A model generated the notes under the pieces. It made no database searches. It was not told where the DNA came from and saw nothing but the letters and a program-made list of their open reading frames with translations. From contig JACPPD010000010.1 of the NCBI GenBank assembly GCA_016191145.1, positions 186,001-250,000 on the forward strand: DNA of 64,000 nucleotides, written 5' to 3'. Within the stretch, counting starts at the first letter, position 1; every line of letters begins with the position of its first letter. The DNA is from Ignavibacteria bacterium (GTDB taxonomy: Bacteria > Bacteroidota > Ignavibacteria > Kapaibacteriales > Kapaibacteriaceae). Below are positions 1 to 64,000 of this stretch, piece after piece. The position numbers were made by a program, and so were the translations under genes.

Positions 1-278
1 TGCAGAGTGCGTCAGTCGATGTAGGCTCAAACCTGTCTACCTCTACGCTAACAGTAACAGGCCAGATTGTAAGTGATGTTAACTACCGAGTCACAAGTCA
101 GGTGTCCGATTTTTCAGGCAACAGCACATTCACGCTTACTTTGCCCCTTAGCATCGTCAACGATAACAAGCTGATGCGACTATTACAATTAGATTTCTCG
201 GCTTCGGTAAACAACTCGGGGAATATCACACGCCAGACGCGCCTCTGGGAAATCAAATTCGGCGCTCGTCTCCCCTAA
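1..278 (+). CDS. C-terminal end of an unidentified protein (partial)
   Basis: An open frame enters from the left edge and ends at TAA 276-278. Read from base 3 it gives 91 residues ending in WEIKFGARLP. The visible part is rich in Ser, Thr and Asn with alternating hydrophobic residues, as in beta-rich exported proteins, but no domain is recognisable and there is no clear T9SS-type tail. It converges on the acyl-CoA dehydrogenase gene, with only 3 bp between the two stop codons. The start and most of the protein lie outside the window, so function cannot be assigned. Confidence 0.6.
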   Translation, partial: QSASVDVGSNLSTSTLTVTGQIVSDVNYRVTSQVSDFSGNSTFTLTLPLSIVNDNKLMRLLQLDFSASVNNSGNITRQTRLWEIKFGARLP

Positions 279-281
279 TCC

Positions 282-1436
282 CTAGCTGCCGTTCTCTCTC
301 AATAGCTCTCGTGCAATAACGATGTGTTGGATTTCACTCGTTCCTTCGTAGATCTCAGTGATTTTTGCATCGCGCAGGTATCGTTCAACGAGATATTCAC
401 GGACATATCCATAGCCTCCATGCACCTGAATGGCTTCCAGGGCAACATGTACTGCTGTCTGCGATGCCATCAGTTTTGCCTGAGCAGCAGCTCTGATAAA
501 ATTTTGCCCCTGATCCTTTTGAAATGCTGCAAAGTATACAAGCATCCGTGCAGCTTCAATCCGTGTGGACATATCGGCCAGTTTCAGTTGAATTGCCTGC
601 AGGTCGCTGATTGGCTTGCCGAATGCCTTGCGCTGGGTTGAATACCTGAGGGCTGCCTCAAACGCACCCTTTGCAATGCCAAGCGCCTGCGATGCAATGC
701 CTATGCGTCCGCCATTAAGTGTCTCCATTGCAAACTTGAAACCATGACCAACATCGCCCAACACCTGATCGTCCGGGACAAAGACATTTGTTAAACCTAT
801 TGAACATGTGTCGCTCGATCTGATACCAAGTTTGTCTTCTTTCAATCCTGGTTCAAAGCCTTCTGCCTCTCGTGAAATGATAAAGCACGTGATACCGCGG
901 TGTCCCAGCTCAGGATTTGTTTGTGCCATAACCAGATACCACGAAGCTGATGTGCCGTTGGTTATCCAATTCTTGGTGCCGTTCAGAATCCATCCTCCGT
1001 CGGCCCGAATTGCAGTTGTGTGCTGCTGCGTTGCATCACTGCCCGCCTCGGGTTCGGAAAGACAAAACGCTCCGTGCACAGAGCCCTGGGCCAGTGGCGT
1101 GAGAAATCTTGTTTTCTGATCGGGTGTGCCGTATTCTTCGATGCCCCAGGTAACTAAAGAATTATTTACCGACATAATGACTCCAACAGATGCATCGACT
1201 GCGCTGATTTCTTCCATCGCTATCACATAACTAAGCGTATCCAATCCCGATCCACCCCATTCGGGTGAAACCATCATTCCCATAAAGCCTAGCTCACCCA
1301 GCTTCTTAACGATGTCGGTTGGAAACGTTGCCGCCTTATCTCGTTCCACTGAGGAAGGAGCAATTTCGGTTTGTGCAAAATCGCGTGCAGTCTGACGTAT
1401 CAGTTCATGTGTCTCTGTGAATTCGAAGGAAAACAT
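282..1436 (-). CDS. acyl-CoA dehydrogenase
   Basis: Flavoprotein catalysing alpha,beta-dehydrogenation of an acyl-CoA, passing electrons to electron-transfer flavoprotein; probably short/branched-chain fatty acid or amino-acid catabolism. About 384 residues, the usual family length. The N-terminal helical domain starts at FSFEFTETHELIRQ; the FAD/substrate signature CLSEPEAGSDA is in the middle; the C-terminal ITEIYEGTSEIQ carries the expected catalytic Glu of the short-chain group. I place the start at 1436 rather than 1496, because the 20 extra upstream residues do not look like the family and reach back toward the previous gene's stop. It is the last gene of a minus-strand run with the GT-C protein, anmK and nuoBA. 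Substrate is not decidable from sequence. Confidence 0.92.
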   Translation of the reverse strand: MFSFEFTETHELIRQTARDFAQTEIAPSSVERDKAATFPTDIVKKLGELGFMGMMVSPEWGGSGLDTLSYVIAMEEISAVDASVGVIMSVNNSLVTWGIEEYGTPDQKTRFLTPLAQGSVHGAFCLSEPEAGSDATQQHTTAIRADGGWILNGTKNWITNGTSASWYLVMAQTNPELGHRGITCFIISREAEGFEPGLKEDKLGIRSSDTCSIGLTNVFVPDDQVLGDVGHGFKFAMETLNGGRIGIASQALGIAKGAFEAALRYSTQRKAFGKPISDLQAIQLKLADMSTRIEAARMLVYFAAFQKDQGQNFIRAAAQAKLMASQTAVHVALEAIQVHGGYGYVREYLVERYLRDAKITEIYEGTSEIQHIVIARELLRENGS

Positions 1437-1473
1437 GCAGTGTGTGTATTTCGATGATAATACCGTTATTGAA

Positions 1474-3123
1474 CTACAAATTAACGCCTTTTGCATTCAC
1501 GTCGAGGAGCGACCATATCGGCGTTAGCGTAGTTGAATCGTGAATCTGCTCTGCCCAATCGTTGCGTGCGAATAACCACACGTGTGTTGAAGCTTGCTTT
1601 TGTTGTACGCGATAGAGGCTGAACATAGCCTGAAATCGTTCTTCGCGAAGGAGCCCATGCGTCATAGTGTTAAAGTCTGGACTATCGAACACCAAATCAG
1701 CTATATAGTGAATGGCATCCGAATCGGACCTGGCGGTAAAACAATACAGAACTTCTGGCGGATACGCGTAGAATTCTGTTTTTTTAAATCCCCTGTGATT
1801 TCGTTTACCTACCTCGCCTTCTGATTTGGCGTGAGCAATTCGCGTGTTATTCAAGCCAAGCAAATCAGTCACCTCACCAGGATAGGCGTAAGATATTCCA
1901 CCAACTGTAAAGGAACCCAGATTTGGCAATTCATCTGCACTGAATTGCGATTTCAACAATGTTCCTTGCATTCTCCCTTCTGCGGCAAGGTCGAATTCGT
2001 ATGTAATCTTCGACAACGTGGTGTGGAAGAATACTTGCCTACCGATAATAATTGATTTTATCATTGAAAGGGGCATGAATTGATTGATCGCAACTGCAAT
2101 TATCAATGCATACCCTACAGCTCTTCGCTGTGCAGATGTTGATTGCTTTTCAAAGAGCATAATTGCAAATGCAAGCCACACCAAGGCTGTGACAGGTTGC
2201 AGGAAACGCGATAACTCAAAATGGTCGCCCCCTTCAATAACTACGGCAGCTACAACAAGCATTGAAATGCCTGCAGAACTCATAACTATGTCCATCCCCG
2301 CAGATAAACGCCTCCGAACAATCGTGTAGATAACAAATGCAAAAGCAATTGCAGTCGGTAAACTCGTTAGGCCAGTCCATTTAACAATGTATATGAAACC
2401 GTCGCGAATATTTGTCAAAAACGAAGGGCTGACTTTTGCATAAAATGTATTTGGAAAGGGGTATCCGAACACCATCATTCTCGTGAAGATGACGCCAATG
2501 ATTGTTGCCACTACGGGGATGAGATATGATATGGACCGTTTCCTAATGAAGATGTCTGTAGCAGCAAGCAGTGGGGCAATCATCATCCCTTCGGGACGCG
2601 TTACGGCGATTGCGCACAGGACAACAGTAAATAATGTGCCTGGCGCCGATTTGCGGGCCATCAATACTGCTGCTGTGGTGATTTCCAGAGTCCAGAGACC
2701 AGTATCCATTCCCGACAATAGCAGCCAATCTATAAAACCACCTGTCGAGATAGACGCTAGAATCACAAGGTATGCTGTCCAGGTATTTGTGTGCCGTTCG
2801 GCAGCAAGAAAAACAATGCTGAGTGTGGACACCAAACAAATCAGGCTGAGCGTTAGCGCAACTGCGTCGATATTACCGTTTGTTAGCATATAGCCCAACG
2901 TGAGCAGCAATAACCATGCGGGAGAAGTAAATCCCTCCACCCTGGATGATCCCGGAGAAAAAACCGGTCCGAATCCGTCGCTTAGGTTACGTGCATACGT
3001 GTAGTAAATGTTTGCGTCGTCGATGCCGGTCAATGCATGCGCACCGATGACTGTTGCGCGCCACCACAGACAGAACAGTACAACTGCCGTTATGCTGAGC
3101 ACAACTAAAAGTTTATGCTTCAT
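1474..3123 (-). CDS. GT-C type glycosyltransferase-like membrane protein
   Basis: A 549-residue polytopic inner-membrane protein with an N-terminal membrane segment and roughly ten more hydrophobic stretches. Just after the first segment it carries an acidic DDANIYYTYARNL motif followed by RVEGFTSPAWLLLL. This arrangement is familiar from GT-C polyprenyl-phosphate-dependent glycosyltransferases (ArnT/arabinofuranosyl- and mannosyltransferase-like), in which the Asp pair lies in the first periplasmic loop. The C-terminal 200 residues are soluble and presumably periplasmic. Likely role: transfer of a sugar from a lipid carrier to an envelope glycan or protein; donor and acceptor are unknown. 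Its start overlaps the anmK stop by 4 bp, so the two are probably translationally coupled. Confidence 0.7.
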   Translation of the reverse strand: MKHKLLVVLSITAVVLFCLWWRATVIGAHALTGIDDANIYYTYARNLSDGFGPVFSPGSSRVEGFTSPAWLLLLTLGYMLTNGNIDAVALTLSLICLVSTLSIVFLAAERHTNTWTAYLVILASISTGGFIDWLLLSGMDTGLWTLEITTAAVLMARKSAPGTLFTVVLCAIAVTRPEGMMIAPLLAATDIFIRKRSISYLIPVVATIIGVIFTRMMVFGYPFPNTFYAKVSPSFLTNIRDGFIYIVKWTGLTSLPTAIAFAFVIYTIVRRRLSAGMDIVMSSAGISMLVVAAVVIEGGDHFELSRFLQPVTALVWLAFAIMLFEKQSTSAQRRAVGYALIIAVAINQFMPLSMIKSIIIGRQVFFHTTLSKITYEFDLAAEGRMQGTLLKSQFSADELPNLGSFTVGGISYAYPGEVTDLLGLNNTRIAHAKSEGEVGKRNHRGFKKTEFYAYPPEVLYCFTARSDSDAIHYIADLVFDSPDFNTMTHGLLREERFQAMFSLYRVQQKQASTHVWLFARNDWAEQIHDSTTLTPIWSLLDVNAKGVNL

Positions 3124-4253
3124 GATGGAAATGAAATACTGCCGAGAATAGCTGGACGAGACGCTCCCGTTGCCGAAGGAAAATTACCTGGAAGTCTGTT
3201 GCTGGTACGCCATGCAAGGTAGGCAAAGGCCATGGCTTCTTTTGCCTTCGATGGAATGCCGATCACGTCGGAAGTAATTACGGACGAATTCTTGCAATAC
3301 AACTTTATGCGTTCAATTAAGTAGAGATTTTGAGTGCCGCCTCCCGACACAATAACTTCATCGGCTAAGGGGAAATATCGGTCTATGTGATCTCCAATAC
3401 ACCATGCAGTAAGTTCTGTAAATGTTGCTATGATATCTTCCCACGGACGGAGCGCAGCTCGGAACTTCTCGCCAAAATATTCCACGAGTGCTCGGTTGAA
3501 CGTTTCACGTCCCGTTGATTTTGGCGGATCCAGAGCAAAGAACTGGTGGTTCTTAAGTTCATTTAGTAATGGTTCAATTATCACTCCAGCCTGTGCGATT
3601 TTCCCGCCTTCATCAAATTGTTTACCAAAATAAATTTGCGAGGCTGCATCAATCAGCACATTACCCGGTCCAACGTCGAACGCAATTACAGGTGATGTAG
3701 CATCTGGTATCGTGTTACCATGAGTAGCACGCGGAAGTAGTGTTATGTTGGCAATACCGCCGATATTGAGTGCAACGCGGCTAACTTCTGAAGATGTAAG
3801 AACTGCTACATCAAACATTGGAACAAGAGGAGCCCCCTGACCTCCGAGTGCAACATCTGCTGCACGAAAGTCGCTGACGACGATGGTATTCGTCAGAGCC
3901 GAAAGCGCACTACCTGAGAGCGCTTGCCACGTTCCGAACGGTGGGTTGTGATACAACGTCTGACCATGTGCGCCAATAATGTCGATGGTACTGCCCACGG
4001 GCTGTGAACGCTGTGCTTCGCTCAGCGTTTCGGCAAAGGCCGATGCCAACTGGAAGGGCAGGTTGCAAAGCTGCTTAATGGTAGCATTGCCTTCCAGTGA
4101 CAGCATAATGTAGTCACGAAGATCAGATGGGAATGTCTGCGAGTAAAATGATAACAGTGTAACGGAATGGCTGTCACTCAACGTCTCTATGTCGCAGATA
4201 GCAATATCGATGGCGTCGACGGAAGTCCCCGTCATTATGCCTGCTACAACCAT
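3120..4253 (-). CDS. anmK: anhydro-N-acetylmuramic acid kinase
   Basis: Cytoplasmic kinase of peptidoglycan recycling: it cleaves and phosphorylates 1,6-anhydro-MurNAc to MurNAc-6-phosphate. 377 residues, matching the family. The N-terminus has the phosphate-binding GIMTGTSVDAIDIA motif. Further along are GAHGQTLYHNPP, ALNIGGIANITLL and FDVGPGNVLIDA, and near the C-terminus VSGGGTQN, the usual AnmK series of glycine-rich ATPase motifs. The gene starts 1 bp downstream of the nuoB stop and overlaps the GT-C gene by 4 bp, so it sits in a tight minus-strand operon. The link with nuoBA is probably positional rather than functional. Confidence 0.93.
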   Translation of the reverse strand: MVVAGIMTGTSVDAIDIAICDIETLSDSHSVTLLSFYSQTFPSDLRDYIMLSLEGNATIKQLCNLPFQLASAFAETLSEAQRSQPVGSTIDIIGAHGQTLYHNPPFGTWQALSGSALSALTNTIVVSDFRAADVALGGQGAPLVPMFDVAVLTSSEVSRVALNIGGIANITLLPRATHGNTIPDATSPVIAFDVGPGNVLIDAASQIYFGKQFDEGGKIAQAGVIIEPLLNELKNHQFFALDPPKSTGRETFNRALVEYFGEKFRAALRPWEDIIATFTELTAWCIGDHIDRYFPLADEVIVSGGGTQNLYLIERIKLYCKNSSVITSDVIGIPSKAKEAMAFAYLAWRTSNRLPGNFPSATGASRPAILGSISFPS

Positions 4254-4254
4254 C

Positions 4255-4785
4255 TCACGCCGAAACTAAATCAGAGCGCGTTACCTGTCCGGTATCCTTA
4301 CCGAGGTTGAGCAGCGTTGGTTTTGATTCTTTAACTTTTTCCTGGATATACATCAGAGCCTTGATCAGCGATTCCGGACGAGGTGGGCAGCCGGCAACGT
4401 AGGCATCAACAGGCAGGAAGAGATCGATGCCCTGAACAACGGGATACGATCTGAACATACCGCCACTGCTGGTGCAGACGCCCATGGCAATACACCATTT
4501 GGGATCAGGCATCTGGTCCCAAACTTTCTTTACTACCCACGACATCTTATAAGTCACGGTGCCCGCTACAATCATCAGGTCGGCCTGGCGTGGTGAAAAC
4601 GAAAAGCGTTCAGAACCAAACCTCGACGAATCCATGCGTGGTCCGCCAAAAGCCATCATTTCTATTGCACAGCAGCTAATACCCATTGGCATGGGCCACA
4701 ACGAATTTTTTTGTGCCCATGTTATGATAGATTCAACGGTTGTCGTTACAAATCCATCTCTGCCGATGTTTTCATTCAATCCCAT
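4255..4785 (-). CDS. nuoB: NADH-quinone oxidoreductase subunit B
   Basis: Peripheral-arm subunit of respiratory complex I that holds Fe-S cluster N2, the last cluster before quinone. 176 residues. The four cluster ligands are visible: the tandem CC at residues 38-39 ([14 protein letters not shown]), C104 in MGVCTSSGG and C133 in AGCPPRPE. The start overlaps the nuoA stop by 10 bp, the usual coupling. Unusually, nuoC and the following genes do not come next: anmK does. Other complex I genes in the window (nuoJ, nuoK) are about 14 kb away, so the operon has been broken up in this lineage. Confidence 0.97.
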
Positions 4786-5168
4786 TTCAACGCACCTTTC
4801 TTTACAACGTAAAGGTATCCGGCAAAGAGAAGTACCATAAATAAAATCATTGCAGTGAATCCATACATACCAAGCTCTCGAAACTGCACTGCCCAGGGAT
4901 ACATGAATATGATTTCTATGTCGAAGAGAATAAACATCATCGCCACCAGATAAAACTTCACGGTGAATCGTTCACGTGCCGATTTTACCGGCTCCATGCC
5001 GGATTCATACGTTGAAAGCTTGGCGCGAGTAGACCTCCGTGGACCAAGCCATTCTGCCAGCACGATGTTTGAAACTCCGAAGATTACTCCGATAAGAATC
5101 ATCACAATCAATGGTACATAAGCCCCGAGCATGTTGTCCTTGAATAATTCAATTCCAAAAATAATCAA
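4776..5168 (-). CDS. nuoA: NADH-quinone oxidoreductase subunit A
   Basis: Small membrane subunit of complex I near the quinone site. 130 residues with three hydrophobic segments. The conserved loop [20 protein letters not shown], the best hallmark of NuoA, follows the first segment, and the second carries [15 protein letters not shown]. Translation may begin at 5168 or at the internal Met at 5132 (MLGAYVPL), which aligns better with typical NuoA N-termini. The gene is divergent from the metallo-hydrolase gene with only about 32 bp between the outer starts, so the promoters must overlap or lie inside the reading frames. It overlaps nuoB by 10 bp. Confidence 0.95.
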
Positions 5169-5200
5169 TCCGCATCGAGAGGTGCAGGTAGATTTGCATC

Positions 5201-5869
5201 ATGATTTTTTCCTTCGTCAGTGGTCCGGTAGCCACGAACTGTTATTTAAGCGTCGACCGTGAGAATCGGACAGCATTTCTGGTCGACGCACCAATGGGCT
5301 GCCTGCAGCCCATCATGGAAAAAGTCAAAACTGAAAACATCCTTCTCACCGACATCTTTCTTACCCACACACACTGGGATCACGTCGTTGATTGTGCTCC
5401 TCTCCAGCGGGCAACATCGGCAGCCGTATGGGTTCACCCGAACGATGCCTATCGGCTTCTCGATCCCATGAGACACACTGTGTGGCCCCTTCCCTTCGAA
5501 ATCGAACCCGTAACAATCTTCCAGCTTCTTGAATTTGACATATCACCGGAGCCGAAGATTAACGTTGGCATTGCTGCTGATGGTGTTCAATCAACCGTAC
5601 GGGCCCTTTTTACACCAGGGCATACGGAAGGGGGCGTGTGTTACGTGGACGACGTTGAACGTTGTGTATTCGCAGGCGACACCCTGTTTTTCGGCAGTGT
5701 TGGGAGAACCGATCTGCCTGGTGGCGATATGGCGACGCTGATTGAATCCATCAAAAACGAATTATTTGCGCTTCCGCGTGATTATGTTGTTTATCCTGGT
5801 CATGGACCCTCAACATCGATTGAACATGAGCGATCATCCAATCCTTTTGTTAGCGACAGCATCTTATGA
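5201..5869 (+). CDS. metallo-beta-lactamase fold hydrolase (glyoxalase II-like)
   Basis: Cytoplasmic binuclear metal hydrolase, 222 residues. The HxHxDH motif is seen as THTHWDHV (about residues 55-62). The third-ligand region FTPGHTEGG, the bridging Asp in FAGDTLF and the late histidine in VYPGHGPST complete the metal site. The N-terminal GPVATNCYL strand resembles the NPFxxNCYL opening of glyoxalase II/YcbL-like proteins. Probable activity: hydrolysis of a glutathione-like or other thioester; the true substrate is unknown. It is the first gene of a plus-strand run, and its TGA overlaps the next ATG (ATGA). Confidence 0.85.
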   Translation: MIFSFVSGPVATNCYLSVDRENRTAFLVDAPMGCLQPIMEKVKTENILLTDIFLTHTHWDHVVDCAPLQRATSAAVWVHPNDAYRLLDPMRHTVWPLPFEIEPVTIFQLLEFDISPEPKINVGIAADGVQSTVRALFTPGHTEGGVCYVDDVERCVFAGDTLFFGSVGRTDLPGGDMATLIESIKNELFALPRDYVVYPGHGPSTSIEHERSSNPFVSDSIL

Positions 5870-6402
5870 ATCTCTTTTCATACTTCCTTCATGAAGGCCA
5901 TATCGTGCACCGCATAGTTTCGCGAGTCGCATTATGTTTCGTTTCATTCGCGGTCTGCTCCTGTTATTCATTTCGCGGCGGATCTGTGCCAGACCATTTG
6001 CGCACGGTTTCGATTACTTCAGTGATTGATAAAAGTGGATATGGAGATGCATCACTTCGTGAGTACTGTACTGAAACGATACTTAAGCGGTTCCGCAGTG
6101 ATAATTCACTGCAGACGGTCGAAGAAAACGGAGACGCCCGGCTGACGCCGATTCTGTTGCGTATTCAGGATCAAATACTGACGGTTCAGTCGCAGGATCT
6201 TGAAAATCAACGAAAGATTGTTGTGGCAGTCGAGGTTGAATATGTCGATGCGGTGAAAAACAAGGTGGTATGGAAACGCATGTTCGAGAACTATAGCGTT
6301 TACGATATTAACAACGCCACCGAACAACGATCGATCGCTGCTCGCACAGCTATTGATAGAATCGCAGACGATATACTCCTCGCAGTTGTTTCCGACTGGT
6401 AA
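5866..6402 (+). CDS. lptE: LptE-like LPS-assembly lipoprotein
   Basis: Predicted outer-membrane lipoprotein of 178 residues resembling the Bacteroidetes LptE family, the plug protein that works with the LptD barrel to insert lipopolysaccharide. A hydrophobic segment around residues 15-30 leads to a Cys-containing lipobox-like stretch (FAVCSCYSF), followed by FRGGSVPDHLRTVSI, close to the YSFxGxSIPpxxKTV opening of LptE homologues. The body carries strands with KIVVAVEVEY. The start is set by the ATGA overlap with the hydrolase gene; a GTG at codon 13 would give a more compact signal peptide. The following glycosyltransferase fits an envelope-biogenesis cluster. The family assignment is moderate, as LptE sequences are weakly conserved. 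Confidence 0.65.
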   Translation: MNLFSYFLHEGHIVHRIVSRVALCFVSFAVCSCYSFRGGSVPDHLRTVSITSVIDKSGYGDASLREYCTETILKRFRSDNSLQTVEENGDARLTPILLRIQDQILTVQSQDLENQRKIVVAVEVEYVDAVKNKVVWKRMFENYSVYDINNATEQRSIAARTAIDRIADDILLAVVSDW

Positions 6403-6459
6403 AGCAGCATATAGTCAGGAATTGTTTCACATAGTCCGCACCCGGAGGGTACACGCCAG

Positions 6460-7917
6460 ATGGAGAACGTGCTACTGTTCACGTACTTCGCAGCACTTTG
6501 CGTGCTTTTTGCATTTGGTCTTCATAGTCTTGTAATGATCTACTTCTGGCACAAAACCAGAAAGGTCATTTATTCTGCACCACCACAACAAGGAGGCGAA
6601 GAATGTCCTGTTGTAACGATTCAGTTGCCGTTTTACAACGAACTCTTCGTCATCGACAGGTTGGTTAAAGCGGTCTGCGAGCTGGACTACCCAAAGGAAA
6701 TGCTGGAAATTCAACTTCTTGATGATTCGACCGATGAAACGGTTCAACTGTCGCAAGCATTAGTTGAAAAGTACACTGCGCTTGGTTTCGACATCAAGCA
6801 TATTCACCGCACTATCCGCACAGGATATAAGGCAGGCGCCTTGAAAGACGGGCTTGAAACGGCAAGGGGCGAGTTCATCGCAATTTTCGATGCAGACTTT
6901 GTACCCAAACCGGATTTCCTGAAGCAAACTATACCCTACTTCCGAGAACGGCACATTGGTATGGTGCAAACCCGGTGGGAACATCTTAACGAAGATTATT
7001 CTTTTCTTACTCGTGCTCAGGCTCTAGCCTTGGATGGACACTTTGTTGTTGAACAGCAAATACGCCATCGTGCTGGATTCTTCATCAATTTTAACGGTAC
7101 AGCCGGTATTTGGCGGAAAGAAACTATTCTTGATGCCGGTAACTGGGCATCCGATACGCTGGCAGAAGATCTCGACCTTTCATATCGCGCACAACTGCGG
7201 GGATGGCGCTTTGTTTTCTTAAACGATGTTACTTCTCCTGCAGAACTCCCGGCAGATATCAACTCGCTTAAGACTCAACAGTTCCGATGGACGAAGGGAG
7301 CGGTGGAAACGGCTAAAAAACTTCTTCCATCTGTATGGAAAAGTAAGATGCCTCTCCATACTAAACTGGAAAGCACCGTCCACCTTACAAGTAACATTGT
7401 ATTTCCGTTTATCATGTTGGTTGCATTTCTTAATGTTCCCGTCGTCATCATTAAGAACGAAGTTGGCGGCTTTGACAAGTACTTCAGCATGATGAGCGTT
7501 TTTGTTCTGGCAAGTATTTCAACGTTCTTGTTTTACATGTATGCACAGAGGGCTATTCACCTGGACTGGCATAAACGATTGCTGCTGTTCCCGGTGTTTA
7601 TGGCAGGAAGCATGGGGCTTGCAGTAAACAATACGAAGGCAGTGCTCGAAGCCCTTATCGGTTTCAAGACTGAATTCAAACGAACGCCGAAATATCGCCT
7701 CGAGCGTTCTGGTGATGAGTGGAAAAAAAACCGTTATGTTCAAAAACGGATTGGCTGGATCGTTCTCATTGAGCTGGCGTTCGCTTCATACTTTGTATTT
7801 GGCATTGCAACATCGATCATGTATATGGAGATTGCAGCTATTCCATTCCAGCTCATGTTCCTCGTTGGTTTCGGTACCGTTGGCACGCTTTCACTGAAGC
7901 ATGCTCTTGGACGCTAG
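6460..7917 (+). CDS. membrane glycosyltransferase family 2 (cellulose synthase-like)
   Basis: A processive-type GT2 membrane enzyme of 485 residues. One N-terminal membrane segment is followed by a cytoplasmic GT-A domain: VTIQLPFYNE at the start, the nucleotide-binding LLDDSTDET, FDADFVP (the DxD metal site), TLAEDLDLSYRA (general-base TED-like) and QQFRWTKGA (QxxRW acceptor-site motif). Four or so C-terminal membrane segments follow. This set is typical of cellulose-synthase-like/beta-mannan- or glucosyl-transferring enzymes. It probably builds an envelope or exopolysaccharide glycan or glycolipid from a nucleotide sugar. No BcsB or PilZ partner is next to it. It starts 57 bp after lptE and is likely co-transcribed. 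Confidence 0.85.
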   Translation: MENVLLFTYFAALCVLFAFGLHSLVMIYFWHKTRKVIYSAPPQQGGEECPVVTIQLPFYNELFVIDRLVKAVCELDYPKEMLEIQLLDDSTDETVQLSQALVEKYTALGFDIKHIHRTIRTGYKAGALKDGLETARGEFIAIFDADFVPKPDFLKQTIPYFRERHIGMVQTRWEHLNEDYSFLTRAQALALDGHFVVEQQIRHRAGFFINFNGTAGIWRKETILDAGNWASDTLAEDLDLSYRAQLRGWRFVFLNDVTSPAELPADINSLKTQQFRWTKGAVETAKKLLPSVWKSKMPLHTKLESTVHLTSNIVFPFIMLVAFLNVPVVIIKNEVGGFDKYFSMMSVFVLASISTFLFYMYAQRAIHLDWHKRLLLFPVFMAGSMGLAVNNTKAVLEALIGFKTEFKRTPKYRLERSGDEWKKNRYVQKRIGWIVLIELAFASYFVFGIATSIMYMEIAAIPFQLMFLVGFGTVGTLSLKHALGR

Positions 7918-7922
7918 TATAA

Positions 7923-8915
7923 ATGAAATTTGTTACCTACAGTATTGCAGGTTCCGGAAACCGCGCAGGAATTATCGTCGGATCTCAGATTGTTGATCTG
8001 CAATCGGCACACAGGGCCGCACGCAAACATGGCGTGACGAAGTTGGGGTACCTGCCGTCGTCTGTCATCGAACTCCTCCGTATTGGCAACGCTGCGGTGA
8101 GCGATGCTAAACATCTTGAGGAATTAGCACTGAACGGCCGGCTGCCTGCTGCGAATTGCGTTGGACTCGCAAACGCTACGCTGCTGGCTCCGATACCGCG
8201 ACCATCTTCGATGCGCGATGGTTATGCCTTTAGGCAACACGTGGAGGCGGCACGCAGGAACCGCGGGCTGGACATGATTCCCGAATTTGACGAGATTCCA
8301 ATATTCTATTTCACGAATCATCAGGCTATATACGGGCCGGGCAACATTCCCGTACTGCCGTTGCATCTCAATAAGCTTGACTTTGAGTTGGAATGTGCAA
8401 TCGTGATAGGTAGGGAAGGCAGAAACATTCCCGTCTCGCAAGCCGATGAGTATATCGCCGGATACATGGTAATGAACGATTGGAGTGCGCGGTCGCTTCA
8501 GATGCAGGAAATGAAGTTAAACCTGGGACCGGCAAAAGGGAAGGACTTTGCAACTTCGCTGGGTCCGTGGCTTGTTACACGCGATGAGCTAAAGCCACAC
8601 TTGGTTCAGACTCCTCACGGAGAGATGTACGATCTTACAATGAAGGCTGCGGTCAATGGAAAGGATGTTTCTCTGGGTAATCTTAAGGATATGTCGTGGA
8701 CCTTTGCACAGATTATTGAACGAGCGAGCTACGGTGTTACGTTATACCCTGGCGACGTTATTGGATCGGGAACGTGCGGCACTGGCTGCTTCTTAGAATT
8801 AAACGGCAGTAAGGTTTACGATCCGGAGTGGTGGCTATACGAAGGCGATATAGTAACGTGTTCCATCGATGCACTGGGTACTCTCGAAAACAAAATAATT
8901 ATGGAAACTCCGTAG
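7923..8915 (+). CDS. fumarylacetoacetate hydrolase family protein
   Basis: 330-residue cytoplasmic metal-dependent enzyme of the FAH superfamily (C-C bond hydrolase/isomerase or decarboxylase on 2-oxo acids). The N-terminal domain (about 1-90) precedes the catalytic fold, where metal ligands appear as LDFELECAIVIG. The family hallmark MVMNDWSARSLQ follows, then GKDFATSLGPWLV and, near the end, GDVIGSGTCGTG. All core motifs are intact. It lies 5 bp after the glycosyltransferase and converges with the next gene (3 bp between stop codons). Whether it degrades fumarylacetoacetate itself or another acylpyruvate cannot be told; no other tyrosine-catabolism gene is visible nearby. Confidence 0.88.
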   Translation: MKFVTYSIAGSGNRAGIIVGSQIVDLQSAHRAARKHGVTKLGYLPSSVIELLRIGNAAVSDAKHLEELALNGRLPAANCVGLANATLLAPIPRPSSMRDGYAFRQHVEAARRNRGLDMIPEFDEIPIFYFTNHQAIYGPGNIPVLPLHLNKLDFELECAIVIGREGRNIPVSQADEYIAGYMVMNDWSARSLQMQEMKLNLGPAKGKDFATSLGPWLVTRDELKPHLVQTPHGEMYDLTMKAAVNGKDVSLGNLKDMSWTFAQIIERASYGVTLYPGDVIGSGTCGTGCFLELNGSKVYDPEWWLYEGDIVTCSIDALGTLENKIIMETP

Positions 8916-8918
8916 CGG

Positions 8919-10292
8919 TTATCTCAGAATGTGAATCATTGAAGTTCTGAAGCGCGTTTCAGAGCCCCATACCAACAGATACACGCCAGTATTCAGAGAA
9001 CCGATGTCGATTGTCTGCTGCTGCGGGTCGATTATCGCTCCGGATTCCAATCGTTCCGCATTCATTGAATAAATAGCCCACGTCTTATCGGTAATAATCG
9101 GATCCGAATCCACAACTACGAGTTGATTCCCGTTAACGAAGGTTGATAGAGATGGAGAGACTTCTTCGGCAACAGATGATGGATTTTCATCGAGGACGTA
9201 CAAACCCATTTCCGTAGCCATATAAGTTTTTTTACCAACGGTATCGCGCCTAAGCATCCAAACGTTGCGAGCAGTGTCGCCATCAGCGGTTGAATCCCAA
9301 CGGATACCTTCAAAACGCGTCCATGTAACACCTGCATCGGTTGACTTGTAAACAAGACTATCACCCTTGATAACATTTTGCAATACCGATAATTTGAAGC
9401 CCCCTACAAGTACTTCATCTATACCGGAGGGTGTTTTCAATACCTCCACTGCCCAAAAACTTGTATCGGGAAATGCAATTCTGTTCCATGATTCGCCACC
9501 ATCAACTGTTTTTAACAATCCGCCGCCGCCGGATACATTTTCTTCTGATGCTATCGTAACTACTGCGTAACCCTGCATAGGATTGTTCCTCGAAAAAACA
9601 ATCTTGGCTATCTCTGCATCCGAAGAAATCGAAAACCGATCGCCTAATACCGGAACGCGCCTCCACGAAATGCCGGCATCGTCGCTTCGGGTAATCACGC
9701 CGCCCAGACAGCCGGCAAAGAGAATGCCGGAACTGTCGGGACGCGCAGTAATCGTGCACAATCGCGTTGTGAACGATGGTGGAATGGTTGAGATGCTGTC
9801 CCATGATGAGCCTGCATCAACGCTCTTGTAAATCGAATTATATGACGAGCCTCGCGCAGCATACATGATGGTAGGTGAACGTGGATCTTCGATGATAGCA
9901 TCGGAGATAAACCACTGCCGAACAGGATTTGGATCGCGTTCTACATATTCCCAGGTTCCGCCCCCGTCGAGAGAACGCTTTATCCCATTAAACAGAAAAC
10001 CGCCAACGAAAATTGTTCCCGTATCCTGACTGCTGACAACCAGCGAAGTTATTGCGTTGTCGACGCCGACGGTACCAATTGGTACCAGCTCCCACGACAA
10101 ACCGCCATCGTTGGATCGGAATATCTGGTTGGATCGGTACCCAACGTAGAGCTTCTGTGAGTCGAGTCGGTTGATTTGCACGTTGTACGAGGTAAAGGGT
10201 AGGAGAAGCCTCCAACTCTGACAAATAGCGCTTGAACCACCAATTAACAATACTGCAACGACGGGAATGAATTTCGTAAATGCTTGCATCAA
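8919..10292 (-). CDS. secreted BNR/sortilin-like propeller protein with T9SS tail
   Basis: 457 residues with an N-terminal signal peptide ending near ICQSW. The body is a chain of Asp-box/BNR-type blades: repeated SxDGGxSW variants such as SNDGGLSWE, SLDGGGTWE, SVDAGSSWD, SDDAGISWR, TVDGGESWN and STDAGVTWT, spaced about 50 residues, as in sortilin/Vps10 and xyloglucanase-like propellers. The last 70 residues (IYSMNAERLESG, GSLNTGVYLLVW) match the layout of a T9SS type A sorting domain, so it should be exported across the outer membrane. Catalytic residues of a glycosidase cannot be identified. It is a paralogue of the next minus-strand gene and overlaps it by 4 bp; the pair arose by duplication. 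Confidence 0.78.
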   Translation of the reverse strand: MMQAFTKFIPVVAVLLIGGSSAICQSWRLLLPFTSYNVQINRLDSQKLYVGYRSNQIFRSNDGGLSWELVPIGTVGVDNAITSLVVSSQDTGTIFVGGFLFNGIKRSLDGGGTWEYVERDPNPVRQWFISDAIIEDPRSPTIMYAARGSSYNSIYKSVDAGSSWDSISTIPPSFTTRLCTITARPDSSGILFAGCLGGVITRSDDAGISWRRVPVLGDRFSISSDAEIAKIVFSRNNPMQGYAVVTIASEENVSGGGGLLKTVDGGESWNRIAFPDTSFWAVEVLKTPSGIDEVLVGGFKLSVLQNVIKGDSLVYKSTDAGVTWTRFEGIRWDSTADGDTARNVWMLRRDTVGKKTYMATEMGLYVLDENPSSVAEEVSPSLSTFVNGNQLVVVDSDPIITDKTWAIYSMNAERLESGAIIDPQQQTIDIGSLNTGVYLLVWGSETRFRTSMIHILR

Positions 10293-11668
10293 TTTTGTTT
10301 AATTAAAAGGTCAGATACCGATCCTTGTGGCGAAATGACTTGAAAAAGATAAAGGGAAGGAGCATACAATGAAAATGGGATTGTGTACGAACGAGAATCG
10401 CCGTTCAACGTCCCACGTGAAATAATCTTACCTTCGAGTCCCACAATTCTGTACTCGCTTAGACCAGGTGCAGATTCAAAGTTTAGATAAATATAGTTAT
10501 CATCGTTGTGTGCCGTCATATTTAGTGAATTCGTATTCCCCCTGACGTCAGATACACTTGTAATTCTGTCCGAAATAAACAACCCGCCAGTCGAAGCCAT
10601 CACCAGAAAAGGGAAGCCCGAACGGTAGGTGACTGCAAATCCCCAGACGTTCGACCCCACGTCTCCAATTTCATTTTCCGTCCACGGAACATCGCTAAGG
10701 TCTTCGACTGACGAATCAGCGATCCTGACGCGAAGCACTATTGAGTCACCATTGATGTAGCCTGAGTCTGCAGGATAATCAACCTGGTTGCCGCCGATAT
10801 ATAATTCGTCGCCGCTCGGAGTGGCATTGATCATTAAGGCGTACAATGATGTGTCCTGAAATCGTATGCGCTGCCATGTTTGACCATAGTCTGTGGACTT
10901 GTGCAAGCCACCATTTACCGGATTCTGACGCAGGCTATAGCCAGCCGTCATATAGACGGTGCCTGGTACAGACGGACTCCATGCAAAGTTTGCTATGTCC
11001 ATGTCGGGCAGTATGCCTGGAGACATTGTACTTGGGGTCCACGTTATTCCGCCGTTGCTCGACCGATACACATAGGCGAGGCGTCCGCCGGCAACAAGGA
11101 CATTAGCGCTATCGGGACTAACGCTAATTGCCCTCATCCTATCTGTTCCCGTCAATCCGGGAATAACGCTCAGCGAATCCCATGTTTCACCTGCATTAAG
11201 CGAGCGATACACGATTCCGTTATTGAACCGAATGGCATACATTGTATCCGGATTCTGTGGATTAAACGCAACAGCGTTGCTCCCCGGAAATTCTATCAGC
11301 GAGCCATCGCTCGATGTGAGAACTCTATTCCACGTTTCGCCACCATCGGTACTCCTGTCAATACCATCGAATGCATTTCCCCCTGCATACAAGTAGCTGC
11401 CTCGTCTGGGGTGAACCTTGAACAGCAGTATCTCCGATGCTCCGCCGCCGTTGCCAATTAATCGCTCCTCCCATGTTAGTCCGGCATCGGAGGAAATCAG
11501 AAATGTACGAGAAACATTTCCTGCGTATAAAATGGACGGATTCTCTGGATTGGCTGCAACTGAATACAGCGATCGGTTCGGAATTGATACCGTCCAAACT
11601 GTCCAAACTTGTGCGAAACAGAACGTATTTGCTAATAGCAACAGCGCCGTTGCGAATGAGGTAAACAT
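10289..11668 (-). CDS. secreted BNR/sortilin-like propeller protein with T9SS tail, paralogue
   Basis: About 459 residues with the same architecture as its downstream neighbour: signal peptide (MFTSFATALLLLANTFCFAQ), Asp-box repeats (SSDAGLTWE, STDGGETWN, SLNAGETWD, SSNGGITWT, STDYGQTWQ) and a C-terminal sorting-like domain (EYRIVGLEGKIIS, LYAPSLYLFQVIS). An in-frame Met exists at 11698, but I choose 11668. The upstream extension would be encoded by the T-tract of an intrinsic terminator (11679-11712), while from 11668 the protein begins with a clean signal peptide. It overlaps the downstream paralogue by 4 bp. Function beyond cell-surface or secreted propeller is unknown. Confidence 0.75.
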   Translation of the reverse strand: MFTSFATALLLLANTFCFAQVWTVWTVSIPNRSLYSVAANPENPSILYAGNVSRTFLISSDAGLTWEERLIGNGGGASEILLFKVHPRRGSYLYAGGNAFDGIDRSTDGGETWNRVLTSSDGSLIEFPGSNAVAFNPQNPDTMYAIRFNNGIVYRSLNAGETWDSLSVIPGLTGTDRMRAISVSPDSANVLVAGGRLAYVYRSSNGGITWTPSTMSPGILPDMDIANFAWSPSVPGTVYMTAGYSLRQNPVNGGLHKSTDYGQTWQRIRFQDTSLYALMINATPSGDELYIGGNQVDYPADSGYINGDSIVLRVRIADSSVEDLSDVPWTENEIGDVGSNVWGFAVTYRSGFPFLVMASTGGLFISDRITSVSDVRGNTNSLNMTAHNDDNYIYLNFESAPGLSEYRIVGLEGKIISRGTLNGDSRSYTIPFSLYAPSLYLFQVISPQGSVSDLLIKQN

Positions 11669-11678
11669 AACTGCACTC

Positions 11679-11712
11679 AAAAAAAAAAAAAGGGGCAACA
11701 GAACGTTGCCCC
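11679..11712 (-). terminator. intrinsic terminator after the 11733-13775 gene
   Basis: On the minus strand a perfect 8-bp stem GGGGCAAC/GTTGCCCC (11705-11712 with 11692-11699) with loop GTTCT is followed directly by 13 T residues (11679-11691). It begins about 20 bp past the stop of the 11733-13775 gene. It separates that gene from the downstream propeller genes, so those need their own promoter or readthrough. Confidence 0.88.
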
Positions 11713-11732
11713 AAATATGCAGTCTTAGTGGG

Positions 11733-13775
11733 TCACTTCAAAACTGACAATTGATGTGCTGTCTGAGCGCCATCGACATTCAGGACGACGTAATATGAAC
11801 CGCTCGCCAGGTCGGCAGTCTGCACATTCATAAAGTGAGGTCCCGAACTCAAAAAGCCATTGTAAACTTTCTTAACAGTGGTTCCTGTAACTGATAAAAC
11901 ATCAATCGAAACGTTGCCCGGTTTGTCCATGGAAAACGAAACTTCAGCGCTCTCTGAAGTTGGATTTGGCTTAATATCGCTGATGCGGAATTCAGCATTA
12001 ATATCATCGGGCTCAACAGAGTTCACATTTAGAACGTCGAGTACAGTTGTATTAATCCCATTGGGCGTGCGGACATCAACATTTGCACTCAGAAAAAGGT
12101 TGGGCATGCTTTGAATAACGCTGTACCATTGGTATTGAGAATTAACTTCTGACTTAAGAATGGTCTTATTAGTCAGGAATGGCACGTTCTCAAGATCAGG
12201 AATAATGCCCGGAATCTTTGTACCGTGATCATAATTGTCGTCGTCCGAAATATTCACCGGAGTGCTCCAATTGGAACTGGAAAGAGACCGATAAGAGACA
12301 TACACGTCTGTCGCTGCAAGGCTGTCGAGTTCGAACGTAGCGTATGAACCACTCTGATTGAAGTAAACCGTCAATGGCGGTGTGAACTGTGCAACCCTGG
12401 CGGGGTTAATGTCTATCCATTTGAGAAGAATGTTTTGTCCATTGGCTGTAATTGAAGCATCAATCTCATTTCCCTGAGGATTCACCAAATATTCCGACAG
12501 CCAAACATTGTTCGGTGAGTTTTGACCGCGTTGAAAAACTGGCGGCGTAGTTCCCTTTAATTCGGCAACTCTCGAAAGAGTCCATACTCCATTATCGAAA
12601 GATGCCTCAACCAAGTCTATGTTAAGAATAATATTCTGATCACTGGGATCGGTTTGATACACTCGGAAGAAATAGGAAAATTTCCCGACGCCAGTTGTAG
12701 CGAGTGCATCAAGATGGTATGGACCATAGACATTGATATTGTCCCACCCGTACTGTGACCTATAAGCATTGTAGGCCGACACTGGCATGCGATCGAATGC
12801 AGTCCAGTCAACACCCTGGTTCTCACTAATACTAACAGCCGGTGCACGAACATTCGGATCATCGGCAAAAATGTTGTTCACAACTACATAGACGCGACCT
12901 TCTGAGTCAACACCAATTTGTGGCTTGGCATTAAATGTCTGAGTTGTTGAAGGCGCTGCCGCAAACTGACTGTTATCCCATGCTGATGGTGTTGTGGATA
13001 TTGGGAAACTTTCTGATAAATAATCAAAGCTCCATGTACCGTATGTACCATATTGCGAACTACTATTTGTTGGATCCAGTACGCCTGCCATGTAGGCAGT
13101 GGAGTTATCACCGCTGTAACCGGTAAGGTCGCCGGTAGTCCAAAGGAAGCTGCCAGGCGCCCCCTCCACATCATCCATGTCAAATTGGAGCGGTGTACCG
13201 CTGCTGGGGTATATGGCAAGCTGACCAGACCGGTTAAAGTTTTGAGTTGATGCATCGAAAACATATTTAGATGCATAGGCAAACCAATTCAGTTGGCTTG
13301 GATCTGTTATTTGGTTGCCAGGATTTGAAACCGATAGGGATGGTAGTAGAAAAACTGTGCCAGCCCTACTGGCGATCTCTGTTCCCGGACTAAAATTGAC
13401 GCCTCGATTGCCGGACATCATAAGAATGAGCTTTCCGCCAGTGATATTCCCCGATGTGGGATCTGAAATTGGCTCCGGTTTGAGCAGGAACACTTTGTCG
13501 GTACGAGGTTCATAGATAAACGCCGACTGATCGTTAAAGTATTCGAAATACGCGCCAAATGTACTCCAAAACTGAAACTTATAGGTGAGAGCCTGGACTG
13601 AGGGCAAATCTTCTTTCACCGAAAGGAAGGGTGTGTTGGCCTGCAAGTTGGGTATTGCAATTGCTCTTTCCGGTTTCAACTGGTAATCAACGTTCGTGTT
13701 CGTTAACACTTGAGCCGACAATGTTCCAGCAGATAACAGGGCAATGCATACCCACAGATGTAGCGATAGATTCAT
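11733..13775 (-). CDS. large secreted protein with T9SS type A sorting domain
   Basis: About 680 residues. Start chosen at 13775, where MNLSLHLWVCIALLSAGTLS forms a normal signal peptide; the in-frame Met at 13850 would add 25 polar residues in front of it. The body is beta-rich, with SxNxGVxWT-like stretches (SENQGVDWTAF) suggesting a propeller-like fold, but no catalytic family is recognisable. The C-terminus (ISDIKPNPTSESAEVSFSM, SIDVLSVTGTTVKKVYNG, DLASGSYYVVL) is a textbook T9SS sorting domain. The protein should therefore be secreted or surface-attached. A strong terminator follows it, making it monocistronic. Confidence 0.8.
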   Translation of the reverse strand: MNLSLHLWVCIALLSAGTLSAQVLTNTNVDYQLKPERAIAIPNLQANTPFLSVKEDLPSVQALTYKFQFWSTFGAYFEYFNDQSAFIYEPRTDKVFLLKPEPISDPTSGNITGGKLILMMSGNRGVNFSPGTEIASRAGTVFLLPSLSVSNPGNQITDPSQLNWFAYASKYVFDASTQNFNRSGQLAIYPSSGTPLQFDMDDVEGAPGSFLWTTGDLTGYSGDNSTAYMAGVLDPTNSSSQYGTYGTWSFDYLSESFPISTTPSAWDNSQFAAAPSTTQTFNAKPQIGVDSEGRVYVVVNNIFADDPNVRAPAVSISENQGVDWTAFDRMPVSAYNAYRSQYGWDNINVYGPYHLDALATTGVGKFSYFFRVYQTDPSDQNIILNIDLVEASFDNGVWTLSRVAELKGTTPPVFQRGQNSPNNVWLSEYLVNPQGNEIDASITANGQNILLKWIDINPARVAQFTPPLTVYFNQSGSYATFELDSLAATDVYVSYRSLSSSNWSTPVNISDDDNYDHGTKIPGIIPDLENVPFLTNKTILKSEVNSQYQWYSVIQSMPNLFLSANVDVRTPNGINTTVLDVLNVNSVEPDDINAEFRISDIKPNPTSESAEVSFSMDKPGNVSIDVLSVTGTTVKKVYNGFLSSGPHFMNVQTADLASGSYYVVLNVDGAQTAHQLSVLK

Positions 13776-13968
13776 CGAGTGACTCCGCTTGTTCGTAAAT
13801 GTAGTGTTATGTGTGTTGTGGTAATTAATTCCCATTTCAACGGACTGCAAATGTACGATCGAATAATGTACTGTAACAGCGGTCCGTAAATTTGGTAAAG
13901 TTTAGTTTTGTTCCACGTGTGTGACCTTAACGCGCAAGTGTTGTTACAAGCCCCTTACCCAAATAACC

Positions 13969-15054
13969 ATGACATCAGCAGATATTCTGGCGTGCCTAGC
14001 AAATGTAATCGACCCGGACTTTCAGCGTCCTCTTGCCGAAACTGGCGCAATCCACGACGTTCGCGTAGACGGTAACACTATTCAGGTTTTTCTCGAGTTG
14101 GTACAGCCCATTCACTGGGTTGCAAGGGAAATAAACTCCGCATGCGCTTCTGCCATTGCACAGCGCTATCCACAGGCTGAAGTAGAAATTTTCGTGAGGG
14201 AAAGGGGCTTGCCAGATGCTGTCCGCAGCAAATCGCTGGCAGGTGTGAGAAATCTGATTGCCGTTGCTTCTGGCAAGGGCGGCGTCGGCAAATCATCGGT
14301 TGCTGCAAACCTTGCAATTGTGATGGCTCAAAAGGGCGCATCTGTTGGCTTGCTCGATGCAGACATCTATGGTCCATCGCAACCAACGATGTATGGAATG
14401 GCTGGCGAGGGAATGAAAGCCGAAAAAACAGAGGATGGGAAGATCATAGGTTATCCCAACGAAAGGTACGGTGTAAAAATCGCATCAATAGGGTTTGTAA
14501 TGCAGCGAGACCAGGCTGCGATACTCAGAGGACCTATGCTCGCAGGGTACTTCACAACGCTTGTTGATCAGATGCAGTGGGGCGATCTTGATTTTCTCGT
14601 TTTTGATCTGCCGCCGGGAACAGGCGACATTCAGTTAACACTAACGCAGAAAATTCCACTTACCGGTGCAGTGGTGATAACAACTCCACAGGAAATAGCA
14701 TTGGCCGACGTTCGCAGGTCAATCCAGATGTTTCGAAAAGTGAATGTTGAAGTGCTGGGTGTTGTAGAAAACATGAGCTTCTTTGTGCCGCCCGATAATT
14801 TGGATCGGCGCTATTACATTTTTGGAAGGGGCGGCGGAACTGCTGTTGCAAAGGAATTCGACGTACCGTTCCTCGGCGAGATACCAATTGACGCGAGTGT
14901 TCGAGAAGGGTCAGACAACGGCTTCCCCGTCGCTCTCAACCCCGATGCAGGAGCCGTGTACGATGCGTTTCAATCTGTTGCATCGAATATCGTCAGCCAA
15001 ATTCGAAAGAGAAATGCAGCTCATACTTCAAGTCCGGTTACCATAACAATCTAA
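13969..15054 (+). CDS. mrp: Mrp/NBP35-family Fe-S carrier P-loop ATPase
   Basis: Scaffold/carrier ATPase for iron-sulfur clusters, about 361 residues. The N-terminal 85 residues are a MIP18 (DUF59)-like domain (DILACLANVIDPDFQRPL). The ATPase core has the deviant Walker A AVASGKGGVGKSSVAANLA, LLDADIYGPSQPTMYG, and the DLPPGTGDIQLTLTQ motif. The C-terminal part has VVENMSFF, but the CxxC of many Mrp proteins is replaced (MSFFVPPDNLDRRYYIFG), so cluster binding by that motif is doubtful here. I choose the ATG at 13969 over the GTG at 13921, because MTSADILACLANV aligns with the family start. The Nfu gene lies 87 bp downstream, consistent with joint work in Fe-S assembly. Confidence 0.9.
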   Translation: MTSADILACLANVIDPDFQRPLAETGAIHDVRVDGNTIQVFLELVQPIHWVAREINSACASAIAQRYPQAEVEIFVRERGLPDAVRSKSLAGVRNLIAVASGKGGVGKSSVAANLAIVMAQKGASVGLLDADIYGPSQPTMYGMAGEGMKAEKTEDGKIIGYPNERYGVKIASIGFVMQRDQAAILRGPMLAGYFTTLVDQMQWGDLDFLVFDLPPGTGDIQLTLTQKIPLTGAVVITTPQEIALADVRRSIQMFRKVNVEVLGVVENMSFFVPPDNLDRRYYIFGRGGGTAVAKEFDVPFLGEIPIDASVREGSDNGFPVALNPDAGAVYDAFQSVASNIVSQIRKRNAAHTSSPVTITI

Positions 15055-15141
15055 CAACGTAAAATTGTTTAGGGTTTGCATTCCAACATTCCGTCACACA
15101 AGCGCTTGAACAACGAATGAATCGAGGATGGACCACATCAC

Positions 15142-15375
15142 GTGAGTATTGAAGATCGAATATTACAAGTTCTTTCCGACGTAAGACCATACCTGCAAAT
15201 CGACAAAGGCGATGTGGTATTTGTGCGTTACGAAGCGGCAACCGGAATTGTCGAACTCAGATTCACGGGCACATGTAAGGATTGTGCCATGCTACCAATG
15301 ACCATGCGTGCAGGCATCGAACGCGCCTTACGCGCTGCCATACCGGAGGTGAAGAGAATTGAATCGGTAAAGTAA
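15142..15375 (+). CDS. NifU-like (Nfu) C-terminal domain protein
   Basis: 77-residue single-domain Nfu protein that would carry a labile 4Fe-4S cluster between two monomers and pass it to apo-proteins. The CxxC motif is seen as TGTCKDCAMLPMTMRAGIE, and VKRIESV closes the domain as usual. The start is a GTG at 15142, since the nearby ATG at 15128 runs into a stop within six codons. It follows the Mrp ATPase on the same strand, so the two probably form an Fe-S assembly unit. A 29-bp tandem repeat starts 15 bp after the stop codon. Confidence 0.88.
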   Translation: MSIEDRILQVLSDVRPYLQIDKGDVVFVRYEAATGIVELRFTGTCKDCAMLPMTMRAGIERALRAAIPEVKRIESVK

Positions 15376-15389
15376 TTCCCCAAACGAGG

Positions 15390-15488
15390 AAAGATGCCGG
15401 GAGGGATATGCTGCCGGGAAAGATGCCGGGAGCGATATGCTGCCGGGAAAGATGCCGGGAGGGATATGCTGCCGGGAAAGATGCCGGG
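15390..15488. repeat. 29-bp tandem repeat, three units plus a partial
   Basis: Three consecutive 29-bp units (15390-15418, 15419-15447, 15448-15476) and a 12-bp partial. Each contains GATGCCGGGAGGGATATGC then TGCCGGG; the second unit has one G-to-C change. The same unit length and core, in the opposite orientation, recur at 32111-32228, so this is a dispersed intergenic family. Both loci lie next to stop codons. No coding or terminator function is evident; units can fold through the CCGG/CCGG arms. Confidence 0.85.
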
Positions 15489-15628
15489 GAAACTTTATCA
15501 ATAGGCTCTTAACCTATTATACCTCAAAACATTGGTGGTCTCAATTGCAGATGAATCTCAAGCTGAGGCTCTATCTAGCAAACAGAGGTCTGAGAATATT
15601 TCCCATTCATTCGTATTTTTAAAATCTT

Positions 15629-15703
15629 GGGCAGTTAGCTCAGCTGGTTCAGAGCACCTGCCTTACAAGCAGGGGGTCGGGGGTTCAAATCCCTCACTGC
15701 CCA
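15629..15703 (+). tRNA. tRNA-Val (anticodon TAC)
   Basis: 75-nt cloverleaf: acceptor GGGCAGT/ACTGCCC is perfectly paired, the anticodon stem CCTGC/GCAGG carries the loop CTTACAA with anticodon TAC, and the T arm is GGGGGTTCAAATCCCTC-like. The 3' CCA is not encoded. The tRNA-Leu gene starts 9 nt downstream, so the two are likely processed from one transcript. Confidence 0.96.
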
Positions 15704-15711
15704 CCCCAGCA

Positions 15712-15797
15712 GCAAGAGTGGCGGAACTGGCAGACGCACCGGACTCAAAATCCGGCGGGCTTCAAAACCCGTGCGGGTTCGACTCCCGCCTCTTGCA
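15712..15797 (+). tRNA. tRNA-Leu (anticodon CAA)
   Basis: 86-nt class II tRNA: acceptor GCAAGAG/CTCTTGC, anticodon stem CCGGA/TCCGG with loop CTCAAAA (anticodon CAA), a long variable arm CGGGCTTCAAAACCCG, and a T arm GCGGGTTCGACTCCCGC. The discriminator base is A and CCA is not encoded. Confidence 0.95.
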
Positions 15798-15909
15798 CAA
15801 CAATCGCACCAGCCAAAGACAAGGCATAACGGCAGAAACTCAATACTCCGAGCGTAAGCCCCAGCATGGAAACGGAATTCTTACATTGGTATGAACATGC
15901 GATTCAAGA

Positions 15910-16356
15910 ATGAATTTTATGGAAAGTAGTATCGTAGAAAAAGCTGTGCGGGTTTCTGCCGTGGCTCACCACGGACAAACGCGCACGGGCGATGAATTGC
16001 CGTTTATTATTCATCAGTTTATGGTCGCTCTGAAACTCGTATAATATAATTTTTCAGATACGGTTATTGCAGCAGATTTGACGTGGGAAGCAAAGAAAAT
16101 AAAATATATTGAATCTGTCCGAAACGGTTCCGAGGGGGCGAAGGCTGTCTCTGTTGCAGACAAAATTCACAATCTGGAAAGTCTAATGATAGCTTACGCC
16201 ATACAAGGGCCAGAGCTGTGGACAATATTTAACGTCGGCAAAAAACAGAAACGCTGGTTTGAAAATGAAGTTTTGAAAATGTTTAAGCAAACATGGAGAC
16301 ACCCACTCATCGATGAATATGAAAGTTTGCTTGAGAAAGAAAAATTGCTGGAATAA
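15910..16356 (+). pseudogene. decayed HD-domain (RelA/SpoT-hydrolase-like) gene
   Basis: Two in-frame pieces of one small HD-domain protein are visible. The N-terminal part reads VSAVAHHGQTRTGDELPFII then HQFMVALKLV and stops at TAA 16042-16044. After the stop the same frame continues FSDTVIAADL and then TWEAKKIKYIE, AVSVADKIHNLESL, ending at 16354-16356. In intact members of this family (stand-alone HD proteins resembling the SpoT hydrolase domain) VIAAxLLHDVVEDT and about 50 more residues lie between VIAADL and the Lys-rich part. That piece, including the catalytic HD pair, is missing. An internal stop plus loss of the metal site means the gene is dead unless the C-terminal piece is reused. 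It lies just after two tRNA genes, a common insertion site. Confidence 0.75.
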
Positions 16357-16447
16357 AAATTGAGCGGCTTGCCGGTTAATGCTGGCGCACATTCCGTCGG
16401 CGGAGCGGAAAGATTGGTTTTATACAGGAATTTAGGATAAAATACGA

Positions 16448-16470
16448 ACGACCCGCTATGTGCGGGTCGT
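16448..16470 (-). terminator. possible terminator after the DUF4397 gene
   Basis: A perfect 9-bp inverted repeat ACGACCCGC/GCGGGTCGT with a 5-nt loop lies 50 bp past the stop of the minus-strand DUF4397 gene. On the minus strand it is followed by TCGTATTTTATCC, an interrupted T-rich tail, so termination is plausible but weak. Confidence 0.45.
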
Positions 16471-16519
16471 CGTTCTATGAGGGGTGGGAAGAGGAGGGGT
16501 CCCACAATAAGAGGCAATT

Positions 16520-18253
16520 TCACCGCACAATAACGAGAGGGGATGTGCTGTACGATGAACCGGCTTTTACGTGCACCATATAGATGCCCGTTGCCACAGC
16601 CTCAGTCGGGATCGTATGACTCCATGATCCCGACACAATGTTCCCTAACGATTTAGAAAAAATATTCGTGCCTGTAATGGATGCAATTGTGACTGTAATC
16701 TCCGTTTCACCAGCTTGCTGACCAGATAAAATAATGTAGTCGTGTGCAGGGTTCGGCGAAATCGTGATGTGAGCTTCTGATGCAGATTCTCCTACCGTCG
16801 ACGTTCCCCTTGGGAAATTTATCATTGGTCCGCCGTCATTCGTTGCAGCATACATTCCGAGATCAGCTCCATTCGCGTTATTGGTTGGATCTGCAAAACC
16901 GGACGTCATAAGAATCAGCGATTTTCCCGCCAAGGGTATTAGGTCGGCATAAAACTGATCGAAGACCTGTCCGCCTGTCAGCGCTATCCCAATCAGATAT
17001 TTTCCGGCTTCGATGCTCACAGAACCAGTACTTGAGCCATATACAACGTCACTGGAGATCTTCGTTGTGCTATTAAGAAGGAGATCTAACGAACCGATGT
17101 CTGTTGCACCGTGGAAGAAAATGATGTCGGTATTGGACGGCGACGTAGCATTTGGCTTTACGTCTCCGATGCGAAACCCACTGAATTTTATGGAGGGGGC
17201 TCGAACATCCGGATTCGACTCAAATTGCGCAGTGTCGAGCACACCTGATGCAATCACGACGTGTCTTCCCGGATTAAAGGTGAATAGTATTGATGCTACG
17301 GTATCCTGAACTGATTCGCTTACGGCTGGTGCAATGCCAATACTCAAGGAAGTATTTGCCGGAATTGATACAAATGGTGTAGAACTTCTAAAGGCAAAGT
17401 CATCCTGGATTTTTAATGAGCCCAGGTAGAGATCAACTACCGAAAGTTCAGGATCGGACGCGTTATGAATTATTTGAACCGATGCAGATTCCACAGGAGG
17501 TGTGGAAGCGAGCACGGTAAATGGACCTCCCCGACGCGTAACCAGGAACAGTCTAAATAACAGACCATTCTGATTCGCGCCAGGACTTAGAAATCCGGAA
17601 GCAATTAGTAGCGCAGACTGCCCTTCAATCGACTTCAAATCTGCACGAAATGCTGCAATTGGATTGCCGCCAATTGGAGCAACGCTGAATACCGTTGTAT
17701 CGGCATCGAGGGTGATGTAGTCAGTTGCGAATCCGTAGTAGGCATCAGAAAAGACACGGTTTTCATTGGCATATACATCGGTTCCAATGGCATCTGTGGA
17801 TCCGTGATAGGCAAACAGGTCAACACTATTGGATAATGCAGATGCTGTACGCACGTTGCTTACTACAACTATATCAAAACCCGTTGGTTTAGCGTTCGAA
17901 CTTGGGTTGGGAGCAAACAGTGCGGGATTGAGGACACCTGTTAAAATGAGTATGATGTTTGCATTATCAGAAATGTTCACAGTGTCCCTGAAAAAAGCGT
18001 CACCTTCGCCAGTACTTGATGCGAATGCAATACTGAAGATGACCGAGCCGGTGAACGTAAGTTGGTCTACACCAGATGATGTACGGAATTGAATGTCGTT
18101 GTACTTCAGATCACCGTTCATGTATACGTCAACCATAACAAGTATCGGATCGGCACTGTTATGAACAACCTGAAGATTGGCGCTCGCTGCTTTGCCGCCG
18201 ATACTTGCACAGATGTAAGCGCACAATGTGAATATCAACCGAGCTATCACCAT
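16520..18253 (-). CDS. secreted DUF4397-repeat protein with T9SS tail
   Basis: About 577 residues. I start it at 18253 (MVIARLIFTLCAYICASIGG, a signal peptide); the open frame extends upstream to 18415 but the extra 54 Cys-rich residues look non-coding. The mature part is an internal duplication: NLQVVHNSADPILVMVDVYM in the first half and VQIIHNASDPELSVVDLYL in the second are typical openings of DUF4397 beta-sandwich domains, and each half also repeats a second similar segment (VDLFAYHGSTDAIGTDVY; IIFFHGATDIGSLDLLL). The end (ISPNPAHDYIILSG, ATGIYMVHVKAG) is a T9SS sorting domain. Probably an extracellular surface protein; ligand unknown. Confidence 0.8.
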   Translation of the reverse strand: MVIARLIFTLCAYICASIGGKAASANLQVVHNSADPILVMVDVYMNGDLKYNDIQFRTSSGVDQLTFTGSVIFSIAFASSTGEGDAFFRDTVNISDNANIILILTGVLNPALFAPNPSSNAKPTGFDIVVVSNVRTASALSNSVDLFAYHGSTDAIGTDVYANENRVFSDAYYGFATDYITLDADTTVFSVAPIGGNPIAAFRADLKSIEGQSALLIASGFLSPGANQNGLLFRLFLVTRRGGPFTVLASTPPVESASVQIIHNASDPELSVVDLYLGSLKIQDDFAFRSSTPFVSIPANTSLSIGIAPAVSESVQDTVASILFTFNPGRHVVIASGVLDTAQFESNPDVRAPSIKFSGFRIGDVKPNATSPSNTDIIFFHGATDIGSLDLLLNSTTKISSDVVYGSSTGSVSIEAGKYLIGIALTGGQVFDQFYADLIPLAGKSLILMTSGFADPTNNANGADLGMYAATNDGGPMINFPRGTSTVGESASEAHITISPNPAHDYIILSGQQAGETEITVTIASITGTNIFSKSLGNIVSGSWSHTIPTEAVATGIYMVHVKAGSSYSTSPLVIVR

Positions 18254-18328
18254 ACAGTTTTCCTCAGTAGTGCAGTGGCAATGCGGAACATTATCCATGC
18301 CCCTTACCAACAAATTCGTGTATAACAG

Positions 18329-18366
18329 ACTGCATTGCAGGGAGTCCGTTACCTGTGCAATGCAGT
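18329..18366. repeat. perfect 11-bp inverted repeat upstream of the DUF4397 gene
   Basis: ACTGCATTGCA (18329-18339) and its exact reverse complement (18356-18366) are separated by 16 nt, about 75-110 bp upstream of the chosen start of the DUF4397 gene. No T-tract follows on either strand, so it is more likely an operator or leader hairpin than a terminator. Confidence 0.5.
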
Positions 18367-18454
18367 TGCACTGACCCTCGTTACAGATGGGAAAACCATC
18401 CGCGCCCCTCATCAATGAGATTTTAGGTGGAGACTACTACCGCTGACCTTTACG

Positions 18455-18946
18455 TCAGCGCTTAGCGATCACATTAGCGATTAAGGTGTCGGCGTTAGTC
18501 TCCGTGAAATTGCTCTCTTCGATTCTACCAGTTTCAACACCATTGTTGAGAACAACTACTGTTGGAATTTCCGTCAGGGAAACTTTGGAACTATACGGAT
18601 GCATATCGGAAATAGTACGCATAGACCAAAATTCAATATCTTTAATATTCACGCCTGCAACAACCAGAGCCTTAATAGTCCGGGGGAACAGTCGTTTAGA
18701 ACCTGTGCAGGCACAGGTTGGCGACATGAAAATGGAGATTTTTTGTGTAGCGGGATTATAGTATTTGGCTATGGTATCAACCATGGCCTGATCCGGCGTG
18801 TAGATAGACATTTCAGCCGGAAACCAGGCGTAACCTGGAGTTGTAATAAGGTCGTCGTAGGTGAGCAATTTAGCAGTATCCGATGGACCCTGCGTTGAAC
18901 AGGCTGTGAGAGCAACGACGGCGACGACGGCAAGAATTCTAAACAT
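18455..18946 (-). CDS. thioredoxin-fold lipoprotein with CxC motif
   Basis: About 163 residues. The N-terminus MFRILAVVAVVALTACST is a lipoprotein signal with the lipid-attachment Cys at LTAC. I prefer the Met at 18946, preceded by GGTGA at good spacing, over the Met at 18958 that overlaps nuoK by 7 bp. The body has a thioredoxin-like pattern: a strand KISIFMSPTCACTGSKRLFP, then an alpha-beta run and a cis-Pro-type EIPTVVVLNNG. The active site is C-A-C followed by Thr-Gly rather than the usual CxxC, so it may bind a metal or act as an unusual thiol redox protein. It lies directly behind nuoK, so it may be co-transcribed with complex I genes. Function unknown. Confidence 0.7.
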   Translation of the reverse strand: MFRILAVVAVVALTACSTQGPSDTAKLLTYDDLITTPGYAWFPAEMSIYTPDQAMVDTIAKYYNPATQKISIFMSPTCACTGSKRLFPRTIKALVVAGVNIKDIEFWSMRTISDMHPYSSKVSLTEIPTVVVLNNGVETGRIEESNFTETNADTLIANVIAKR

Positions 18947-18951
18947 GTTTA

Positions 18952-19263
18952 TCACCATTTCATAATGTTTACTTCATCGACATAAACTGATTTTTTCCTT
19001 CTGAACAAAGCCAGCACGATTGCAAGTCCAACCGCCGCTTCGGCAGCAGCGACCGCCATAATAAAAAACACAAACATCTGCCCGGCAATATCTCCGAAAA
19101 ACGCCGAGAATGCAACCATCGACAAATTCACGGCGTTGAGCATCAACTCAATCGACATGAAGATGATGATTGCATTGCGCCGGGTGATTACTCCGATTAT
19201 CCCGGTAACAAACAAAAACGCCGAAAGAATCAGATAGTAATCAAGTGGAATTGATGTCATCAT
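18952..19263 (-). CDS. nuoK: NADH-quinone oxidoreductase subunit K
   Basis: 103-residue membrane subunit of complex I (MrpC-like antiporter-related). Three transmembrane segments. The conserved Glu is in [14 protein letters not shown] (second segment) and a second in [17 protein letters not shown] (third), both on the proton path. It sits 2 bp after nuoJ on the minus strand. nuoL, nuoM and nuoN are not present here; the next gene is the CxC lipoprotein, so this J-K pair is an isolated piece of the complex I gene set. Confidence 0.96.
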
Positions 19264-19265
19264 CG

Positions 19266-19787
19266 TTAAGCGCCTTCCTTCATGCTTCTCTTTGCCAATA
19301 TCACGGCGCCGATAAGAGCAGCCAGCAACAGCAGGGAAACGGATTCGAACGGGAAAAGGTATTGTGTGAACAAACTTTGTCCGATAGCTTCAGTGGTTCC
19401 AATATCAACGGCGTTCATGGCTAAATGATTTAGACCTGTTGGCGATGCAACCAATGCAAGAATGATTACCAGCGCAAACAATCCTGCAGTGAAACTTCCA
19501 AGCGTGAGTCTAATTACACTGCCCCTTTCAGCCAACTGTTGTTCCTTACCAAGATTTAACAAGAGAATAACAAACACCACTAGCACCATGATTGCACCGG
19601 CATACACCAGAACCTGAACAGCGGCAACGAATTGAGCTTCAAGCGTGAGGTATAATCCTGCAAGCATGAAAAAGTGAGCGACAAGAGACATTGCAGAGGC
19701 AACTGGATTGCGGCTGCTGATAGTTGCAATTGCGGATGCAACTGCACCGATGGCAAAGACGGAAAAAAGTATGACTTGAATGTTCAA
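19266..19787 (-). CDS. nuoJ: NADH-quinone oxidoreductase subunit J
   Basis: 173-residue membrane subunit of complex I with five hydrophobic segments. The typical NuoJ stretches are present: [22 protein letters not shown] and, in the third helix, [20 protein letters not shown], which contains the pi-bulge region that couples quinone chemistry to proton pumping. It immediately precedes nuoK. Upstream (62 bp) is the relA/spoT gene on the same strand, so the two could share a transcript. Confidence 0.95.
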
Positions 19788-19849
19788 CGTATGTCCTACA
19801 AAGGGGCACTCGAATGCAAAACAAATATAGCTGTATCCGGAATTTGCAC

Positions 19850-22105
19850 CTAACCTTCGAATCGTTCAACCGACCTGACGCCTTTGATCTTTTTGAGTTT
19901 GTCGAAAATTCTGCTTAAATGTTCTGTGTCAGTTACATATACAGTAAGAATGCCTTCGAATAGGGAGTCGAATGCATCGATATTCACACCTCTGATGTTG
20001 GTTTTGTGTACGGATATAACGGCGCTTGTAATGTCGTTCAGCATTCCAGGTCTATCATCCCCTGTAATCTTTACAGCCGCGAGAAATTCTCCGTGCCATT
20101 TCTTACTCCAGTGCAGATCTACGATGCGTGGCTTTAGCTTTTCCTGCAGGTCCCGAACGTTATGACATGATGTTCTGTGAACTTTAATACCGCTACCAAT
20201 TGTCACAACGCCAATTACTTCATCTCCGGGGACTGGATTACAACATCGGGCATAAGAAAACATCACTTTCGAAGTGCCGGTGTCGTTCCCTACAATGAAA
20301 ACCCCATTTGAGCTCTCGCGTGCAGTATCATAAAATTGTTTAAGAGAGAATGCCTCATCCGTTTTAAGATCTAAGTCCTGCGTCTGCGGTTTTATACGCT
20401 CTTGTACCATCTCGACTGCGGAATCGGGAGATAGTGCTCCGGATCCAAGTGCAGCAAAGAAATCGGATCGATTTTCAAATTTTAAATAAGTACTGATTTT
20501 TTCTAATTCATCATCATTGATATGAATGTTTGCCTTTCGAGCACGTTTTTCCCAAATATCCCTTCCTGCTGAGACCTGATTCCTGCGTTCCTCATTAAGA
20601 ATCCTTCGGATGTGGGTCTTTGCCTTATGCGTAACTGCAATCCGCTCCCAGTCTCTGTGCGGTGTCTGATTTCTGCTCGTAAGGATTTCAACCTGGTCAC
20701 CGGTTTGCAGAATATGGTCGAGCGGGACAATTTTTCCATTCACCTTTGCGCCAATACAACGCGCGCCTACCTGTGAGTGAATATCGAACGCAAAGTCGAT
20801 TGGTGTAGCCCCTTTCGGAAGGATTCGCAGATCACCCTTGGGAGTAAAAACATAGATCTCATCCTGGTAGAGGTTGAGCTTAAAACTTTCCAGTAATTGT
20901 TCGGCCGCCTGGTCTCCCGCATTCTCAAAAATATCTCTGACCCAGTTTGCCCATTCCTCAAGATCTTTACTATCTATCCACGAGGCAGTTACGCCTGCAT
21001 TAGCCTTATAGCGGAAGTGAGCGGCTACACCTCGCTCTGCGAAATCATGCATGGCGCGAGTCCGAATTTGTACTTCTATCCGTTTGCCGTCCGAGGAAAT
21101 CACTGTTGTATGCAGCGAGCGGTAACCATTCTTCTTAGGCATGGAAATGTAATTCTTAAAGCGTTCAGGGACTGGCCGATAAATCTCTGATACGATGCCA
21201 TAAGCAAGGAAGCAGTCATTGTTGTCTTCGGATTCAAGAATAATTCTTACAGCAAACAAGTCGTATAACTCATCCAGCGTTTTCCCTTGTGTAACCATCT
21301 TTTTATAGATGGAGTAGAGATGTTTCGGTCTGCCGCTAATTTCAAAGGTCAGATTTTGCTCTTTGAGTTTTTCCTCGATAGGGCGTGAAAAACGCTCAAT
21401 AAATTCTGTTCGCTCCTGGCGGGTGGTATTCAACTGTCGCTTTATAGAATCATAAGCATCTTTATTAAGTACCTTGAACGCTAAATCTTCGAGCTCCCAT
21501 TTAATATTTCCCAGGCCAAATCTGTGTGCAAACGGGGCGTATAAATCCATCGTCTCGCGTGCCATTCGTTCCTGACGTTCACGAGGCAATCCTTCGATTG
21601 TTCGCATGTTGTGCAGGCGATCGGCGAATTTGATCAGGATGACTCTAACATCGTTAACAAGCGACAGGAGAAGTTTGCGGTAGTTCTCAGCCTGCGTGAT
21701 TACACGGCTTTCAAAAACATCGCTGATCTTTGTTGCACCATCAACAATGGCGGCAACTTCGTGCCCAAATTCGTGTTCAAGATCTTTGAGCGAATACTCG
21801 GTGTCTTCCACAACGTCGTGGAGCAATGCTGCCATCACGCTCACATCGTCGAGTGGAATTTCTCTGATAACAATCAGCGCTACATGCAATGGATGAGTAT
21901 AGTATGGCTCGCCTGTGGCACGTACATCCTGCACATGTGCTTCTACGCAAAACCGAAATGCTTTCTCAACAAGGACTGCGTTGAAACGCGGCAGGAGACG
22001 CTTGCCCTCACTGAGAAGGATCTTCAGATCTGCCTCGACGTCTCTGCCAAATACATGCTGAGAAATGTCGGGTTCGGTTTTAATCTTTGTTGTTGTGCGA
22101 GCCAT
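19850..22105 (-). CDS. bifunctional (p)ppGpp synthetase/hydrolase, RelA/SpoT family
   Basis: Stringent-response enzyme of 751 residues that makes and degrades (p)ppGpp. Domain order: HD hydrolase (about 60-200) with an intact catalytic motif in ALLHDVVEDTEYSLKD; nucleotidyl-transferase synthetase (about 260-370) with AVRIILESEDNNDCFLAYG and KNGYRSLHTTVI; TGS domain (about 410-470, DEIYVFTPKGDLRILPKGAT); a helical/zinc-finger region with YARCCNPVPGDEVIG; and a C-terminal ACT domain (KITGDDRPGMLNDITSAV). Both active sites look complete. It is the only full-length RSH protein in the window and is distantly related to the decayed HD gene near 16 kb. Confidence 0.95.
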   Translation of the reverse strand: MARTTTKIKTEPDISQHVFGRDVEADLKILLSEGKRLLPRFNAVLVEKAFRFCVEAHVQDVRATGEPYYTHPLHVALIVIREIPLDDVSVMAALLHDVVEDTEYSLKDLEHEFGHEVAAIVDGATKISDVFESRVITQAENYRKLLLSLVNDVRVILIKFADRLHNMRTIEGLPRERQERMARETMDLYAPFAHRFGLGNIKWELEDLAFKVLNKDAYDSIKRQLNTTRQERTEFIERFSRPIEEKLKEQNLTFEISGRPKHLYSIYKKMVTQGKTLDELYDLFAVRIILESEDNNDCFLAYGIVSEIYRPVPERFKNYISMPKKNGYRSLHTTVISSDGKRIEVQIRTRAMHDFAERGVAAHFRYKANAGVTASWIDSKDLEEWANWVRDIFENAGDQAAEQLLESFKLNLYQDEIYVFTPKGDLRILPKGATPIDFAFDIHSQVGARCIGAKVNGKIVPLDHILQTGDQVEILTSRNQTPHRDWERIAVTHKAKTHIRRILNEERRNQVSAGRDIWEKRARKANIHINDDELEKISTYLKFENRSDFFAALGSGALSPDSAVEMVQERIKPQTQDLDLKTDEAFSLKQFYDTARESSNGVFIVGNDTGTSKVMFSYARCCNPVPGDEVIGVVTIGSGIKVHRTSCHNVRDLQEKLKPRIVDLHWSKKWHGEFLAAVKITGDDRPGMLNDITSAVISVHKTNIRGVNIDAFDSLFEGILTVYVTDTEHLSRIFDKLKKIKGVRSVERFEG

Positions 22106-22312
22106 TTAGTTAGCGACGATTAATTGTAGTCTGCCTTTCCCTGATGTGTGATTGAAAAATTCGAACATTGTTTCAAATTGGGTAACACGTGTAGTTAACC
22201 CCTATAATTCTTTAAAAGTTACATCATTTTTTCGTCCGATGTATCATACATTGTCAATCCTTTGTAGGTTTACACCCGAATTCAACCAGTAAGCACACGT
22301 TGGGAGCCAAAA

Positions 22313-22945
22313 ATGTTCAACAAATTAATTCTGTTTTTTCCGCTGGCAATCCTTGTTACGGCATGCGGCGGCGATGCACAGAAAGCCATGGAAACGGTAC
22401 AAAACCTGAATACCATGGCACAGTCTGCCGACAATGCAACGGAAGCCATCAACGACATGCAAAACTTGCGTAAGGAGCGAGTGCAACGTGGAGACACTCT
22501 TTCAATGCCATACCAAGAGCTTCAGAAATTCCTGCCTGAAGCAATTAATGGTTATACCATGCAGGAGCCTGAAGGAGGATCGGTTGAAGTTCCCGGTATG
22601 TCGTATTCAAATGCCAAAGCAACATACACCAATCCCGACGGGGCTCAGATTAACGTCAACATTACCGATTACAACAACACTGAAATGGGCTTCACTGCAG
22701 CAACTGCGATGTTTGCACTTAAGATGAAGATTGACGATGAAAACGAAACTGCAGAAACCTTCCAAACAGATAACCCTCGAATAAGCGGGTATAAAAGAGT
22801 CGGAAAGACTGATGGGCGGTCAAGTCTTTCGTACAGTATTGCCGGTCGGTTCTATATTGAAATCGATGGCTCGCAGCAGACAGGCATCGACGCAGTGCAG
22901 GCAATTGCCAACAAAATCAAAATGGCAGATCTCGCCCAAAAGTAG
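22313..22945 (+). CDS. hypothetical lipoprotein
   Basis: 210 residues, starting with a lipoprotein signal (FFPLAILVTACGGDAQKA; lipid Cys after VTA). A predicted helical stretch (about 20-60, QNLNTMAQSADNATEAINDM) precedes a beta-rich domain with SYSNAKATYTNPDG and INVNITDYNN. I do not recognise a named family. The gene is monocistronic, divergent from relA/spoT with about 200 bp between starts, and converges with the metal-island accessory gene. An envelope location is well supported; function is unknown. Confidence 0.65.
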   Translation: MFNKLILFFPLAILVTACGGDAQKAMETVQNLNTMAQSADNATEAINDMQNLRKERVQRGDTLSMPYQELQKFLPEAINGYTMQEPEGGSVEVPGMSYSNAKATYTNPDGAQINVNITDYNNTEMGFTAATAMFALKMKIDDENETAETFQTDNPRISGYKRVGKTDGRSSLSYSIAGRFYIEIDGSQQTGIDAVQAIANKIKMADLAQK

Positions 22946-22989
22946 AACGCCTGTAAATGCGAGCGATCTGTAGCTAAGCGGATATAGTA

Positions 22990-23307
22990 TTATTTATCAT
23001 GATCGTGATCGTCATTGTCATGATCGTTGCCCTCATGATCCTTCTGCTTTACAGGCTCCATCAACATGCCGCATTTTGGGCATTTATCGCCTTTCTTACC
23101 TTTTTCCTCCGGGTGCATTGGGCAGGCGTATACGAGATTTGTTGAATCCATACCCATCTTATCGTGATTTTTCATGGAGTCACCATTCATGTTTCCGGTG
23201 TTTTCCTCTTTGGCGGGATCGTTTTTATTGCTGCACGACGAAATAATTTGTGAACTAATAAACAGTCCCGAAATAAGAACAGCGATAGAGAGGAATGTTT
23301 TTTTCAT
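22990..23307 (-). CDS. lipoprotein with heavy-metal-binding (CPxHP/CPxCGM) domain
   Basis: 105 residues. The N-terminus resembles a lipoprotein signal ending at SSCSNKND. The central motif YACPMHPEEKG...CPKCGMLMEP is the small heavy-metal-binding domain seen at the N-terminus of CusB-type adaptors, including the one in this island, and in P-type ATPases. The last 25 residues are almost only His, Asp and Asn (HDNDDHDHDK), which should chelate metal. It is the last gene of the minus-strand metal island and likely acts as a periplasmic Cu/Ag scavenger or donor for the Cus pump. Convergent with the hypothetical lipoprotein. Confidence 0.75.
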   Translation of the reverse strand: MKKTFLSIAVLISGLFISSQIISSCSNKNDPAKEENTGNMNGDSMKNHDKMGMDSTNLVYACPMHPEEKGKKGDKCPKCGMLMEPVKQKDHEGNDHDNDDHDHDK

Positions 23308-23341
23308 CGCAGAAAATGTTTGTAAAGGTTATGATAGTCGG

Positions 23342-24016
23342 TTAATTATGGTCCATTTCCAAAAACTTGCCTTGCGGTCCAATCCCTTCGATGTGTGTTA
23401 GTTGAGATCCGTGGTGACCCGCCAGCGATACGCTGATGGCAGAAATTACGAGTACAATTCCCACTACTCCAGAAGCCCAACGTTTGCCTTTGTACACGAA
23501 CAGATTTGCGCCTTGAAGAACCAGGGCAACAATTCCAGAATAGATTGTCCAATCTGCCCATTTATCATGTTCTTCAAGAACTAGCTTAGCGTGGGCATTC
23601 AGACCATCGGTGTGTGGGTGAAGATTATTCGCTGCAATCCATGCGGTGAGAACGCCCACAAATAAGATTAACGTGATGATCCAGGCAAGTTCTTGTTTTA
23701 CCAGGAGTACATTAAGCAACTGCATCCCTGCCGCTACAACAATGAGTACAATGGCAAAATGTACTATGAGAGGATGAAGGCTGGGGAATTCGTCGAAATT
23801 AGCCGTCACCTTTGATTCATCATGTTTCATGCCTGCACTCTGCTCTTGCATCATAGCCTGATGATCGTGCTCGCCAGGCATACTGTCAGATTTCGTGGCA
23901 GTTGGAGACGCCTGGACGTTTGTTTGTATCTCTTCGTTATGCTTATGTCCTCCATGCGCTTGCGAAGATATCGGTGCAAGAAGGAGGCAGAACAGAAATG
24001 TGAGGGCAGTCTTCAT
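23342..24016 (-). CDS. DUF2231-type membrane protein with His-rich N-terminus
   Basis: About 224 residues. The start at 24016 (MKTALTFLFCLLLAPISSQA) gives a clean signal peptide; an in-frame Met at 24049 is less likely. The mature N-terminus is His/Met rich (HGGHKHNEE, HDHQAMMQEQSAGMKHDES), followed by four hydrophobic segments starting with FPSLHPLIVHFAIVLIVVAA, the typical opening of DUF2231 membrane proteins. The metal-binding N-terminus plus its place in the copper/silver island suggest a periplasm-facing metal-linked role. The biochemical function of DUF2231 proteins is not established. Confidence 0.7.
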   Translation of the reverse strand: MKTALTFLFCLLLAPISSQAHGGHKHNEEIQTNVQASPTATKSDSMPGEHDHQAMMQEQSAGMKHDESKVTANFDEFPSLHPLIVHFAIVLIVVAAGMQLLNVLLVKQELAWIITLILFVGVLTAWIAANNLHPHTDGLNAHAKLVLEEHDKWADWTIYSGIVALVLQGANLFVYKGKRWASGVVGIVLVISAISVSLAGHHGSQLTHIEGIGPQGKFLEMDHN

Positions 24017-24053
24017 AGGTATTGTGTGAGATGGTTGGTTCATTGTCAAGTTT

Positions 24054-24506
24054 TCACTTACGTGCTGATGAATGTGTTTTCCAAATTTTCCAGGTGCCGC
24101 CTTCCTTTTTCAATACAGAAGTGGCAACACCCTTCCGCGCGATGGTCGAACCGTCCTTTTTTAAAACAATAGTGTACTTGTAAGTCTCTGTAGCAAAAGC
24201 ATAGGGTACATCAACAACGACGGAGACATTATAATCACTAAAGGCAAAAGACTTGAATTCATTCAATTCCGGACCAAGATGATGAGCCAGGTATTCATCG
24301 ATGCGACCTTCGATGTTTCCCGATTCAACAACTATGGAATTCGACACAAAGAGTCTGTTAATACCGGTTGTATCGAGACGCTCTATTGCGTTTTTATACG
24401 AGCTGAGGGTGGACTTAACGGCAGCGGCGTCATCCGTTGTTGCGTTTTGCGACGAGCCAGGCACCGTAGCAGTTACCAGCAATGCAGCTATCAGGATGTT
24501 TATCAT
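24054..24506 (-). CDS. NTF2-like (SnoaL/DUF4440) periplasmic protein
   Basis: 150 residues with a signal peptide (MINILIAALLVTATVPGSSQ). The fold pattern is that of the NTF2-like superfamily: an N-terminal helix AAVKSTLSSYKNAIERLDTT, then FVSNSIVVESGNIEGR, and paired strands ending in GTWKIWKTHSSAR. Such domains bind small ligands or act as enzymes; nothing points to a specific ligand. It lies between CusB and the DUF2231 protein in the metal operon, and small NTF2-like proteins of this kind are often seen beside Cus-type genes. Confidence 0.7.
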   Translation of the reverse strand: MINILIAALLVTATVPGSSQNATTDDAAAVKSTLSSYKNAIERLDTTGINRLFVSNSIVVESGNIEGRIDEYLAHHLGPELNEFKSFAFSDYNVSVVVDVPYAFATETYKYTIVLKKDGSTIARKGVATSVLKKEGGTWKIWKTHSSARK

Positions 24507-24564
24507 TTGGCAAACATAGTGATTACAATATTCTCTGCTATGGCAGAGTCATGCCGTACAGTGT

Positions 24565-26412
24565 TCATTTTGCAATGATCTCCTTCGTCTCGCCACATGT
24601 TGGCATTGTAGGTCCATAATAAGGATTTTTAATTTCCTTTGTTGCGCTCAGCCAATAAGCGCCTTTTTGATCTTGGAACATCGGACAGAACTGGTAATAG
24701 ATAGTCTCACCGATTGTGCCGAACATCTTGATGGTACGATATAGATTTTCGCTGAAATCAGCAAAGGCATTACGCTGCGTTTCGATACTGTTGGCAGATT
24801 TGATTCGGCGCAATGCATCATTAAGCGCGTTGAGGCTGTTCATCCAATGGTCGTGCATTTCACCCTTCACCAGGCTCATGTCCACGTTCTTCAATGATTC
24901 TTCAATTCGTGGAACAGCTTTTTTGACCTCTTGTTGTTTTGAATCAATAAATCCTTGCTGCATAACGAGGTGAGCCTTATACACGTCGGTTAATTGTTGT
25001 TTAAAAGCCTTATCAACGCCCATATCCATTTTCATTGAGCTTTGCGAAGACTTCTGATCGACGCCTTGTTTACCACCTTCGGCGGGTTTTGCGTCTCCAC
25101 CCATGCTACCATGACTGTGCCCCATTGAGACCTTGCCACCTTCGGGATTCATCATGCTCTTTTCACCCTTGAGCTGTGCTGCCGCATCAATCTTAAACAC
25201 TCCGTTAGAGGCAACCTGTTCACCAGGCTCAAGGCCGGATTTAACCACGTAGTAATTGCCTGCTTCTGCGCCAAGCTGAATCACGCGATACTCAAACATG
25301 TTGTTGTGATTGTTTGTCAACACATATACCACAGCCTGTTTACCTGTCCACAATACAGCAGATTTTGGCACAACCAGTGCATCGTTGGAGCCGGGTAGCA
25401 TTGTTTTTAGTATTCCAGAAGCTAGCATCTCAGGCTTGAGAAGATCGTCGGGATTATGGAGTTCTGCCCTAACCCTTGCAACACGCGCCATTGGATCCAG
25501 CACAGGATCAATAAAAGTAACGCTGCCTTGAAATTCCTTTCCGGGAATCGACTTGATGGTAAATTTTATTTTATCTCCCATCTTTATCCACGGAATATCA
25601 TTTTCGTACGCATCGAACATAATCCAAACGTGGCTTAAGTCGACGATTTCAAAGAGAGATTTACCTTCGCTAACATAATCGCCCAAGGCAACTTCTCGTT
25701 TGGTAACTGTGCCCGTTAACGGAGATTCCACATCAAAATAGAATTCAACGTCTCCTGTCGTTTCAATTTTATCAATCTGAGCCTCTGTAAGGCTCCATAG
25801 TTTTAGCTTTTGACGAGTTGCCGAATAGAACTTTGGGTTCACATCTTTATACTTAATAGCTTCGAAAAGCTCCCTTTGTGCGGTGACCAATTCGGGAGAA
25901 TAAATCTTTGCAAGCACCTGGCCCTTTGTAACCTTTTGTCCGGTAAAGTTTATAAAAAGTTTTTCAATCCTACCCGGATATCTGGCAGTAAGCTGCGCAA
26001 TTTTACGCTCGTCTGGCATCACTTTTCCCGGTAGGTAAACTTCTTTGTAGGGGGCTTTCATTTCCACTGTGCTAACAGTGACTTCAGCAATTTTCATTGC
26101 CGCATCTGAAAGTTTCACCGTGAATTTCGCAGATCCATCCTCGGTCGGCTCTTCAGACGCCAGCGGTATCAGAGTCATGCCGCAGATTGGGCATGAGCCA
26201 GGTTTGTCTGATCTTATCTGCGGGTGCATAGAACACGTCCATACCGTTCCCGGTTTATGTTGTGCAGCGCTGTGATCTGCAGTCATTTTGCCCGTGGTCG
26301 ATGACTCCGTACCGCCGAAAAAGAGCCAACCCAACAATACACCTGCGAACAAAACACCGAGGTATATGAGGGCTCTTTTTCTATTTCTTTTTATGATTTC
26401 AATGAGTTTCAT
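24565..26412 (-). CDS. cusB: CusB-like RND periplasmic adaptor with metal-binding and DUF3347 domains
   Basis: 615-residue adaptor that links the CusA pump to the TolC-type channel and delivers Cu(I)/Ag(I). Order: one N-terminal membrane anchor; heavy-metal-binding domain (TCSMHPQIRSDKPGSCPICG, about 58-80); the adaptor core with barrel-sandwich, hairpin and beta-barrel parts (KEVYLPGKVMPDERK, IEKLFINFTGQKVTKGQVLA, SPLTGTVTKREVALGDYVSEG); a His/Met-rich linker (about 435-470); and a C-terminal DUF3347 domain (about 475-615) ending FCPMFQDQKGAYWLS...MPTCGETKE. The DUF3347 domain is repeated as a stand-alone protein at 36916-37422. The gene follows the TolC gene by 1 bp. Confidence 0.93.
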   Translation of the reverse strand: MKLIEIIKRNRKRALIYLGVLFAGVLLGWLFFGGTESSTTGKMTADHSAAQHKPGTVWTCSMHPQIRSDKPGSCPICGMTLIPLASEEPTEDGSAKFTVKLSDAAMKIAEVTVSTVEMKAPYKEVYLPGKVMPDERKIAQLTARYPGRIEKLFINFTGQKVTKGQVLAKIYSPELVTAQRELFEAIKYKDVNPKFYSATRQKLKLWSLTEAQIDKIETTGDVEFYFDVESPLTGTVTKREVALGDYVSEGKSLFEIVDLSHVWIMFDAYENDIPWIKMGDKIKFTIKSIPGKEFQGSVTFIDPVLDPMARVARVRAELHNPDDLLKPEMLASGILKTMLPGSNDALVVPKSAVLWTGKQAVVYVLTNNHNNMFEYRVIQLGAEAGNYYVVKSGLEPGEQVASNGVFKIDAAAQLKGEKSMMNPEGGKVSMGHSHGSMGGDAKPAEGGKQGVDQKSSQSSMKMDMGVDKAFKQQLTDVYKAHLVMQQGFIDSKQQEVKKAVPRIEESLKNVDMSLVKGEMHDHWMNSLNALNDALRRIKSANSIETQRNAFADFSENLYRTIKMFGTIGETIYYQFCPMFQDQKGAYWLSATKEIKNPYYGPTMPTCGETKEIIAK

Positions 26413-26413
26413 G

Positions 26414-27634
26414 TTAAAGCTGTCTTCCGGTTAGATAATTGAGATAGGAAATCGTGGTGTTCTGGTCGGCTCTGGCTCTTTCAAGCTCAAGCTCGTAACG
26501 CAAAAGTTGTCTGTTCATTCTAAGGATCTCTTCGAATTCTATGCCGGCTGCTGTGTATTTGGAAACGATAATGTCGAGTGCCTGTGTTGCAAGCGAGGAG
26601 AGCCTGTTGAACAGCCTGACCCTTCTTTCAGCATTGGCGTAATCTCTCCATGTGGCTTCCATCATTGCATTCAATTCGTTAATGCGGTTTTTCTTTTCTT
26701 CGGCTACGGAGGATTGCATGATCTGGCGTTCTTTCACCATAGCATTATACTTGCTGCGCCAAATCGGGATACGCACACCGATCTCAGGCATAACCATGCC
26801 GGGGGGATTGGCAAGGCTGGTAATGGCCACGCCTAAATTGAACGACGGCAGACCCATTTTTTCGGCAACACTAATTTCCTGCTCGAGGGAGCTAATCTCG
26901 TAGCCGTACTTTGCAAGTGTTGGATTATTTGCAAGAATAGAATCCAGGAGTACCTTCTGAGTAACGGTCAAAGGTTGTGTCCGCAATGTATCCGGAACCT
27001 GAAACGCTGGCAATGTGTCGGTGTTAAGCAGTTTCTTGAACTGCGTTTCAACGGGGAGCCTGGAGTCGTTCAAAAACAGAACATCATTATTCAATTCCTG
27101 AAGTTCCATTTCTGCTCTTAAAAGGTCTACTGCACTCCCCAGAGCGGACTCAAGCTTAATGTTCGCCAGTTCCTTGAACGTCTGCACCAATTTTATGTTA
27201 TCCTGAGTAATGCGAATAGCGGCCTCAAGGACATAATATTCGTAGAAGGTTGACTTGACTTCATAGACCAACTTGTTTCTGATCTCCTCAAACTCTGAGA
27301 AGCGGGCTTTAGCGAGCTCTTCGGCCGCACTTCCCTGCGCACTCAACTGACCAGGCCATGGGAATTCCTGTGCAACCGCCAATCCCATCGGTTGTGTAGA
27401 CCCACCGGTTTCTCCCGGAATAATGAACGATCTAAACATGGCTGTAGGGTCGGGCAAAGCCGTTGCCTGAGGCACACGTTCAAGAGCTGCGAGGTATTGA
27501 TTGAACGCCGCTTTTAGTTCCGGGTTGTTTTCAGCCGCAATTCTGATGTAATCGTCCAGCGTCTGTGCAGCAACAGGAATTGCCGCACAGAACACCATAA
27601 CGATTATAAAAATATTTTGCATCCTTGTTCTCAT
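26414..27634 (-). CDS. TolC-family outer-membrane efflux channel (CusC-like)
   Basis: 406 residues with a signal peptide ending AAIPVAAQ. Two coiled-coil-rich halves typical of the outer-membrane factor family are visible (ENNPELKAAFNQYLAALERV; TVTQKVLLDSILANNPTLAK), with the opening of the channel duct in FPWPGQLSAQGS. It forms the exit duct of the Cus-type pump. The ATG overlaps the cusA stop by 4 bp (ATGA) and the gene ends 1 bp before cusB, so A-C-B are translationally linked. It has no obvious lipobox, unlike E. coli CusC. Confidence 0.9.
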   Translation of the reverse strand: MRTRMQNIFIIVMVFCAAIPVAAQTLDDYIRIAAENNPELKAAFNQYLAALERVPQATALPDPTAMFRSFIIPGETGGSTQPMGLAVAQEFPWPGQLSAQGSAAEELAKARFSEFEEIRNKLVYEVKSTFYEYYVLEAAIRITQDNIKLVQTFKELANIKLESALGSAVDLLRAEMELQELNNDVLFLNDSRLPVETQFKKLLNTDTLPAFQVPDTLRTQPLTVTQKVLLDSILANNPTLAKYGYEISSLEQEISVAEKMGLPSFNLGVAITSLANPPGMVMPEIGVRIPIWRSKYNAMVKERQIMQSSVAEEKKNRINELNAMMEATWRDYANAERRVRLFNRLSSLATQALDIIVSKYTAAGIEFEEILRMNRQLLRYELELERARADQNTTISYLNYLTGRQL

Positions 27635-30600
27635 TGGGCCTCAGGTATTTCTTTGAGTTGGTGTTTCTCGTTCTTGCGGGCTACACCTTCCCGCCATATA
27701 GCCTGAAAGACGGGCACGACGAACATGGTCATGATCTGGATAATCATTCCCCCAAACGTTGGGATGGCCATGGGCACCATGATGTCTGCCCCCTTACCAG
27801 TTGATGTTAACACAGGCAAGAGCGCAATGATGGCAACGGCCGCAGTCATCATAGCAGGCCTAACACGTTTTTTGCCGGCTATCATTACTGATTCGCGTAC
27901 CTCTGCCACAGTCTTTGGTTTTCGGCCTTCAAATACCTGGTGAATGTATGTTCCCATGATTACACCATCGTTGGTAGCGATGCCAAAGAGAGCGATGAAT
28001 CCAACCCACACGGCAACGCTGAGGTTTATCGTGTGCATTTGGAATAGATCCCTCATGTTTATTCCTGCAACATCAAAGTTCATAAACCAACCCTGGCCAT
28101 AGAGCCAGATCATGAGAAACCCTCCGGCAAAGGCAACGAAAATCCCCGAAAAGTGAATGGCTGAGGCGGTAACTGTCTTAAACTGAAAAAAGAGCAGCAT
28201 GAAAATGGAGATAAGGCTAATCGGTATTACAATAGCAAGACGTTTTGTTGCACGTATCTGATTTTCATAGTTGCCGGTAAATCTATACGTAACTCCTGCG
28301 GGGAGCGCGAACTCGCCTGCATCCATCTTTGCCTTAATAAAACGCTGAGCTTCTTCGACTACATCGACTTCGGCATACCCAATTTTTTTATCAAAAATCA
28401 CATAACCATCCAGGAAGGTATCCTCACTCTTGATATTCTGCGGACCTCGGCGGTAGGTTATTTCGGCAAGGTCGCCAATCGGAACCTGTGCTCCCGATGG
28501 CGTTGGGATCAGAACCTTTTTAACATCCTCTGGGTTGTCCCGAAACTCTCTGGCATATCTGACGCGAACGGGGAAGCGTTCACGCCCTTCAACCGTGGTA
28601 GACAGCTTAATTCCGCCAATAGCCACCTCGATAAATGTTTGCATGTCCTGAATTGTCAGGCCATAACGCGCAATCTCATCGCGGTTGATTGCAAATTCTA
28701 AATATGGTTTGCCAACAATTCTGTCTGCAAAAACCGTTCTCGATTCAATGCTTGGAACCTGTTGAAGGATTTTCTCCAGCTGAAGGCCGACGCGTTCAAT
28801 CACTTCGAGATTTGGTCCAAACACTTTAATTCCCACAGGCGCCCGCATGCCAGTGGCCAGCATGATGAGGCGAACCTGAATAGGTTGCAACTGCGGAGCG
28901 GATGTAATTCCGGGTATGTTGGTAGCCTTTACGATTTCCTTCCATATATCATCAGGAGATTTAACAGAGTCTCTCCACTGACGGAAATATTCACCCTTGG
29001 AGTCTTCAATCAAGTTTTTTCGATCAATAACACGAAATTCTTCATTTTTAGGATTATACGTCGATCCGTCCTTCAAAACATATCGACCATCATCGTCCAC
29101 CTTAAACCGCATCCTGCGACCATCTTCATTAACGACGTATTCCGGTTTGTACATGATGGTATTCTCGAACATTGAAATATCTGCAGGGTCGAGCGCCGAA
29201 TTAACACGCCCCCATTTGCCAACCACAGATTCTACCTCCGGTATCTGCTGCACATAAGAATCGAGTTTCCGGATTACATCAATATTTTCTGCAACTCCGG
29301 AGTGCGACATCGTTGTCGGCATCAATAAGTATGAACCCTCATCCAATGGAGGCATGAATTCCTTACCAACTCCGGGTATCGTTGTTGAAGCGAATTTCCA
29401 TCCGCCGGTTTGCCGGAGATTCAATCCAATAACGCCTCCGCCGTCGGCAATGAAACCAAACATTTTGTCAAACCCGAGCCAGGTAGTCATCCCAAACAGA
29501 ATTGTGAAGGTAGGCACTAGGAGGAATTGCCACTTGTGCGTAAGGCACCATTGCAGAACCCGAGGGTAATAATGCACGATCGACATCAGTATGCCTAAAA
29601 CTGCCCCCACAAGTGCAAGGACGAACAGGTAATTAACGATGAGACTGTTTTGCGCACCTAACGGCAGCCATGCTTCGTTTAGGAAATACACAATGGTAAG
29701 AAGAATGATAATTGTATTTATCCATGTAACCCATTTTTTGCGACGCTCTGGCCACTTGCTTTCGAAGAAATTATTGATTCCAAACAAAATCAGCAAAATA
29801 GCAAGGAAGTTCCCATAAAATATCAGGAAAGCGAGCCCTAGTGCAGCCGTGATAGTTGCCCAAATTTTTTGTGTTCTCTCTTTATCAAACGTGATGGAAA
29901 AAACAGCGTGAGCAAGAGCGGGAACTGCTACAACTCCAAGGACAAAGGAGGCTAACAATGCAAACGTCTTTGTATACGCCAATGGTTTGAACAGCTTGCC
30001 TTCTGCCGCTTCCATTGCAAATACAGGCAGAAAGCTTACCACTGTAGTTGATAACGCAGTGATAACGGCAGATGCTACCTCAACGCAGGCCTCATGTATA
30101 ACTGTGAGTAGCTTCCTTCCTCTTGCACCATGGTTCTCGGGTAGTTCCAGGTGCCTGACGATATTCTCTACGAATATGATTCCAACATCAACCATTACTC
30201 CAATAGCGATGGCTATACCAGAAAGGGCAACCACATTTGCATCAATCTTATACAAACGCATTGCAATGAACGCCATTAGAACAGCTACCGGCAGCAAACT
30301 AGAAATGATGATAGATGCACGGATATTCAATACCAATACAATTACAACAATGATTGAGATGAGTATCTCGTGTTCCAGCGCTGATTCCAATGTGCCAAGC
30401 GTTTCCTTAATCAACCCTGAGCGGTCGTAAAAGGGAACTATCGTCACCTTAGACACAGTCCCGTCGGGCAAGACTTTCGAAGGTAATCCAGGTGATATTT
30501 CAGAAATTTTCTTTTTTACATTTTCAATCACTTCAAGAGGATTTGCTGCATATCTGGCAACAACTACTGCCCCGGTAGCTTCAGCGCCACCCTTATCCAG

Positions 30601-31479
30601 GCCGCCCCTCCGTGTTTCAGGTCCAAAATGAACCTTAGCCACATCCTTGATGCGAATTGGAGTGTTACCGTGTTGTACTATTACAGCCTTCTCAAGGTCA
30701 TCTAAGTTTTTGATATAGCCTAAGCCGCGAACCAGATATTCTGCCCGATTGAATTCAATGGTTCTGGCGCCAACGTCGAGATTACTTTTTCTCACAGCAT
30801 CCATGATCTGGGAAACGTCGACGTTGTACTCCTTCATGGCTATAGGATCAATATCTACCTGGTATTCTTTTACAAAGCCCCCTATAGCAGCCACTTCGGC
30901 AACCCCACCGGAAGATGTAAGTGCATAGCCGACATAAAAATCCTGAAGGGTGCGCAGCTCGTGTGGGTCCCAGCCTCCTGCAGGTTTTCCCGTCTTGGGG
31001 TCACGACCTTCGAGCGTGTACCAGTAAACCTGTCCAAGGGCAGTTGCATCTGGGCCTAATGCGGGCGTAACTCCATCGGGTAATTTCCCGGCAGGCAATG
31101 AATTTAGTTTTTCCAGAATGCGAGTCCGTGCCCAATAGAATTCAATGTCTTCATTGAATATGATGTAGATTTCCGAGAGACCGAAAATGGAATTACTCCG
31201 GATAGTCTTTACACCCGGAATTCCCAATAATGATGTGGTTAGGGGATAGGTGATCTGGTTCTCGATGTCCTGTGGAGACCGACCCATCCATTCTGTATAA
31301 ACAATCTGTTGGTTTTCACCGATATCAGGTATTGCGTCAACTGGAACAGGATTGCGCGGGAACCAATCCAATTTCCAGTTGAAGGGGGCTGTGGAAACGC
31401 CCCATCCAATAAAAATCAATACTATAATTGTCGTTATAAGCTTGTTCTCTAAGAAATAGAGAATTAATTTCTTGATCAT
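27631..31479 (-). CDS. cusA: CusA/CzcA-family heavy-metal RND efflux pump
   Basis: Proton-driven inner-membrane pump expelling Cu(I)/Ag(I) or other metals. 1282 residues, clearly longer than the usual 1030-1050. Hallmarks: TEWMGRSPQDIENQITYPLT near the N-terminus, FGLSEIYIIF, and VMVDVGIIFVENIVRHLE in the fourth helix with the proton-relay acidic residues. The periplasmic region holds GMRAPVGIKVFGPNL, with the Met expected for Cu/Ag type pumps. The extra length is mainly an insertion around residues 540-690 that adds several hydrophobic segments in the central loop, plus a charged insertion VDDDGRYVLKDGSTYNPKNE. Such long CusA forms are known in Bacteroidota. It overlaps the TolC gene by 4 bp. 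Confidence 0.95.
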   Translation of the reverse strand: MIKKLILYFLENKLITTIIVLIFIGWGVSTAPFNWKLDWFPRNPVPVDAIPDIGENQQIVYTEWMGRSPQDIENQITYPLTTSLLGIPGVKTIRSNSIFGLSEIYIIFNEDIEFYWARTRILEKLNSLPAGKLPDGVTPALGPDATALGQVYWYTLEGRDPKTGKPAGGWDPHELRTLQDFYVGYALTSSGGVAEVAAIGGFVKEYQVDIDPIAMKEYNVDVSQIMDAVRKSNLDVGARTIEFNRAEYLVRGLGYIKNLDDLEKAVIVQHGNTPIRIKDVAKVHFGPETRRGGLDKGGAEATGAVVVARYAANPLEVIENVKKKISEISPGLPSKVLPDGTVSKVTIVPFYDRSGLIKETLGTLESALEHEILISIIVVIVLVLNIRASIIISSLLPVAVLMAFIAMRLYKIDANVVALSGIAIAIGVMVDVGIIFVENIVRHLELPENHGARGRKLLTVIHEACVEVASAVITALSTTVVSFLPVFAMEAAEGKLFKPLAYTKTFALLASFVLGVVAVPALAHAVFSITFDKERTQKIWATITAALGLAFLIFYGNFLAILLILFGINNFFESKWPERRKKWVTWINTIIILLTIVYFLNEAWLPLGAQNSLIVNYLFVLALVGAVLGILMSIVHYYPRVLQWCLTHKWQFLLVPTFTILFGMTTWLGFDKMFGFIADGGGVIGLNLRQTGGWKFASTTIPGVGKEFMPPLDEGSYLLMPTTMSHSGVAENIDVIRKLDSYVQQIPEVESVVGKWGRVNSALDPADISMFENTIMYKPEYVVNEDGRRMRFKVDDDGRYVLKDGSTYNPKNEEFRVIDRKNLIEDSKGEYFRQWRDSVKSPDDIWKEIVKATNIPGITSAPQLQPIQVRLIMLATGMRAPVGIKVFGPNLEVIERVGLQLEKILQQVPSIESRTVFADRIVGKPYLEFAINRDEIARYGLTIQDMQTFIEVAIGGIKLSTTVEGRERFPVRVRYAREFRDNPEDVKKVLIPTPSGAQVPIGDLAEITYRRGPQNIKSEDTFLDGYVIFDKKIGYAEVDVVEEAQRFIKAKMDAGEFALPAGVTYRFTGNYENQIRATKRLAIVIPISLISIFMLLFFQFKTVTASAIHFSGIFVAFAGGFLMIWLYGQGWFMNFDVAGINMRDLFQMHTINLSVAVWVGFIALFGIATNDGVIMGTYIHQVFEGRKPKTVAEVRESVMIAGKKRVRPAMMTAAVAIIALLPVLTSTGKGADIMVPMAIPTFGGMIIQIMTMFVVPVFQAIWREGVARKNEKHQLKEIPEAQ

Positions 31480-31572
31480 GTTTGGATCAGCCCTTTGATT
31501 GAGAAGATTGAAAAATAGTAATCAGCCTTTCCCCTCAATACCTGGAGAAAGCGCTTGTACGTTTTTCAAATA

Positions 31573-32034
31573 TCAAATAAGCAAAGATTGGATCAGGATA
31601 GTGATATCCCGATTTGCCGCAGGGGGCGGATATTCTATACAGGAATATGTATCAACGGTGGGTGCAGTGTTCAGCAGCGAAACAACTGTGTTCAATACCA
31701 TCACCAGTTGTGCGTAGGGTATTGATATAGAAGCGATCTGAGCAGGATTATGCTGGCCAGCTACCTGTATGGAATGCTCGACACAACAATCTTTGCCCCC
31801 AACCTTGGCAGCATTTTGCTCACAATCTGGCCCGTGATAGTCGCTTGTACAAGTAGTACTCTGTGATACCACTTCACAGGTATTGTTCTGCAGGGATAGA
31901 GTGATGGCTTCTATCTGGCCAACGCAGTAATGCATACTTACGGTGAAACTCGTAGAGCTGAGTAGCACCAAAATGGATAGGATAACCGACACTATGTTTC
32001 TAAAAGGCTTCAATTCCCTCCAAGGACGCGGCAA
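31573..32034 (-). CDS. HYC_CC_PP family protein
   Basis: 153 residues. One N-terminal hydrophobic segment (NIVSVILSILVLLSSTSFTV) is followed by the three short motifs that name this Bacteroidota family: HYC (SMHYCVGQIEAI), CC (GKDCCVEHSIQV) and PP (YPPPAANRDI, near the end). Six further Cys are present. The family is of unknown function but usually lies directly upstream of Cus-type efflux genes, as here (94 bp before cusA). An envelope-located Cu/Ag-binding role is the simplest reading. The far C-terminus RDITILIQSLLI resembles that of homologues. Confidence 0.8.
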   Translation of the reverse strand: MPRPWRELKPFRNIVSVILSILVLLSSTSFTVSMHYCVGQIEAITLSLQNNTCEVVSQSTTCTSDYHGPDCEQNAAKVGGKDCCVEHSIQVAGQHNPAQIASISIPYAQLVMVLNTVVSLLNTAPTVDTYSCIEYPPPAANRDITILIQSLLI

Positions 32035-32110
32035 ATGTACGAATCATTCAAAAAAAAATTGGGTTTTACTGAAATTTGAGAAGTGCCTCGGAGATAGATG
32101 TGCCACAGAA

Positions 32111-32228
32111 CCTGCCGGGAGGCATATGCCTCCCGGCAGGTTACCCGGCAGCATATGTCTCCCGGCAAGTTACCCGGCAGCATATGTCTCCCGGCAAGTT
32201 ACCCGGCAGCATATGCCTCCCGGCAACA
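32111..32228. repeat. 29-bp palindromic tandem repeat, second locus
   Basis: A perfect 30-bp palindrome (32111-32140, half-site CCTGCCGGGAGGCAT) is followed by three 29-bp units (32142-32170, 32171-32199, 32200-32228), each with TACCCGGCAGCATATG then CTCCCGGCAA. The units are the reverse complement of the 15390-15488 family apart from a few bases. It fills the gap between the P-type ATPase stop (32235) and the HYC_CC_PP start (32034), inside the metal operon, where its hairpins could attenuate readthrough or stabilise mRNA ends. Confidence 0.85.
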
Positions 32229-32234
32229 TCCACC

Positions 32235-34358
32235 TTACTGATAGTTCTTCAGCGTACCTTTTAAAAGCTGAGCATTAATTGCCACAATGATGGTGCTCAG
32301 ACTCATAAACACTGCGCCAATAGCCGGGCTAATCACAAGTCCGGGTATAAAGCCCGTTGCCAATGGAAGAGCAAATGCATTGTACCCTGTGGCCCATGTA
32401 AGGTTTTGTATCATTTTCTTATATGTGGCCCTGCCAAACAATACAAGGTTGGCGATGTCCTTTGGATTACTGTTTACCAGGATGATGTCTGCGGTTTCGG
32501 CAGCTACGTCGGTCCCTGAACCCACGGCAATGCCTACGTCGGCTTGTGCCAGTGCTGGTGCATCGTTAACACCATCGCCAGTCATCGCCACAAAGTGACC
32601 TTCGCGTTGCAGTTTCTTGATGATCTCTACCTTCTGGTGTGGTAGCACTTCACTGAAATACCCGTCTAATCCAAGCTTCTCACTCACGGCACGGGCTGTC
32701 TTTTCATTGTCGCCCGTAGCCATGTATAGCTTCATACCTTTTTCACGAAGAATTTCAATTGCCTTTGGACTTTCCTCTCTGATTTTGTCTGCTAAAGCGA
32801 TAAATCCTGTGAGCGTATCGTCGGCAAGCACAAAAACGATGGTCTCGGCTGCATCGGATACTGTCGATGCCGGAACTGCGATGTTGTTTTCTTTTAGGTA
32901 TAGGGGGCTAACCACTCTCCAAATTTGTCCGTCAATCTTTCCCTGAATACCCTTAGCTGTAAGGGATTCGAAGTTTTCAACATTCTTCATACCGAGGTTC
33001 AGCTCACGCGCAATGTTCACAATTCCCTGGGCGATTGGATGCTCGGAGTGCTGCTCCAATGAAGCGGCAAACGATAAGAGATCTTCCTTGCTAATATTAT
33101 TTACAATACTTTCGTAACGTGAGACGCCAAACTTTCCTTCGGTCAGCGTTCCTGTTTTGTCGAACACCAGAACGGATATCTTCCGTGCGTTTTCAAACGC
33201 AGTCCGATTGCGTATTAGGAGCCCCCTACCGGCCGATAGTGCTGTTGAAATTGCTACAACAAGGGGGATTGCCAACCCAAGGGCGTGAGGGCAGGAGATC
33301 ACCATCACGGTTACCATTCGCTCGAGGGCAAAATCCCATGGTTTGCCCAGGCTAACCCACACAACGAGAGCTGAGGTGCCCGCCCCAATGGCAATGAACG
33401 TGAGCCACCGCGCTGCGATGTTGGCAAGGTTTTGCGTCCTTGATTTGGCTTTCTGGGCTTCTTGTACCAGACCGATGACCTTGCTGAGGTAGCTCTCCTT
33501 GCCGGTTTTTGCAACTTCTACCTTAAAGGATTGATTGCCGTTGACGGATCCGCCAATGACCAGATCGCCTTTAACTTTTTTTACTGGTTTGCTTTCACCG
33601 GTCAGCATGCTTTCGTCTACATAGCTTTCACCATCAACCACGACTCCGTCGGCCGGAATCTTCTCATTGGCTTTGATGAGAATAACATCCTTCTTATTCA
33701 GGTCTTCCACCTTTACGTCCATGATGTGGTCGCCATGCACCATGTGCGCTTCGGAGGGCATCATCTTCACAAGCAGTTCCAGCGCTCTCGAAGCTCCCAT
33801 CACGGATTTCATTTCTATCCAATGTCCGAATAGCATGATGACGATTAGTGTGGCAAGCTCCCAAAAGAAATCCATGCCCTCCAAACCAAACACCACTGCA
33901 GAGCTGTATACATACGCAACGGTTATGGCTACGGCTATCAAAACCATCATGCCTGGGTTTCTCTCCTTCAGCTCGTCCCAAAACCCTTTGAGGAATGGCC
34001 ACCCACCATAGAAAAAGACGACGGAGGAAAGCAAGAACAATACATACTTCTTGCCTGTAAATGTCAAATCGTAACCCAGCCACTGCTGAATCATGTGCGA
34101 CAATGCCAATACAGGAATTGTGAGGCCTACCGAATACATGAACCGCGTTTTGAAATCATCAATCATGTCGTGGTGACCGCCGTGGGCAGTATGGCCACTG
34201 GCACCAGCCATCGCTGCGTGACTGCCTGCCTTATGTTGTTCGTGACCTGGTTGTTTGCTGCTTTGCTGGTCGTGCCCCTGAGGATGGTGACCTTTATGGT
34301 CGTGTCCCTGATGATCGTGGGTGTTTTGGTCGTGGTCTTGCTGATCGTGTGAATTCAT
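32235..34358 (-). CDS. copB: copper/silver P1B-type ATPase, CPH (CopB) type
   Basis: Inner-membrane metal exporter of 707 residues. The N-terminal 55 residues are a His-rich tail ([19 protein letters not shown]) instead of CxxC metal domains. Eight membrane segments are expected. The metal-site motif is CPH ([15 protein letters not shown]), characteristic of the P1B-3/CopB group reported for Cu(II), Cu(I) or Ag(I). The A-domain LTGESKPV, P-domain phosphorylation site [15 protein letters not shown]-domain SEHPIAQGI and hinge [20 protein letters not shown] are complete. It follows the multicopper oxidase by 134 bp on the same strand, so the oxidase may alter the redox state of the metal that is exported. 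Confidence 0.93.
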
Positions 34359-34492
34359 ATTGTTAACTTTAATTAGTTAAGCACCGTCCCAGGTGGACAT
34401 CGGACTCTATTGATCGGACAAATATTGCGAGAATATTCGGAAGGGAATCATTCTCACGATAGATAAGATTTCTTGCAAATCGTATTATCGGA

Positions 34493-36745
34493 TTAATACC
34501 GCACGCTGATTCCCGCTCCAACGCCATAATCACTATCGTATAAGGCGCTCACTGAGAATGTGCGCGTAACAAAGTATCGTAATCCAACAGTGTATTCCTT
34601 ATCGGTATTTACCCTGCCATCAAAAAACAGGCGCGACGTGATGGGCATATCTCTGCGCTGTAGCTGGAACCTGACGCGTGCTGTTGGGTCGATACGAAGT
34701 TCCGATTCAAAGAAAAACGGAAGCAAATAGAGAACGCCTAGTTCGAATTCTCTCCGATTGTCCTTTGTATCCGAAACTGATGCTCGTGCTAACGTCCGGT
34801 TCAGGCGCAGATCGTAACCGACAAATACGGCAAAGAAATCATCCTTATCCAAATAGCGAAGCAGGTGGGTCTCCGTTTCGTAATCTCCCTTCCAGGTTCC
34901 GCGTCCGTCGAAACGTAACTGGTAATCAAGATTCGACACAAATCCTTCGAACCAAGTGCTATTGGATAATACACTGAGATCGAACCATGCTGAAATAAAA
35001 TTGTCTTCTCCCTTTAACATTGAGTACCCTGTTTTTGCAAACTCATTTTGTTCACTGCCCTCGTAGCTCACAATTCTGGCCATGCCACTCATCATGTGAT
35101 AGAGAATGTGACAGTGAAAGAACCAATCCTTCTCTTCACTTGCATAGAATTCAATGGTGACGGACTCCATTGGCTGTATGTCGAACGTGTGTTTTAGAGG
35201 TGAATACGCGCCTTGGTCATTAATCAGGCGAAAAAAGTGACCATGGAGATGTAACGGGTGCCGCATCATTGTTGTATTGACGAATTTCATGCGCACTACT
35301 TCACCCTTTTTAATCAATATTTTATCCGCCTTCGATAGCGGCTTATCGTTGAACGACCAGATGTATCGCAGCATGTTTCCAGTTAGCGTGAGTTGAATCT
35401 CACGAACAGGTAATGCAGTGTCGAATGCTGTGGGGGCTACGGATCGTAACATATTGTAGGAAAGCACTTCATTCACAGTTGTATCCGGCATTTCCATGCC
35501 GGGCATTGCGTTGCCACTCTTCTCCATATCCATGTCCTTCATATCCATATCCTTCATATCCATGTCCTTCATCGTATTATCTCCGGCAGAGTCCATCCCC
35601 ATATCATCCATATCCATGTTCATATCCATACTGTTCCGTTCGGCGAGCATTGCCAAATAGTCCAGTGGGGGAATGTTGGGCGCGTAGATTTTTTTCCCGC
35701 TACCAAAGAATGTGGAGCTATATCCGGAAATATCTGCTGACGTTGCACGCAACTCGTAAGCGCCATCTCCAGGAATCGTAATCAAAACATCGTATGTTTC
35801 GGCAATAGGGAAGTCAATTTTATTTACAATAACAGGCTTTACGTCTTTTCCGTCGGCCGCAACAATCGTCATTGGTCCGCCTGCAAACTGAATCCAGAAA
35901 TACGAACCAGCGGCTCCATTAATCATTCGCAGGCGAATTGTTTCACCACGTTTGTAGTCGGGATATTCAGTCACTACCTTGCCGTTTGCTAAAAACGCAT
36001 CGTAGGCTACATCGGATACATCCATGGCAGGCATGCGCTGCCATTCCTGCTTTGCCTTGTCTCCCAAATACCCTCGTACCAGCGCTTCGCCCCAACTCTG
36101 TACCGAGTGACGCCTGATTGCATACCATTCGTAATTGGCTTTAAGCGACCTGAAGACCGTTGCCATACTTTCATTGGTCCAGTCTGAAAACACAATAACT
36201 TTTTCTTTTTGGGGTTTGCTGTTCCTGGGGTAGATCACAATGGAACCATACAGTCCCACCTGTTCCTGCAAGCCTGTATGTGAGTGATACCAGTATGTGC
36301 CGTTTTGAATTACAGGAAAGCTAAATGTATAGGTATCGCCGGGTTTAATAGGCGGAGTTGTGAGGTACGGTACTCCATCGGCTGCATTAGGAAGCAGAAT
36401 CCCATGCCAATGAACGGAAGTTTCTTCCTCCATGAGATTGCTGACATGAATGACTGCAGTATCGCCTTCGGTAAAGAACAGTGTTGGAGCAGGGATGGTG
36501 CCGTTCACGGCAATTGCCGATTTCAGACTACCCTCGGCGAACGTAACGAGCGTATCTGAAATATTAAGATTGTATACAGTCTGTTTACCCGTTGATTCCT
36601 GCCTGGGCTTTTGTGCTGCAGGCTTGCTCATATTCTGCATATCCTGCATGGGGTGCTGAGCGTGCAGGCCAACCGGCAGTAAAGAACTAAATAAAAGTAA
36701 TAACGTCTTCAAGGTGTGCGACTTTAAATATGATTTCAGCCGCAA
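34493..36745 (-). CDS. multicopper oxidase (CopA-type) fused to a CopB-like beta-barrel domain
   Basis: 750 residues with a signal peptide ending near VGLHAQHP. Residues about 50-520 are a three-cupredoxin multicopper oxidase: type 2/3 copper ligands in SVHWHGILLP and GTYWYHSHTGLQEQ, and the C-terminal HPLHLHGHFF and FHCHILYHMMSGMARI, which include the type 1 Cys-His pair. A Met/Asp-rich insert (about 370-420, tandem MDMKDMDM units) would bind copper. Residues about 540-750 are a separate beta-strand-rich domain ending in SVRY, with FRGRGTWKG-like and YDLRLNRTLARA strands resembling copper resistance protein B. CopA and CopB are usually separate genes, so this is a fusion. Role: periplasmic or outer-membrane copper oxidation and sequestration. 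Confidence 0.88.
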   Translation of the reverse strand: MRLKSYLKSHTLKTLLLLFSSLLPVGLHAQHPMQDMQNMSKPAAQKPRQESTGKQTVYNLNISDTLVTFAEGSLKSAIAVNGTIPAPTLFFTEGDTAVIHVSNLMEEETSVHWHGILLPNAADGVPYLTTPPIKPGDTYTFSFPVIQNGTYWYHSHTGLQEQVGLYGSIVIYPRNSKPQKEKVIVFSDWTNESMATVFRSLKANYEWYAIRRHSVQSWGEALVRGYLGDKAKQEWQRMPAMDVSDVAYDAFLANGKVVTEYPDYKRGETIRLRMINGAAGSYFWIQFAGGPMTIVAADGKDVKPVIVNKIDFPIAETYDVLITIPGDGAYELRATSADISGYSSTFFGSGKKIYAPNIPPLDYLAMLAERNSMDMNMDMDDMGMDSAGDNTMKDMDMKDMDMKDMDMEKSGNAMPGMEMPDTTVNEVLSYNMLRSVAPTAFDTALPVREIQLTLTGNMLRYIWSFNDKPLSKADKILIKKGEVVRMKFVNTTMMRHPLHLHGHFFRLINDQGAYSPLKHTFDIQPMESVTIEFYASEEKDWFFHCHILYHMMSGMARIVSYEGSEQNEFAKTGYSMLKGEDNFISAWFDLSVLSNSTWFEGFVSNLDYQLRFDGRGTWKGDYETETHLLRYLDKDDFFAVFVGYDLRLNRTLARASVSDTKDNRREFELGVLYLLPFFFESELRIDPTARVRFQLQRRDMPITSRLFFDGRVNTDKEYTVGLRYFVTRTFSVSALYDSDYGVGAGISVRY

Positions 36746-36859
36746 CCTAAGAAGGGTTCGAATATTTCAGGCCATTCAACGCTTCATGCAGATGTATGGC
36801 TCGATTATTACAAGCCATTCAACTTATCAGTCGCACACCTGCATTAAAAGCGTCTGTTT

Positions 36860-36899
36860 TGTGCACTGGACTAATGTGAGCAACACAGTCCAGTGCACA
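36860..36899. repeat. perfect 13-bp inverted repeat between DUF3347 and oxidase genes
   Basis: TGTGCACTGGACT (36860-36872) and its exact reverse complement (36887-36899) enclose a 14-nt loop containing AATGTGAGCA. It begins 16 bp past the DUF3347 stop and lies about 115 bp upstream of the multicopper oxidase start. No T-tract follows on either strand, so it may be an operator or an mRNA processing/stability hairpin. A related element (ATTGTGAGCACAAT) sits at 37951-37964. Nearby, GCCATTCAAC occurs twice as a direct repeat (36771-36780 and 36814-36823). Confidence 0.55.
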
Positions 36900-36915
36900 T
36901 TACCAGAACATTTCG

Positions 36916-37422
36916 TTACTTAATTGTTTCCTTTACAGTTCCACACTTGGGCATCTTTTCGCCCAGGTATGGGTTCCGAACATCCTTTTCGTTTGCAAGC
37001 CAATAGGATCCGCCGTCGCCGTAATCAGGGCAGAAGAAAAGAAAGACCTCTCCCATCGAGAGTTTTCCCTTTTTTACCAGACTAATCATTTCGGCGCTCA
37101 CAGCTCTAAACGCCTTTCGCTTGTCATCCAACGAACCGGCGTTTGCAACCTTCGTGGCCTCGGCAGTGATATTCTTACCGTCTGCAACACCTTTCGCGGC
37201 GGTAACCAGTTCAGCGGAGGCAGTTTTTGCTTCCTTAAGGTCGGAGGCAAACAATGCGTCTTTCAGGTGGATGTAGTGCATGTAAGCAGTGCCCAAGGCC
37301 TTGTCGGCAAACATGGGATCCATCTTTTTGGAGTCGGATTCTGAGCCATGCCCGTGGTTATGCGCTGCGTTTGCTCCCCAGCTTACTACTGCCAGGCACA
37401 GAGCGATCGCTAAGTACTTCAT
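36916..37422 (-). CDS. periplasmic DUF3347-domain protein
   Basis: 168 residues with a signal peptide (MKYLAIALCLAVVSWGANA) and a short His-rich start (HNHGHGSES). The rest is one DUF3347 domain: AYMHYIHLKDALFASDLKEA, a long helical hairpin, and the conserved end FFCPDYGDGGSYWLANEKDV then NPYLGEKMPKCG. The Cys, Met and His at the end are the likely metal ligands. It is the free-standing form of the domain fused to the CusB adaptor of this island, which suggests a soluble metal chaperone feeding the same pump or the oxidase encoded next. Confidence 0.8.
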   Translation of the reverse strand: MKYLAIALCLAVVSWGANAAHNHGHGSESDSKKMDPMFADKALGTAYMHYIHLKDALFASDLKEAKTASAELVTAAKGVADGKNITAEATKVANAGSLDDKRKAFRAVSAEMISLVKKGKLSMGEVFLFFCPDYGDGGSYWLANEKDVRNPYLGEKMPKCGTVKETIK

Positions 37423-37586
37423 TAATGAACCTATTTATTGATGAAAAAATTTGACGGCCTATTGTACGAACATGACGAAAAGGAATTGTGAGCGGCGCTG
37501 ACAGCCCCTTACCATGGGGCGATTAAAACGATCCCTAAACCCACAGCTTGCGGGAAAGGAATGTCGGAAAGTCTCGTCCTGAGCGT

Positions 37587-37859
37587 TCAACCCCGTTGGC
37601 CAATGCCTGCGCGGACGAGCTCATCTCTGGAGACTCCCTGGTCCTGGCAGCAGCCAAGTAGTGAGCCGTTGACGACGACTGCCGGAACCTTGGTAATCCG
37701 GTACTCTGCAAGCTTACCTATCAACGTTTTGTCATCACGCTGTGCTGCCAGATTGTATACCGTTATATCGCATTCACCACAGGAGAGTTCGCTGACCATT
37801 GCAACAACAGGTTCGCATACAGGACAGTTAGCCGTAAAAATTTCTACCTGACGTTTCAT
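37587..37859 (-). CDS. small thioredoxin/glutaredoxin-fold protein
   Basis: 90 residues, no signal peptide. The N-terminal strand and active site read VEIFTANCPVCEPVV (Cys 12 and 15, CPVC), and the cis-Pro loop is ITKVPAVVVNG. Extra Cys pairs follow (CGEC and CCQDQG), more than a normal glutaredoxin has, suggesting metal handling. Genes of this kind often accompany MerTP and GDCCVxC genes in Bacteroidota mercury-type cassettes. It lies 105 bp downstream of the GDCCVxC gene. Probable role: cytoplasmic thiol reductant or soft-metal carrier. Confidence 0.75.
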   Translation of the reverse strand: MKRQVEIFTANCPVCEPVVAMVSELSCGECDITVYNLAAQRDDKTLIGKLAEYRITKVPAVVVNGSLLGCCQDQGVSRDELVRAGIGQRG

Positions 37860-37950
37860 CGCTAAATCCCTTGAAAATAGTTGTTCATCAATTTTATAAT
37901 AACCTTACTGAATTAATCTTTCCACAAGAATGAATTGAATGTGCATGGCT

Positions 37951-37964
37951 ATTGTGAGCACAAT
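37951..37964. promoter_or_regulatory. 14-bp palindrome ATTGTG-AG-CACAAT
   Basis: A perfect 6+2+6 palindrome lies directly after the GDCCVxC stop codon and about 90 bp upstream of the thioredoxin-like gene. Its size and symmetry fit a dimeric repressor or CRP-like site. The half-site TGTGAGCA is shared with the loop of the 36860-36899 inverted repeat. Operator status is inferred from symmetry and position only. Confidence 0.4.
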
Positions 37965-38171
37965 TCAGCACACACAATTCCCTGCTTGTTGCGGCGGACA
38001 GCGATTCGTTCCATACGAACAAAACACACAGCAATCTCCCTTCTTTGGTTTAAGAACAGTCTTGCAGCGCTGGCACTGATAAAAAAACTGGCAGGAATCG
38101 GTGGGCATTGTTTCTATCTGCTTATAGCCGCACTGCGGACAAGTAATGGTAGATGTCACAATCATTTCCAT
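37965..38171 (-). CDS. GDCCVxC domain protein of mercury-type cassettes
   Basis: 68 residues, too short and too Cys-rich to be noticed easily. It starts with a zinc-ribbon-like pair (TITCPQCGYKQ and FYQCQRCKTVL), followed by the name-giving motif KKGDCCVFCSYGTNRCPPQQ and a final CVC. The family is found beside MerTP genes and in some species is a selenoprotein; here the variable position is Cys. The start at 38171 overlaps nothing and lies 1 bp after the merTP stop; an alternative Met is at 38165. A longer open frame extends upstream to 38330, but that part is antisense-like overlap with merTP and is rejected. Likely a soft-metal-binding cytoplasmic protein. Confidence 0.8.
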   Translation of the reverse strand: MEMIVTSTITCPQCGYKQIETMPTDSCQFFYQCQRCKTVLKPKKGDCCVFCSYGTNRCPPQQAGNCVC

Positions 38172-38172
38172 T

Positions 38173-38796
38173 TTAGTGCACCGTTGTTTTGGTGACCGTA
38201 TAACCCGTAGAGTTAATCGCATCTTCAATTTTACCGACAGCGATTTTCGACTTATCGTACTCAACAACTGAATTACCCAAATTGTACGATGTGGCAACGC
38301 TAACAATTCCATCGAGCTTCCGAACCTCACTGTTAATAGTTGTTTCGCAGCCGGTGCACGTCATCCCCTTTATTGCAAACGTTACTTTCTGCACATCCGA
38401 ACCATTGGTAAACATGTCCTGTTGTTCCTGCTTCTGGAAGAAAACGTGAGAATACAAAGGGAATGCAATCATCATCAAAGAAAAAGTCGTAACAATTCCC
38501 AGAAATGTCTTTGTCTGCCAGAACGAAGGCTTACAGTGTTCAATGCCTCCGTCGGTATTAGTGTCGCATGCGCATTCTGCGCCGTCAGTCTGTTTTGTCC
38601 GAACATTCTGAAACCAGGCAAAACCCAGCACAGCCACCGACAGGACCGCCAGGTAGGGTCGTGCAGGTCCGAGCCACGAGAATGCCGACGCCGCGCCACC
38701 CACTCCTGCCGCCAGCGTCAGCACGGGCGCTATGCAGCATATTGAACTCAGCACAGAGGCAAAAACACCACCGGTTAATAAAATATCTTTTTTCAT
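38173..38796 (-). CDS. merTP: mercuric transport protein MerTP (MerT-MerP fusion)
   Basis: 207 residues. The N-terminal membrane part is MerT-like: LSSICCIAPVLTLAAGVGGA puts the metal-relay CysCys at residues 20-21 of the first helix, with a second helix LAVLSVAVLGFAWFQNV and a third (FLGIVTTFSLMMIAFPLY). A Cys-containing loop (AECACDTNTDGGIEHC) lies between. The last 70 residues are a MerP/HMA domain with the metal site GMTCTGCETTI. It would bind a soft metal outside and move it inward. No merA reductase gene is present in the window, so the imported metal may be Hg delivered elsewhere, or the protein may serve Cu/Ag instead. Confidence 0.9.
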   Translation of the reverse strand: MKKDILLTGGVFASVLSSICCIAPVLTLAAGVGGAASAFSWLGPARPYLAVLSVAVLGFAWFQNVRTKQTDGAECACDTNTDGGIEHCKPSFWQTKTFLGIVTTFSLMMIAFPLYSHVFFQKQEQQDMFTNGSDVQKVTFAIKGMTCTGCETTINSEVRKLDGIVSVATSYNLGNSVVEYDKSKIAVGKIEDAINSTGYTVTKTTVH

Positions 38797-38874
38797 AATC
38801 TTCTCTACTGAATACAGATGGGGAATTGATTGCCCCCTACCACAATCGAAATTGATTCAACCATCAATCGAGTA

Positions 38875-39243
38875 TCAAGCAGCAGGTTGCATAGCAGTCT
38901 CACCGAGAAAATCGAACAGGGACCGAAGCATCGGCAATTGCTCTTCAACAATCGAGTAAAAAATTGTCTGCCCCGTTTTCCTTGCCGTTATCAAACCGAC
39001 ATCCTTCAGTTTCCGAAGGTGCTGAGAAATTGCCGGCACGCTCATATTCAGGATATCTGAAAGGTCGCACGGGCACAGCTCACGTTCCTTTTCCAGCAGG
39101 AACAGAATTTTTAGCCGCACCTCATTACCAGCCAGGTCCAGCACAGTGGCAACGCGCGAAAACTCACGTCCCAAGTTCTCAACCACATCCCTACACCGGT
39201 TTATTTGATCAATATCTGCTAGAACGCGGATACATACATTCAT
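38875..39243 (-). CDS. ArsR/SmtB-family metal-sensing repressor
   Basis: 122 residues, winged helix-turn-helix. The metal-site motif in helix alpha3 reads RELCPCDLSDIL (Cys 57 and 59), with further Cys at positions 4 and 17, an arrangement like CadC/CmtR-type sensors of soft metals. The recognition helix region is MSVPAISQHLRKLKDVGLI, followed by the wing RKTGQTIFYSI. It is the first gene of the minus-strand island and has its own promoter with a palindromic operator just upstream (39287-39316). It probably controls itself and at least merTP onward, released by Hg, Cd, Pb or Cu/Ag binding. Confidence 0.92.
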   Translation of the reverse strand: MNVCIRVLADIDQINRCRDVVENLGREFSRVATVLDLAGNEVRLKILFLLEKERELCPCDLSDILNMSVPAISQHLRKLKDVGLITARKTGQTIFYSIVEEQLPMLRSLFDFLGETAMQPAA

Positions 39244-39286
39244 AGGTGTTCTCTGAAGGAGTCGGAGGCTAACTTAGAACTATTTC

Positions 39287-39316
39287 ATTATATAAGCAAG
39301 TGCTTAAATAATTAAA
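39287..39316 (-). promoter_or_regulatory. arsR promoter with overlapping ArsR-type operator
   Basis: On the minus strand a perfect TATAAT lies at 39287-39292. Directly upstream, inside the -35/-10 spacer, is the inverted repeat TAAGCA-CT-TGCTTA (39293-39306), which has the form of ArsR/SmtB operators. A bound repressor would block polymerase. The predicted start is about 35 nt upstream of the repressor start codon. The -35 region is poor (TTAATT-like). Confidence 0.7.
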
Positions 39317-39375
39317 ATGGATAAACTTTAGCCCGGCTTTACAAGGACAGAATGGTAGGGGGCTCAAGGTGTCAA

Positions 39376-39424
39376 ATGCCAAGTGCCTAGTGCCGAGTGC
39401 CAAGTATTTAGTGCCAAGTACTTA
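39376..39424. repeat. degenerate AGTGCC micro-repeat tract
   Basis: Short imperfect repeats of (A)AGTGCC(N) are packed in 49 bp: ATGCC, AAGTGCC, TAGTGCC, GAGTGCC, AAGTATT, TAGTGCC, AAGTACT. They lie between the arsR promoter and the tracrRNA terminator and have no coding sense. Likely slippage-prone spacer sequence. Confidence 0.6.
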
Positions 39425-39433
39425 TGCATGAAA

Positions 39434-39534
39434 TAAAAAACCCCACCGAAGTGGGGTAAAGGCTTTCAGCCTGCGGTCTTTCTCGACCTTATTGTGGATC
39501 AGGACGAGAACTGATCTTTGATAATAGATTTCAA
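39434..39534 (-). ncRNA. tracrRNA of the type II-C CRISPR-Cas system
   Basis: On the minus strand the sequence from about 39525 contains an anti-repeat (39491-39525). Twenty-one consecutive bases (TTATCAAAGATCAGTTCTCG and the next T) match the plus-strand CRISPR repeat; then comes a short bulge, then GATCCACAAT against GATTCACAAC. It can therefore pair with almost the whole crRNA repeat, giving a lower stem, bulge and long upper stem. The tail forms three hairpins: GGTC/GACC, AGGCT/AGCCT, and ACCCCAC-TTCG-GTGGGGT (39440-39457) followed by six T residues (39435-39440), an intrinsic terminator with a UUCG tetraloop. The 5' end is predicted near 39534 from the promoter. It is transcribed away from cas9, and it fixes the crRNA strand as minus. 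Confidence 0.9.
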
Positions 39535-39569
39535 TATAGTATTATAGGTAGTCTTATGCAAATATTCAA
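39518..39569. promoter_or_regulatory. overlapping divergent promoters for tracrRNA and cas9
   Basis: Minus strand: TTGAAT (39564-39569), 17-bp spacer, TATAAT (39541-39546), a near-consensus sigma-70-type promoter for the tracrRNA. Plus strand: TTGATA (39518-39523), 16-bp spacer, TATTAT (39540-39545), a candidate cas9 promoter whose -35 lies inside the anti-repeat. The two -10 boxes occupy the same bases, so only one polymerase can bind at a time. The cas9 ribosome site GGGAGG (39575-39580) precedes the ATG at 39590. Confidence 0.7.
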
Positions 39570-39589
39570 TTGAAGGGAGGAGTTGTCTT

Positions 39590-42500
39590 ATGTCTAAGGT
39601 ACTTGGATTGGATATTGGTTCAAATTCTGTGGGTTGGGCATTGGTTGATTTATCGGCAAGCAACATCGTGGGTATGGGGGTACGAATATTTCCCGAAAGT
39701 GTTGAAAGCCCTAATACAGAGAAGGAGCAGTCAAAAAATGTGACGCGAAGACTCAAACGACAGGTTAGAAGGCAGTATGAGCGCAGACGAATGCGCAAAG
39801 ACGCGGTTAGGAGGATGCTTTTCCATCTTAATCTACTCCCAACAGATCCAGAAACGTTTCGCGACACTCTCAAACAAGACCCATACGAGCTCCGCATGCG
39901 CGCTCTTAATGAGCGCATGGAATTGTACGAAATCGGTCGCATCGTCGATCACCTGGCGTCAAGGCGGGGGTTCCAAAGCAACCGTAAAACGTCATCCGAC
40001 GAAGAATCAAGCGGCGTTATTTATGAAGGTGCTAAGGACGGCTCAAAGCCAGGAATCAACGACATTGATGAGAGCCTCAACCCGGAACTCAGATTATACA
40101 GCTCATTTCTTAAAAATCGGAGTGAGTTAATTCAGAACCTTCCAGCATTAACCGATGGATACAGAACTGTTGGCGAGTACTTATATAGCCTTGACCCTCA
40201 TGTGAGGAGACGTCGGTGCAGATTTACACTGCGAGACCATTTCAAGATTGAACTCGACATCATACTTGGTAGACAATCAAAATACTATCCGGATTTACTA
40301 ACCGATAGCGTAATTAATCAAATACGCAATACTGTCTTCTTCCAGCGACCGCTCAAGTCAGCAAGAAAATTGGTCGGTCAATGTCGCTTTGAACCTGGGA
40401 AGAAGCGCTGTCACAAGAGTCATCCCGAATTTCAGCGTTTCAGATTTCTTCAGCAGATGAATTCGCTTCGAATTCGGTCGCAAGGAAGAATCGAAGAAGA
40501 CGATATGATGCTTACACCATCGGAACGCGTGGCGTTGGAATTATATGTTAAGCAAAAAGGGGCTCTTGATACAAGTAAGCCAAAAAACGTGAAAGATGCT
40601 CTTGGATGGAAGGACAAGACCATATTTCAGATTAATGCTGAACGCGTTGATGGATTATCAACCTACAGATCCTTAACACAAGCATTGGGTGCCGATACAA
40701 TTGCAGCAATGAATCGAAATGAGATACATGAACTGTGGAATACACTCAATTATGCAGCAGACAAAGACTGGATAATTGATGAATGGAAGCCAAAGGGTCT
40801 CACCCTTTCACGAGAACAGAGACAATCGTTGGCTAAAATTAAATTGGAGGATGGATATGGGTCATTGAGTCTGCGAGCAATCCGCAAGATCCTTCCATTT
40901 CTCGAAGAAGGTATGCAATACAGCGAAGCGGCAACAGCAGCAGGATACACATTCACCGACACTTTAATTTCAGTACCCATTACGGATATTGTTCCTAGGC
41001 TTGCTCCAGAAGATGCCAGAAATCCAATTGTTCAGCGCTCATTTGCAGAAACGCGAAAAGTGGTTAATGCAATAATTCGCAAATGGGGCAACCCCGATGT
41101 AATCCGCATTGAACTTGGACGCGAGCTGCGTGTGCCTGCATTCGAGAGAGCTCGGATGCAAAAGGAAATGTATAAAAACCGCGACCGCAACGAAGCTGAC
41201 AGGCAGCGGCTTCGTGAAGAATACAACATCGCTCACGGTTCAGTAACTGACGTACTTAAACTGCGTCTGTGGGAAGAGCAGCAATATGAATGCATTTATA
41301 CCGGTAAGCCAATTTCTAAAAATATGTTGTTTAACGGCTCTACGGACATTGATCATATTCTACCGTACAGCAGAACTCTTGATGATGGACGAGAGAATAA
41401 AGTCCTTTGTTTGCGCGAAGCAAATGCCAGCAAGGGTGATCGAATTCCAATGGAAGCATGCGACGAAGGAATCTTTAACCGTGAAAGTTTCAAGCAACGT
41501 GTTGACAATCTCATTTCCAAACACAACATTTCAGTTTCCAAGCAGCGCAAATTGTTGATGACGACAGACGTTTTCAATGAACGTTTTACGAACGACGATG
41601 AAACCGGATTTGTGGCACGCCAACTGAATGATACACGATTTGCAGCGCGCTTGGCTCTTAAATATTTACGCAACGTTAGTCCAAGTGTGCAGGCTGTTAC
41701 TGGTCAGATGACTGCCATGCTCCGCAGGAAATGGGGTCTTGATGGTGTCTTAACCGAACTTGCTGCAGCAGGAAGGGCTTGGGTTGCTCCATCAAATGAA
41801 CCAGGACGAAAGGATAGATCTGATCATCGGCATCATGCTATCGATGCGCTGACCGTTGCGCTCACTGACAGGTCTTTAGTAAAACGTATATCCGATATGA
41901 ACGTGCGAACAGGGTCTGCCAAAGATGCATTACTAGATGGCCGACTTGCACTCCCCGACGCGCCGTTGCCCGGTGTTAGGGCATTAGCCTTACGGGTTGT
42001 CGATAACATTATCGTAAGCCATAGAATCGGCCGGCCCGGGAGAGGACCTTTGCATGAAGAGACGTTCTACGGTATTTCGCGCGACAGGGATGGTAACCAA
42101 TTATACAATGAGAGAGATGTTCCGCTCTTTGTAGTTAGAAAACCTCTGTCATCGCTCACCTCAAACGAGATCACAGACATTGTGGACCCTGTGGTGAAGA
42201 AGGTTGTTTTCGACCGACTAGCATTTATGGGTGTTAACACCGAAACCGAAAAATTTACAGTCCCGAAAAATGCTTTTGCTGAACCATTATATCTGCCGCG
42301 AAGAGATGGTAGTAGGGGGCATGTAATTCGTCGGGTACGTGTTTATAAGGCATCCACGGGAATGCACCAACTACGTCGAGATGGACTGTTTGTCGAAACT
42401 GGCGGCAACGACTTTATTCGAATTATCCGAACTCCGGGTAGTAAGAAGGCTCTGTGGGAAGTACGAACGTTATTAGACACTGCAACTAATGCAAAGTCTA

Positions 42501-42736
42501 AAATTGAATCCGTTGGAGATGGACAGGAATTAAAATTGCGAATTGGTGAGCTAGTACGCTTCACGGATGGCGATATTTATAAAGTGCAAAAGGTTCGGAA
42601 AGATAATGGTCAGGTTGGTCTCTATCATCATGCGGATGCAACTGGAGATGTTAAACATTTACGGAATCCATATCCATCGGGCATTACAGGAGATAAGCTC
42701 AGAGTTGACCATATTGGGTTTCTCATTGAATCGTGA
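39590..42736 (+). CDS. cas9: CRISPR-associated endonuclease Cas9, type II-C
   Basis: 1048-residue RNA-guided DNA nuclease, in the compact II-C size range. RuvC-I: LGLDIGSNSVGWAL with catalytic Asp8. Arg-rich bridge helix about residues 45-75 (TRRLKRQVRRQYERRRMRK). RuvC-II: VIRIELGREL with Glu508. HNH: STDIDHILPYSRTLDDGREN with His589. RuvC-III: DHRHHAIDALTVAL (residues 745-758) with His/Asp. All nuclease residues are intact, so it should cut both strands. The C-terminal 250 residues are the PAM-interacting region. The start is set by GGGAGG ten bases upstream of the ATG. The stop overlaps cas1 by 4 bp (GTGA). tracrRNA is divergent upstream. Confidence 0.97.
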   Translation: MSKVLGLDIGSNSVGWALVDLSASNIVGMGVRIFPESVESPNTEKEQSKNVTRRLKRQVRRQYERRRMRKDAVRRMLFHLNLLPTDPETFRDTLKQDPYELRMRALNERMELYEIGRIVDHLASRRGFQSNRKTSSDEESSGVIYEGAKDGSKPGINDIDESLNPELRLYSSFLKNRSELIQNLPALTDGYRTVGEYLYSLDPHVRRRRCRFTLRDHFKIELDIILGRQSKYYPDLLTDSVINQIRNTVFFQRPLKSARKLVGQCRFEPGKKRCHKSHPEFQRFRFLQQMNSLRIRSQGRIEEDDMMLTPSERVALELYVKQKGALDTSKPKNVKDALGWKDKTIFQINAERVDGLSTYRSLTQALGADTIAAMNRNEIHELWNTLNYAADKDWIIDEWKPKGLTLSREQRQSLAKIKLEDGYGSLSLRAIRKILPFLEEGMQYSEAATAAGYTFTDTLISVPITDIVPRLAPEDARNPIVQRSFAETRKVVNAIIRKWGNPDVIRIELGRELRVPAFERARMQKEMYKNRDRNEADRQRLREEYNIAHGSVTDVLKLRLWEEQQYECIYTGKPISKNMLFNGSTDIDHILPYSRTLDDGRENKVLCLREANASKGDRIPMEACDEGIFNRESFKQRVDNLISKHNISVSKQRKLLMTTDVFNERFTNDDETGFVARQLNDTRFAARLALKYLRNVSPSVQAVTGQMTAMLRRKWGLDGVLTELAAAGRAWVAPSNEPGRKDRSDHRHHAIDALTVALTDRSLVKRISDMNVRTGSAKDALLDGRLALPDAPLPGVRALALRVVDNIIVSHRIGRPGRGPLHEETFYGISRDRDGNQLYNERDVPLFVVRKPLSSLTSNEITDIVDPVVKKVVFDRLAFMGVNTETEKFTVPKNAFAEPLYLPRRDGSRGHVIRRVRVYKASTGMHQLRRDGLFVETGGNDFIRIIRTPGSKKALWEVRTLLDTATNAKSKIESVGDGQELKLRIGELVRFTDGDIYKVQKVRKDNGQVGLYHHADATGDVKHLRNPYPSGITGDKLRVDHIGFLIES

Positions 42737-43629
42737 TTAAACGCTCTATAATTATCGCATCGCAATCTTTCATCTCCACCAAGGATGAGCAGTTGATTAT
42801 TGTGAACAGGGAGTCCGGTGAAGAGAAGGCAATTCCAATCGAAGACATTGGGTTCCTTGAACTCGCCTCGACGCAAGCCACCATCACCAGCGCTTCGTTA
42901 GCCAAACTTGCCCAATGCGGTATTCCAGCCATCATCTGCGACAGTTCGAACTATCCGATATCCATTTCAACGCCGATTTATGGAAATACACTTCACAACG
43001 AGCGTCTTCGGCTGCAAATTGAAGCTTCAAAACCCACATTGAAGCGTGTCTGGCAGGCATTGATTATTGCTAAAATTCGTAATCAGGCCGACGTTGTTGA
43101 ATACCTTGGCGGCACAGGCAAGACCTTGCGCCGGTATGCAGAGACTGTTTTATCAGACGATAGTTCGAATCGTGAATCATCTGCTGCCAGGCAGTATTGG
43201 CAACAGGTGCTGACGCAGTTTGACGTCATTCGCGATCCAGATGGAGCCTTCCCGAATAACTTTCTAAACTATGGGTATGCAGTACTCCGGTCTTCTGTTG
43301 CAAGAGGATTAGTTGGCGCTGGATTCCACCCTGCCATAGGGATAAAACATAAAAACAGGTACAACGCATTTGCTCTTGCAGACGATGTTATGGAGCCATA
43401 CCGTCCGTTTGTAGATTCCCACGTAATTCCATATTGTAAAAATATTGACAAAGGAGAGAGCCTGACGCCAACGCACAAGAAACATATTGTCAGCGTCCTT
43501 ACCATTGATTCCTATCACTCGGATGGGCGGCGCCCACTCATGAACTCCATCGAGCTAACATGTGCGCGAATCGTAAAGGCATTTCAAGGCGACATCAAGG
43601 TTCTCGATCTACCCCGCCCCTTCGCATAA
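42733..43629 (+). CDS. cas1: CRISPR adaptation integrase Cas1
   Basis: 298-residue type II Cas1 that integrates new spacers together with Cas2. The N-terminal beta domain starts IKRSIIIASQSFISTKDEQL. The catalytic region has GLVGAGFHPAIGIKHKNRYN and AFALADDVMEPYRPFVD, with the metal-binding His and Asp. The start is a GTG at 42733 overlapping the cas9 stop (GTGA), which indicates translational coupling. There is no csn2 or cas4, which is what defines subtype II-C together with the cas9-cas1-cas2 order. Confidence 0.96.
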   Translation: MIKRSIIIASQSFISTKDEQLIIVNRESGEEKAIPIEDIGFLELASTQATITSASLAKLAQCGIPAIICDSSNYPISISTPIYGNTLHNERLRLQIEASKPTLKRVWQALIIAKIRNQADVVEYLGGTGKTLRRYAETVLSDDSSNRESSAARQYWQQVLTQFDVIRDPDGAFPNNFLNYGYAVLRSSVARGLVGAGFHPAIGIKHKNRYNAFALADDVMEPYRPFVDSHVIPYCKNIDKGESLTPTHKKHIVSVLTIDSYHSDGRRPLMNSIELTCARIVKAFQGDIKVLDLPRPFA

Positions 43630-43949
43630 GTGAATACCGAGCCGTGTGGGTAATGGTGCTATTCGATCTTCCGGTTCGCACACCTGCGCAGAGGAAGGCA
43701 TATACCGTCTTTCACAAGAGACTCGTCAAAGGCGGCTTTTCCATGTGGCAGTTCAGTGTTTACGTTAGGCATTGTGCATCCGAGGAAAATGGCAGCGTAC
43801 ACATACGTCGCGTCGAAAACCTCTTACCCAAGGCCGGCAAGGTTTCAATCCTCACCATTACCGAAAAGCAAATGACTGCAATCCGAACGTACTGGGGTGT
43901 AACGCGTTATGAATCTCCCGAATCACCTGCACAACTTGAGTTATTTTAA
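43560..43949 (+). CDS. cas2: CRISPR adaptation protein Cas2
   Basis: Up to 130 residues. The Cas2 core is clear: VMVLFDLPVRTPAQRKAYTV, KGGFSMWQFSVYVRHC and VSILTITEKQMTAI. The stretch RISEYRAVW just before it is also conserved in II-C Cas2 proteins. The only ATG that includes it is at 43560, 70 bp inside cas1, a long overlap; the GTG at 43644 would give about 102 residues but lose RISEYR. The true start is therefore uncertain. The Cas1-Cas2 complex would insert spacers at the leader end of the array, which lies at the far (right) side. Confidence 0.93.
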   Translation: MCANRKGISRRHQGSRSTPPLRISEYRAVWVMVLFDLPVRTPAQRKAYTVFHKRLVKGGFSMWQFSVYVRHCASEENGSVHIRRVENLLPKAGKVSILTITEKQMTAIRTYWGVTRYESPESPAQLELF

Positions 43950-44052
43950 CATGAAACTGCTCCTGACAATACTTTACAGGCATCGTCCGGAGCAATTTCC
44001 TGGCGCCGAGCATCACGTAAGTTGTTCCCTCTGAGCTACATATCTAAACTGT

Positions 44053-46102
44053 GTTATCAAAGATCAGTTCTCGTAGCCGATTCACAACATATCGAGTCAG
44101 GTAACAATACTGACTTGAGTTATCAAAGATCAGTTCTCGTAGCCGATTCACAACAAAAACGAAAGGACGCGGACAAAATCCGCAGTTATCAAAGATCAGT
44201 TCTCGTAGCCGATTCACAACTTCGTTCATCACACGCCCAAGCTCTTTTGGTTATCAAAGATCAGTTCTCGTAGCCGATTCACAACGCTGCCGATGCGCAT
44301 ACTCGCATGAGCTTGGTTATCAAAGATCAGTTCTCGTAGCCGATTCACAACGTAATAAACCCAACATGCCCACCACCTTTGGTTATCAAAGATCAGTTCT
44401 CGTAGCCGATTCACAACGCCTTCGTCATCGGAGATATAGTAATCTCGTTATCAAAGATCAGTTCTCGTAGCCGATTCACAACAAATCAACAGATGTCTCC
44501 ATCGGGGAGAAGTTATCAAAGATCAGTTCTCGTAGCCGATTCACAACCCACCACCGAACACGTGGGAAGTGATAGAGGTTATCAAAGATCAGTTCTCGTA
44601 GCCGATTCACAACACAGTCTTTGAATCCAGACCCGTTGCGGACGTTATCAAAGATCAGTTCTCGTAGCCGATTCACAACAGCCTTTACGGGTACGATCTG
44701 CAAGCTCCAGTTATCAAAGATCAGTTCTCGTAGCCGATTCACAACGCTCTTCGAGTGTCAACAGTAGGTCGGCGAGTTATCAAAGATCAGTTCTCGTAGC
44801 CGATTCACAACGCCAGCTGAATAGCCAGCCACCGATAGACAGTTATCAAAGATCAGTTCTCGTAGCCGATTCACAACGCAAGTTGAATAGCCAGCCACCG
44901 ATAGACAGTTATCAAAGATCAGTTCTCGTAGCCGATTCACAACGCTACCTCTGGCCTGAAATGTTACGAGTTAGTTATCAAAGATCAGTTCTCGTAGCCG
45001 ATTCACAACGCATCTTGCACTGTTTTCGCATTAAATATAGTTATCAAAGATCAGTTCTCGTAGCCGATTCACAACTATTTTGCGCTTGTTCACAGACTTT
45101 TGAAGTTATCAAAGATCAGTTCTCGTAGCCGATTCACAACTTTTTTTTAGTGGGGCGAACAACGGCAGGGGTTATCAAAGATCAGTTCTCGTAGCCGATT
45201 CACAACTACCGGGAAGGGTTCAAAAATTTACCGATGGTTATCAAAGATCAGTTCTCGTAGCCGATTCACAACATGAAAACACTCGATTACAAACTCGTGG
45301 AGGTTATCAAAGATCAGTTCTCGTAGCCGATTCACAACCAACGTGTTACTTCTCTGCCACGAAGTTGGTTATCAAAGATCAGTTCTCGTAGCCGATTCAC
45401 AACACTTTTTTTGAATCGAGTCCCGTAGCTGCTGTTATCAAAGATCAGTTCTCGTAGCCGATTCACAACTAGGATGTTTTACAACATTTCCCTCGCGAGT
45501 TATCAAAGATCAGTTCTCGTAGCCGATTCACAACCGGAATGCCCATAGAGTGGACGGCAACGAGTTATCAAAGATCAGTTCTCGTAGCCGATTCACAACA
45601 CAACACCGTTAATAGTAACGGAATTTAATAGCCGATTCACAACATAACGTTTCAAGCAGAAAATAAATCCGGGTTATCAAAGATCAGTTCTCGTAGCCGA
45701 TTCACAACGAGGTGTCTGGGATGTGCAGCAGGCGATCTGTTATCAAAGATCAGTTCTCGTAGCCGATTCACAACTGTTCGGTCTCTGCCGTCGTGACAAG
45801 GGCGGTTATCAAAGATCAGTTCTCGTAGCCGATTCACAACAAAAATGGGCTTGTCAACAAAAGAACTTGGGTTATCAAAGATCAGTTCTCGTAGCCGATT
45901 CACAACAAGCAAGTATTGCGCCGTCTCGGCAGATAGTTATCAAAGATCAGTTCTCGTAGCCGATTCACAACGTAGTTGCAAACCTGCCACCTGCGAAATG
46001 TGTTATCAAAGATCAGTTCTCGTAGCCGATTCACAACTGGGCACACAGCCTGAAGCCTTTCGCGCGGTTATCAAAGATCAGTTCTCGTAGCCGATTCACA
46101 AC
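44053..46102 (-). CRISPR. type II-C CRISPR array: 31 full repeats, 1 truncated repeat, 31 spacers
   Basis: 36-bp repeats, identical as far as I can see, beginning on the plus strand GTTATCAAAGATCAGTTCTC and ending TAGCCGATTCACAAC. Spacers are 29 or 30 bp (period 65-66). The 25th repeat is truncated to its last 15 bp (45629-45643). From the tracrRNA, crRNAs are read from the minus strand as spacer followed by GTTGTGAATCGG..., so the leader-proximal end is near 46102 and the oldest spacers are near cas2. Spacers at 44812-44841 and 44878-44907 differ at two bases; those at 44614-44643 and 45404-45433 are related in codon phase. No other interrupted repeat was noticed. Confidence 0.98.
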
Positions 46103-46117
46103 TGCTTAAAGGACTCC

Positions 46118-46147
46118 ATTGTATTTGAAAACTATTTGAAACAGCAA
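46118..46147 (-). promoter_or_regulatory. leader promoter of the CRISPR array
   Basis: On the minus strand, just outside the last repeat: TTGCTG (46142-46147), 18-bp spacer, TACAAT (46118-46123). Transcription would start about 10 bp before the first (leader-proximal) repeat and run into the array. The leader is AT-rich and contains a direct repeat of ATTTGAAA. This agrees with the crRNA strand deduced from the tracrRNA. Confidence 0.6.
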
Positions 46148-46205
46148 CTAATTGATCTGGTTCACTGACAACTGAATTGGGGAAAGGTCACGATGCGGAA
46201 TGCAG

Positions 46206-46252
46206 TGGTCACTTTGTAGCGAAAATTGTTGGTCAGTTTGCACGGAATTTCC
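46206..46252 (+). repeat. two imperfect 23-bp direct repeats, possibly an IS-end remnant
   Basis: TGGTCACTTTGTAGCGAAAA (46206 on) and TGGTCAGTTTGCACGGAATT (46230 on) are imperfect direct repeats one after the other. Such multiple terminal repeats are known at IS21-family ends, but no transposase gene is present. The next 100 bp hold nothing recognisable. The assignment as an IS remnant is weak. Confidence 0.3.
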
Positions 46253-46362
46253 TGAAATACATCAGTTGCAGCAAGTGATGCCGAATATTCGTCGACACAT
46301 GTGTAGACTTGTAGACACGTTCAAACGAAAACAAACATCCGTTGTAACCGGTAGGCCGGTAT

Positions 46363-46409
46363 ATGCCGCCAGTGACGTAGTTGCTGGCGGCATCAATTTT
46401 ATTGTTTTG
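46363..46409 (+). terminator. plus-strand intrinsic terminator beyond the array leader
   Basis: A perfect 10-bp stem ATGCCGCCAG/CTGGCGGCAT (46363-46372 with 46384-46393, 11-nt loop) is followed on the plus strand by CAATTTTATTGTTTTG, a T-rich but interrupted tract. It would stop rightward transcription before the NYN remnant. Confidence 0.5.
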
Positions 46410-46414
46410 TTGTA

Positions 46415-46712
46415 ATGGATGGATTTAATAGTAAGACGGCAATTTTAATTGATGAAAATCGGAATAGACATTGCATGGCTCGCGACTAAGAAAATTGTTG
46501 ATGGCATCATCTTGGTTACGTCGGATAGGGACTTTATTGCCCGCGTGAAACTGGCCCGGACTGAAGGCCTTTCAGTTTATTTGTGTCCACTGGGAGTAAG
46601 CGTCAAAAGTGAACTCTATGAGCATGCAGATCTCATTATGAAATTGACTGCTGCCGATCTGGTTGGTGAGGAGAAATCCCGATTGGGTGTGCCAGTTGCT
46701 ATCAATGTTTAG
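46415..46712 (+). pseudogene. remnant of an NYN-domain (LabA/DUF88-like) protein
   Basis: The frame from 46449 encodes the C-terminal half of an NYN-type PIN-like nuclease domain: MKIGIDIAWLATKKIVDGII, LVTSDRDFIARVKLARTEGL, CPLGVSVKSELYEHAD. In full-length proteins this is preceded by an N-terminal half beginning like AILIDGENL. A matching start, MDGFNSKTAILIDENRN, is visible at 46415 in a different frame and runs into the second piece, so about 70 residues with the first catalytic Asp region are deleted and the frame is shifted. The remaining part keeps the SDRDF acidic site but is unlikely to be active. It sits just outside the CRISPR leader. Confidence 0.65.
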
Positions 46713-46914
46713 TTATCTTAAGCGTAGTGAGACATGCGTTCAAGGCTATGTTCCTGCGCTGAGCAACCGATGAGATTGTATATGGGAAGAAATTGAGATT
46801 TACAGAGTACCCGGCAAGTTTTCACATATTGGCTTCTGTTCGTCTGTTTTTTTTTTGGTTTTTGGTGTCTGACTTTGTTGAATACAGATGCCATTTGTTT
46901 GTACTTTATATGTA

Positions 46915-48972
46915 ATGAAATATTCCGTCAATCTTGTACTTGCACTGATGGTGTGCTGCGCTGGACTGCGTTCGCAAGAAACTGTGCCGTGCCTGTTCGA
47001 TGAGTATACTAATAAGAAATCGCTTGAGGTGGTTGATCGACGTATACAGGCTGCCATACAAAAGAAATTGATTTCTTGGGATGTATCTCATTCCACGGAT
47101 ACAACACGTACGATTCCGATTGTAGTCCATGTAATTCACGATGGAGGTTCGGAAAATATTTCCGATGCACAGATTGCCAGCCAGATTCAAATTCTGAATG
47201 AAGATTACGGCAAACTGCCCGGAACAAATGGCGATGGAAGTGGAGTGGATACGAAGGTTCGCTTCTGCCTTGCAGGTACGGACCCCGACGGACATTGTAC
47301 AAACGGCATCGTACGCGTTAAATCGCCCCTTACAAATCATCAGAGCTATCAACGGGCACTGTTGAAACAATTGAGTTTTTGGGATAACAATAGATATCTA
47401 AACATTTATATAGTCAAAAGTATTAATGGTAACGTAGGGGGCTATTCATCGTATCCGGGAGGCCCGCCGGACGAGGATGGAGTAGTGGTCCGACATAACC
47501 TTTTTGGAAATGTTGGAACGGCGGCAAAGGGGTATGGAAGAACCACAACTCATGAACTGGGACATTGGTTCGGACTCTACCACACGTTTAATAACGGATG
47601 CGGAATCGATCCCTGCCTGGATGGCGATTATGTGTGCGACACCCCTCCACAGGCGGCTCCAAGCTTTACATGCGTTACGATGAATACGTGCTCCAACGAT
47701 GTGCCCGATGTAAATGACTTGAAGGAAAATTATCTGAACTATACTCCCGGGTCGTGCCAGAATATGTTTACGAATGGACAGATGCTCAGGATAAATGCTA
47801 CGCTTGATAGTATTCGAACATACATCTGGAGTCAACCTAATCTGATTTCTACGGGTTGCGATAGTAATTATTCAAGGCCTTCTGTTTGTCCGGTTGTGGC
47901 AGACTTTATTTCCCTGACTCCGGAACTGTGCCAAGGCAACAGCGCTAACTTCATTGATAGGTCGCTGAATAATCCTACCAGCTGGCAGTGGACGTTTTCG
48001 GGAGGAACGCCTTCAACGTCGACGCAGCAAAACCCGACGGTTTCCTATACCTCGACAGGCACCTACGCAGTAAAGCTTGTAGTTTCTGATAGCGTAAGTG
48101 CAGACAGCATTGAAATACTAAAATATGTTACAGTCAGTATTCCCGGCAGGGGCGACTCGCTGCCGATCAGCGAGAATTTCGATGCCGGAATCTATCCGCC
48201 AGCATCGCTTACTATCAACAATGTCGATGACGGTGTAACATGGGAATTGGATTCTTTGGCCTCTGTATCGGGACGCTATTCCATTAAAATCAATAATCTT
48301 ATCAACACAAACTATGGATCGGCTGATGAGCTGGTGCTGCAGTGGCTTGATTTTACCACCGCAACACCAGGATCGGGTCTGTTTATGTCGTTTTGGTGGG
48401 CGTATGCCAAATCCGACCCAACGTATTCCGATGAGCTGCTGGTACTCGTTTCATCCGATTGCGGTATGACGTTTGACAGGGTCTTTTACCGAACACAAAA
48501 CGATTTGGCCACAGGTCCTACACAGACAACTCCGTTTATTCCCGATTCTACTCAATGGAAGCGCGTCTTTGTATTGCTGAATTCATACAAGAACGCTTCT
48601 TACGTACAAGTAAAATTTGTTAATGTTACCGATGGGGGAAATAATCTATACATCGACGATATTTATGTGGGAGATGGTACTGGCTTAACCAGCGTTCAAG
48701 AGCCATCTGCCATCGGAGTCGACATGTCCGTTTACCCCAATCCTTCCAACGAAATCAGCATTGTGGAGTACACGCTTGAACGGCAGGCGACGGTGAACAT
48801 CACTGTTTATGCCCCTTTCGGACAAGAAATTGTGTCGTATATGGAGGGGATTAAGGATCAGGGGCTGCATCGATTTTTACTATCCACGGCCGACCTTGTA
48901 CCCGGAATGTATTTCGTACGTGTACAGGCTGGAGAATCGGAGCATTCAATGAAATTCATAGTTGCGGAGTGA
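46915..48972 (+). CDS. secreted M43-family metalloprotease with PKD and T9SS domains
   Basis: About 685 residues. Start at 46915 (MKYSVNLVLALMVCCAGLRS), a signal peptide; the Met at 46888 adds nothing. The peptidase domain (about 70-320) has the metzincin zinc motif TTHELGHWFGLYH and, downstream, ENYLNYTPGSCQNMFTNGQ, typical of pappalysin/cytophagalysin M43 enzymes; several Cys probably form disulfides. A PKD domain follows (ADFISLTPELCQGNSANFID, WTFSGGTPSTSTQQNP, YAVKLVV), then a beta-jellyroll-like module, then the T9SS sorting domain (MSVYPNPSNEISIVEYTLE, PGMYFVRVQAG). Extracellular protein degradation is the likely role. Confidence 0.9.
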   Translation: MKYSVNLVLALMVCCAGLRSQETVPCLFDEYTNKKSLEVVDRRIQAAIQKKLISWDVSHSTDTTRTIPIVVHVIHDGGSENISDAQIASQIQILNEDYGKLPGTNGDGSGVDTKVRFCLAGTDPDGHCTNGIVRVKSPLTNHQSYQRALLKQLSFWDNNRYLNIYIVKSINGNVGGYSSYPGGPPDEDGVVVRHNLFGNVGTAAKGYGRTTTHELGHWFGLYHTFNNGCGIDPCLDGDYVCDTPPQAAPSFTCVTMNTCSNDVPDVNDLKENYLNYTPGSCQNMFTNGQMLRINATLDSIRTYIWSQPNLISTGCDSNYSRPSVCPVVADFISLTPELCQGNSANFIDRSLNNPTSWQWTFSGGTPSTSTQQNPTVSYTSTGTYAVKLVVSDSVSADSIEILKYVTVSIPGRGDSLPISENFDAGIYPPASLTINNVDDGVTWELDSLASVSGRYSIKINNLINTNYGSADELVLQWLDFTTATPGSGLFMSFWWAYAKSDPTYSDELLVLVSSDCGMTFDRVFYRTQNDLATGPTQTTPFIPDSTQWKRVFVLLNSYKNASYVQVKFVNVTDGGNNLYIDDIYVGDGTGLTSVQEPSAIGVDMSVYPNPSNEISIVEYTLERQATVNITVYAPFGQEIVSYMEGIKDQGLHRFLLSTADLVPGMYFVRVQAGESEHSMKFIVAE

Positions 48973-49369
48973 TGGTGATCAATCTGAGTGCACTTACTGG
49001 TGAACTGCTCAATTGTTCACAGGTTGTTTATATTATATCATACAGATAAGGATAATAAATATATGTATCATGATTGTATTACAACATCATGATTAGATTG
49101 AGCCGCGTCGCTAAATAATAGAATTGCAACTTTCCTAAGTATTCCTTGGACGCAGCAGATATCGCGACGTAGAATTTCATTATTCTGATTTAAACGCCGA
49201 ATTCCAAAAACCGTAAACGCAGCTTTTCAGATGCAGCCGAATATTAGCTGTAAGTTCCGCAACGGTCTATTAGTTACAGCTCTTACTAGTTTCCCACACA
49301 TAGTGAGTTACATAAATATTTTTTGTTGTTGACGCAAAACAGTTTATAATTTTGTGAAATGTTAACGCT
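48973..49369. other. 397-bp AT-rich intergenic region
   Basis: No gene is seen. The left part is AT-rich without a clear terminator: GTGAACTGCTCAATTGTTCAC (48991-49011) can form a small hairpin after the protease stop, but has no T-tract. The right end carries the promoter of the cytochrome operon. The middle shows nothing recognisable. Confidence 0.5.
49322..49354 (+). promoter_or_regulatory. Bacteroidetes-type promoter of the cytochrome/NrfD operon
   Basis: TTTG (49322-49325), 21 bp, TAATTTTG (49347-49354), fitting the TTTG / TAnnTTTG consensus used by the Bacteroidetes primary sigma factor. It ends 15 bp before the ATG at 49370, so the leader would be very short. Confidence 0.55.
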
Positions 49370-49747
49370 ATGAAAACACTGATTGGTCTACTCGCTGCGT
49401 TGAGTGTAATCATGCTGTTTTGCTCGTGTGAAAGCAGCACATTCCCTGTAGAAGCTCCCACTGTAAAGGACAATCTTTCTTTCTCCCTGGATATCCAGCC
49501 CATCCTTAGCTCGAATTGTGCAAGGTGTCATTATCCCGGCAATATACTTCCAGACCTTAGGGAGGGGTATGCCTATGAATCTTTGATGGAGGGAGATGGC
49601 ATTACTCCTGGAAACGCCGAAGAAAGCGAGCTTGTAGAAATGCTCGAAGGCGGCGGCAACAATCCCATGCCGCCATCAACAAAATTGTCGCCTGTAAATA
49701 TTGAACTGATCAAAAAATGGATCGATGAAGGCGCTAAAGATAATTAA
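49370..49747 (+). CDS. c-type cytochrome lipoprotein (planctomycete cytochrome C-like)
   Basis: 125 residues. The lipoprotein signal is IMLFCSCESS (lipid Cys in LFCSC). One haem site, SSNCARCHYPG, follows the opening strand LSFSLDIQPILSS, and the end MPPSTKLSPVNIELIKKWID gives a likely Met axial ligand and closing helix. This is the pattern of the short planctomycete-type cytochrome C domain often annotated as PSCyt1-like. It is the first gene of an operon with DUF5777, Tat, 4Fe-4S, NrfD and a second cytochrome, and probably passes electrons to or from this complex in the periplasm. Confidence 0.85.
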   Translation: MKTLIGLLAALSVIMLFCSCESSTFPVEAPTVKDNLSFSLDIQPILSSNCARCHYPGNILPDLREGYAYESLMEGDGITPGNAEESELVEMLEGGGNNPMPPSTKLSPVNIELIKKWIDEGAKDN

Positions 49748-49767
49748 CAACCTAGAGAAATGCCATC

Positions 49768-50616
49768 ATGAAACGTTTTAAAGTCGTCTCCGTCACTCTG
49801 CTATTATTTGGCAGCGTATGTCTTTTTGCACAAGATGCCGACGATGCAATTGTTAAAACGAAGGATAAACCTGAGCGCAGCGCGTTTCAGAGTACTTTTT
49901 TAATTGATAACCCTACGGGTGTCCTAAACACTGCGAATTCATTGCAGTTCGACATTCAGCACCGATTTGGCATTGTAAACAGCGGCAACAACGACTTGCT
50001 TGGTTTGTGGGGAGCATCCAACATTCGGTTGGGGCTTTCGTATTCATTCACTGACATTCTTACAGTTGGTTTTGGAACAACAAAGGACTATCGTCTGCAA
50101 GACTTTAATCTCAAAGTTGGCGTGTTTCAACAAACCCGTTCCGGGAGCATACCAGTGAGCCTGACGTTCTATGGAAATGCCGCAATTGACGCCCGCGAAG
50201 CAAGTTTTTTTACGCAGTTTATTGACCGCCTCTCGTATTTTAGCCAGCTCATTGTTATGAGAAGGTTCAATCAGGCGATATCACTACAGATTGCTCCGAG
50301 TTTTTCTCACTTTAACATGGTTGATTCATCAACGACGCCAAGTAATCATATCATTGCCGTAGAGGTAGGGGGCAAGGTAAACGTTACCGACGATATGGCA
50401 ATCATCGCAGACTACAACCAGCCACTGGGAGATTTCTCAAACAATCCAGGACTTGCACTTGGTGTTGAAGTGTCGACAGGGTCGCACGCCTTCCAGGTTT
50501 TCGTCGGCAATTACAATCGCATTTTACCCCAGGCCAATTATTTCCTGAATGAGAACAAGCTTTCTAAGCAACAAATCCTGATTGGTTTCAACATCAACCG
50601 TCTCTGGAATTTTTAA
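49768..50616 (+). CDS. DUF5777 outer-membrane beta-barrel protein
   Basis: 282 residues with a signal peptide ending CLFAQDAD. The sequence is a run of amphipathic strands (SLQFDIQHRFGIVNSG, NIRLGLSYSFTDILTVGFGT, FLNENKLSKQQILIGFNINR) ending in an aromatic residue (LWNF), as expected for an outer-membrane barrel. The opening SAFQSTFLIDNPTGVLNTAN is characteristic of DUF5777. Members usually lie in operons with single-haem cytochromes, as here (20 bp after the cytochrome). It may anchor or admit the substrate for the respiratory complex; function unproven. Confidence 0.8.
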   Translation: MKRFKVVSVTLLLFGSVCLFAQDADDAIVKTKDKPERSAFQSTFLIDNPTGVLNTANSLQFDIQHRFGIVNSGNNDLLGLWGASNIRLGLSYSFTDILTVGFGTTKDYRLQDFNLKVGVFQQTRSGSIPVSLTFYGNAAIDAREASFFTQFIDRLSYFSQLIVMRRFNQAISLQIAPSFSHFNMVDSSTTPSNHIIAVEVGGKVNVTDDMAIIADYNQPLGDFSNNPGLALGVEVSTGSHAFQVFVGNYNRILPQANYFLNENKLSKQQILIGFNINRLWNF

Positions 50617-50637
50617 TGCCATTACCATAAAATATTT

Positions 50638-50901
50638 ATGAAGCGTTATCGGCTTTCCCGCAGAAAATTTTTGGACGCCAGCTTAAAACTCCCATTTCTG
50701 AGCGCAGCAGGGCATTTATCAGCCAAAACCGATGATGAAAGCAAGGACGACTCCGAATTCACCACGATGCTTACCTCCGAAGGAAAGGCTGTGAAGGTTA
50801 GAACCAGCGAGTTGAAAGACGCGAAGGTGATTAAAGAAAAGTTATCAAATGAATCCCTTCTAAACTGGCTGAAACCGAAAGAATTCACATCCAAGAAATA
50901 G
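50638..50901 (+). CDS. small twin-arginine signal protein
   Basis: 87 residues. The N-terminus has a Tat-type motif RLSRRKFLDASLKLPFLSAA. The rest is hydrophilic, with FTTMLTSEGKAVKVRTSELK. A similar stretch (VELMSTDGTLMSVPASAVSH) occurs just after the Tat-like region of the next protein, so the two share an N-terminal module. It has no Cys and no cofactor site. It lies between DUF5777 and the 4Fe-4S subunit, 5 bp before the latter. Possibly a Tat escort or structural subunit of the complex, or a split-off duplicate; unrecognised otherwise. Confidence 0.7.
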   Translation: MKRYRLSRRKFLDASLKLPFLSAAGHLSAKTDDESKDDSEFTTMLTSEGKAVKVRTSELKDAKVIKEKLSNESLLNWLKPKEFTSKK

Positions 50902-50905
50902 CACA

Positions 50906-51862
50906 ATGGAACATGAGCAGCAGCAACAAACGAGGCGAAAGTTAGTTGGAAAAGGTCTGAAGATTGGGCTGTTAACAGCGGCAGGTGGAGCGCTGCTGGC
51001 TAAAGTATTTGGGCAATCTGGTAAAGCAAAATCAAACAGCGCAAAATCATCTGAGACGGTAGAATTAATGTCAACAGATGGCACTCTCATGTCAGTGCCT
51101 GCATCTGCCGTCTCACATCAGCACGAAAGTAAATCGGCTTACAATCCGAGAGAAGGATTCCCCAACCGCAAGTTTGTGATGGTTGTTGATTTGGCCAAAT
51201 GCCGCAACGCGCGCAAGTGCCAAAGTTCCTGCAACAAGAACCACTATATCACGGGCGAAAATGCTTGGATCAAGATATACAAAATGCAGGATAGTGAACG
51301 CAGCGCTCCATACTGGCAGCCCACTCTTTGTCAGCATTGCGACGAGCCTCCTTGCGTAAAAGTTTGTCCCGTTGACGCCACCTTCAAACGTAGAGACGGC
51401 ATTGTCCTCATAGACAACAACCGATGCATTGGCTGCCGATTCTGCATGGCAGCTTGCCCATATTCGGTGCGAGTGTTCAATTGGTCCGAGCCATGGCAGG
51501 GCACATTTGCCGAGCAATATGAATACACACCCGACTATGCAGGAGTGCCGAGCCAGAGAGGTACAGTTGATAAGTGCGACTTCTGCCCGCACATGATTGA
51601 TAAGGGCGAAATGCCTCACTGCGTTTCTGCATGTCCAAACGATGTATTCAGCTTCGGAGATCTCTACGAAGATTCCGTTACCAACGGCAGTGGACAATCG
51701 TTTCAGCTGAGCAAACTCCTGAAGGATCGAGCGGGCTATCGGCTTATGGAAAATTTAGGTACCCAACCCAGTGTCTACTATCTCCCGCCTTCGGATAGAG
51801 TAGTTGATTTCGAAGAAGGACTGAAGAATTACACAGAGTTCGAATCAGTAAAAAAACACTGA
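50906..51862 (+). CDS. four-cluster ferredoxin subunit (HybA/NrfC/DmsB-like)
   Basis: 318 residues, electron-transfer subunit. The N-terminus has a Tat-like motif QTRRKLVGKGLKIGLLTAAG. Four cysteine clusters follow: KCRNARKCQSSCNKNH, CQHCDEPPCVKVCP, CIGCRFCMAACPYSV and CDFCPHMIDKGEMPHCVSAC, enough for four cubane clusters as in NrfC/PsrB/DmsB subunits. GTG and TTG alternatives were not needed; the ATG at 50906 overlaps nothing. It sits 6 bp before the NrfD-like membrane subunit, its expected partner. No molybdopterin catalytic subunit is present nearby, so electrons may pass between the cytochromes and quinone. Confidence 0.92.
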   Translation: MEHEQQQQTRRKLVGKGLKIGLLTAAGGALLAKVFGQSGKAKSNSAKSSETVELMSTDGTLMSVPASAVSHQHESKSAYNPREGFPNRKFVMVVDLAKCRNARKCQSSCNKNHYITGENAWIKIYKMQDSERSAPYWQPTLCQHCDEPPCVKVCPVDATFKRRDGIVLIDNNRCIGCRFCMAACPYSVRVFNWSEPWQGTFAEQYEYTPDYAGVPSQRGTVDKCDFCPHMIDKGEMPHCVSACPNDVFSFGDLYEDSVTNGSGQSFQLSKLLKDRAGYRLMENLGTQPSVYYLPPSDRVVDFEEGLKNYTEFESVKKH

Positions 51863-51868
51863 TCAATT

Positions 51869-53179
51869 ATGAGTTCAGATTATGATCGGCTTGTGAGCGA
51901 CCTTGCTCCGCAAAAATTCGGATGGAAGGGAAGCGTGTGGGTATCCTTTTTGATTCTGATAATCCTGATAGGGGCGTACTGTTATATACAGCAGGTTCGC
52001 CAGGGATTGGTAGTGACGGACATGAGAGATTATGCCCTCTGGGGTATCTACATTTCTAACTTCGTGTTCTTTGTGGCAGTGAGCCTGGTGGGTTCGTTGA
52101 TAACTGCTATCCTAAGATTATCGGACGTAAAATGGAATACACCACTTACCCGTATATCAGAGATCATTGCCGTTGCAGCCGTAATGATGGCGGGAGTAAC
52201 CATCGTTATCGATATGGGTCGACCAGACAGGGTATTAAACCTGTTTATCCATGGTAGACTTCAATCTCCGATTATCTGGGACCTGCTTGTTGTTAATACC
52301 TATCTGGTAATCAGCCTTTTGTTGTTATACTATCCGCTGTTGCCCGATCTGAAGATACTTAGTAAATATTTTCAGAAAAAAGCAAAGTTAAGCAAGTGGT
52401 ACGACAGGTTTTCGCTGAACTGGACGGGTAACGCAAAGCAGCATAAAATTTATTCCAATGCAACTACGACGCTTTCGATTTTAATTATCCCTGTGGCCTT
52501 TGCCATTCACACAGTTACTGCCTGGTTGTTCGAGACAACGTACAGGCCAGGCTGGGATAGCACAAACTTTGGACCCTACTTCATTGCTGGCGCCTTTGTA
52601 GCGGGAACGGGCGCTGTGATTGCCGTTATGTATGTGCTTAGCAAGGTATACCACTTGGAAAAATATATCACGGCGGATCATTTTGATAAAATGGCGAAAA
52701 TTCTCGTGATGCTTTGTCTGGTGTACCTGTACTTTAACATCAACGAGTACTTGATGCCAACATATAAATCCACTGAGGAAGAGGCTGGGCATTTACGCTC
52801 TTTATACACCGGTGAATATTCGTGGTTGTTTTGGACTGTAATTTTCGGAGGCCTCATATTGCCGGTAATCGTCTTACTGTTTCGGAAGGGTCGTAAGCCA
52901 TTACCATTGTTTATTGTTTCGTTGGCAGTTGTTCTTGGCGCCTGGTGGAAACGCTACATCATTGTGGTACCAACTCTTAGTCACCCGTTTCTACCAATAC
53001 AGGGAGTGCCAGAATCCTGGCGGCACTATTCGCCCACGCTGATGGAGTGGATGATTACGCTTGCAACCTTGGCAGCCGCACTGCTCATCATAACATTATT
53101 GGTGAGGTTTCTTCCAGTTATCCCAATACACGAAACCGCGGAAGAACGGAAATTGATTGAACCATCATCAAATAATTGA
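51869..53179 (+). CDS. NrfD/PsrC-family quinone-interacting membrane subunit
   Basis: 436 residues with about ten hydrophobic segments. NrfD-type hallmarks are GIYISNFVFFVAVSLVGSLI near the N-terminus, IDMGRPDRVLNLFIHGRLQS (the conserved D-x-GRP loop) and SPIIWDLLVVNTYLVISL. These subunits exchange electrons between quinone and the partner Fe-S protein, encoded directly upstream. The size and sequence resemble the NrfD-like subunits of alternative complex III and of DMSO-reductase-type enzymes. The stop is followed 2 bp later by the next gene's ATG. Confidence 0.92.
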   Translation: MSSDYDRLVSDLAPQKFGWKGSVWVSFLILIILIGAYCYIQQVRQGLVVTDMRDYALWGIYISNFVFFVAVSLVGSLITAILRLSDVKWNTPLTRISEIIAVAAVMMAGVTIVIDMGRPDRVLNLFIHGRLQSPIIWDLLVVNTYLVISLLLLYYPLLPDLKILSKYFQKKAKLSKWYDRFSLNWTGNAKQHKIYSNATTTLSILIIPVAFAIHTVTAWLFETTYRPGWDSTNFGPYFIAGAFVAGTGAVIAVMYVLSKVYHLEKYITADHFDKMAKILVMLCLVYLYFNINEYLMPTYKSTEEEAGHLRSLYTGEYSWLFWTVIFGGLILPVIVLLFRKGRKPLPLFIVSLAVVLGAWWKRYIIVVPTLSHPFLPIQGVPESWRHYSPTLMEWMITLATLAAALLIITLLVRFLPVIPIHETAEERKLIEPSSNN

Positions 53180-53181
53180 TT

Positions 53182-54021
53182 ATGAGAACCAGTATCATGC
53201 TGCTGACGTTGCTTGTGTTCAATGCAGCGTTTGCCCAAGACTCAAAACAAAAAGTGAGGATATCAGCGCAGTATACTAAGGTAATGCCCAAAGAATCGTT
53301 TATTAGCATTTCGGTGAAGTACAAAGCGAAGGACGGTTTTGAGCCTGCAGCGAATTTGGAAATTAATGTTTACACGTCGGTGTCGGAAGATTCCCTGGTA
53401 TTTGTTGGGAAAACTTCAACAGGCTCGGATGGTAAAGCAAGGTTCCCGATCACCTTGGGAGCTGTGAATGCGAAAGATACTTCCAAAGTGTTTACCTATG
53501 TTATAAAAGTTGAGAATAATAGCAAGTTTGATGACAACGAAACTTCCGTCAGATTTTCGGTTGCAAACCTCACTGCGGAACTAGAAACGGTCGACGGAGT
53601 TTCGCAAGTCACTGCTGTGCTCTCCGATGCTTCCGGGAATCCTTTACCAGACCAAACATTAACAGTCGGTCTTAAACGGATGTATGGCCTACTACAAGTG
53701 GGAGAGGAAAGCTACAAGACCAACGAAAGCGGATCGGTGACTGTTCCACTCCCAGACTCGATGCCGGGAATTGATGGGAAGCTGACGTTTGAAGTTGCGT
53801 TGAATGAAAGCGATACCTACGGTAATGTAAAAGCGCTAGTGAACTCCACCAATGGTATTCCCGTTAAAGACCAGTCTTCGTTTGACCAGCGCACTATGTG
53901 GTCACCGCCGTTAAAAGCACCACTGTACTTGTTGGTATTTCCCAATCTGATCATATTGGGCGTCTGGATTCCACTGCTTATTTTAATATTTAATCTTTTC
54001 CGAATTTCAAGGTCAGGTTGA
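53182..54021 (+). CDS. exported protein with C-terminal membrane anchor
   Basis: About 279 residues; start at ATG 53182 (MRTSIMLLTLLVFNAAFAQ, signal peptide). The body is two beta-sandwich-like halves (VRISAQYTKVMPKESFISIS; VSQVTAVLSDASGNPLPDQT), the second resembling an Ig-like/carboxypeptidase-regulatory-type repeat. It ends with a single membrane segment LYLLVFPNLIILGVWIPLLI and a short basic tail. It faces the periplasm and lies between the NrfD gene and the second cytochrome. Not a recognised family; likely a structural or assembly subunit of the respiratory complex. Confidence 0.7.
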   Translation: MRTSIMLLTLLVFNAAFAQDSKQKVRISAQYTKVMPKESFISISVKYKAKDGFEPAANLEINVYTSVSEDSLVFVGKTSTGSDGKARFPITLGAVNAKDTSKVFTYVIKVENNSKFDDNETSVRFSVANLTAELETVDGVSQVTAVLSDASGNPLPDQTLTVGLKRMYGLLQVGEESYKTNESGSVTVPLPDSMPGIDGKLTFEVALNESDTYGNVKALVNSTNGIPVKDQSSFDQRTMWSPPLKAPLYLLVFPNLIILGVWIPLLILIFNLFRISRSG

Positions 54022-54040
54022 TCACCAATTTTCACATGCT

Positions 54041-54448
54041 ATGAAAACATCAAAAATTCTTCTGCTGACGTTGTTAGCAATTGGTCTTTCTGTATTCGCG
54101 CTGTCGCAGCCAAGTAAGTGGGTAGTGCCCGAAGCAGCAAAGAGCGTCAAGAACCCGACGGATAAGACTAATCAGGAAAATTCCGATGTGGGAAAAAGTC
54201 TCTACACAAAATTTTGCAAATCCTGCCATGGCAAGGAAGGATTTGGAGATGGACCCAAGGCAAAAGAATTGGACGGGAAGGATAATATGGGGGACTTCTC
54301 AAGCGATGAATTCCAGAAGCAAACCGACGGCACCTTGTTTTATAAAATTACCAAGGGCAAGGACGATATGCCTGCATTCAATAAAAAAATTAAGGACGAT
54401 GAAGATCGATGGCTGATCGTCAACTATCTGAGAACATTAAAGCAGTAG
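54041..54448 (+). CDS. class I c-type cytochrome
   Basis: 135 residues with a signal peptide (TLLAIGLSVFALSQPS). One haem-binding site FCKSCHGKEGFGDGPKA, a Met axial ligand in KDDMPAFNKKI and the terminal helix DRWLIVNYLRTLKQ define a soluble mono-haem cytochrome c of the cbb3/CytC6 type. It closes the operon and is the natural diffusible electron partner of the Fe-S/NrfD complex, linking it to a terminal oxidase. Confidence 0.92.
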   Translation: MKTSKILLLTLLAIGLSVFALSQPSKWVVPEAAKSVKNPTDKTNQENSDVGKSLYTKFCKSCHGKEGFGDGPKAKELDGKDNMGDFSSDEFQKQTDGTLFYKITKGKDDMPAFNKKIKDDEDRWLIVNYLRTLKQ

Positions 54449-54466
54449 AATACGCACGCAGAAAAA

Positions 54467-54730
54467 ATGGAATTGTCCCGTGCTGAAATGGCCGATAAGT
54501 TTATCGAATTGGCTAACGAATTTTCTACAGTGGAATCGAAGGAACGCGTCAGCGCAGCAATAATGTTTGCTGCGGCGCGATACAACGCATTCGAGGCTTC
54601 GACAAAATCCGACAACCTGCCGAGAGACAAGGATGATGCGCTGCGTTGGTACAGTGCTGAATACAGACGAATGTTGGAATCGAATATCGACGATTTAGTT
54701 CAGACGTTTTATTCGTCGAGCCAAGAGTAA
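54467..54730 (+). CDS. DUF3144 family protein
   Basis: 87 residues, cytoplasmic, helical. FIELANEFSTVESKERVSAA, IMFAAARYNAFEA and YSAEYRRMLESNIDDLV match the small DUF3144 family of unknown function. It starts 18 bp after the cytochrome stop and could be the last gene of that operon, though its content gives no link to electron transfer. Confidence 0.75.
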   Translation: MELSRAEMADKFIELANEFSTVESKERVSAAIMFAAARYNAFEASTKSDNLPRDKDDALRWYSAEYRRMLESNIDDLVQTFYSSSQE

Positions 54731-54797
54731 TCGTCTTCAGCCAAATACAAGTTCAGCTACACTCGGAGTAGAGTAAACATTCAATTTGAATGTGTGG

Positions 54798-54872
54798 TCG
54801 GGGTGGCAGGATTCGAACCTGCGACCTTCTGCTCCCAAAGCAGACGCGCTAACCGGGCTGCGCTACACCCCG
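54798..54872 (-). tRNA. tRNA-Pro (anticodon TGG)
   Basis: Minus-strand cloverleaf: acceptor CGGGGTG/CACCCCG, anticodon stem TCTGC/GCAGA with loop TTTGGGA (anticodon TGG), T arm with GGTTCGAATCC. The discriminator base is A and the CCA end is encoded (54795-54797), unlike the two tRNAs near 15.7 kb. Confidence 0.95.
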
Positions 54873-55035
54873 AAACTACAAAGTTCGGCAACTTCGCCGT
54901 ACCCACCAACATGCATTAACGAAACCAATGGTTCTGTTGACATGTTTTTCTGAAATTACGTATTGCGCCTTCGCTCAACTGAACGGTATATTGCAACGTT
55001 ACCTTATGGTAACACGCCCGCGATTGGACTGACCT

Positions 55036-55100
55036 CCTTTCGTTGTGGTGGTGAAAGGTGAGAAGGGGAGTGCCCCTAGACGAGTGGTGACGTCTAGGGG
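55036..55100. repeat. pair of stem-loops upstream of the amidohydrolase gene
   Basis: CCTTTC/GAAAGG (55036-55041 with 55053-55058) and a perfect 10-bp stem CCCCTAGACG/CGTCTAGGGG (55073-55082 with 55091-55100, 8-nt loop) lie in tandem in the 418-bp gap that also holds tRNA-Pro. No T-tract follows, so they are not clear terminators. They may structure the 5' leader of the gene that starts 49 bp later. The rest of the gap shows nothing recognisable. Confidence 0.55.
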
Positions 55101-55148
55101 TATCTCACATATAGCCCGCTCTGCGCCTTCCTGCATAGATTTGTACGC

Positions 55149-56447
55149 ATGAATCGCCCCCTACCAACCATTCTGCTTCTTGCCTTACTCTCTGTTCTCT
55201 CTGCAAGAAGCAACGATGAAATTCCCGGTCTTCCACAAAAACAACCTGTCGTTCTTCTCAACGGATCTGTCCATACGGGTACTGGCTTTGTTCTGAAGGG
55301 GGCTAGTATTGTTTTTGATAGCGGACGCATTGTTGCCGTGGGTACGCAACTCGTAACACCTAAGGGCGCTGTTGAAATCGATTGTCAGGGAAAGAATGTT
55401 TATCCTGGATTCATCGCGCCGAACACCACACTTGGACTTACCGAGATTGATGCTGTTCGCTCGACGCGCGATATGACGGAAGTGGGATCCGTTAATCCGA
55501 ATGCTCGTGCCGAAGCTGCATACAATCCGGATTCTGAAATCATTCCAACTGTCCGATCGCACGGAGTTCTGCTGGCACACGTAGTGCCGGATGGTGGACT
55601 CGTGAGCGGTACGTCGTCGGTAATGCGCCTTGATGGCTGGACGCGCGAAGACATTGCTGTAGTGCCGCGTGCAGGCATTGTTGTGACGTGGCCGGCAATG
55701 GATGTAGTAACAGCTCCCTGGGTAAAGAAGAGTGCCGAGGAACAGAAGAAGGAAATTGAATCCCAGATAGCGTTGCTCGATGATCTTTTTCGCGATGCAC
55801 GCGCATACTCGCTTGCAGCCCGTGCAGGGATAGATACTAACAAACGTGATATTCGAATGGAAGCCATGCGCATGGTTTTTGAATCCGAGATGCGCGTCTT
55901 TGTCGAAGCTCAATCGCAGCGTCAAATTGAAAGCGCTCTGGATTTCGCCGAAAAATATCAGTTGAAATTGGTGATTGTAGGGGGCTATGATGCGCGATAC
56001 GTTACAGACAGACTCAAAAAACAACATGTGCCGGTGATTGTGCAGCGCGTTCATGCACTACCCCGACGCGAAGATGAAGGGTACGATGCAACCTATACGC
56101 TTCCTGTAGAACTCGCCAAGGCAGGTGTAGAGTTCTGTTTGTCCGATGGCGGTGCATGGCAGCAGCGAAACCTCCCCAATCAGGCAGGATCGCTGATGGC
56201 ATTTGGAATGAAGGAAACCGATGCCGTAAAAGCCATCACACTTTCGGCAGCCAGGATTCTTGGCATCGACGACAGGTATGGTTCTATCGAAGTGGGAAAG
56301 AGTGCGACGCTGTTTGTATGCGACGGCGATGCTCTCGATGGAAAATCAAATGTTGTTACGCATGCATGGATTGATGGACGCTCAGTGGATCTTAACAATC
56401 GGCATAAAACATTGGCGAAGAAATATCGGACACGTCCGGCACGGTGA
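55149..56447 (+). CDS. exported amidohydrolase-like protein lacking the HxH metal motif
   Basis: 432 residues with a signal peptide (TILLLALLSVLSARSND). The framework is that of imidazolonepropionase-type amidohydrolases: an N-terminal sandwich (VVLLNGSVHTGTGFVLKGAS), GKNVYPGFIAPNTTLGLTEI, and the C-terminal GVEFCLSDGG and VKAITLSAARILGIDDRYGSI then EVGKSATLFV. In active enzymes the stretch after PGF(I) is DxHxH; here it reads APNTTLGL, so the first metal-binding His pair is missing. This variant is common in Bacteroidota. It may be a non-catalytic partner of the following S9-like hydrolase, to which it is coupled by a GTGA overlap. Confidence 0.8.
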   Translation: MNRPLPTILLLALLSVLSARSNDEIPGLPQKQPVVLLNGSVHTGTGFVLKGASIVFDSGRIVAVGTQLVTPKGAVEIDCQGKNVYPGFIAPNTTLGLTEIDAVRSTRDMTEVGSVNPNARAEAAYNPDSEIIPTVRSHGVLLAHVVPDGGLVSGTSSVMRLDGWTREDIAVVPRAGIVVTWPAMDVVTAPWVKKSAEEQKKEIESQIALLDDLFRDARAYSLAARAGIDTNKRDIRMEAMRMVFESEMRVFVEAQSQRQIESALDFAEKYQLKLVIVGGYDARYVTDRLKKQHVPVIVQRVHALPRREDEGYDATYTLPVELAKAGVEFCLSDGGAWQQRNLPNQAGSLMAFGMKETDAVKAITLSAARILGIDDRYGSIEVGKSATLFVCDGDALDGKSNVVTHAWIDGRSVDLNNRHKTLAKKYRTRPAR

Positions 56448-57343
56448 CTGACGGTACTCTTCTCGGTGTAGAAACCGTGCAGCTGCCATTGCGTGCGCTT
56501 TCAATGGCAAAGCGAGCGCTTACAGCACACGATTACCGAATGTTTGAAGCCGTATCGCTTCATCACATAACATACGCTAGTGCGGGCTACAGAATAAATG
56601 GGTGGCTTGCACTGCCCCCTTCAAACGAATCTGTCAGCCACTACCCGGCAATCATTTTTAATCGTGGCGGCGCCGGAGTGCGAAGTGCGCTTACCGATGA
56701 GAGCGCAATGTCCATCATTGGGTACTACGCGTCTTGGGGCTACGTATGCGTGGCGTCGAATTACCGAGGAATCGGTGGCAGTGAGGGCACGGAAGAGTGG
56801 GGCGGCGGCGATGTTGACGATGCGATGGCATGCATACCTCTGCTGGATTCGCTCGACTACGTAGACAAGGATCGGCTAGGAATGGTAGGGGGCAGTCGCG
56901 GGGGCATGATGGCGTTCATGATGCTAGCGCGTACCAATCGTTTTCGTGCAGCAATAACATTTGGGGCGCCAACAATGATCAATGCCATTTCACACTCGGC
57001 ATACATTAGAAAAACAATGGTGAAACATCTGCCGTCTAACTCTGTCGAGCAGCTTGAAGCAGAAAAACGCAGCGTTGTTGTTTGGGCTGATACACTATCC
57101 AGGACAACACCATTGTTGATTCTGCATGGAACTGGTGATAGGCGTGTACCGGCGGAGCACAGCATTACACTTGCTGCAGAATTACAGAGGCTGCATCATC
57201 CCTATAAACTAATTTTGTATGATAATGCCGATCACGTATTGGCGGGAAGAAGAGCTGAATCAAATGCAGATATCAGATGGTGGCTCGATCACTATGTTAT
57301 AGACAAATCACATTTACCGCGGACAGGACTCCATGGCGCATAG
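56444..57343 (+). CDS. alpha/beta hydrolase, prolyl oligopeptidase (S9)-like
   Basis: 299 residues, GTG start overlapping the previous stop by 4 bp. The catalytic triad is visible: nucleophile Ser in GMVGGSRGGMMAF, Asp in LILHGTGDRRVPAEHS and His in DNADHVLAG. The oxyanion region is PAIIFNRGGAGVRS. There is no N-terminal propeller and no signal peptide, so it is a stand-alone cytoplasmic catalytic domain. The substrate is probably a peptide or ester. Its end overlaps the start of the M1 peptidase by 11 bp, so the three genes form one unit that may degrade peptides. Confidence 0.85.
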   Translation: MTDGTLLGVETVQLPLRALSMAKRALTAHDYRMFEAVSLHHITYASAGYRINGWLALPPSNESVSHYPAIIFNRGGAGVRSALTDESAMSIIGYYASWGYVCVASNYRGIGGSEGTEEWGGGDVDDAMACIPLLDSLDYVDKDRLGMVGGSRGGMMAFMMLARTNRFRAAITFGAPTMINAISHSAYIRKTMVKHLPSNSVEQLEAEKRSVVVWADTLSRTTPLLILHGTGDRRVPAEHSITLAAELQRLHHPYKLILYDNADHVLAGRRAESNADIRWWLDHYVIDKSHLPRTGLHGA

Positions 57344-59420
57344 CATCACTCCGTACCGATTGTTTCTCGCTGCTTTTGTACAGCAGTTTTTCATCATAGC
57401 TTTTGTTTTGTCTTCGTCTATGTCGCTGCTGGCTCAGGAAGGCAAGCAATCTTTACTCGACCAATTAATCCTTGATGATGGCCTTCGTGAATACATGAAT
57501 CGGGCCGAGGCAAAGAATACGATGTTTTCGTTTCCTCAGGAAAATATTGATACCGTGATCGATGCTCTCAGCTATGATGTTACACTCGATTGGGTGGATG
57601 CTCTTAGACTGTCAAAGGCCCAACGTCAGCAGCGTAAATTCAACGGTCATGTTCGCGCAGTAGTACGCGTAGTCGCTCCAACGCCGTTTCTGCCCTTGTT
57701 TGCACGGAATTTAATTATTGACAGTGTGTTAGTAAACGGAATAATAGCCCAATGGGGGGCAGAAGAATCGTCGTTGAATATTTCATCGAGTTCAGGCTTT
57801 AGTACCGGCGACACCGTTACTATAGATCTTTACTATGCCAGCACAAGGGATGATCGCGGCTTTTACGTGTATGCAGGGAGCGATGTGGATGGCAAAGATG
57901 TTCTTCACCCGATAGCGTTTACGTTTTCGGAACCGGAGGACGCCAGATCGTGGTTCCCATGTAACGATGTCCCTTCAGACAAAGCGTTGTTCACTGTACA
58001 CGTAAGAGTTCCGAAAGGGATTACGGTTGTGTCGAATGGTGTTATGATTGATAGCACTGCCGACACCGATACAACCACAGTGCAATCGTGGCAGCATCCT
58101 CATCCCATGAGCACGTATCTCTTTACGGTTAACGCTTCGGTTTTCAGCCGTCTCGACCTCGAGTATGTGTCCGATAGAACCATTCCAATACTCAACTACC
58201 AGTGGCCCGAAGATTTGGATGGTCAGCCATTTAGTGCTGTAAAAGCGTTAGCAAGGATTCCGTTAATGTTCGAAGGTCTTGAGAAGTATCTCGGCGCATA
58301 TCCCTGGCCAACGTACGGGCATGTAACCGTAAGCCCGATAAACATTGGTGGCATGGAACACCAGACCATGTCTACCATCAACCGTCGATGGTTGTTAGGT
58401 GATTTAGATGTTGGCTATGTGCACGAGCTTAGCCATCAGTGGCTGGGTGATGCCATTACAGGTGCTATCTGGGGCGATATTTGGCTTGGCGAAGGCGGAG
58501 CCACATTCAGTGAGGCATTGTGGAGGGAGTATTTCGAAGGCCCACAAGGGTATACAAGTCAGCTCGATCGGCACAGGAACAAGTATATGGAAAGGGGGCT
58601 GCTGGAGCCGCCCGTGTATAACCCTTCCATGGATTCGCTGTTCAACGAAGCCACTACATATTCCAAGGCAGGGTGGATTTTTCACATGATGAGAAGAGTT
58701 GCCGGCGACTCTCTGTTCTTTCCGATGTTAAAAAAATGGATTTCACGGAATTATCATCAGCCAAGGCAGACAAATGATTTTCTCGCACATGTGCGCACAG
58801 AAATTCCCAATCCGCCGGTGCCATGGCAAGACTATTGGGTTACGTTTTTTAACCAGTGGCTAATACAGCGTGGACATCCGGTAATCGGAGTGGTGTTGGA
58901 CCCCGATCCAGTGCCCACAAATGGAGTATTCAGTGGTGTGTTGCGGATAGAACAGTATCAGAAGGGCGACAATATTCCAGATGCTTTTCTGTTCCCTCTC
59001 ACGATAAGTCTGCTGGCCGATTTTGCAGGTCGCGATACCGTGATCTATGTGGATCAGCGTCAGACAGTAATTCCAATTCAGGCAGACTTCGTTGTCAGCA
59101 GCATCGCAGTAGACCCCTACAAAAGCACCTTGATGCAAGTGATCAAACAATCGGTGACCTCTGTTAACGAAAGTTATCGTCTCGAGGGAATCGTCGTCCA
59201 ACCCGTTCCCATCAATCGAGGCGAACCGCTCACTATTAATTCGAACGAAGCGGAGGCAACTGTTATGGTCTATTCTGTGCAGGGCTCACTGCTGGGAACC
59301 TATCGGCTGGGCGCCGGTGCGAATAAGATCGACACTGCTTCTTGGCCACTGGGAGTGATAATCGTGTCGATGGAATCGCGTGGTAAGATCTTTGTTCGCA
59401 CAATTCCGGTAATCAACTAG
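57333..59420 (+). CDS. secreted M1-family aminopeptidase with T9SS-like tail
   Basis: 695 residues with a signal peptide ending SSMSLLAQEG. The zinc site is VHELSHQWLGDAITGAIWGD followed by WLGEGGATFSEALW, the HExxH-x18-E of the gluzincins. The exopeptidase motif usually written GxMEN is GGMEHQTMS here, an Asn-to-His change. The N-terminal domain (about 50-280) is the M1 saddle. The C-terminal 80 residues (VVQPVPINRGEPLTIN, MVYSVQGSLLGTYRLGAG) resemble a T9SS sorting domain. The role is removal of N-terminal residues from extracellular or surface peptides. It overlaps the upstream hydrolase gene by 11 bp. Confidence 0.88.
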   Translation: MAHSITPYRLFLAAFVQQFFIIAFVLSSSMSLLAQEGKQSLLDQLILDDGLREYMNRAEAKNTMFSFPQENIDTVIDALSYDVTLDWVDALRLSKAQRQQRKFNGHVRAVVRVVAPTPFLPLFARNLIIDSVLVNGIIAQWGAEESSLNISSSSGFSTGDTVTIDLYYASTRDDRGFYVYAGSDVDGKDVLHPIAFTFSEPEDARSWFPCNDVPSDKALFTVHVRVPKGITVVSNGVMIDSTADTDTTTVQSWQHPHPMSTYLFTVNASVFSRLDLEYVSDRTIPILNYQWPEDLDGQPFSAVKALARIPLMFEGLEKYLGAYPWPTYGHVTVSPINIGGMEHQTMSTINRRWLLGDLDVGYVHELSHQWLGDAITGAIWGDIWLGEGGATFSEALWREYFEGPQGYTSQLDRHRNKYMERGLLEPPVYNPSMDSLFNEATTYSKAGWIFHMMRRVAGDSLFFPMLKKWISRNYHQPRQTNDFLAHVRTEIPNPPVPWQDYWVTFFNQWLIQRGHPVIGVVLDPDPVPTNGVFSGVLRIEQYQKGDNIPDAFLFPLTISLLADFAGRDTVIYVDQRQTVIPIQADFVVSSIAVDPYKSTLMQVIKQSVTSVNESYRLEGIVVQPVPINRGEPLTINSNEAEATVMVYSVQGSLLGTYRLGAGANKIDTASWPLGVIIVSMESRGKIFVRTIPVIN

Positions 59421-59424
59421 ATAA

Positions 59425-60069
59425 ATGAACCACATCGATATTTCGGCATTGCGGCGCGAATACACACGCGAAGCGCTATCGGAACATTCGGTGCAGCGCG
59501 ATCCGATAGGACAGTTCGTATCATGGTACGACGAAGCAATCGGCGCTAAGGTAAACGAGCCAACAGCTATGGTGCTTGCTACCGCCGATAAACACAACAG
59601 ACCTTCTGCTCGAATCGTATTGCTGAAAGGAGTTAACGAATCAGGGTTCATCTTTTTCACAAACTATGCGAGTAGAAAAGGAATTGCGCTCGCAGATAAT
59701 CCCTATGCAGATTTGTTATTCTTTTGGCCGGAACTGGAACGACAGATTAGAATCTCCGGTCATGTTGTTAAAGTAAGTGAGCAAGATTCCGATGTGTACT
59801 TCGCCTCACGTCCGCGCGAAAGTCAGATTGGCGCCTGGGCTTCTCAGCAAAGCGCCGTGGTGCAGGACAGAGAAGAATTGGAAGCGCGTTACAACAGCTT
59901 AAGCGACGAGTTTAACAACAAAGACGTACCGCGTCCCGTTTCCTGGGGCGGCTATATCCTTCACCCTTTGGAACTGGAGTTTTGGCAGGGGAGAATTAAT
60001 CGGCTGCATGATAGAATCCGATATCGGAAAATTGAGCATTCGTGGATTATCGAGCGCTTGAATCCTTGA
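59425..60069 (+). CDS. pdxH: pyridoxamine 5'-phosphate oxidase
   Basis: FMN enzyme that makes pyridoxal 5'-phosphate from PNP/PMP. 214 residues. The family motifs are clear: RPSARIVLLKGVNESGFIFF then TNYASRKG (FMN binding), SRPRESQIGAWASQQS (here ASRPRESQ), and the C-terminal RLHDRIRYRK...WIIERLNP signature. It starts 4 bp after the M1 peptidase stop. The downstream acetyltransferase overlaps its end. Confidence 0.95.
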   Translation: MNHIDISALRREYTREALSEHSVQRDPIGQFVSWYDEAIGAKVNEPTAMVLATADKHNRPSARIVLLKGVNESGFIFFTNYASRKGIALADNPYADLLFFWPELERQIRISGHVVKVSEQDSDVYFASRPRESQIGAWASQQSAVVQDREELEARYNSLSDEFNNKDVPRPVSWGGYILHPLELEFWQGRINRLHDRIRYRKIEHSWIIERLNP

Positions 60070-60605
60070 TAAATGTACGTGATATTATTATCCGAACGTA
60101 TAACGATGCAGATCAAATTTCTGCATTAACAGAATTGCTACATCGTGCCTATAAAGAGCTTGCTGATATGGGGCTCCTATACCTGGCCTCATATCAGTCT
60201 GATTCAGTTACCCGAAGCAGGATTTCGGAAGGCATAACATTTCTGGCCCTCCACGCACAAGCAATTATTGGTACAATCACCCTGTATTCCCAAATCGGAG
60301 ACTGTGAATTTTATCAAAAGGAAGGGGTCTGGCATTTTGGTCAGTTCGGTGTAGATCCCAGCTACCGTCGACTCGGGATTGGAGGTAAATTGATTGGAAC
60401 AGTTGAGCAATATGCTGTGAAACACGGTGCAAGGGTTATCTCACTCGACACAGCTAAACCCGCATTGCATCTTATTAAACATTATAAAAAATATGGATAT
60501 TCAATTGTTGATGAAGTTCAGTGGAATGAAGCGAACTATAAAAGTGTAATCATGGCGAAATCGCTTTTATTATCGGATGACCGCATGGAGATAGCTCGAA
60601 GTTAG
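60066..60605 (+). CDS. GNAT-family N-acetyltransferase
   Basis: About 179 residues. The acetyl-CoA-binding motif A is seen as FGQFGVDPSYRRLGIGGKLI (Q/RxxGxG/A), preceded by a strand IIGTITLYSQIG. The frame is open from a GTG at 60042, but a TTG at 60066 overlaps the pdxH stop by 4 bp (TTGA) and puts the first strand DIIIRTYNDADQISALTELL at a normal distance; I prefer the latter. The acceptor substrate is unknown. Confidence 0.82.
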   Translation: MINVRDIIIRTYNDADQISALTELLHRAYKELADMGLLYLASYQSDSVTRSRISEGITFLALHAQAIIGTITLYSQIGDCEFYQKEGVWHFGQFGVDPSYRRLGIGGKLIGTVEQYAVKHGARVISLDTAKPALHLIKHYKKYGYSIVDEVQWNEANYKSVIMAKSLLLSDDRMEIARS

Positions 60606-61612
60606 GCTCGCAGTCGAGGATCCGTTGCATCGCGCAAGGCATCGCCGATAAGGTTAAACGCAGCTACCGTTATAAAAATCATCAAACCTGGGAACACGGC
60701 AAGCCACCAGGAATATGTGCTGCTGCGGGCTTTGAATAATACGCTGCCCCATGTTACAACCGTTGGCGGAACTCCAAAGCCAAGAAACGACAGCGCACTT
60801 TCGAACAGAATTGCGTTAACGATGCCAAATGCCGCATAAATCATCACAGGCGCAATTGCATTCGGCAGTACATGCCGGAAGATGATTCGCGGCGTTGAAT
60901 AGCCCAAGGCCGTTGCAGCACTGATGTAATCCAGGTTTCGCACACGGAGAACTTCACCGCGCATAAACCGCGCAATTGCCGTCCAGCTTGTAAATCCTAT
61001 CAACGCCATTATCAGCCATATCGATCCTTGCTCCACCATTGCCACAATGGTGATGATCAGGAAAAAGCGCGGAAAGGTGATAACGATTTCAATGAGGCGA
61101 GAGATGAGAATATCGAGAAACCCGCCAAAAAAACCAGCTATTGAACCAAGGAGGATTCCAATTACAAGGGCTATCGACATAGCAACAAGGCCAATTGAGA
61201 GTGCGTAGCGGGAGCCATGGATAAGACCCGACATAACATCTCTGCCAATATCGTCGGTACCCAACCAGTGTTTACCCGAAGGTGCTCTCTCTGCGAGTGT
61301 AATGAGCTTCTTATCCGTTGTAGAAGGGCTGTAGCGAATTGGGGGAAACACAGACCAATCATACTTCAGCTCGCGCCAATCAACTGTTGCATATTCCTTT
61401 TGCCATTCTGTAATGCCCAGCATTACACCATATTCTTTCAAAACGGGGAACATCAACTCGCCATTCCTAGAGGCAGCGATTGGCTTATCGTTGGCGAGCA
61501 CATCTGCAAAAACTGCCACTGCAGTAATGATGGCAACAACCCAAACGCTCACCATTCCAAAGGTGCTCTTTTTGTATTGCTGCCGAACAAATGCGCTGTA
61601 CGTTTCACTCAT
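60602..61612 (-). CDS. oligopeptide/dipeptide ABC transporter permease (OppC/DppC-like)
   Basis: 336-residue inner-membrane permease. One N-terminal helix and an extended periplasmic region (about 50-130) precede the core with WLGTDDIGRDVMSGLIHGSR, the usual DppC/OppC signature, and the coupling loop GEVLRVRNLDYISAATALGY. The C-terminal GDALRDATDPRLRA is typical. Its start overlaps the OppB-like gene stop by 4 bp. Unlike complete transporters, no substrate-binding protein or ATPase gene is adjacent. The gene converges with the acetyltransferase (4 bp overlap). Confidence 0.92.
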   Translation of the reverse strand: MSETYSAFVRQQYKKSTFGMVSVWVVAIITAVAVFADVLANDKPIAASRNGELMFPVLKEYGVMLGITEWQKEYATVDWRELKYDWSVFPPIRYSPSTTDKKLITLAERAPSGKHWLGTDDIGRDVMSGLIHGSRYALSIGLVAMSIALVIGILLGSIAGFFGGFLDILISRLIEIVITFPRFFLIITIVAMVEQGSIWLIMALIGFTSWTAIARFMRGEVLRVRNLDYISAATALGYSTPRIIFRHVLPNAIAPVMIYAAFGIVNAILFESALSFLGFGVPPTVVTWGSVLFKARSSTYSWWLAVFPGLMIFITVAAFNLIGDALRDATDPRLRA

Positions 61613-62688
61613 GACGTCTTCTTCTCAAAAGAAATTCGCGGATCGGCAATCGAATACAGAAGGTCGCTAATCAGCATGCCCACCAGCGTGAGCATGGCTG
61701 AGATTGTAAATACTGCCATAATCATCGGGTAATCGCGCGATATTAATGCTTTGTACGAAAGCTCTCCCATGCCGGGTATGGAAAAAATCGTTTCGATAAT
61801 CACTGATCCACCGATAAGATTAGGAACGAGCGCCGCAACAATTGTGATGAGCGGTATCAGTGCATTACGCAAAGCATGTTTATAAACAACTTTACGTTCC
61901 GAAAGCCCCTTTGCTCGTGCAGTTCTCACGTAATCCTGCCGAATAACTTCGAGCATGGACGATCTCATCTGGCGCGAGATGAAGGCAAAGTCGGCGTAAA
62001 CGTACACAATCATTGGCAGCGTAAGATGCCACATATAATCGGCTGAGCGCTGCCAAAAACTCCAGCCGGCAGCCGCCTGCGAGCGTAAACCACCGCTTGG
62101 GAACCATGCGATAAATTCGGGGTTGGCAAGGAAGGTAACGGCTAGTGTGCCTATCCAGAAATGCGGCAGTGAATACAGTGCAAAGAGTGAGAACGACGAC
62201 AGTTTATCAGCCGTTGTCCCCGGATGCGTGGAAGAATACACTCCAAGCGGAATTGCAATCATGTAAGCAACGATGATGGCAATCAGGTTCATTGTAAGAG
62301 TAACGGGAACTCGCTCGAGCATCTTATCGAAAATCGGTCTGTTATCCAGGAACGATCTACCAAAATCCGGCCTTCCGGTAAAACGTGCCGCTCCGAAATT
62401 TGTGTTGCCTGCTATGAACACCTTCTGCATGTCGAAGCACAGCAAGCCTCCTGTCCAAATCACGTACTGCTGCCAAATTGGTTTATCGAGATGCCATTGC
62501 TCGCGTATCAGCTTAATTGTTTTTTCATTTATCGTCGAGCGCGTTCCCATGCCCCCTTCAGCGCCAACACCCACCTTCGAAGCAACCGGATCGCCCGGTG
62601 CCAGCCGGCTTACTGCAAACGAAATCACCGTAATTATGAACAGCGTCGGTAAAAAAAGTAGAACTCGTTTAGAGAGATAAACCCACAT
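61609..62688 (-). CDS. oligopeptide/dipeptide ABC transporter permease (OppB/DppB-like)
   Basis: 359-residue permease. The opening LSKRVLLFLPTLFIITVISF and VSRLAPGDPVASKVG is the classic OppB/DppB N-terminus. The coupling loop is EVIRQDYVRTARAKGLSERK, and the end has SIPGMGELSYKALISRDYPM and LLYSIADPRIS. An insertion of about 50 residues (around 75-125, with QQYVIWTGGLLCFDMQKVF) enlarges the first periplasmic loop. It is translationally coupled to the OppC-like gene by a 4-bp overlap. Probable substrate: short peptides. Confidence 0.92.
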   Translation of the reverse strand: MWVYLSKRVLLFLPTLFIITVISFAVSRLAPGDPVASKVGVGAEGGMGTRSTINEKTIKLIREQWHLDKPIWQQYVIWTGGLLCFDMQKVFIAGNTNFGAARFTGRPDFGRSFLDNRPIFDKMLERVPVTLTMNLIAIIVAYMIAIPLGVYSSTHPGTTADKLSSFSLFALYSLPHFWIGTLAVTFLANPEFIAWFPSGGLRSQAAAGWSFWQRSADYMWHLTLPMIVYVYADFAFISRQMRSSMLEVIRQDYVRTARAKGLSERKVVYKHALRNALIPLITIVAALVPNLIGGSVIIETIFSIPGMGELSYKALISRDYPMIMAVFTISAMLTLVGMLISDLLYSIADPRISFEKKTS

Positions 62689-62742
62689 CCTGCAAAGATA
62701 GGGGGCTTGAAAATCGCGAGGTTTATCTGGTGTGCACGCAGC

Positions 62743-63096
62743 TCAGAATGCGTTGACAAGGTGGCGTATTACGGGAGTGCCTCCAACGAGGTCGACGGCA
62801 ACAACGTCGAAGCGGCATTCAGACTTCGTGCAACCATGTACGGTTAGCCATGCCAAAGCTGTTCGCCGAATTTTTCTCAGCTTGCCTGGTCGCAAGGATT
62901 CTTCCGGTGTTCCATACATTGTACTCGTCCTGTGGCGGACTTCAATGAACACAAAAGAACTGCCATCAACCATCACTAAGTCTACTTCACCCATTTGCCC
63001 ATACCGATATTTCCTATCGCGCAGTGTGTATCCCTTCTCACACAAGTACTCCAATGCCAGCTCTTCGGCAAAATCTCCAATACCTTTAGTATTCAT
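62743..63096 (-). CDS. yraN: YraN/UPF0102 family nuclease-like protein
   Basis: About 117 residues, start at 63096 (MNTKGIGDFAEELALEYLCE), since the Met at 63117 adds seven unrelated residues. The restriction-endonuclease-like core is present: GEVDLVMVDGSSFVFIEVR, with the Asp and ExK-like acidic pair (here EVR, where most homologues have EVK). The family is widespread and of uncertain function, possibly a Holliday-junction-related nuclease. The neighbouring divergent ruvA fits DNA repair. Confidence 0.85.
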   Translation of the reverse strand: MNTKGIGDFAEELALEYLCEKGYTLRDRKYRYGQMGEVDLVMVDGSSFVFIEVRHRTSTMYGTPEESLRPGKLRKIRRTALAWLTVHGCTKSECRFDVVAVDLVGGTPVIRHLVNAF

Positions 63097-63134
63097 TTTT
63101 AGTCCGTAAACATGCAATCCAATATTTTTGAATT

Positions 63135-63737
63135 ATGATCAGTCGGCTCTCAGGGATCGTTGCCTATCGGCAGGGAATGGAAGTTGTTATCGACTGTCAT
63201 GGTGTAGGGTATGCCGTAAGCGTTCCGCTGTCGACAATGGATTATGTGCCTCCGGTGGGGGAAAGCGTGACGCTGCATACAATCCTTGCTGTACGCGAAG
63301 ACGCCTTGCAGCTATTTGGTTTTTCAAACGAGGCTGAACGCGATGCATTTCGTCTGCTCACATCCATTCAGGGAATTGGTGGCCGGACGGCACTGGGCAT
63401 CCTTTCCTCCATCGCGCTCGACAGCTTGCGTTCGGCAATTTCATCCGGCAACCTGATAAGTCTGCAGCGTTTGCCGGGAATTGGCAAGAAAACTGCTGAG
63501 AGAATGGTTATTGAACTTCGCGATAAGATTTTCGCCATTGCAGGGACGCCACCGGAAACCACAGCGATGGGTGTTACGTCACAAGTGTTTGCCGACGCAG
63601 TCAATGCCTTGCAAGCCCTCGGATACACGCGGATAGCAGCGGAAAAAGCTGTTAAACAAGTTCTGTCAGCGAGCGCCGATGCATCGTCAATCACAAGCGA
63701 AGGGCTCATCAAAGCCGCTTTGCGTCAACCTTCATGA
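63135..63737 (+). CDS. ruvA: Holliday junction branch-migration protein RuvA
   Basis: 200 residues; forms a tetramer that binds four-way junctions and loads RuvB. Domain I OB fold: MISRLSGIVAYRQGMEVVID. Domain II helix-hairpin-helix pair: LTSIQGIGGRTALGILS and LQRLPGIGKKTAERMVIELR. Domain III (RuvB contact): ADAVNALQALGYTRIAAEKA. Complete and of normal length. It is divergent from yraN with 38 bp between starts. ruvB is not next to it; hisA follows. Confidence 0.96.
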   Translation: MISRLSGIVAYRQGMEVVIDCHGVGYAVSVPLSTMDYVPPVGESVTLHTILAVREDALQLFGFSNEAERDAFRLLTSIQGIGGRTALGILSSIALDSLRSAISSGNLISLQRLPGIGKKTAERMVIELRDKIFAIAGTPPETTAMGVTSQVFADAVNALQALGYTRIAAEKAVKQVLSASADASSITSEGLIKAALRQPS

Positions 63738-63752
63738 AGACAAGATTCTGAA

Positions 63753-64000
63753 TTGCGATACTTACTAATCATACCTGCCATCGATTTGGCAAATGGCCAC
63801 TGCGCAAGAAAAATTGATGGCGAAGAGGGGACTCAACGGTTGTATTCTGAATTGAGCGATCATCCGATTGAACTCGCTCAGTTGTGGCGTCGGGAAAATG
63901 CAAAGTGCATTCACATAACCGATACCGACTCATTTGCCGGTAATGATTACTCGCAATCGCTCGATGTTGCCATACGGGTTCAGCAGGCAGTTGATATTCC
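63753..64000 (+). CDS. hisA: HisA-like phosphoribosylformimino isomerase (partial)
   Basis: The frame starts at a TTG (63753) 16 bp after ruvA and runs out of the window. The 82 residues begin LRYLLIIPAIDLANGHCARK, then LAQLWRRENAKCIHITDTDS: the opening beta-alpha units of the HisA TIM barrel, with the catalytic Asp in PAIDL and an Asp-rich second strand. HisA isomerises ProFAR in histidine synthesis. The usual VRL after the first strand is ARK here, and the LDGA motif is DSFAG, so it could be a diverged HisA/HisF-like protein. No ATG is available near the start. Confidence 0.75.
   Translation, partial: MRYLLIIPAIDLANGHCARKIDGEEGTQRLYSELSDHPIELAQLWRRENAKCIHITDTDSFAGNDYSQSLDVAIRVQQAVDI

What the first reader, a model, noticed from the sequence alone, without database searches (positions are those of the whole stretch)
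44812..44907. Adjacent spacers target two alleles of one gene, differing only by synonymous seed changes
Spacers 44812-44841 and 44878-44907 are 28/30 identical. Read on the crRNA strand in one frame both encode VYRWLAIQL; the two differences are CAG/CAA and CTG/CTT, both synonymous. Both changes lie 3 and 6 bases from the crRNA 3' (repeat-proximal) end, the PAM-proximal seed of Cas9. This looks like re-vaccination against a phage that escaped by, or naturally carries, silent seed changes.
Basis: partly seen in the sequence, partly recalled or inferred. Interest (0 to 1): 0.65.

Follow-up and report, generated by a model that had tools for sequence, protein, structure and literature searches.

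The report
CRISPR array resampling one phage site
A bacterium's CRISPR memory holds two neighbouring entries taken from the same spot in two slightly different versions of one unidentified, probably viral, target; related bacteria show the same habit, and it need not mean that the virus mutated to escape.

Summary
Spacers 12 (44812-44841) and 13 (44878-44907) of a Cas9-Cas1-Cas2 array are 28/30 identical in exact register, differing 3 and 6 nt from the crRNA 3' end (strand inferred from a tracrRNA). Two independent acquisitions at one protospacer explain this best. A sister species' 158-slot array holds six same-register families at non-adjacent slots. Two of its identical pairs differ in length (29 vs 30 nt), so they are separate events, and its 7 length-differing pairs (4 families) all align at the end matching the crRNA 3' (PAM) side. 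Duplication plus mutation is unlikely: the window's 31 full repeats carry no substitution. Synonymy is plausible but unproven: four frames are open, and two random changes give a fully synonymous frame in 29% of trials. No protospacer was found in the pattern and blastn searches made, so gene and PAM are unknown. Escape is not supported as a rule: over 8 differing pairs, 8 of 27 differences fall in the 10 seed-side bases, about the chance share, and identical re-acquisitions exist. Ordinary type II-C-like behaviour, with a useful demonstration of PAM-anchored resampling.

The parts
44812..44841 (-). spacer 12; crRNA sense TGTCTATCGGTGGCTGGCTATTCAGCTGGC
44878..44907 (-). spacer 13; crRNA sense TGTCTATCGGTGGCTGGCTATTCAACTTGC; differs from spacer 12 at 3 and 6 nt from the crRNA 3' end
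44053..46102 (-). CRISPR array, 31 identical 36-nt repeats, 30 slots (crRNA strand minus, inferred)
44614..44643 (-). spacer 9, probably related to spacer 21 (21/30, offset 0; 7 of 9 differences in one codon phase)
   Evidence: its score (12) is also the best seen in 60 shuffled sets
45404..45433 (-). spacer 21, partner of spacer 9
44944..44973 (-). spacer 14, probably targets a phage C5 DNA methyltransferase (26/30 to Bacteroides phage BS-TP4; 28/30 to 12 IMG/VR contigs)
45629..45643 (-). truncated repeat (15 of 36 nt) between two 29-nt spacers in slot 24
39435..39530 (-). predicted tracrRNA: anti-repeat about 39491-39525, terminator hairpin about 39441-39456, then a T run; ends approximate, counted by eye
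39590..42736 (+). cas9, 1048 aa (HNH_4, RuvC_III, Cas9_a; TIGR01865)
42733..43629 (+). cas1, 298 aa (TIGR03639 cas1_NMENI)
43560..43949 (+). cas2 (ORF 129 aa; the true start may lie downstream)

Best explanation
This is a type II-C-like CRISPR-Cas locus in which Cas1-Cas2 (with Cas9 choosing PAM-bearing targets, recalled from type II systems) sampled one and the same PAM-anchored protospacer twice, from two coexisting or successive variants of one target that differ at two bases. Shown: the two spacers, their register, a tracrRNA-like element that sets the crRNA strand, and the same habit in the orthologous array of a sister species. Inferred: that the target is a phage gene, that the changes are synonymous (VYRWLAIQL frame), and that spacer 13 came first and 12 later, because II-C arrays are reported to grow at the crRNA-3' end, here the cas2 side. 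The simplest driver is repeated predation by a small pool of related phages with natural sequence diversity; each guide would match its own allele perfectly in the seed, where a guide for the other allele has two mismatches. Escape followed by re-immunisation is a special case of this that is possible but not required.
For: Exact 28/30 register match. Sister genome G004 (same genus, Cas1 52% identical, same gene order, similar repeat) has six same-register families at non-adjacent slots: 14/64/67, 24/52/150, 124/135/153, 16/112, 34/98, 46/86. Identical pairs 24/52 and 124/135 differ in length, 29 vs 30 nt, so they are separate acquisitions; 7 of 7 length-differing pairs of G004 (4 families), and 1 of 1 in G047, align only when anchored at the + left end, which corresponds to the crRNA 3' (PAM) side. 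Further same-register pairs: G027 two, G030 one identical, G047 one; 5 of the 13 arrays compared (549 spacers) hold such pairs, the window included. No substitution in the 31 full window repeats (1116 nt) makes two substitutions in a duplicated pair unlikely: P about 0.012, or 0.0003 with 158 intact G004 repeats counted. A probable second same-site pair in the window, 9/21. Spacer 14 fits a phage C5 methyltransferase. Crude frame weighting favours VYRWLAIQL by 0.74-0.95 if third positions carry 60-80% of changes.
Against: No protospacer for 12 or 13 in what was searched, so two real alleles were never seen. Spacers 12 and 13 are adjacent, as a tandem duplication would give, and G004 slots 112/113 look like a tandem unit duplication with a deletion. 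Some repeats do mutate: the terminal repeat remnant of G004, left out of the count, and single repeats in G091, G027, G113 and G116. The pooled codon-phase and synonymy tests over 8 pairs are not significant (P 0.099 and 0.086). No spacer target is shared between the window and G004 or between any two of the 13 arrays.
Confidence: 0.8

Rival explanations
1. Phage escape and re-vaccination (a special case of two acquisitions): a phage carrying the spacer-13 sequence escaped by two silent seed changes and the host then acquired spacer 12 from the escaper.
For: Both changes lie within 6 nt of the crRNA 3' end; for random placement P=0.034, and 0.036 among the 8 synonymous-capable third positions. 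The VYRWLAIQL frame makes both silent.
Against: Over 8 differing same-site pairs, 8 of 27 differences lie in the 10 seed-side bases (P=0.84), and 3 of 8 pairs have none there. Six same-register pairs are identical over their shared length, so re-acquisition does not need escape.
Confidence: 0.2
2. Duplication of one repeat-spacer unit, followed by two point mutations in one copy.
For: The two units are adjacent; an apparent tandem duplication with an 11-nt deletion is visible in G004 slots 112/113.
Against: No substitution in the 31 full repeats of this array; in G004 158 of the 159 repeats found match the consensus exactly and the odd one is explained by the deletion, while its degenerate terminal remnant lies outside that count. 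Non-adjacent same-site spacers of different length show that resampling occurs.
Confidence: 0.1
3. The target frame is another one, so the changes are amino-acid replacements (for example CLSVAGYS-AG versus CLSVAGYS-TC).
For: Frame -0 resembles SVAGYS stretches of proteins with DUF7483 (L182) and DUF3987 (L192) domains; frame -1 resembles DUF3268 (L004) and Mu-type portal (L026) proteins. None is close at DNA level (7 or more mismatches).
Against: Between near-identical alleles third-position changes are expected to dominate; a weighting on that assumption favours frame -1.
Confidence: 0.2
4. Assembly chimera of strains that carry one or the other spacer.
For: The source is a 19-contig assembly; reads are not available.
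Against: A clean 66-nt unit step with intact repeats; same-site pairs also occur in G004, a single-contig genome.
Confidence: 0.03

Closest known systems
Octopus Spring Synechococcus CRISPR spacers and virome variants (Heidelberg et al. 2009, PMC2612747; passages seen)
   Same: Natural viral alleles at a spacer target differ by silent or conservative changes.
   Different: There the variants were seen in the virome; here two variants are stored side by side in one array and no virome is at hand.
Independent acquisition of one protospacer in Legionella type I-C (PMC5071653; one passage seen)
   Same: Two separate acquisitions at the same protospacer.
   Different: Type I-C, plasmid target, experimental; the passage seen describes no sequence difference between the two.
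Type II-C CRISPR-Cas arrays (PMC12080349 and PMC12638026; passages seen)
   Same: cas9-cas1-cas2 gene set; reported growth at the crRNA-3' end fits mutated repeats at the cas-distal end in G004, G091, G027 and G113.
   Different: Nothing that sets it apart was found.

Membership tests
Type II-C CRISPR-Cas | Cas9 with HNH and RuvC | tested here: met
Type II-C CRISPR-Cas | cas1 and cas2 as the only adaptation genes, no csn2 or cas4 between cas9 and the array | tested here: met
   cas9, cas1 and cas2 are the only non-nested ORFs of 90 aa or more between 39590 and the array; only these three were scanned against families, and the rest of the genome was not searched for csn2 or cas4
Type II-C CRISPR-Cas | tracrRNA with anti-repeat and terminator | tested here: met
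   (sequence prediction)
Type II-C CRISPR-Cas | Cas9/Cas1 phylogenetic placement in the II-C clade | not tested
   only family models were run; Cas1 matches the type II model TIGR03639
Type II-C CRISPR-Cas | spacer addition at the crRNA 3' end of the array | tested here: inconclusive
   mutated repeats at the cas-distal end in G004, G091, G027 and G113 (sides worked out by hand) agree; the window array has none at its ends
Phage escape by seed mutation and re-immunisation | escape allele and ancestral allele at one protospacer with a shared PAM | tested here: inconclusive
   no protospacer found
Phage escape by seed mutation and re-immunisation | excess of differences in the seed among same-site spacers | tested here: not met
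   8 of 27, P=0.84

The most novel reading that the evidence does not exclude
Imperfect targeting by an older guide feeds acquisition back to the very same PAM-anchored site, so that this lineage updates its memory allele by allele (a site-directed primed adaptation), rather than resampling a small phage pool at random.
Probability: 0.1. Interest if true: 0.6.

Novelty: new member of a known kind. Interest (0 to 1): 0.3.

Why it matters
Same-site spacers from different alleles are a fossil record of which target variants a host met and in what order. Identical spacers of different length give a sequence-only argument for independent acquisition and show the PAM side without any protospacer. 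They also warn against reading every seed difference as escape.

Tried and rejected
Exact search for both alleles in IMG/VR: none. Pattern for YRWLAIQL: four contigs; L003/L006 and L005 have short frames (73 and 13 codons), L004 is a DUF3268 protein with YSWLAIQL, 11-13 mismatches. The same idea in GTDB contigs: six hits with 8-12 mismatches, none convincing. The same pattern in 99 genomes, the own one included: only the array itself. VYRWLA.QL[GA]: one Mu-type portal, 7-9 mismatches. 17-nt core: four contigs, 7-10 mismatches. CLSVAGYS frame: seven contigs, 10-13 mismatches. Phage blastn of spacer 12: three hits, E 0.6 to 8; Xylophilus phage Lumi has 8-9 mismatches over the 30 nt and, by my arithmetic on the annotated CDS, is not in the VYRWLAIQL frame. 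Plasmid hits: the 20 of 46 listed for spacer 12, and both for the whole array, had E of 5 or more. DUF3268 in 99 genomes: none, but its control also rang in none, so uninformative. Patterns for spacers 9/21 and for the G004 KHELI site: none in IMG/VR. G004 array against phages: only E of 2 or more. Window and G004 spacers (spacer 14, the double slot and a short G004 slot left out) against the loci then held: one hit with 6 mismatches, taken as chance. Spacer 24a in G080 (E 0.007 per genome, 123 genomes): taken as chance, not followed. PAM from opposite-strand overlapping pairs: looked at by eye, no consistent motif, not computed. Literature queries for near-identical or re-acquired spacers: no paper; two searches listed papers (1 and 5) that look beside the point by title; one search listed two, not opened; one search gave the Legionella note. 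These do not show absence from print.

Full report
Observation. The array at 44053-46102 has 31 identical 36-nt repeats and 30 slots. Slots 12 and 13 are 28/30 identical at offset 0; 0 of 60 shuffled spacer sets reached that score (best 12 against 26). The differences are at + positions 3 and 6.

Strand and seed. Upstream of cas9 the minus strand reads anti-repeat, small stems, a GC hairpin and a T run (about 39530-39435), a tracrRNA-like element that pairs with the minus-strand repeat (duplex -44.1 kcal/mol). The opposite strands pair as well (-46.2), as complements must, but only the minus strand has the terminator after the anti-repeat. So the crRNA is taken as minus and the differences lie 3 and 6 nt from its 3' end, next to where a Cas9 PAM would be. 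Cas9, Cas1 and Cas2 are identified by Pfam and NCBIfam models. Formal subtype phylogeny was not done.

Same-site resampling in relatives. Of 122 genomes of the order, 16 (the window's own included) have a Cas1 match at E <= 1e-40. I took flanking DNA from the other 15. G006 had no repeated 24-mer in the stretch held, which ends with its contig; G019 and G100 gave no array of 3 or more repeats. The spacers of the 13 arrays left, several of them cut by contig ends, were compared: 549 spacers, the window's double slot 24 and one short G004 slot left out. Strong same-register pairs occur in the window (12/13, 9/21), G004 (families 14/64/67, 24/52/150, 124/135/153, 16/112, 34/98, 46/86), G027 (41/53, 14/30), G030 (18/24) and G047 (49/53); none at the thresholds used in the other 8 arrays. 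Weaker same-strand pairs at other offsets (G004 38/158 and 33/70, G030 8/33) I treat as chance, and G004 86/98 and 34/86 as low-complexity. G004 34/98 and 46/86 have internally repetitive sequence and are weaker evidence. Opposite-strand overlaps also occur: two in G004, two in G113, one in G091. No target is shared between arrays: the best window-G004 spacer match is 17 of 26, and no two arrays share a spacer at 22 or more identities.

Independent events. In G004, 24/52 and 124/135 are identical over 29 nt but 29 versus 30 nt long; copying inside the array would keep the length. All 7 length-differing pairs of G004 (from 4 families, so not 7 independent cases), and the one in G047, match only when aligned at the + left end. 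For G004 that is the crRNA 3' end if its strand is as in the window (inferred from repeat similarity and gene order, not tested by tracrRNA). So the fixed end is the PAM-side end.

Duplication rival. With zero substitutions in the 31 full window repeats, the 95% upper bound on divergence gives P=0.012 for two or more substitutions in 60 nt of spacer, and 0.0003 when 158 G004 repeats are added. This assumes that repeats are not homogenised or selected, and it leaves out the degenerate terminal repeat of G004, seen by eye in the flank printed. Other relatives also show mutated repeats: at the cas-distal end in G091, G027 and G113, and repeat 6 of 7 in the contig-cut G116 array. An apparent tandem duplication with a deletion exists in G004 at slots 112/113, so the rival is kept at low confidence.

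Coding reading. Four frames are open in both spacers; only -1 (VYRWLAIQL) is synonymous. Two random substitutions in this spacer give a fully synonymous open frame in 29% of trials; over 8 pairs the pooled P is 0.086 for synonymy and 0.099 for codon phase, neither significant. Pair 9/21 is suggestive: 7 of 9 differences in one phase, P=0.006; amino-acid test P=0.03. In the + frame with 3 amino-acid changes it reads TVFESRPVAD / TFFESSPVAA; another frame has 2. Its plain similarity score (12) was equalled in 1 of 60 shuffled sets. A crude weighting that supposes third positions carry 60-80% of changes puts 0.74-0.95 on VYRWLAIQL; the weights are my assumption, and equal weights give 0.25.

Protospacers. 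Five of the 8 IMG/VR scans were aimed at 12/13 (the others, at other spacers). These, the one GTDB contig scan, phage and plasmid blastn and whole-genome searches of 123, 395 and 391 overlapping genomes gave no protospacer for 12/13. The queries held spacer 13, not 12. No self-target appeared in the own genome. Peptide look-alikes exist in DUF3268 and Portal_Mu (frame -1) and in DUF7483 and DUF3987 (frame -0) proteins, which is why I do not name the gene. The selection by motif inflates that similarity, and the flanks are conserved codons, so no PAM is read from it.

Escape or diversity. In 8 differing pairs (one per family; the G047 pair left out because of an indel and an untested strand), 8 of 27 differences are within 10 nt of the crRNA 3' end (expected one third, P=0.84), and three pairs have none there (without 12/13 it is 6 of 25). 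Six same-register pairs are identical over their shared length. For 12/13 alone the clustering in the last 6 nt has P=0.034, suggestive but from one pair picked because it was striking.

Order. Passages of two papers say that II-C arrays gain spacers at the last repeat in crRNA orientation, the 3' end (PMC12080349; PMC12638026); the second adds that II-C may hold subgroups with different acquisition ends. Mutated repeats at the cas-distal end in G004, G091, G027 and G113 agree. So slot 1 would be newest and spacer 12 newer than 13; inferred.

Literature. PMC2612747 (passages, among them most of the abstract) reports silent or conservative viral variation at spacer targets. PMC5071653 (one passage) notes two independent acquisitions of one protospacer. 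Others were seen in listings only.

Noticed in passing
45600-45672: One slot holds two 29-nt spacers around a 15-nt remnant of the repeat, so one repeat lost about 21 nt.
   Followed up: partly
L181 (G004 array), slots 136/149 and 50/103; also G113 21/31 and 1/27, G091 21/46: Pairs of spacers from opposite strands of the same site overlapping by 20-28 nt, a second kind of site resampling.
   Followed up: partly
L181:7901: Apparent tandem unit duplication with an 11-nt deletion across the repeat-spacer junction (slots 112/113).
   Followed up: no
46452-46712: Short ORF beside the array matching only the C-terminal part of the NYN domain (Pfam PF01936, positions 80-139 of 145), possibly a gene remnant.
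   Followed up: partly
44944-44973: Spacer 14 matches a conserved motif of phage C5 DNA methyltransferases shared by many IMG/VR contigs.
   Followed up: yes
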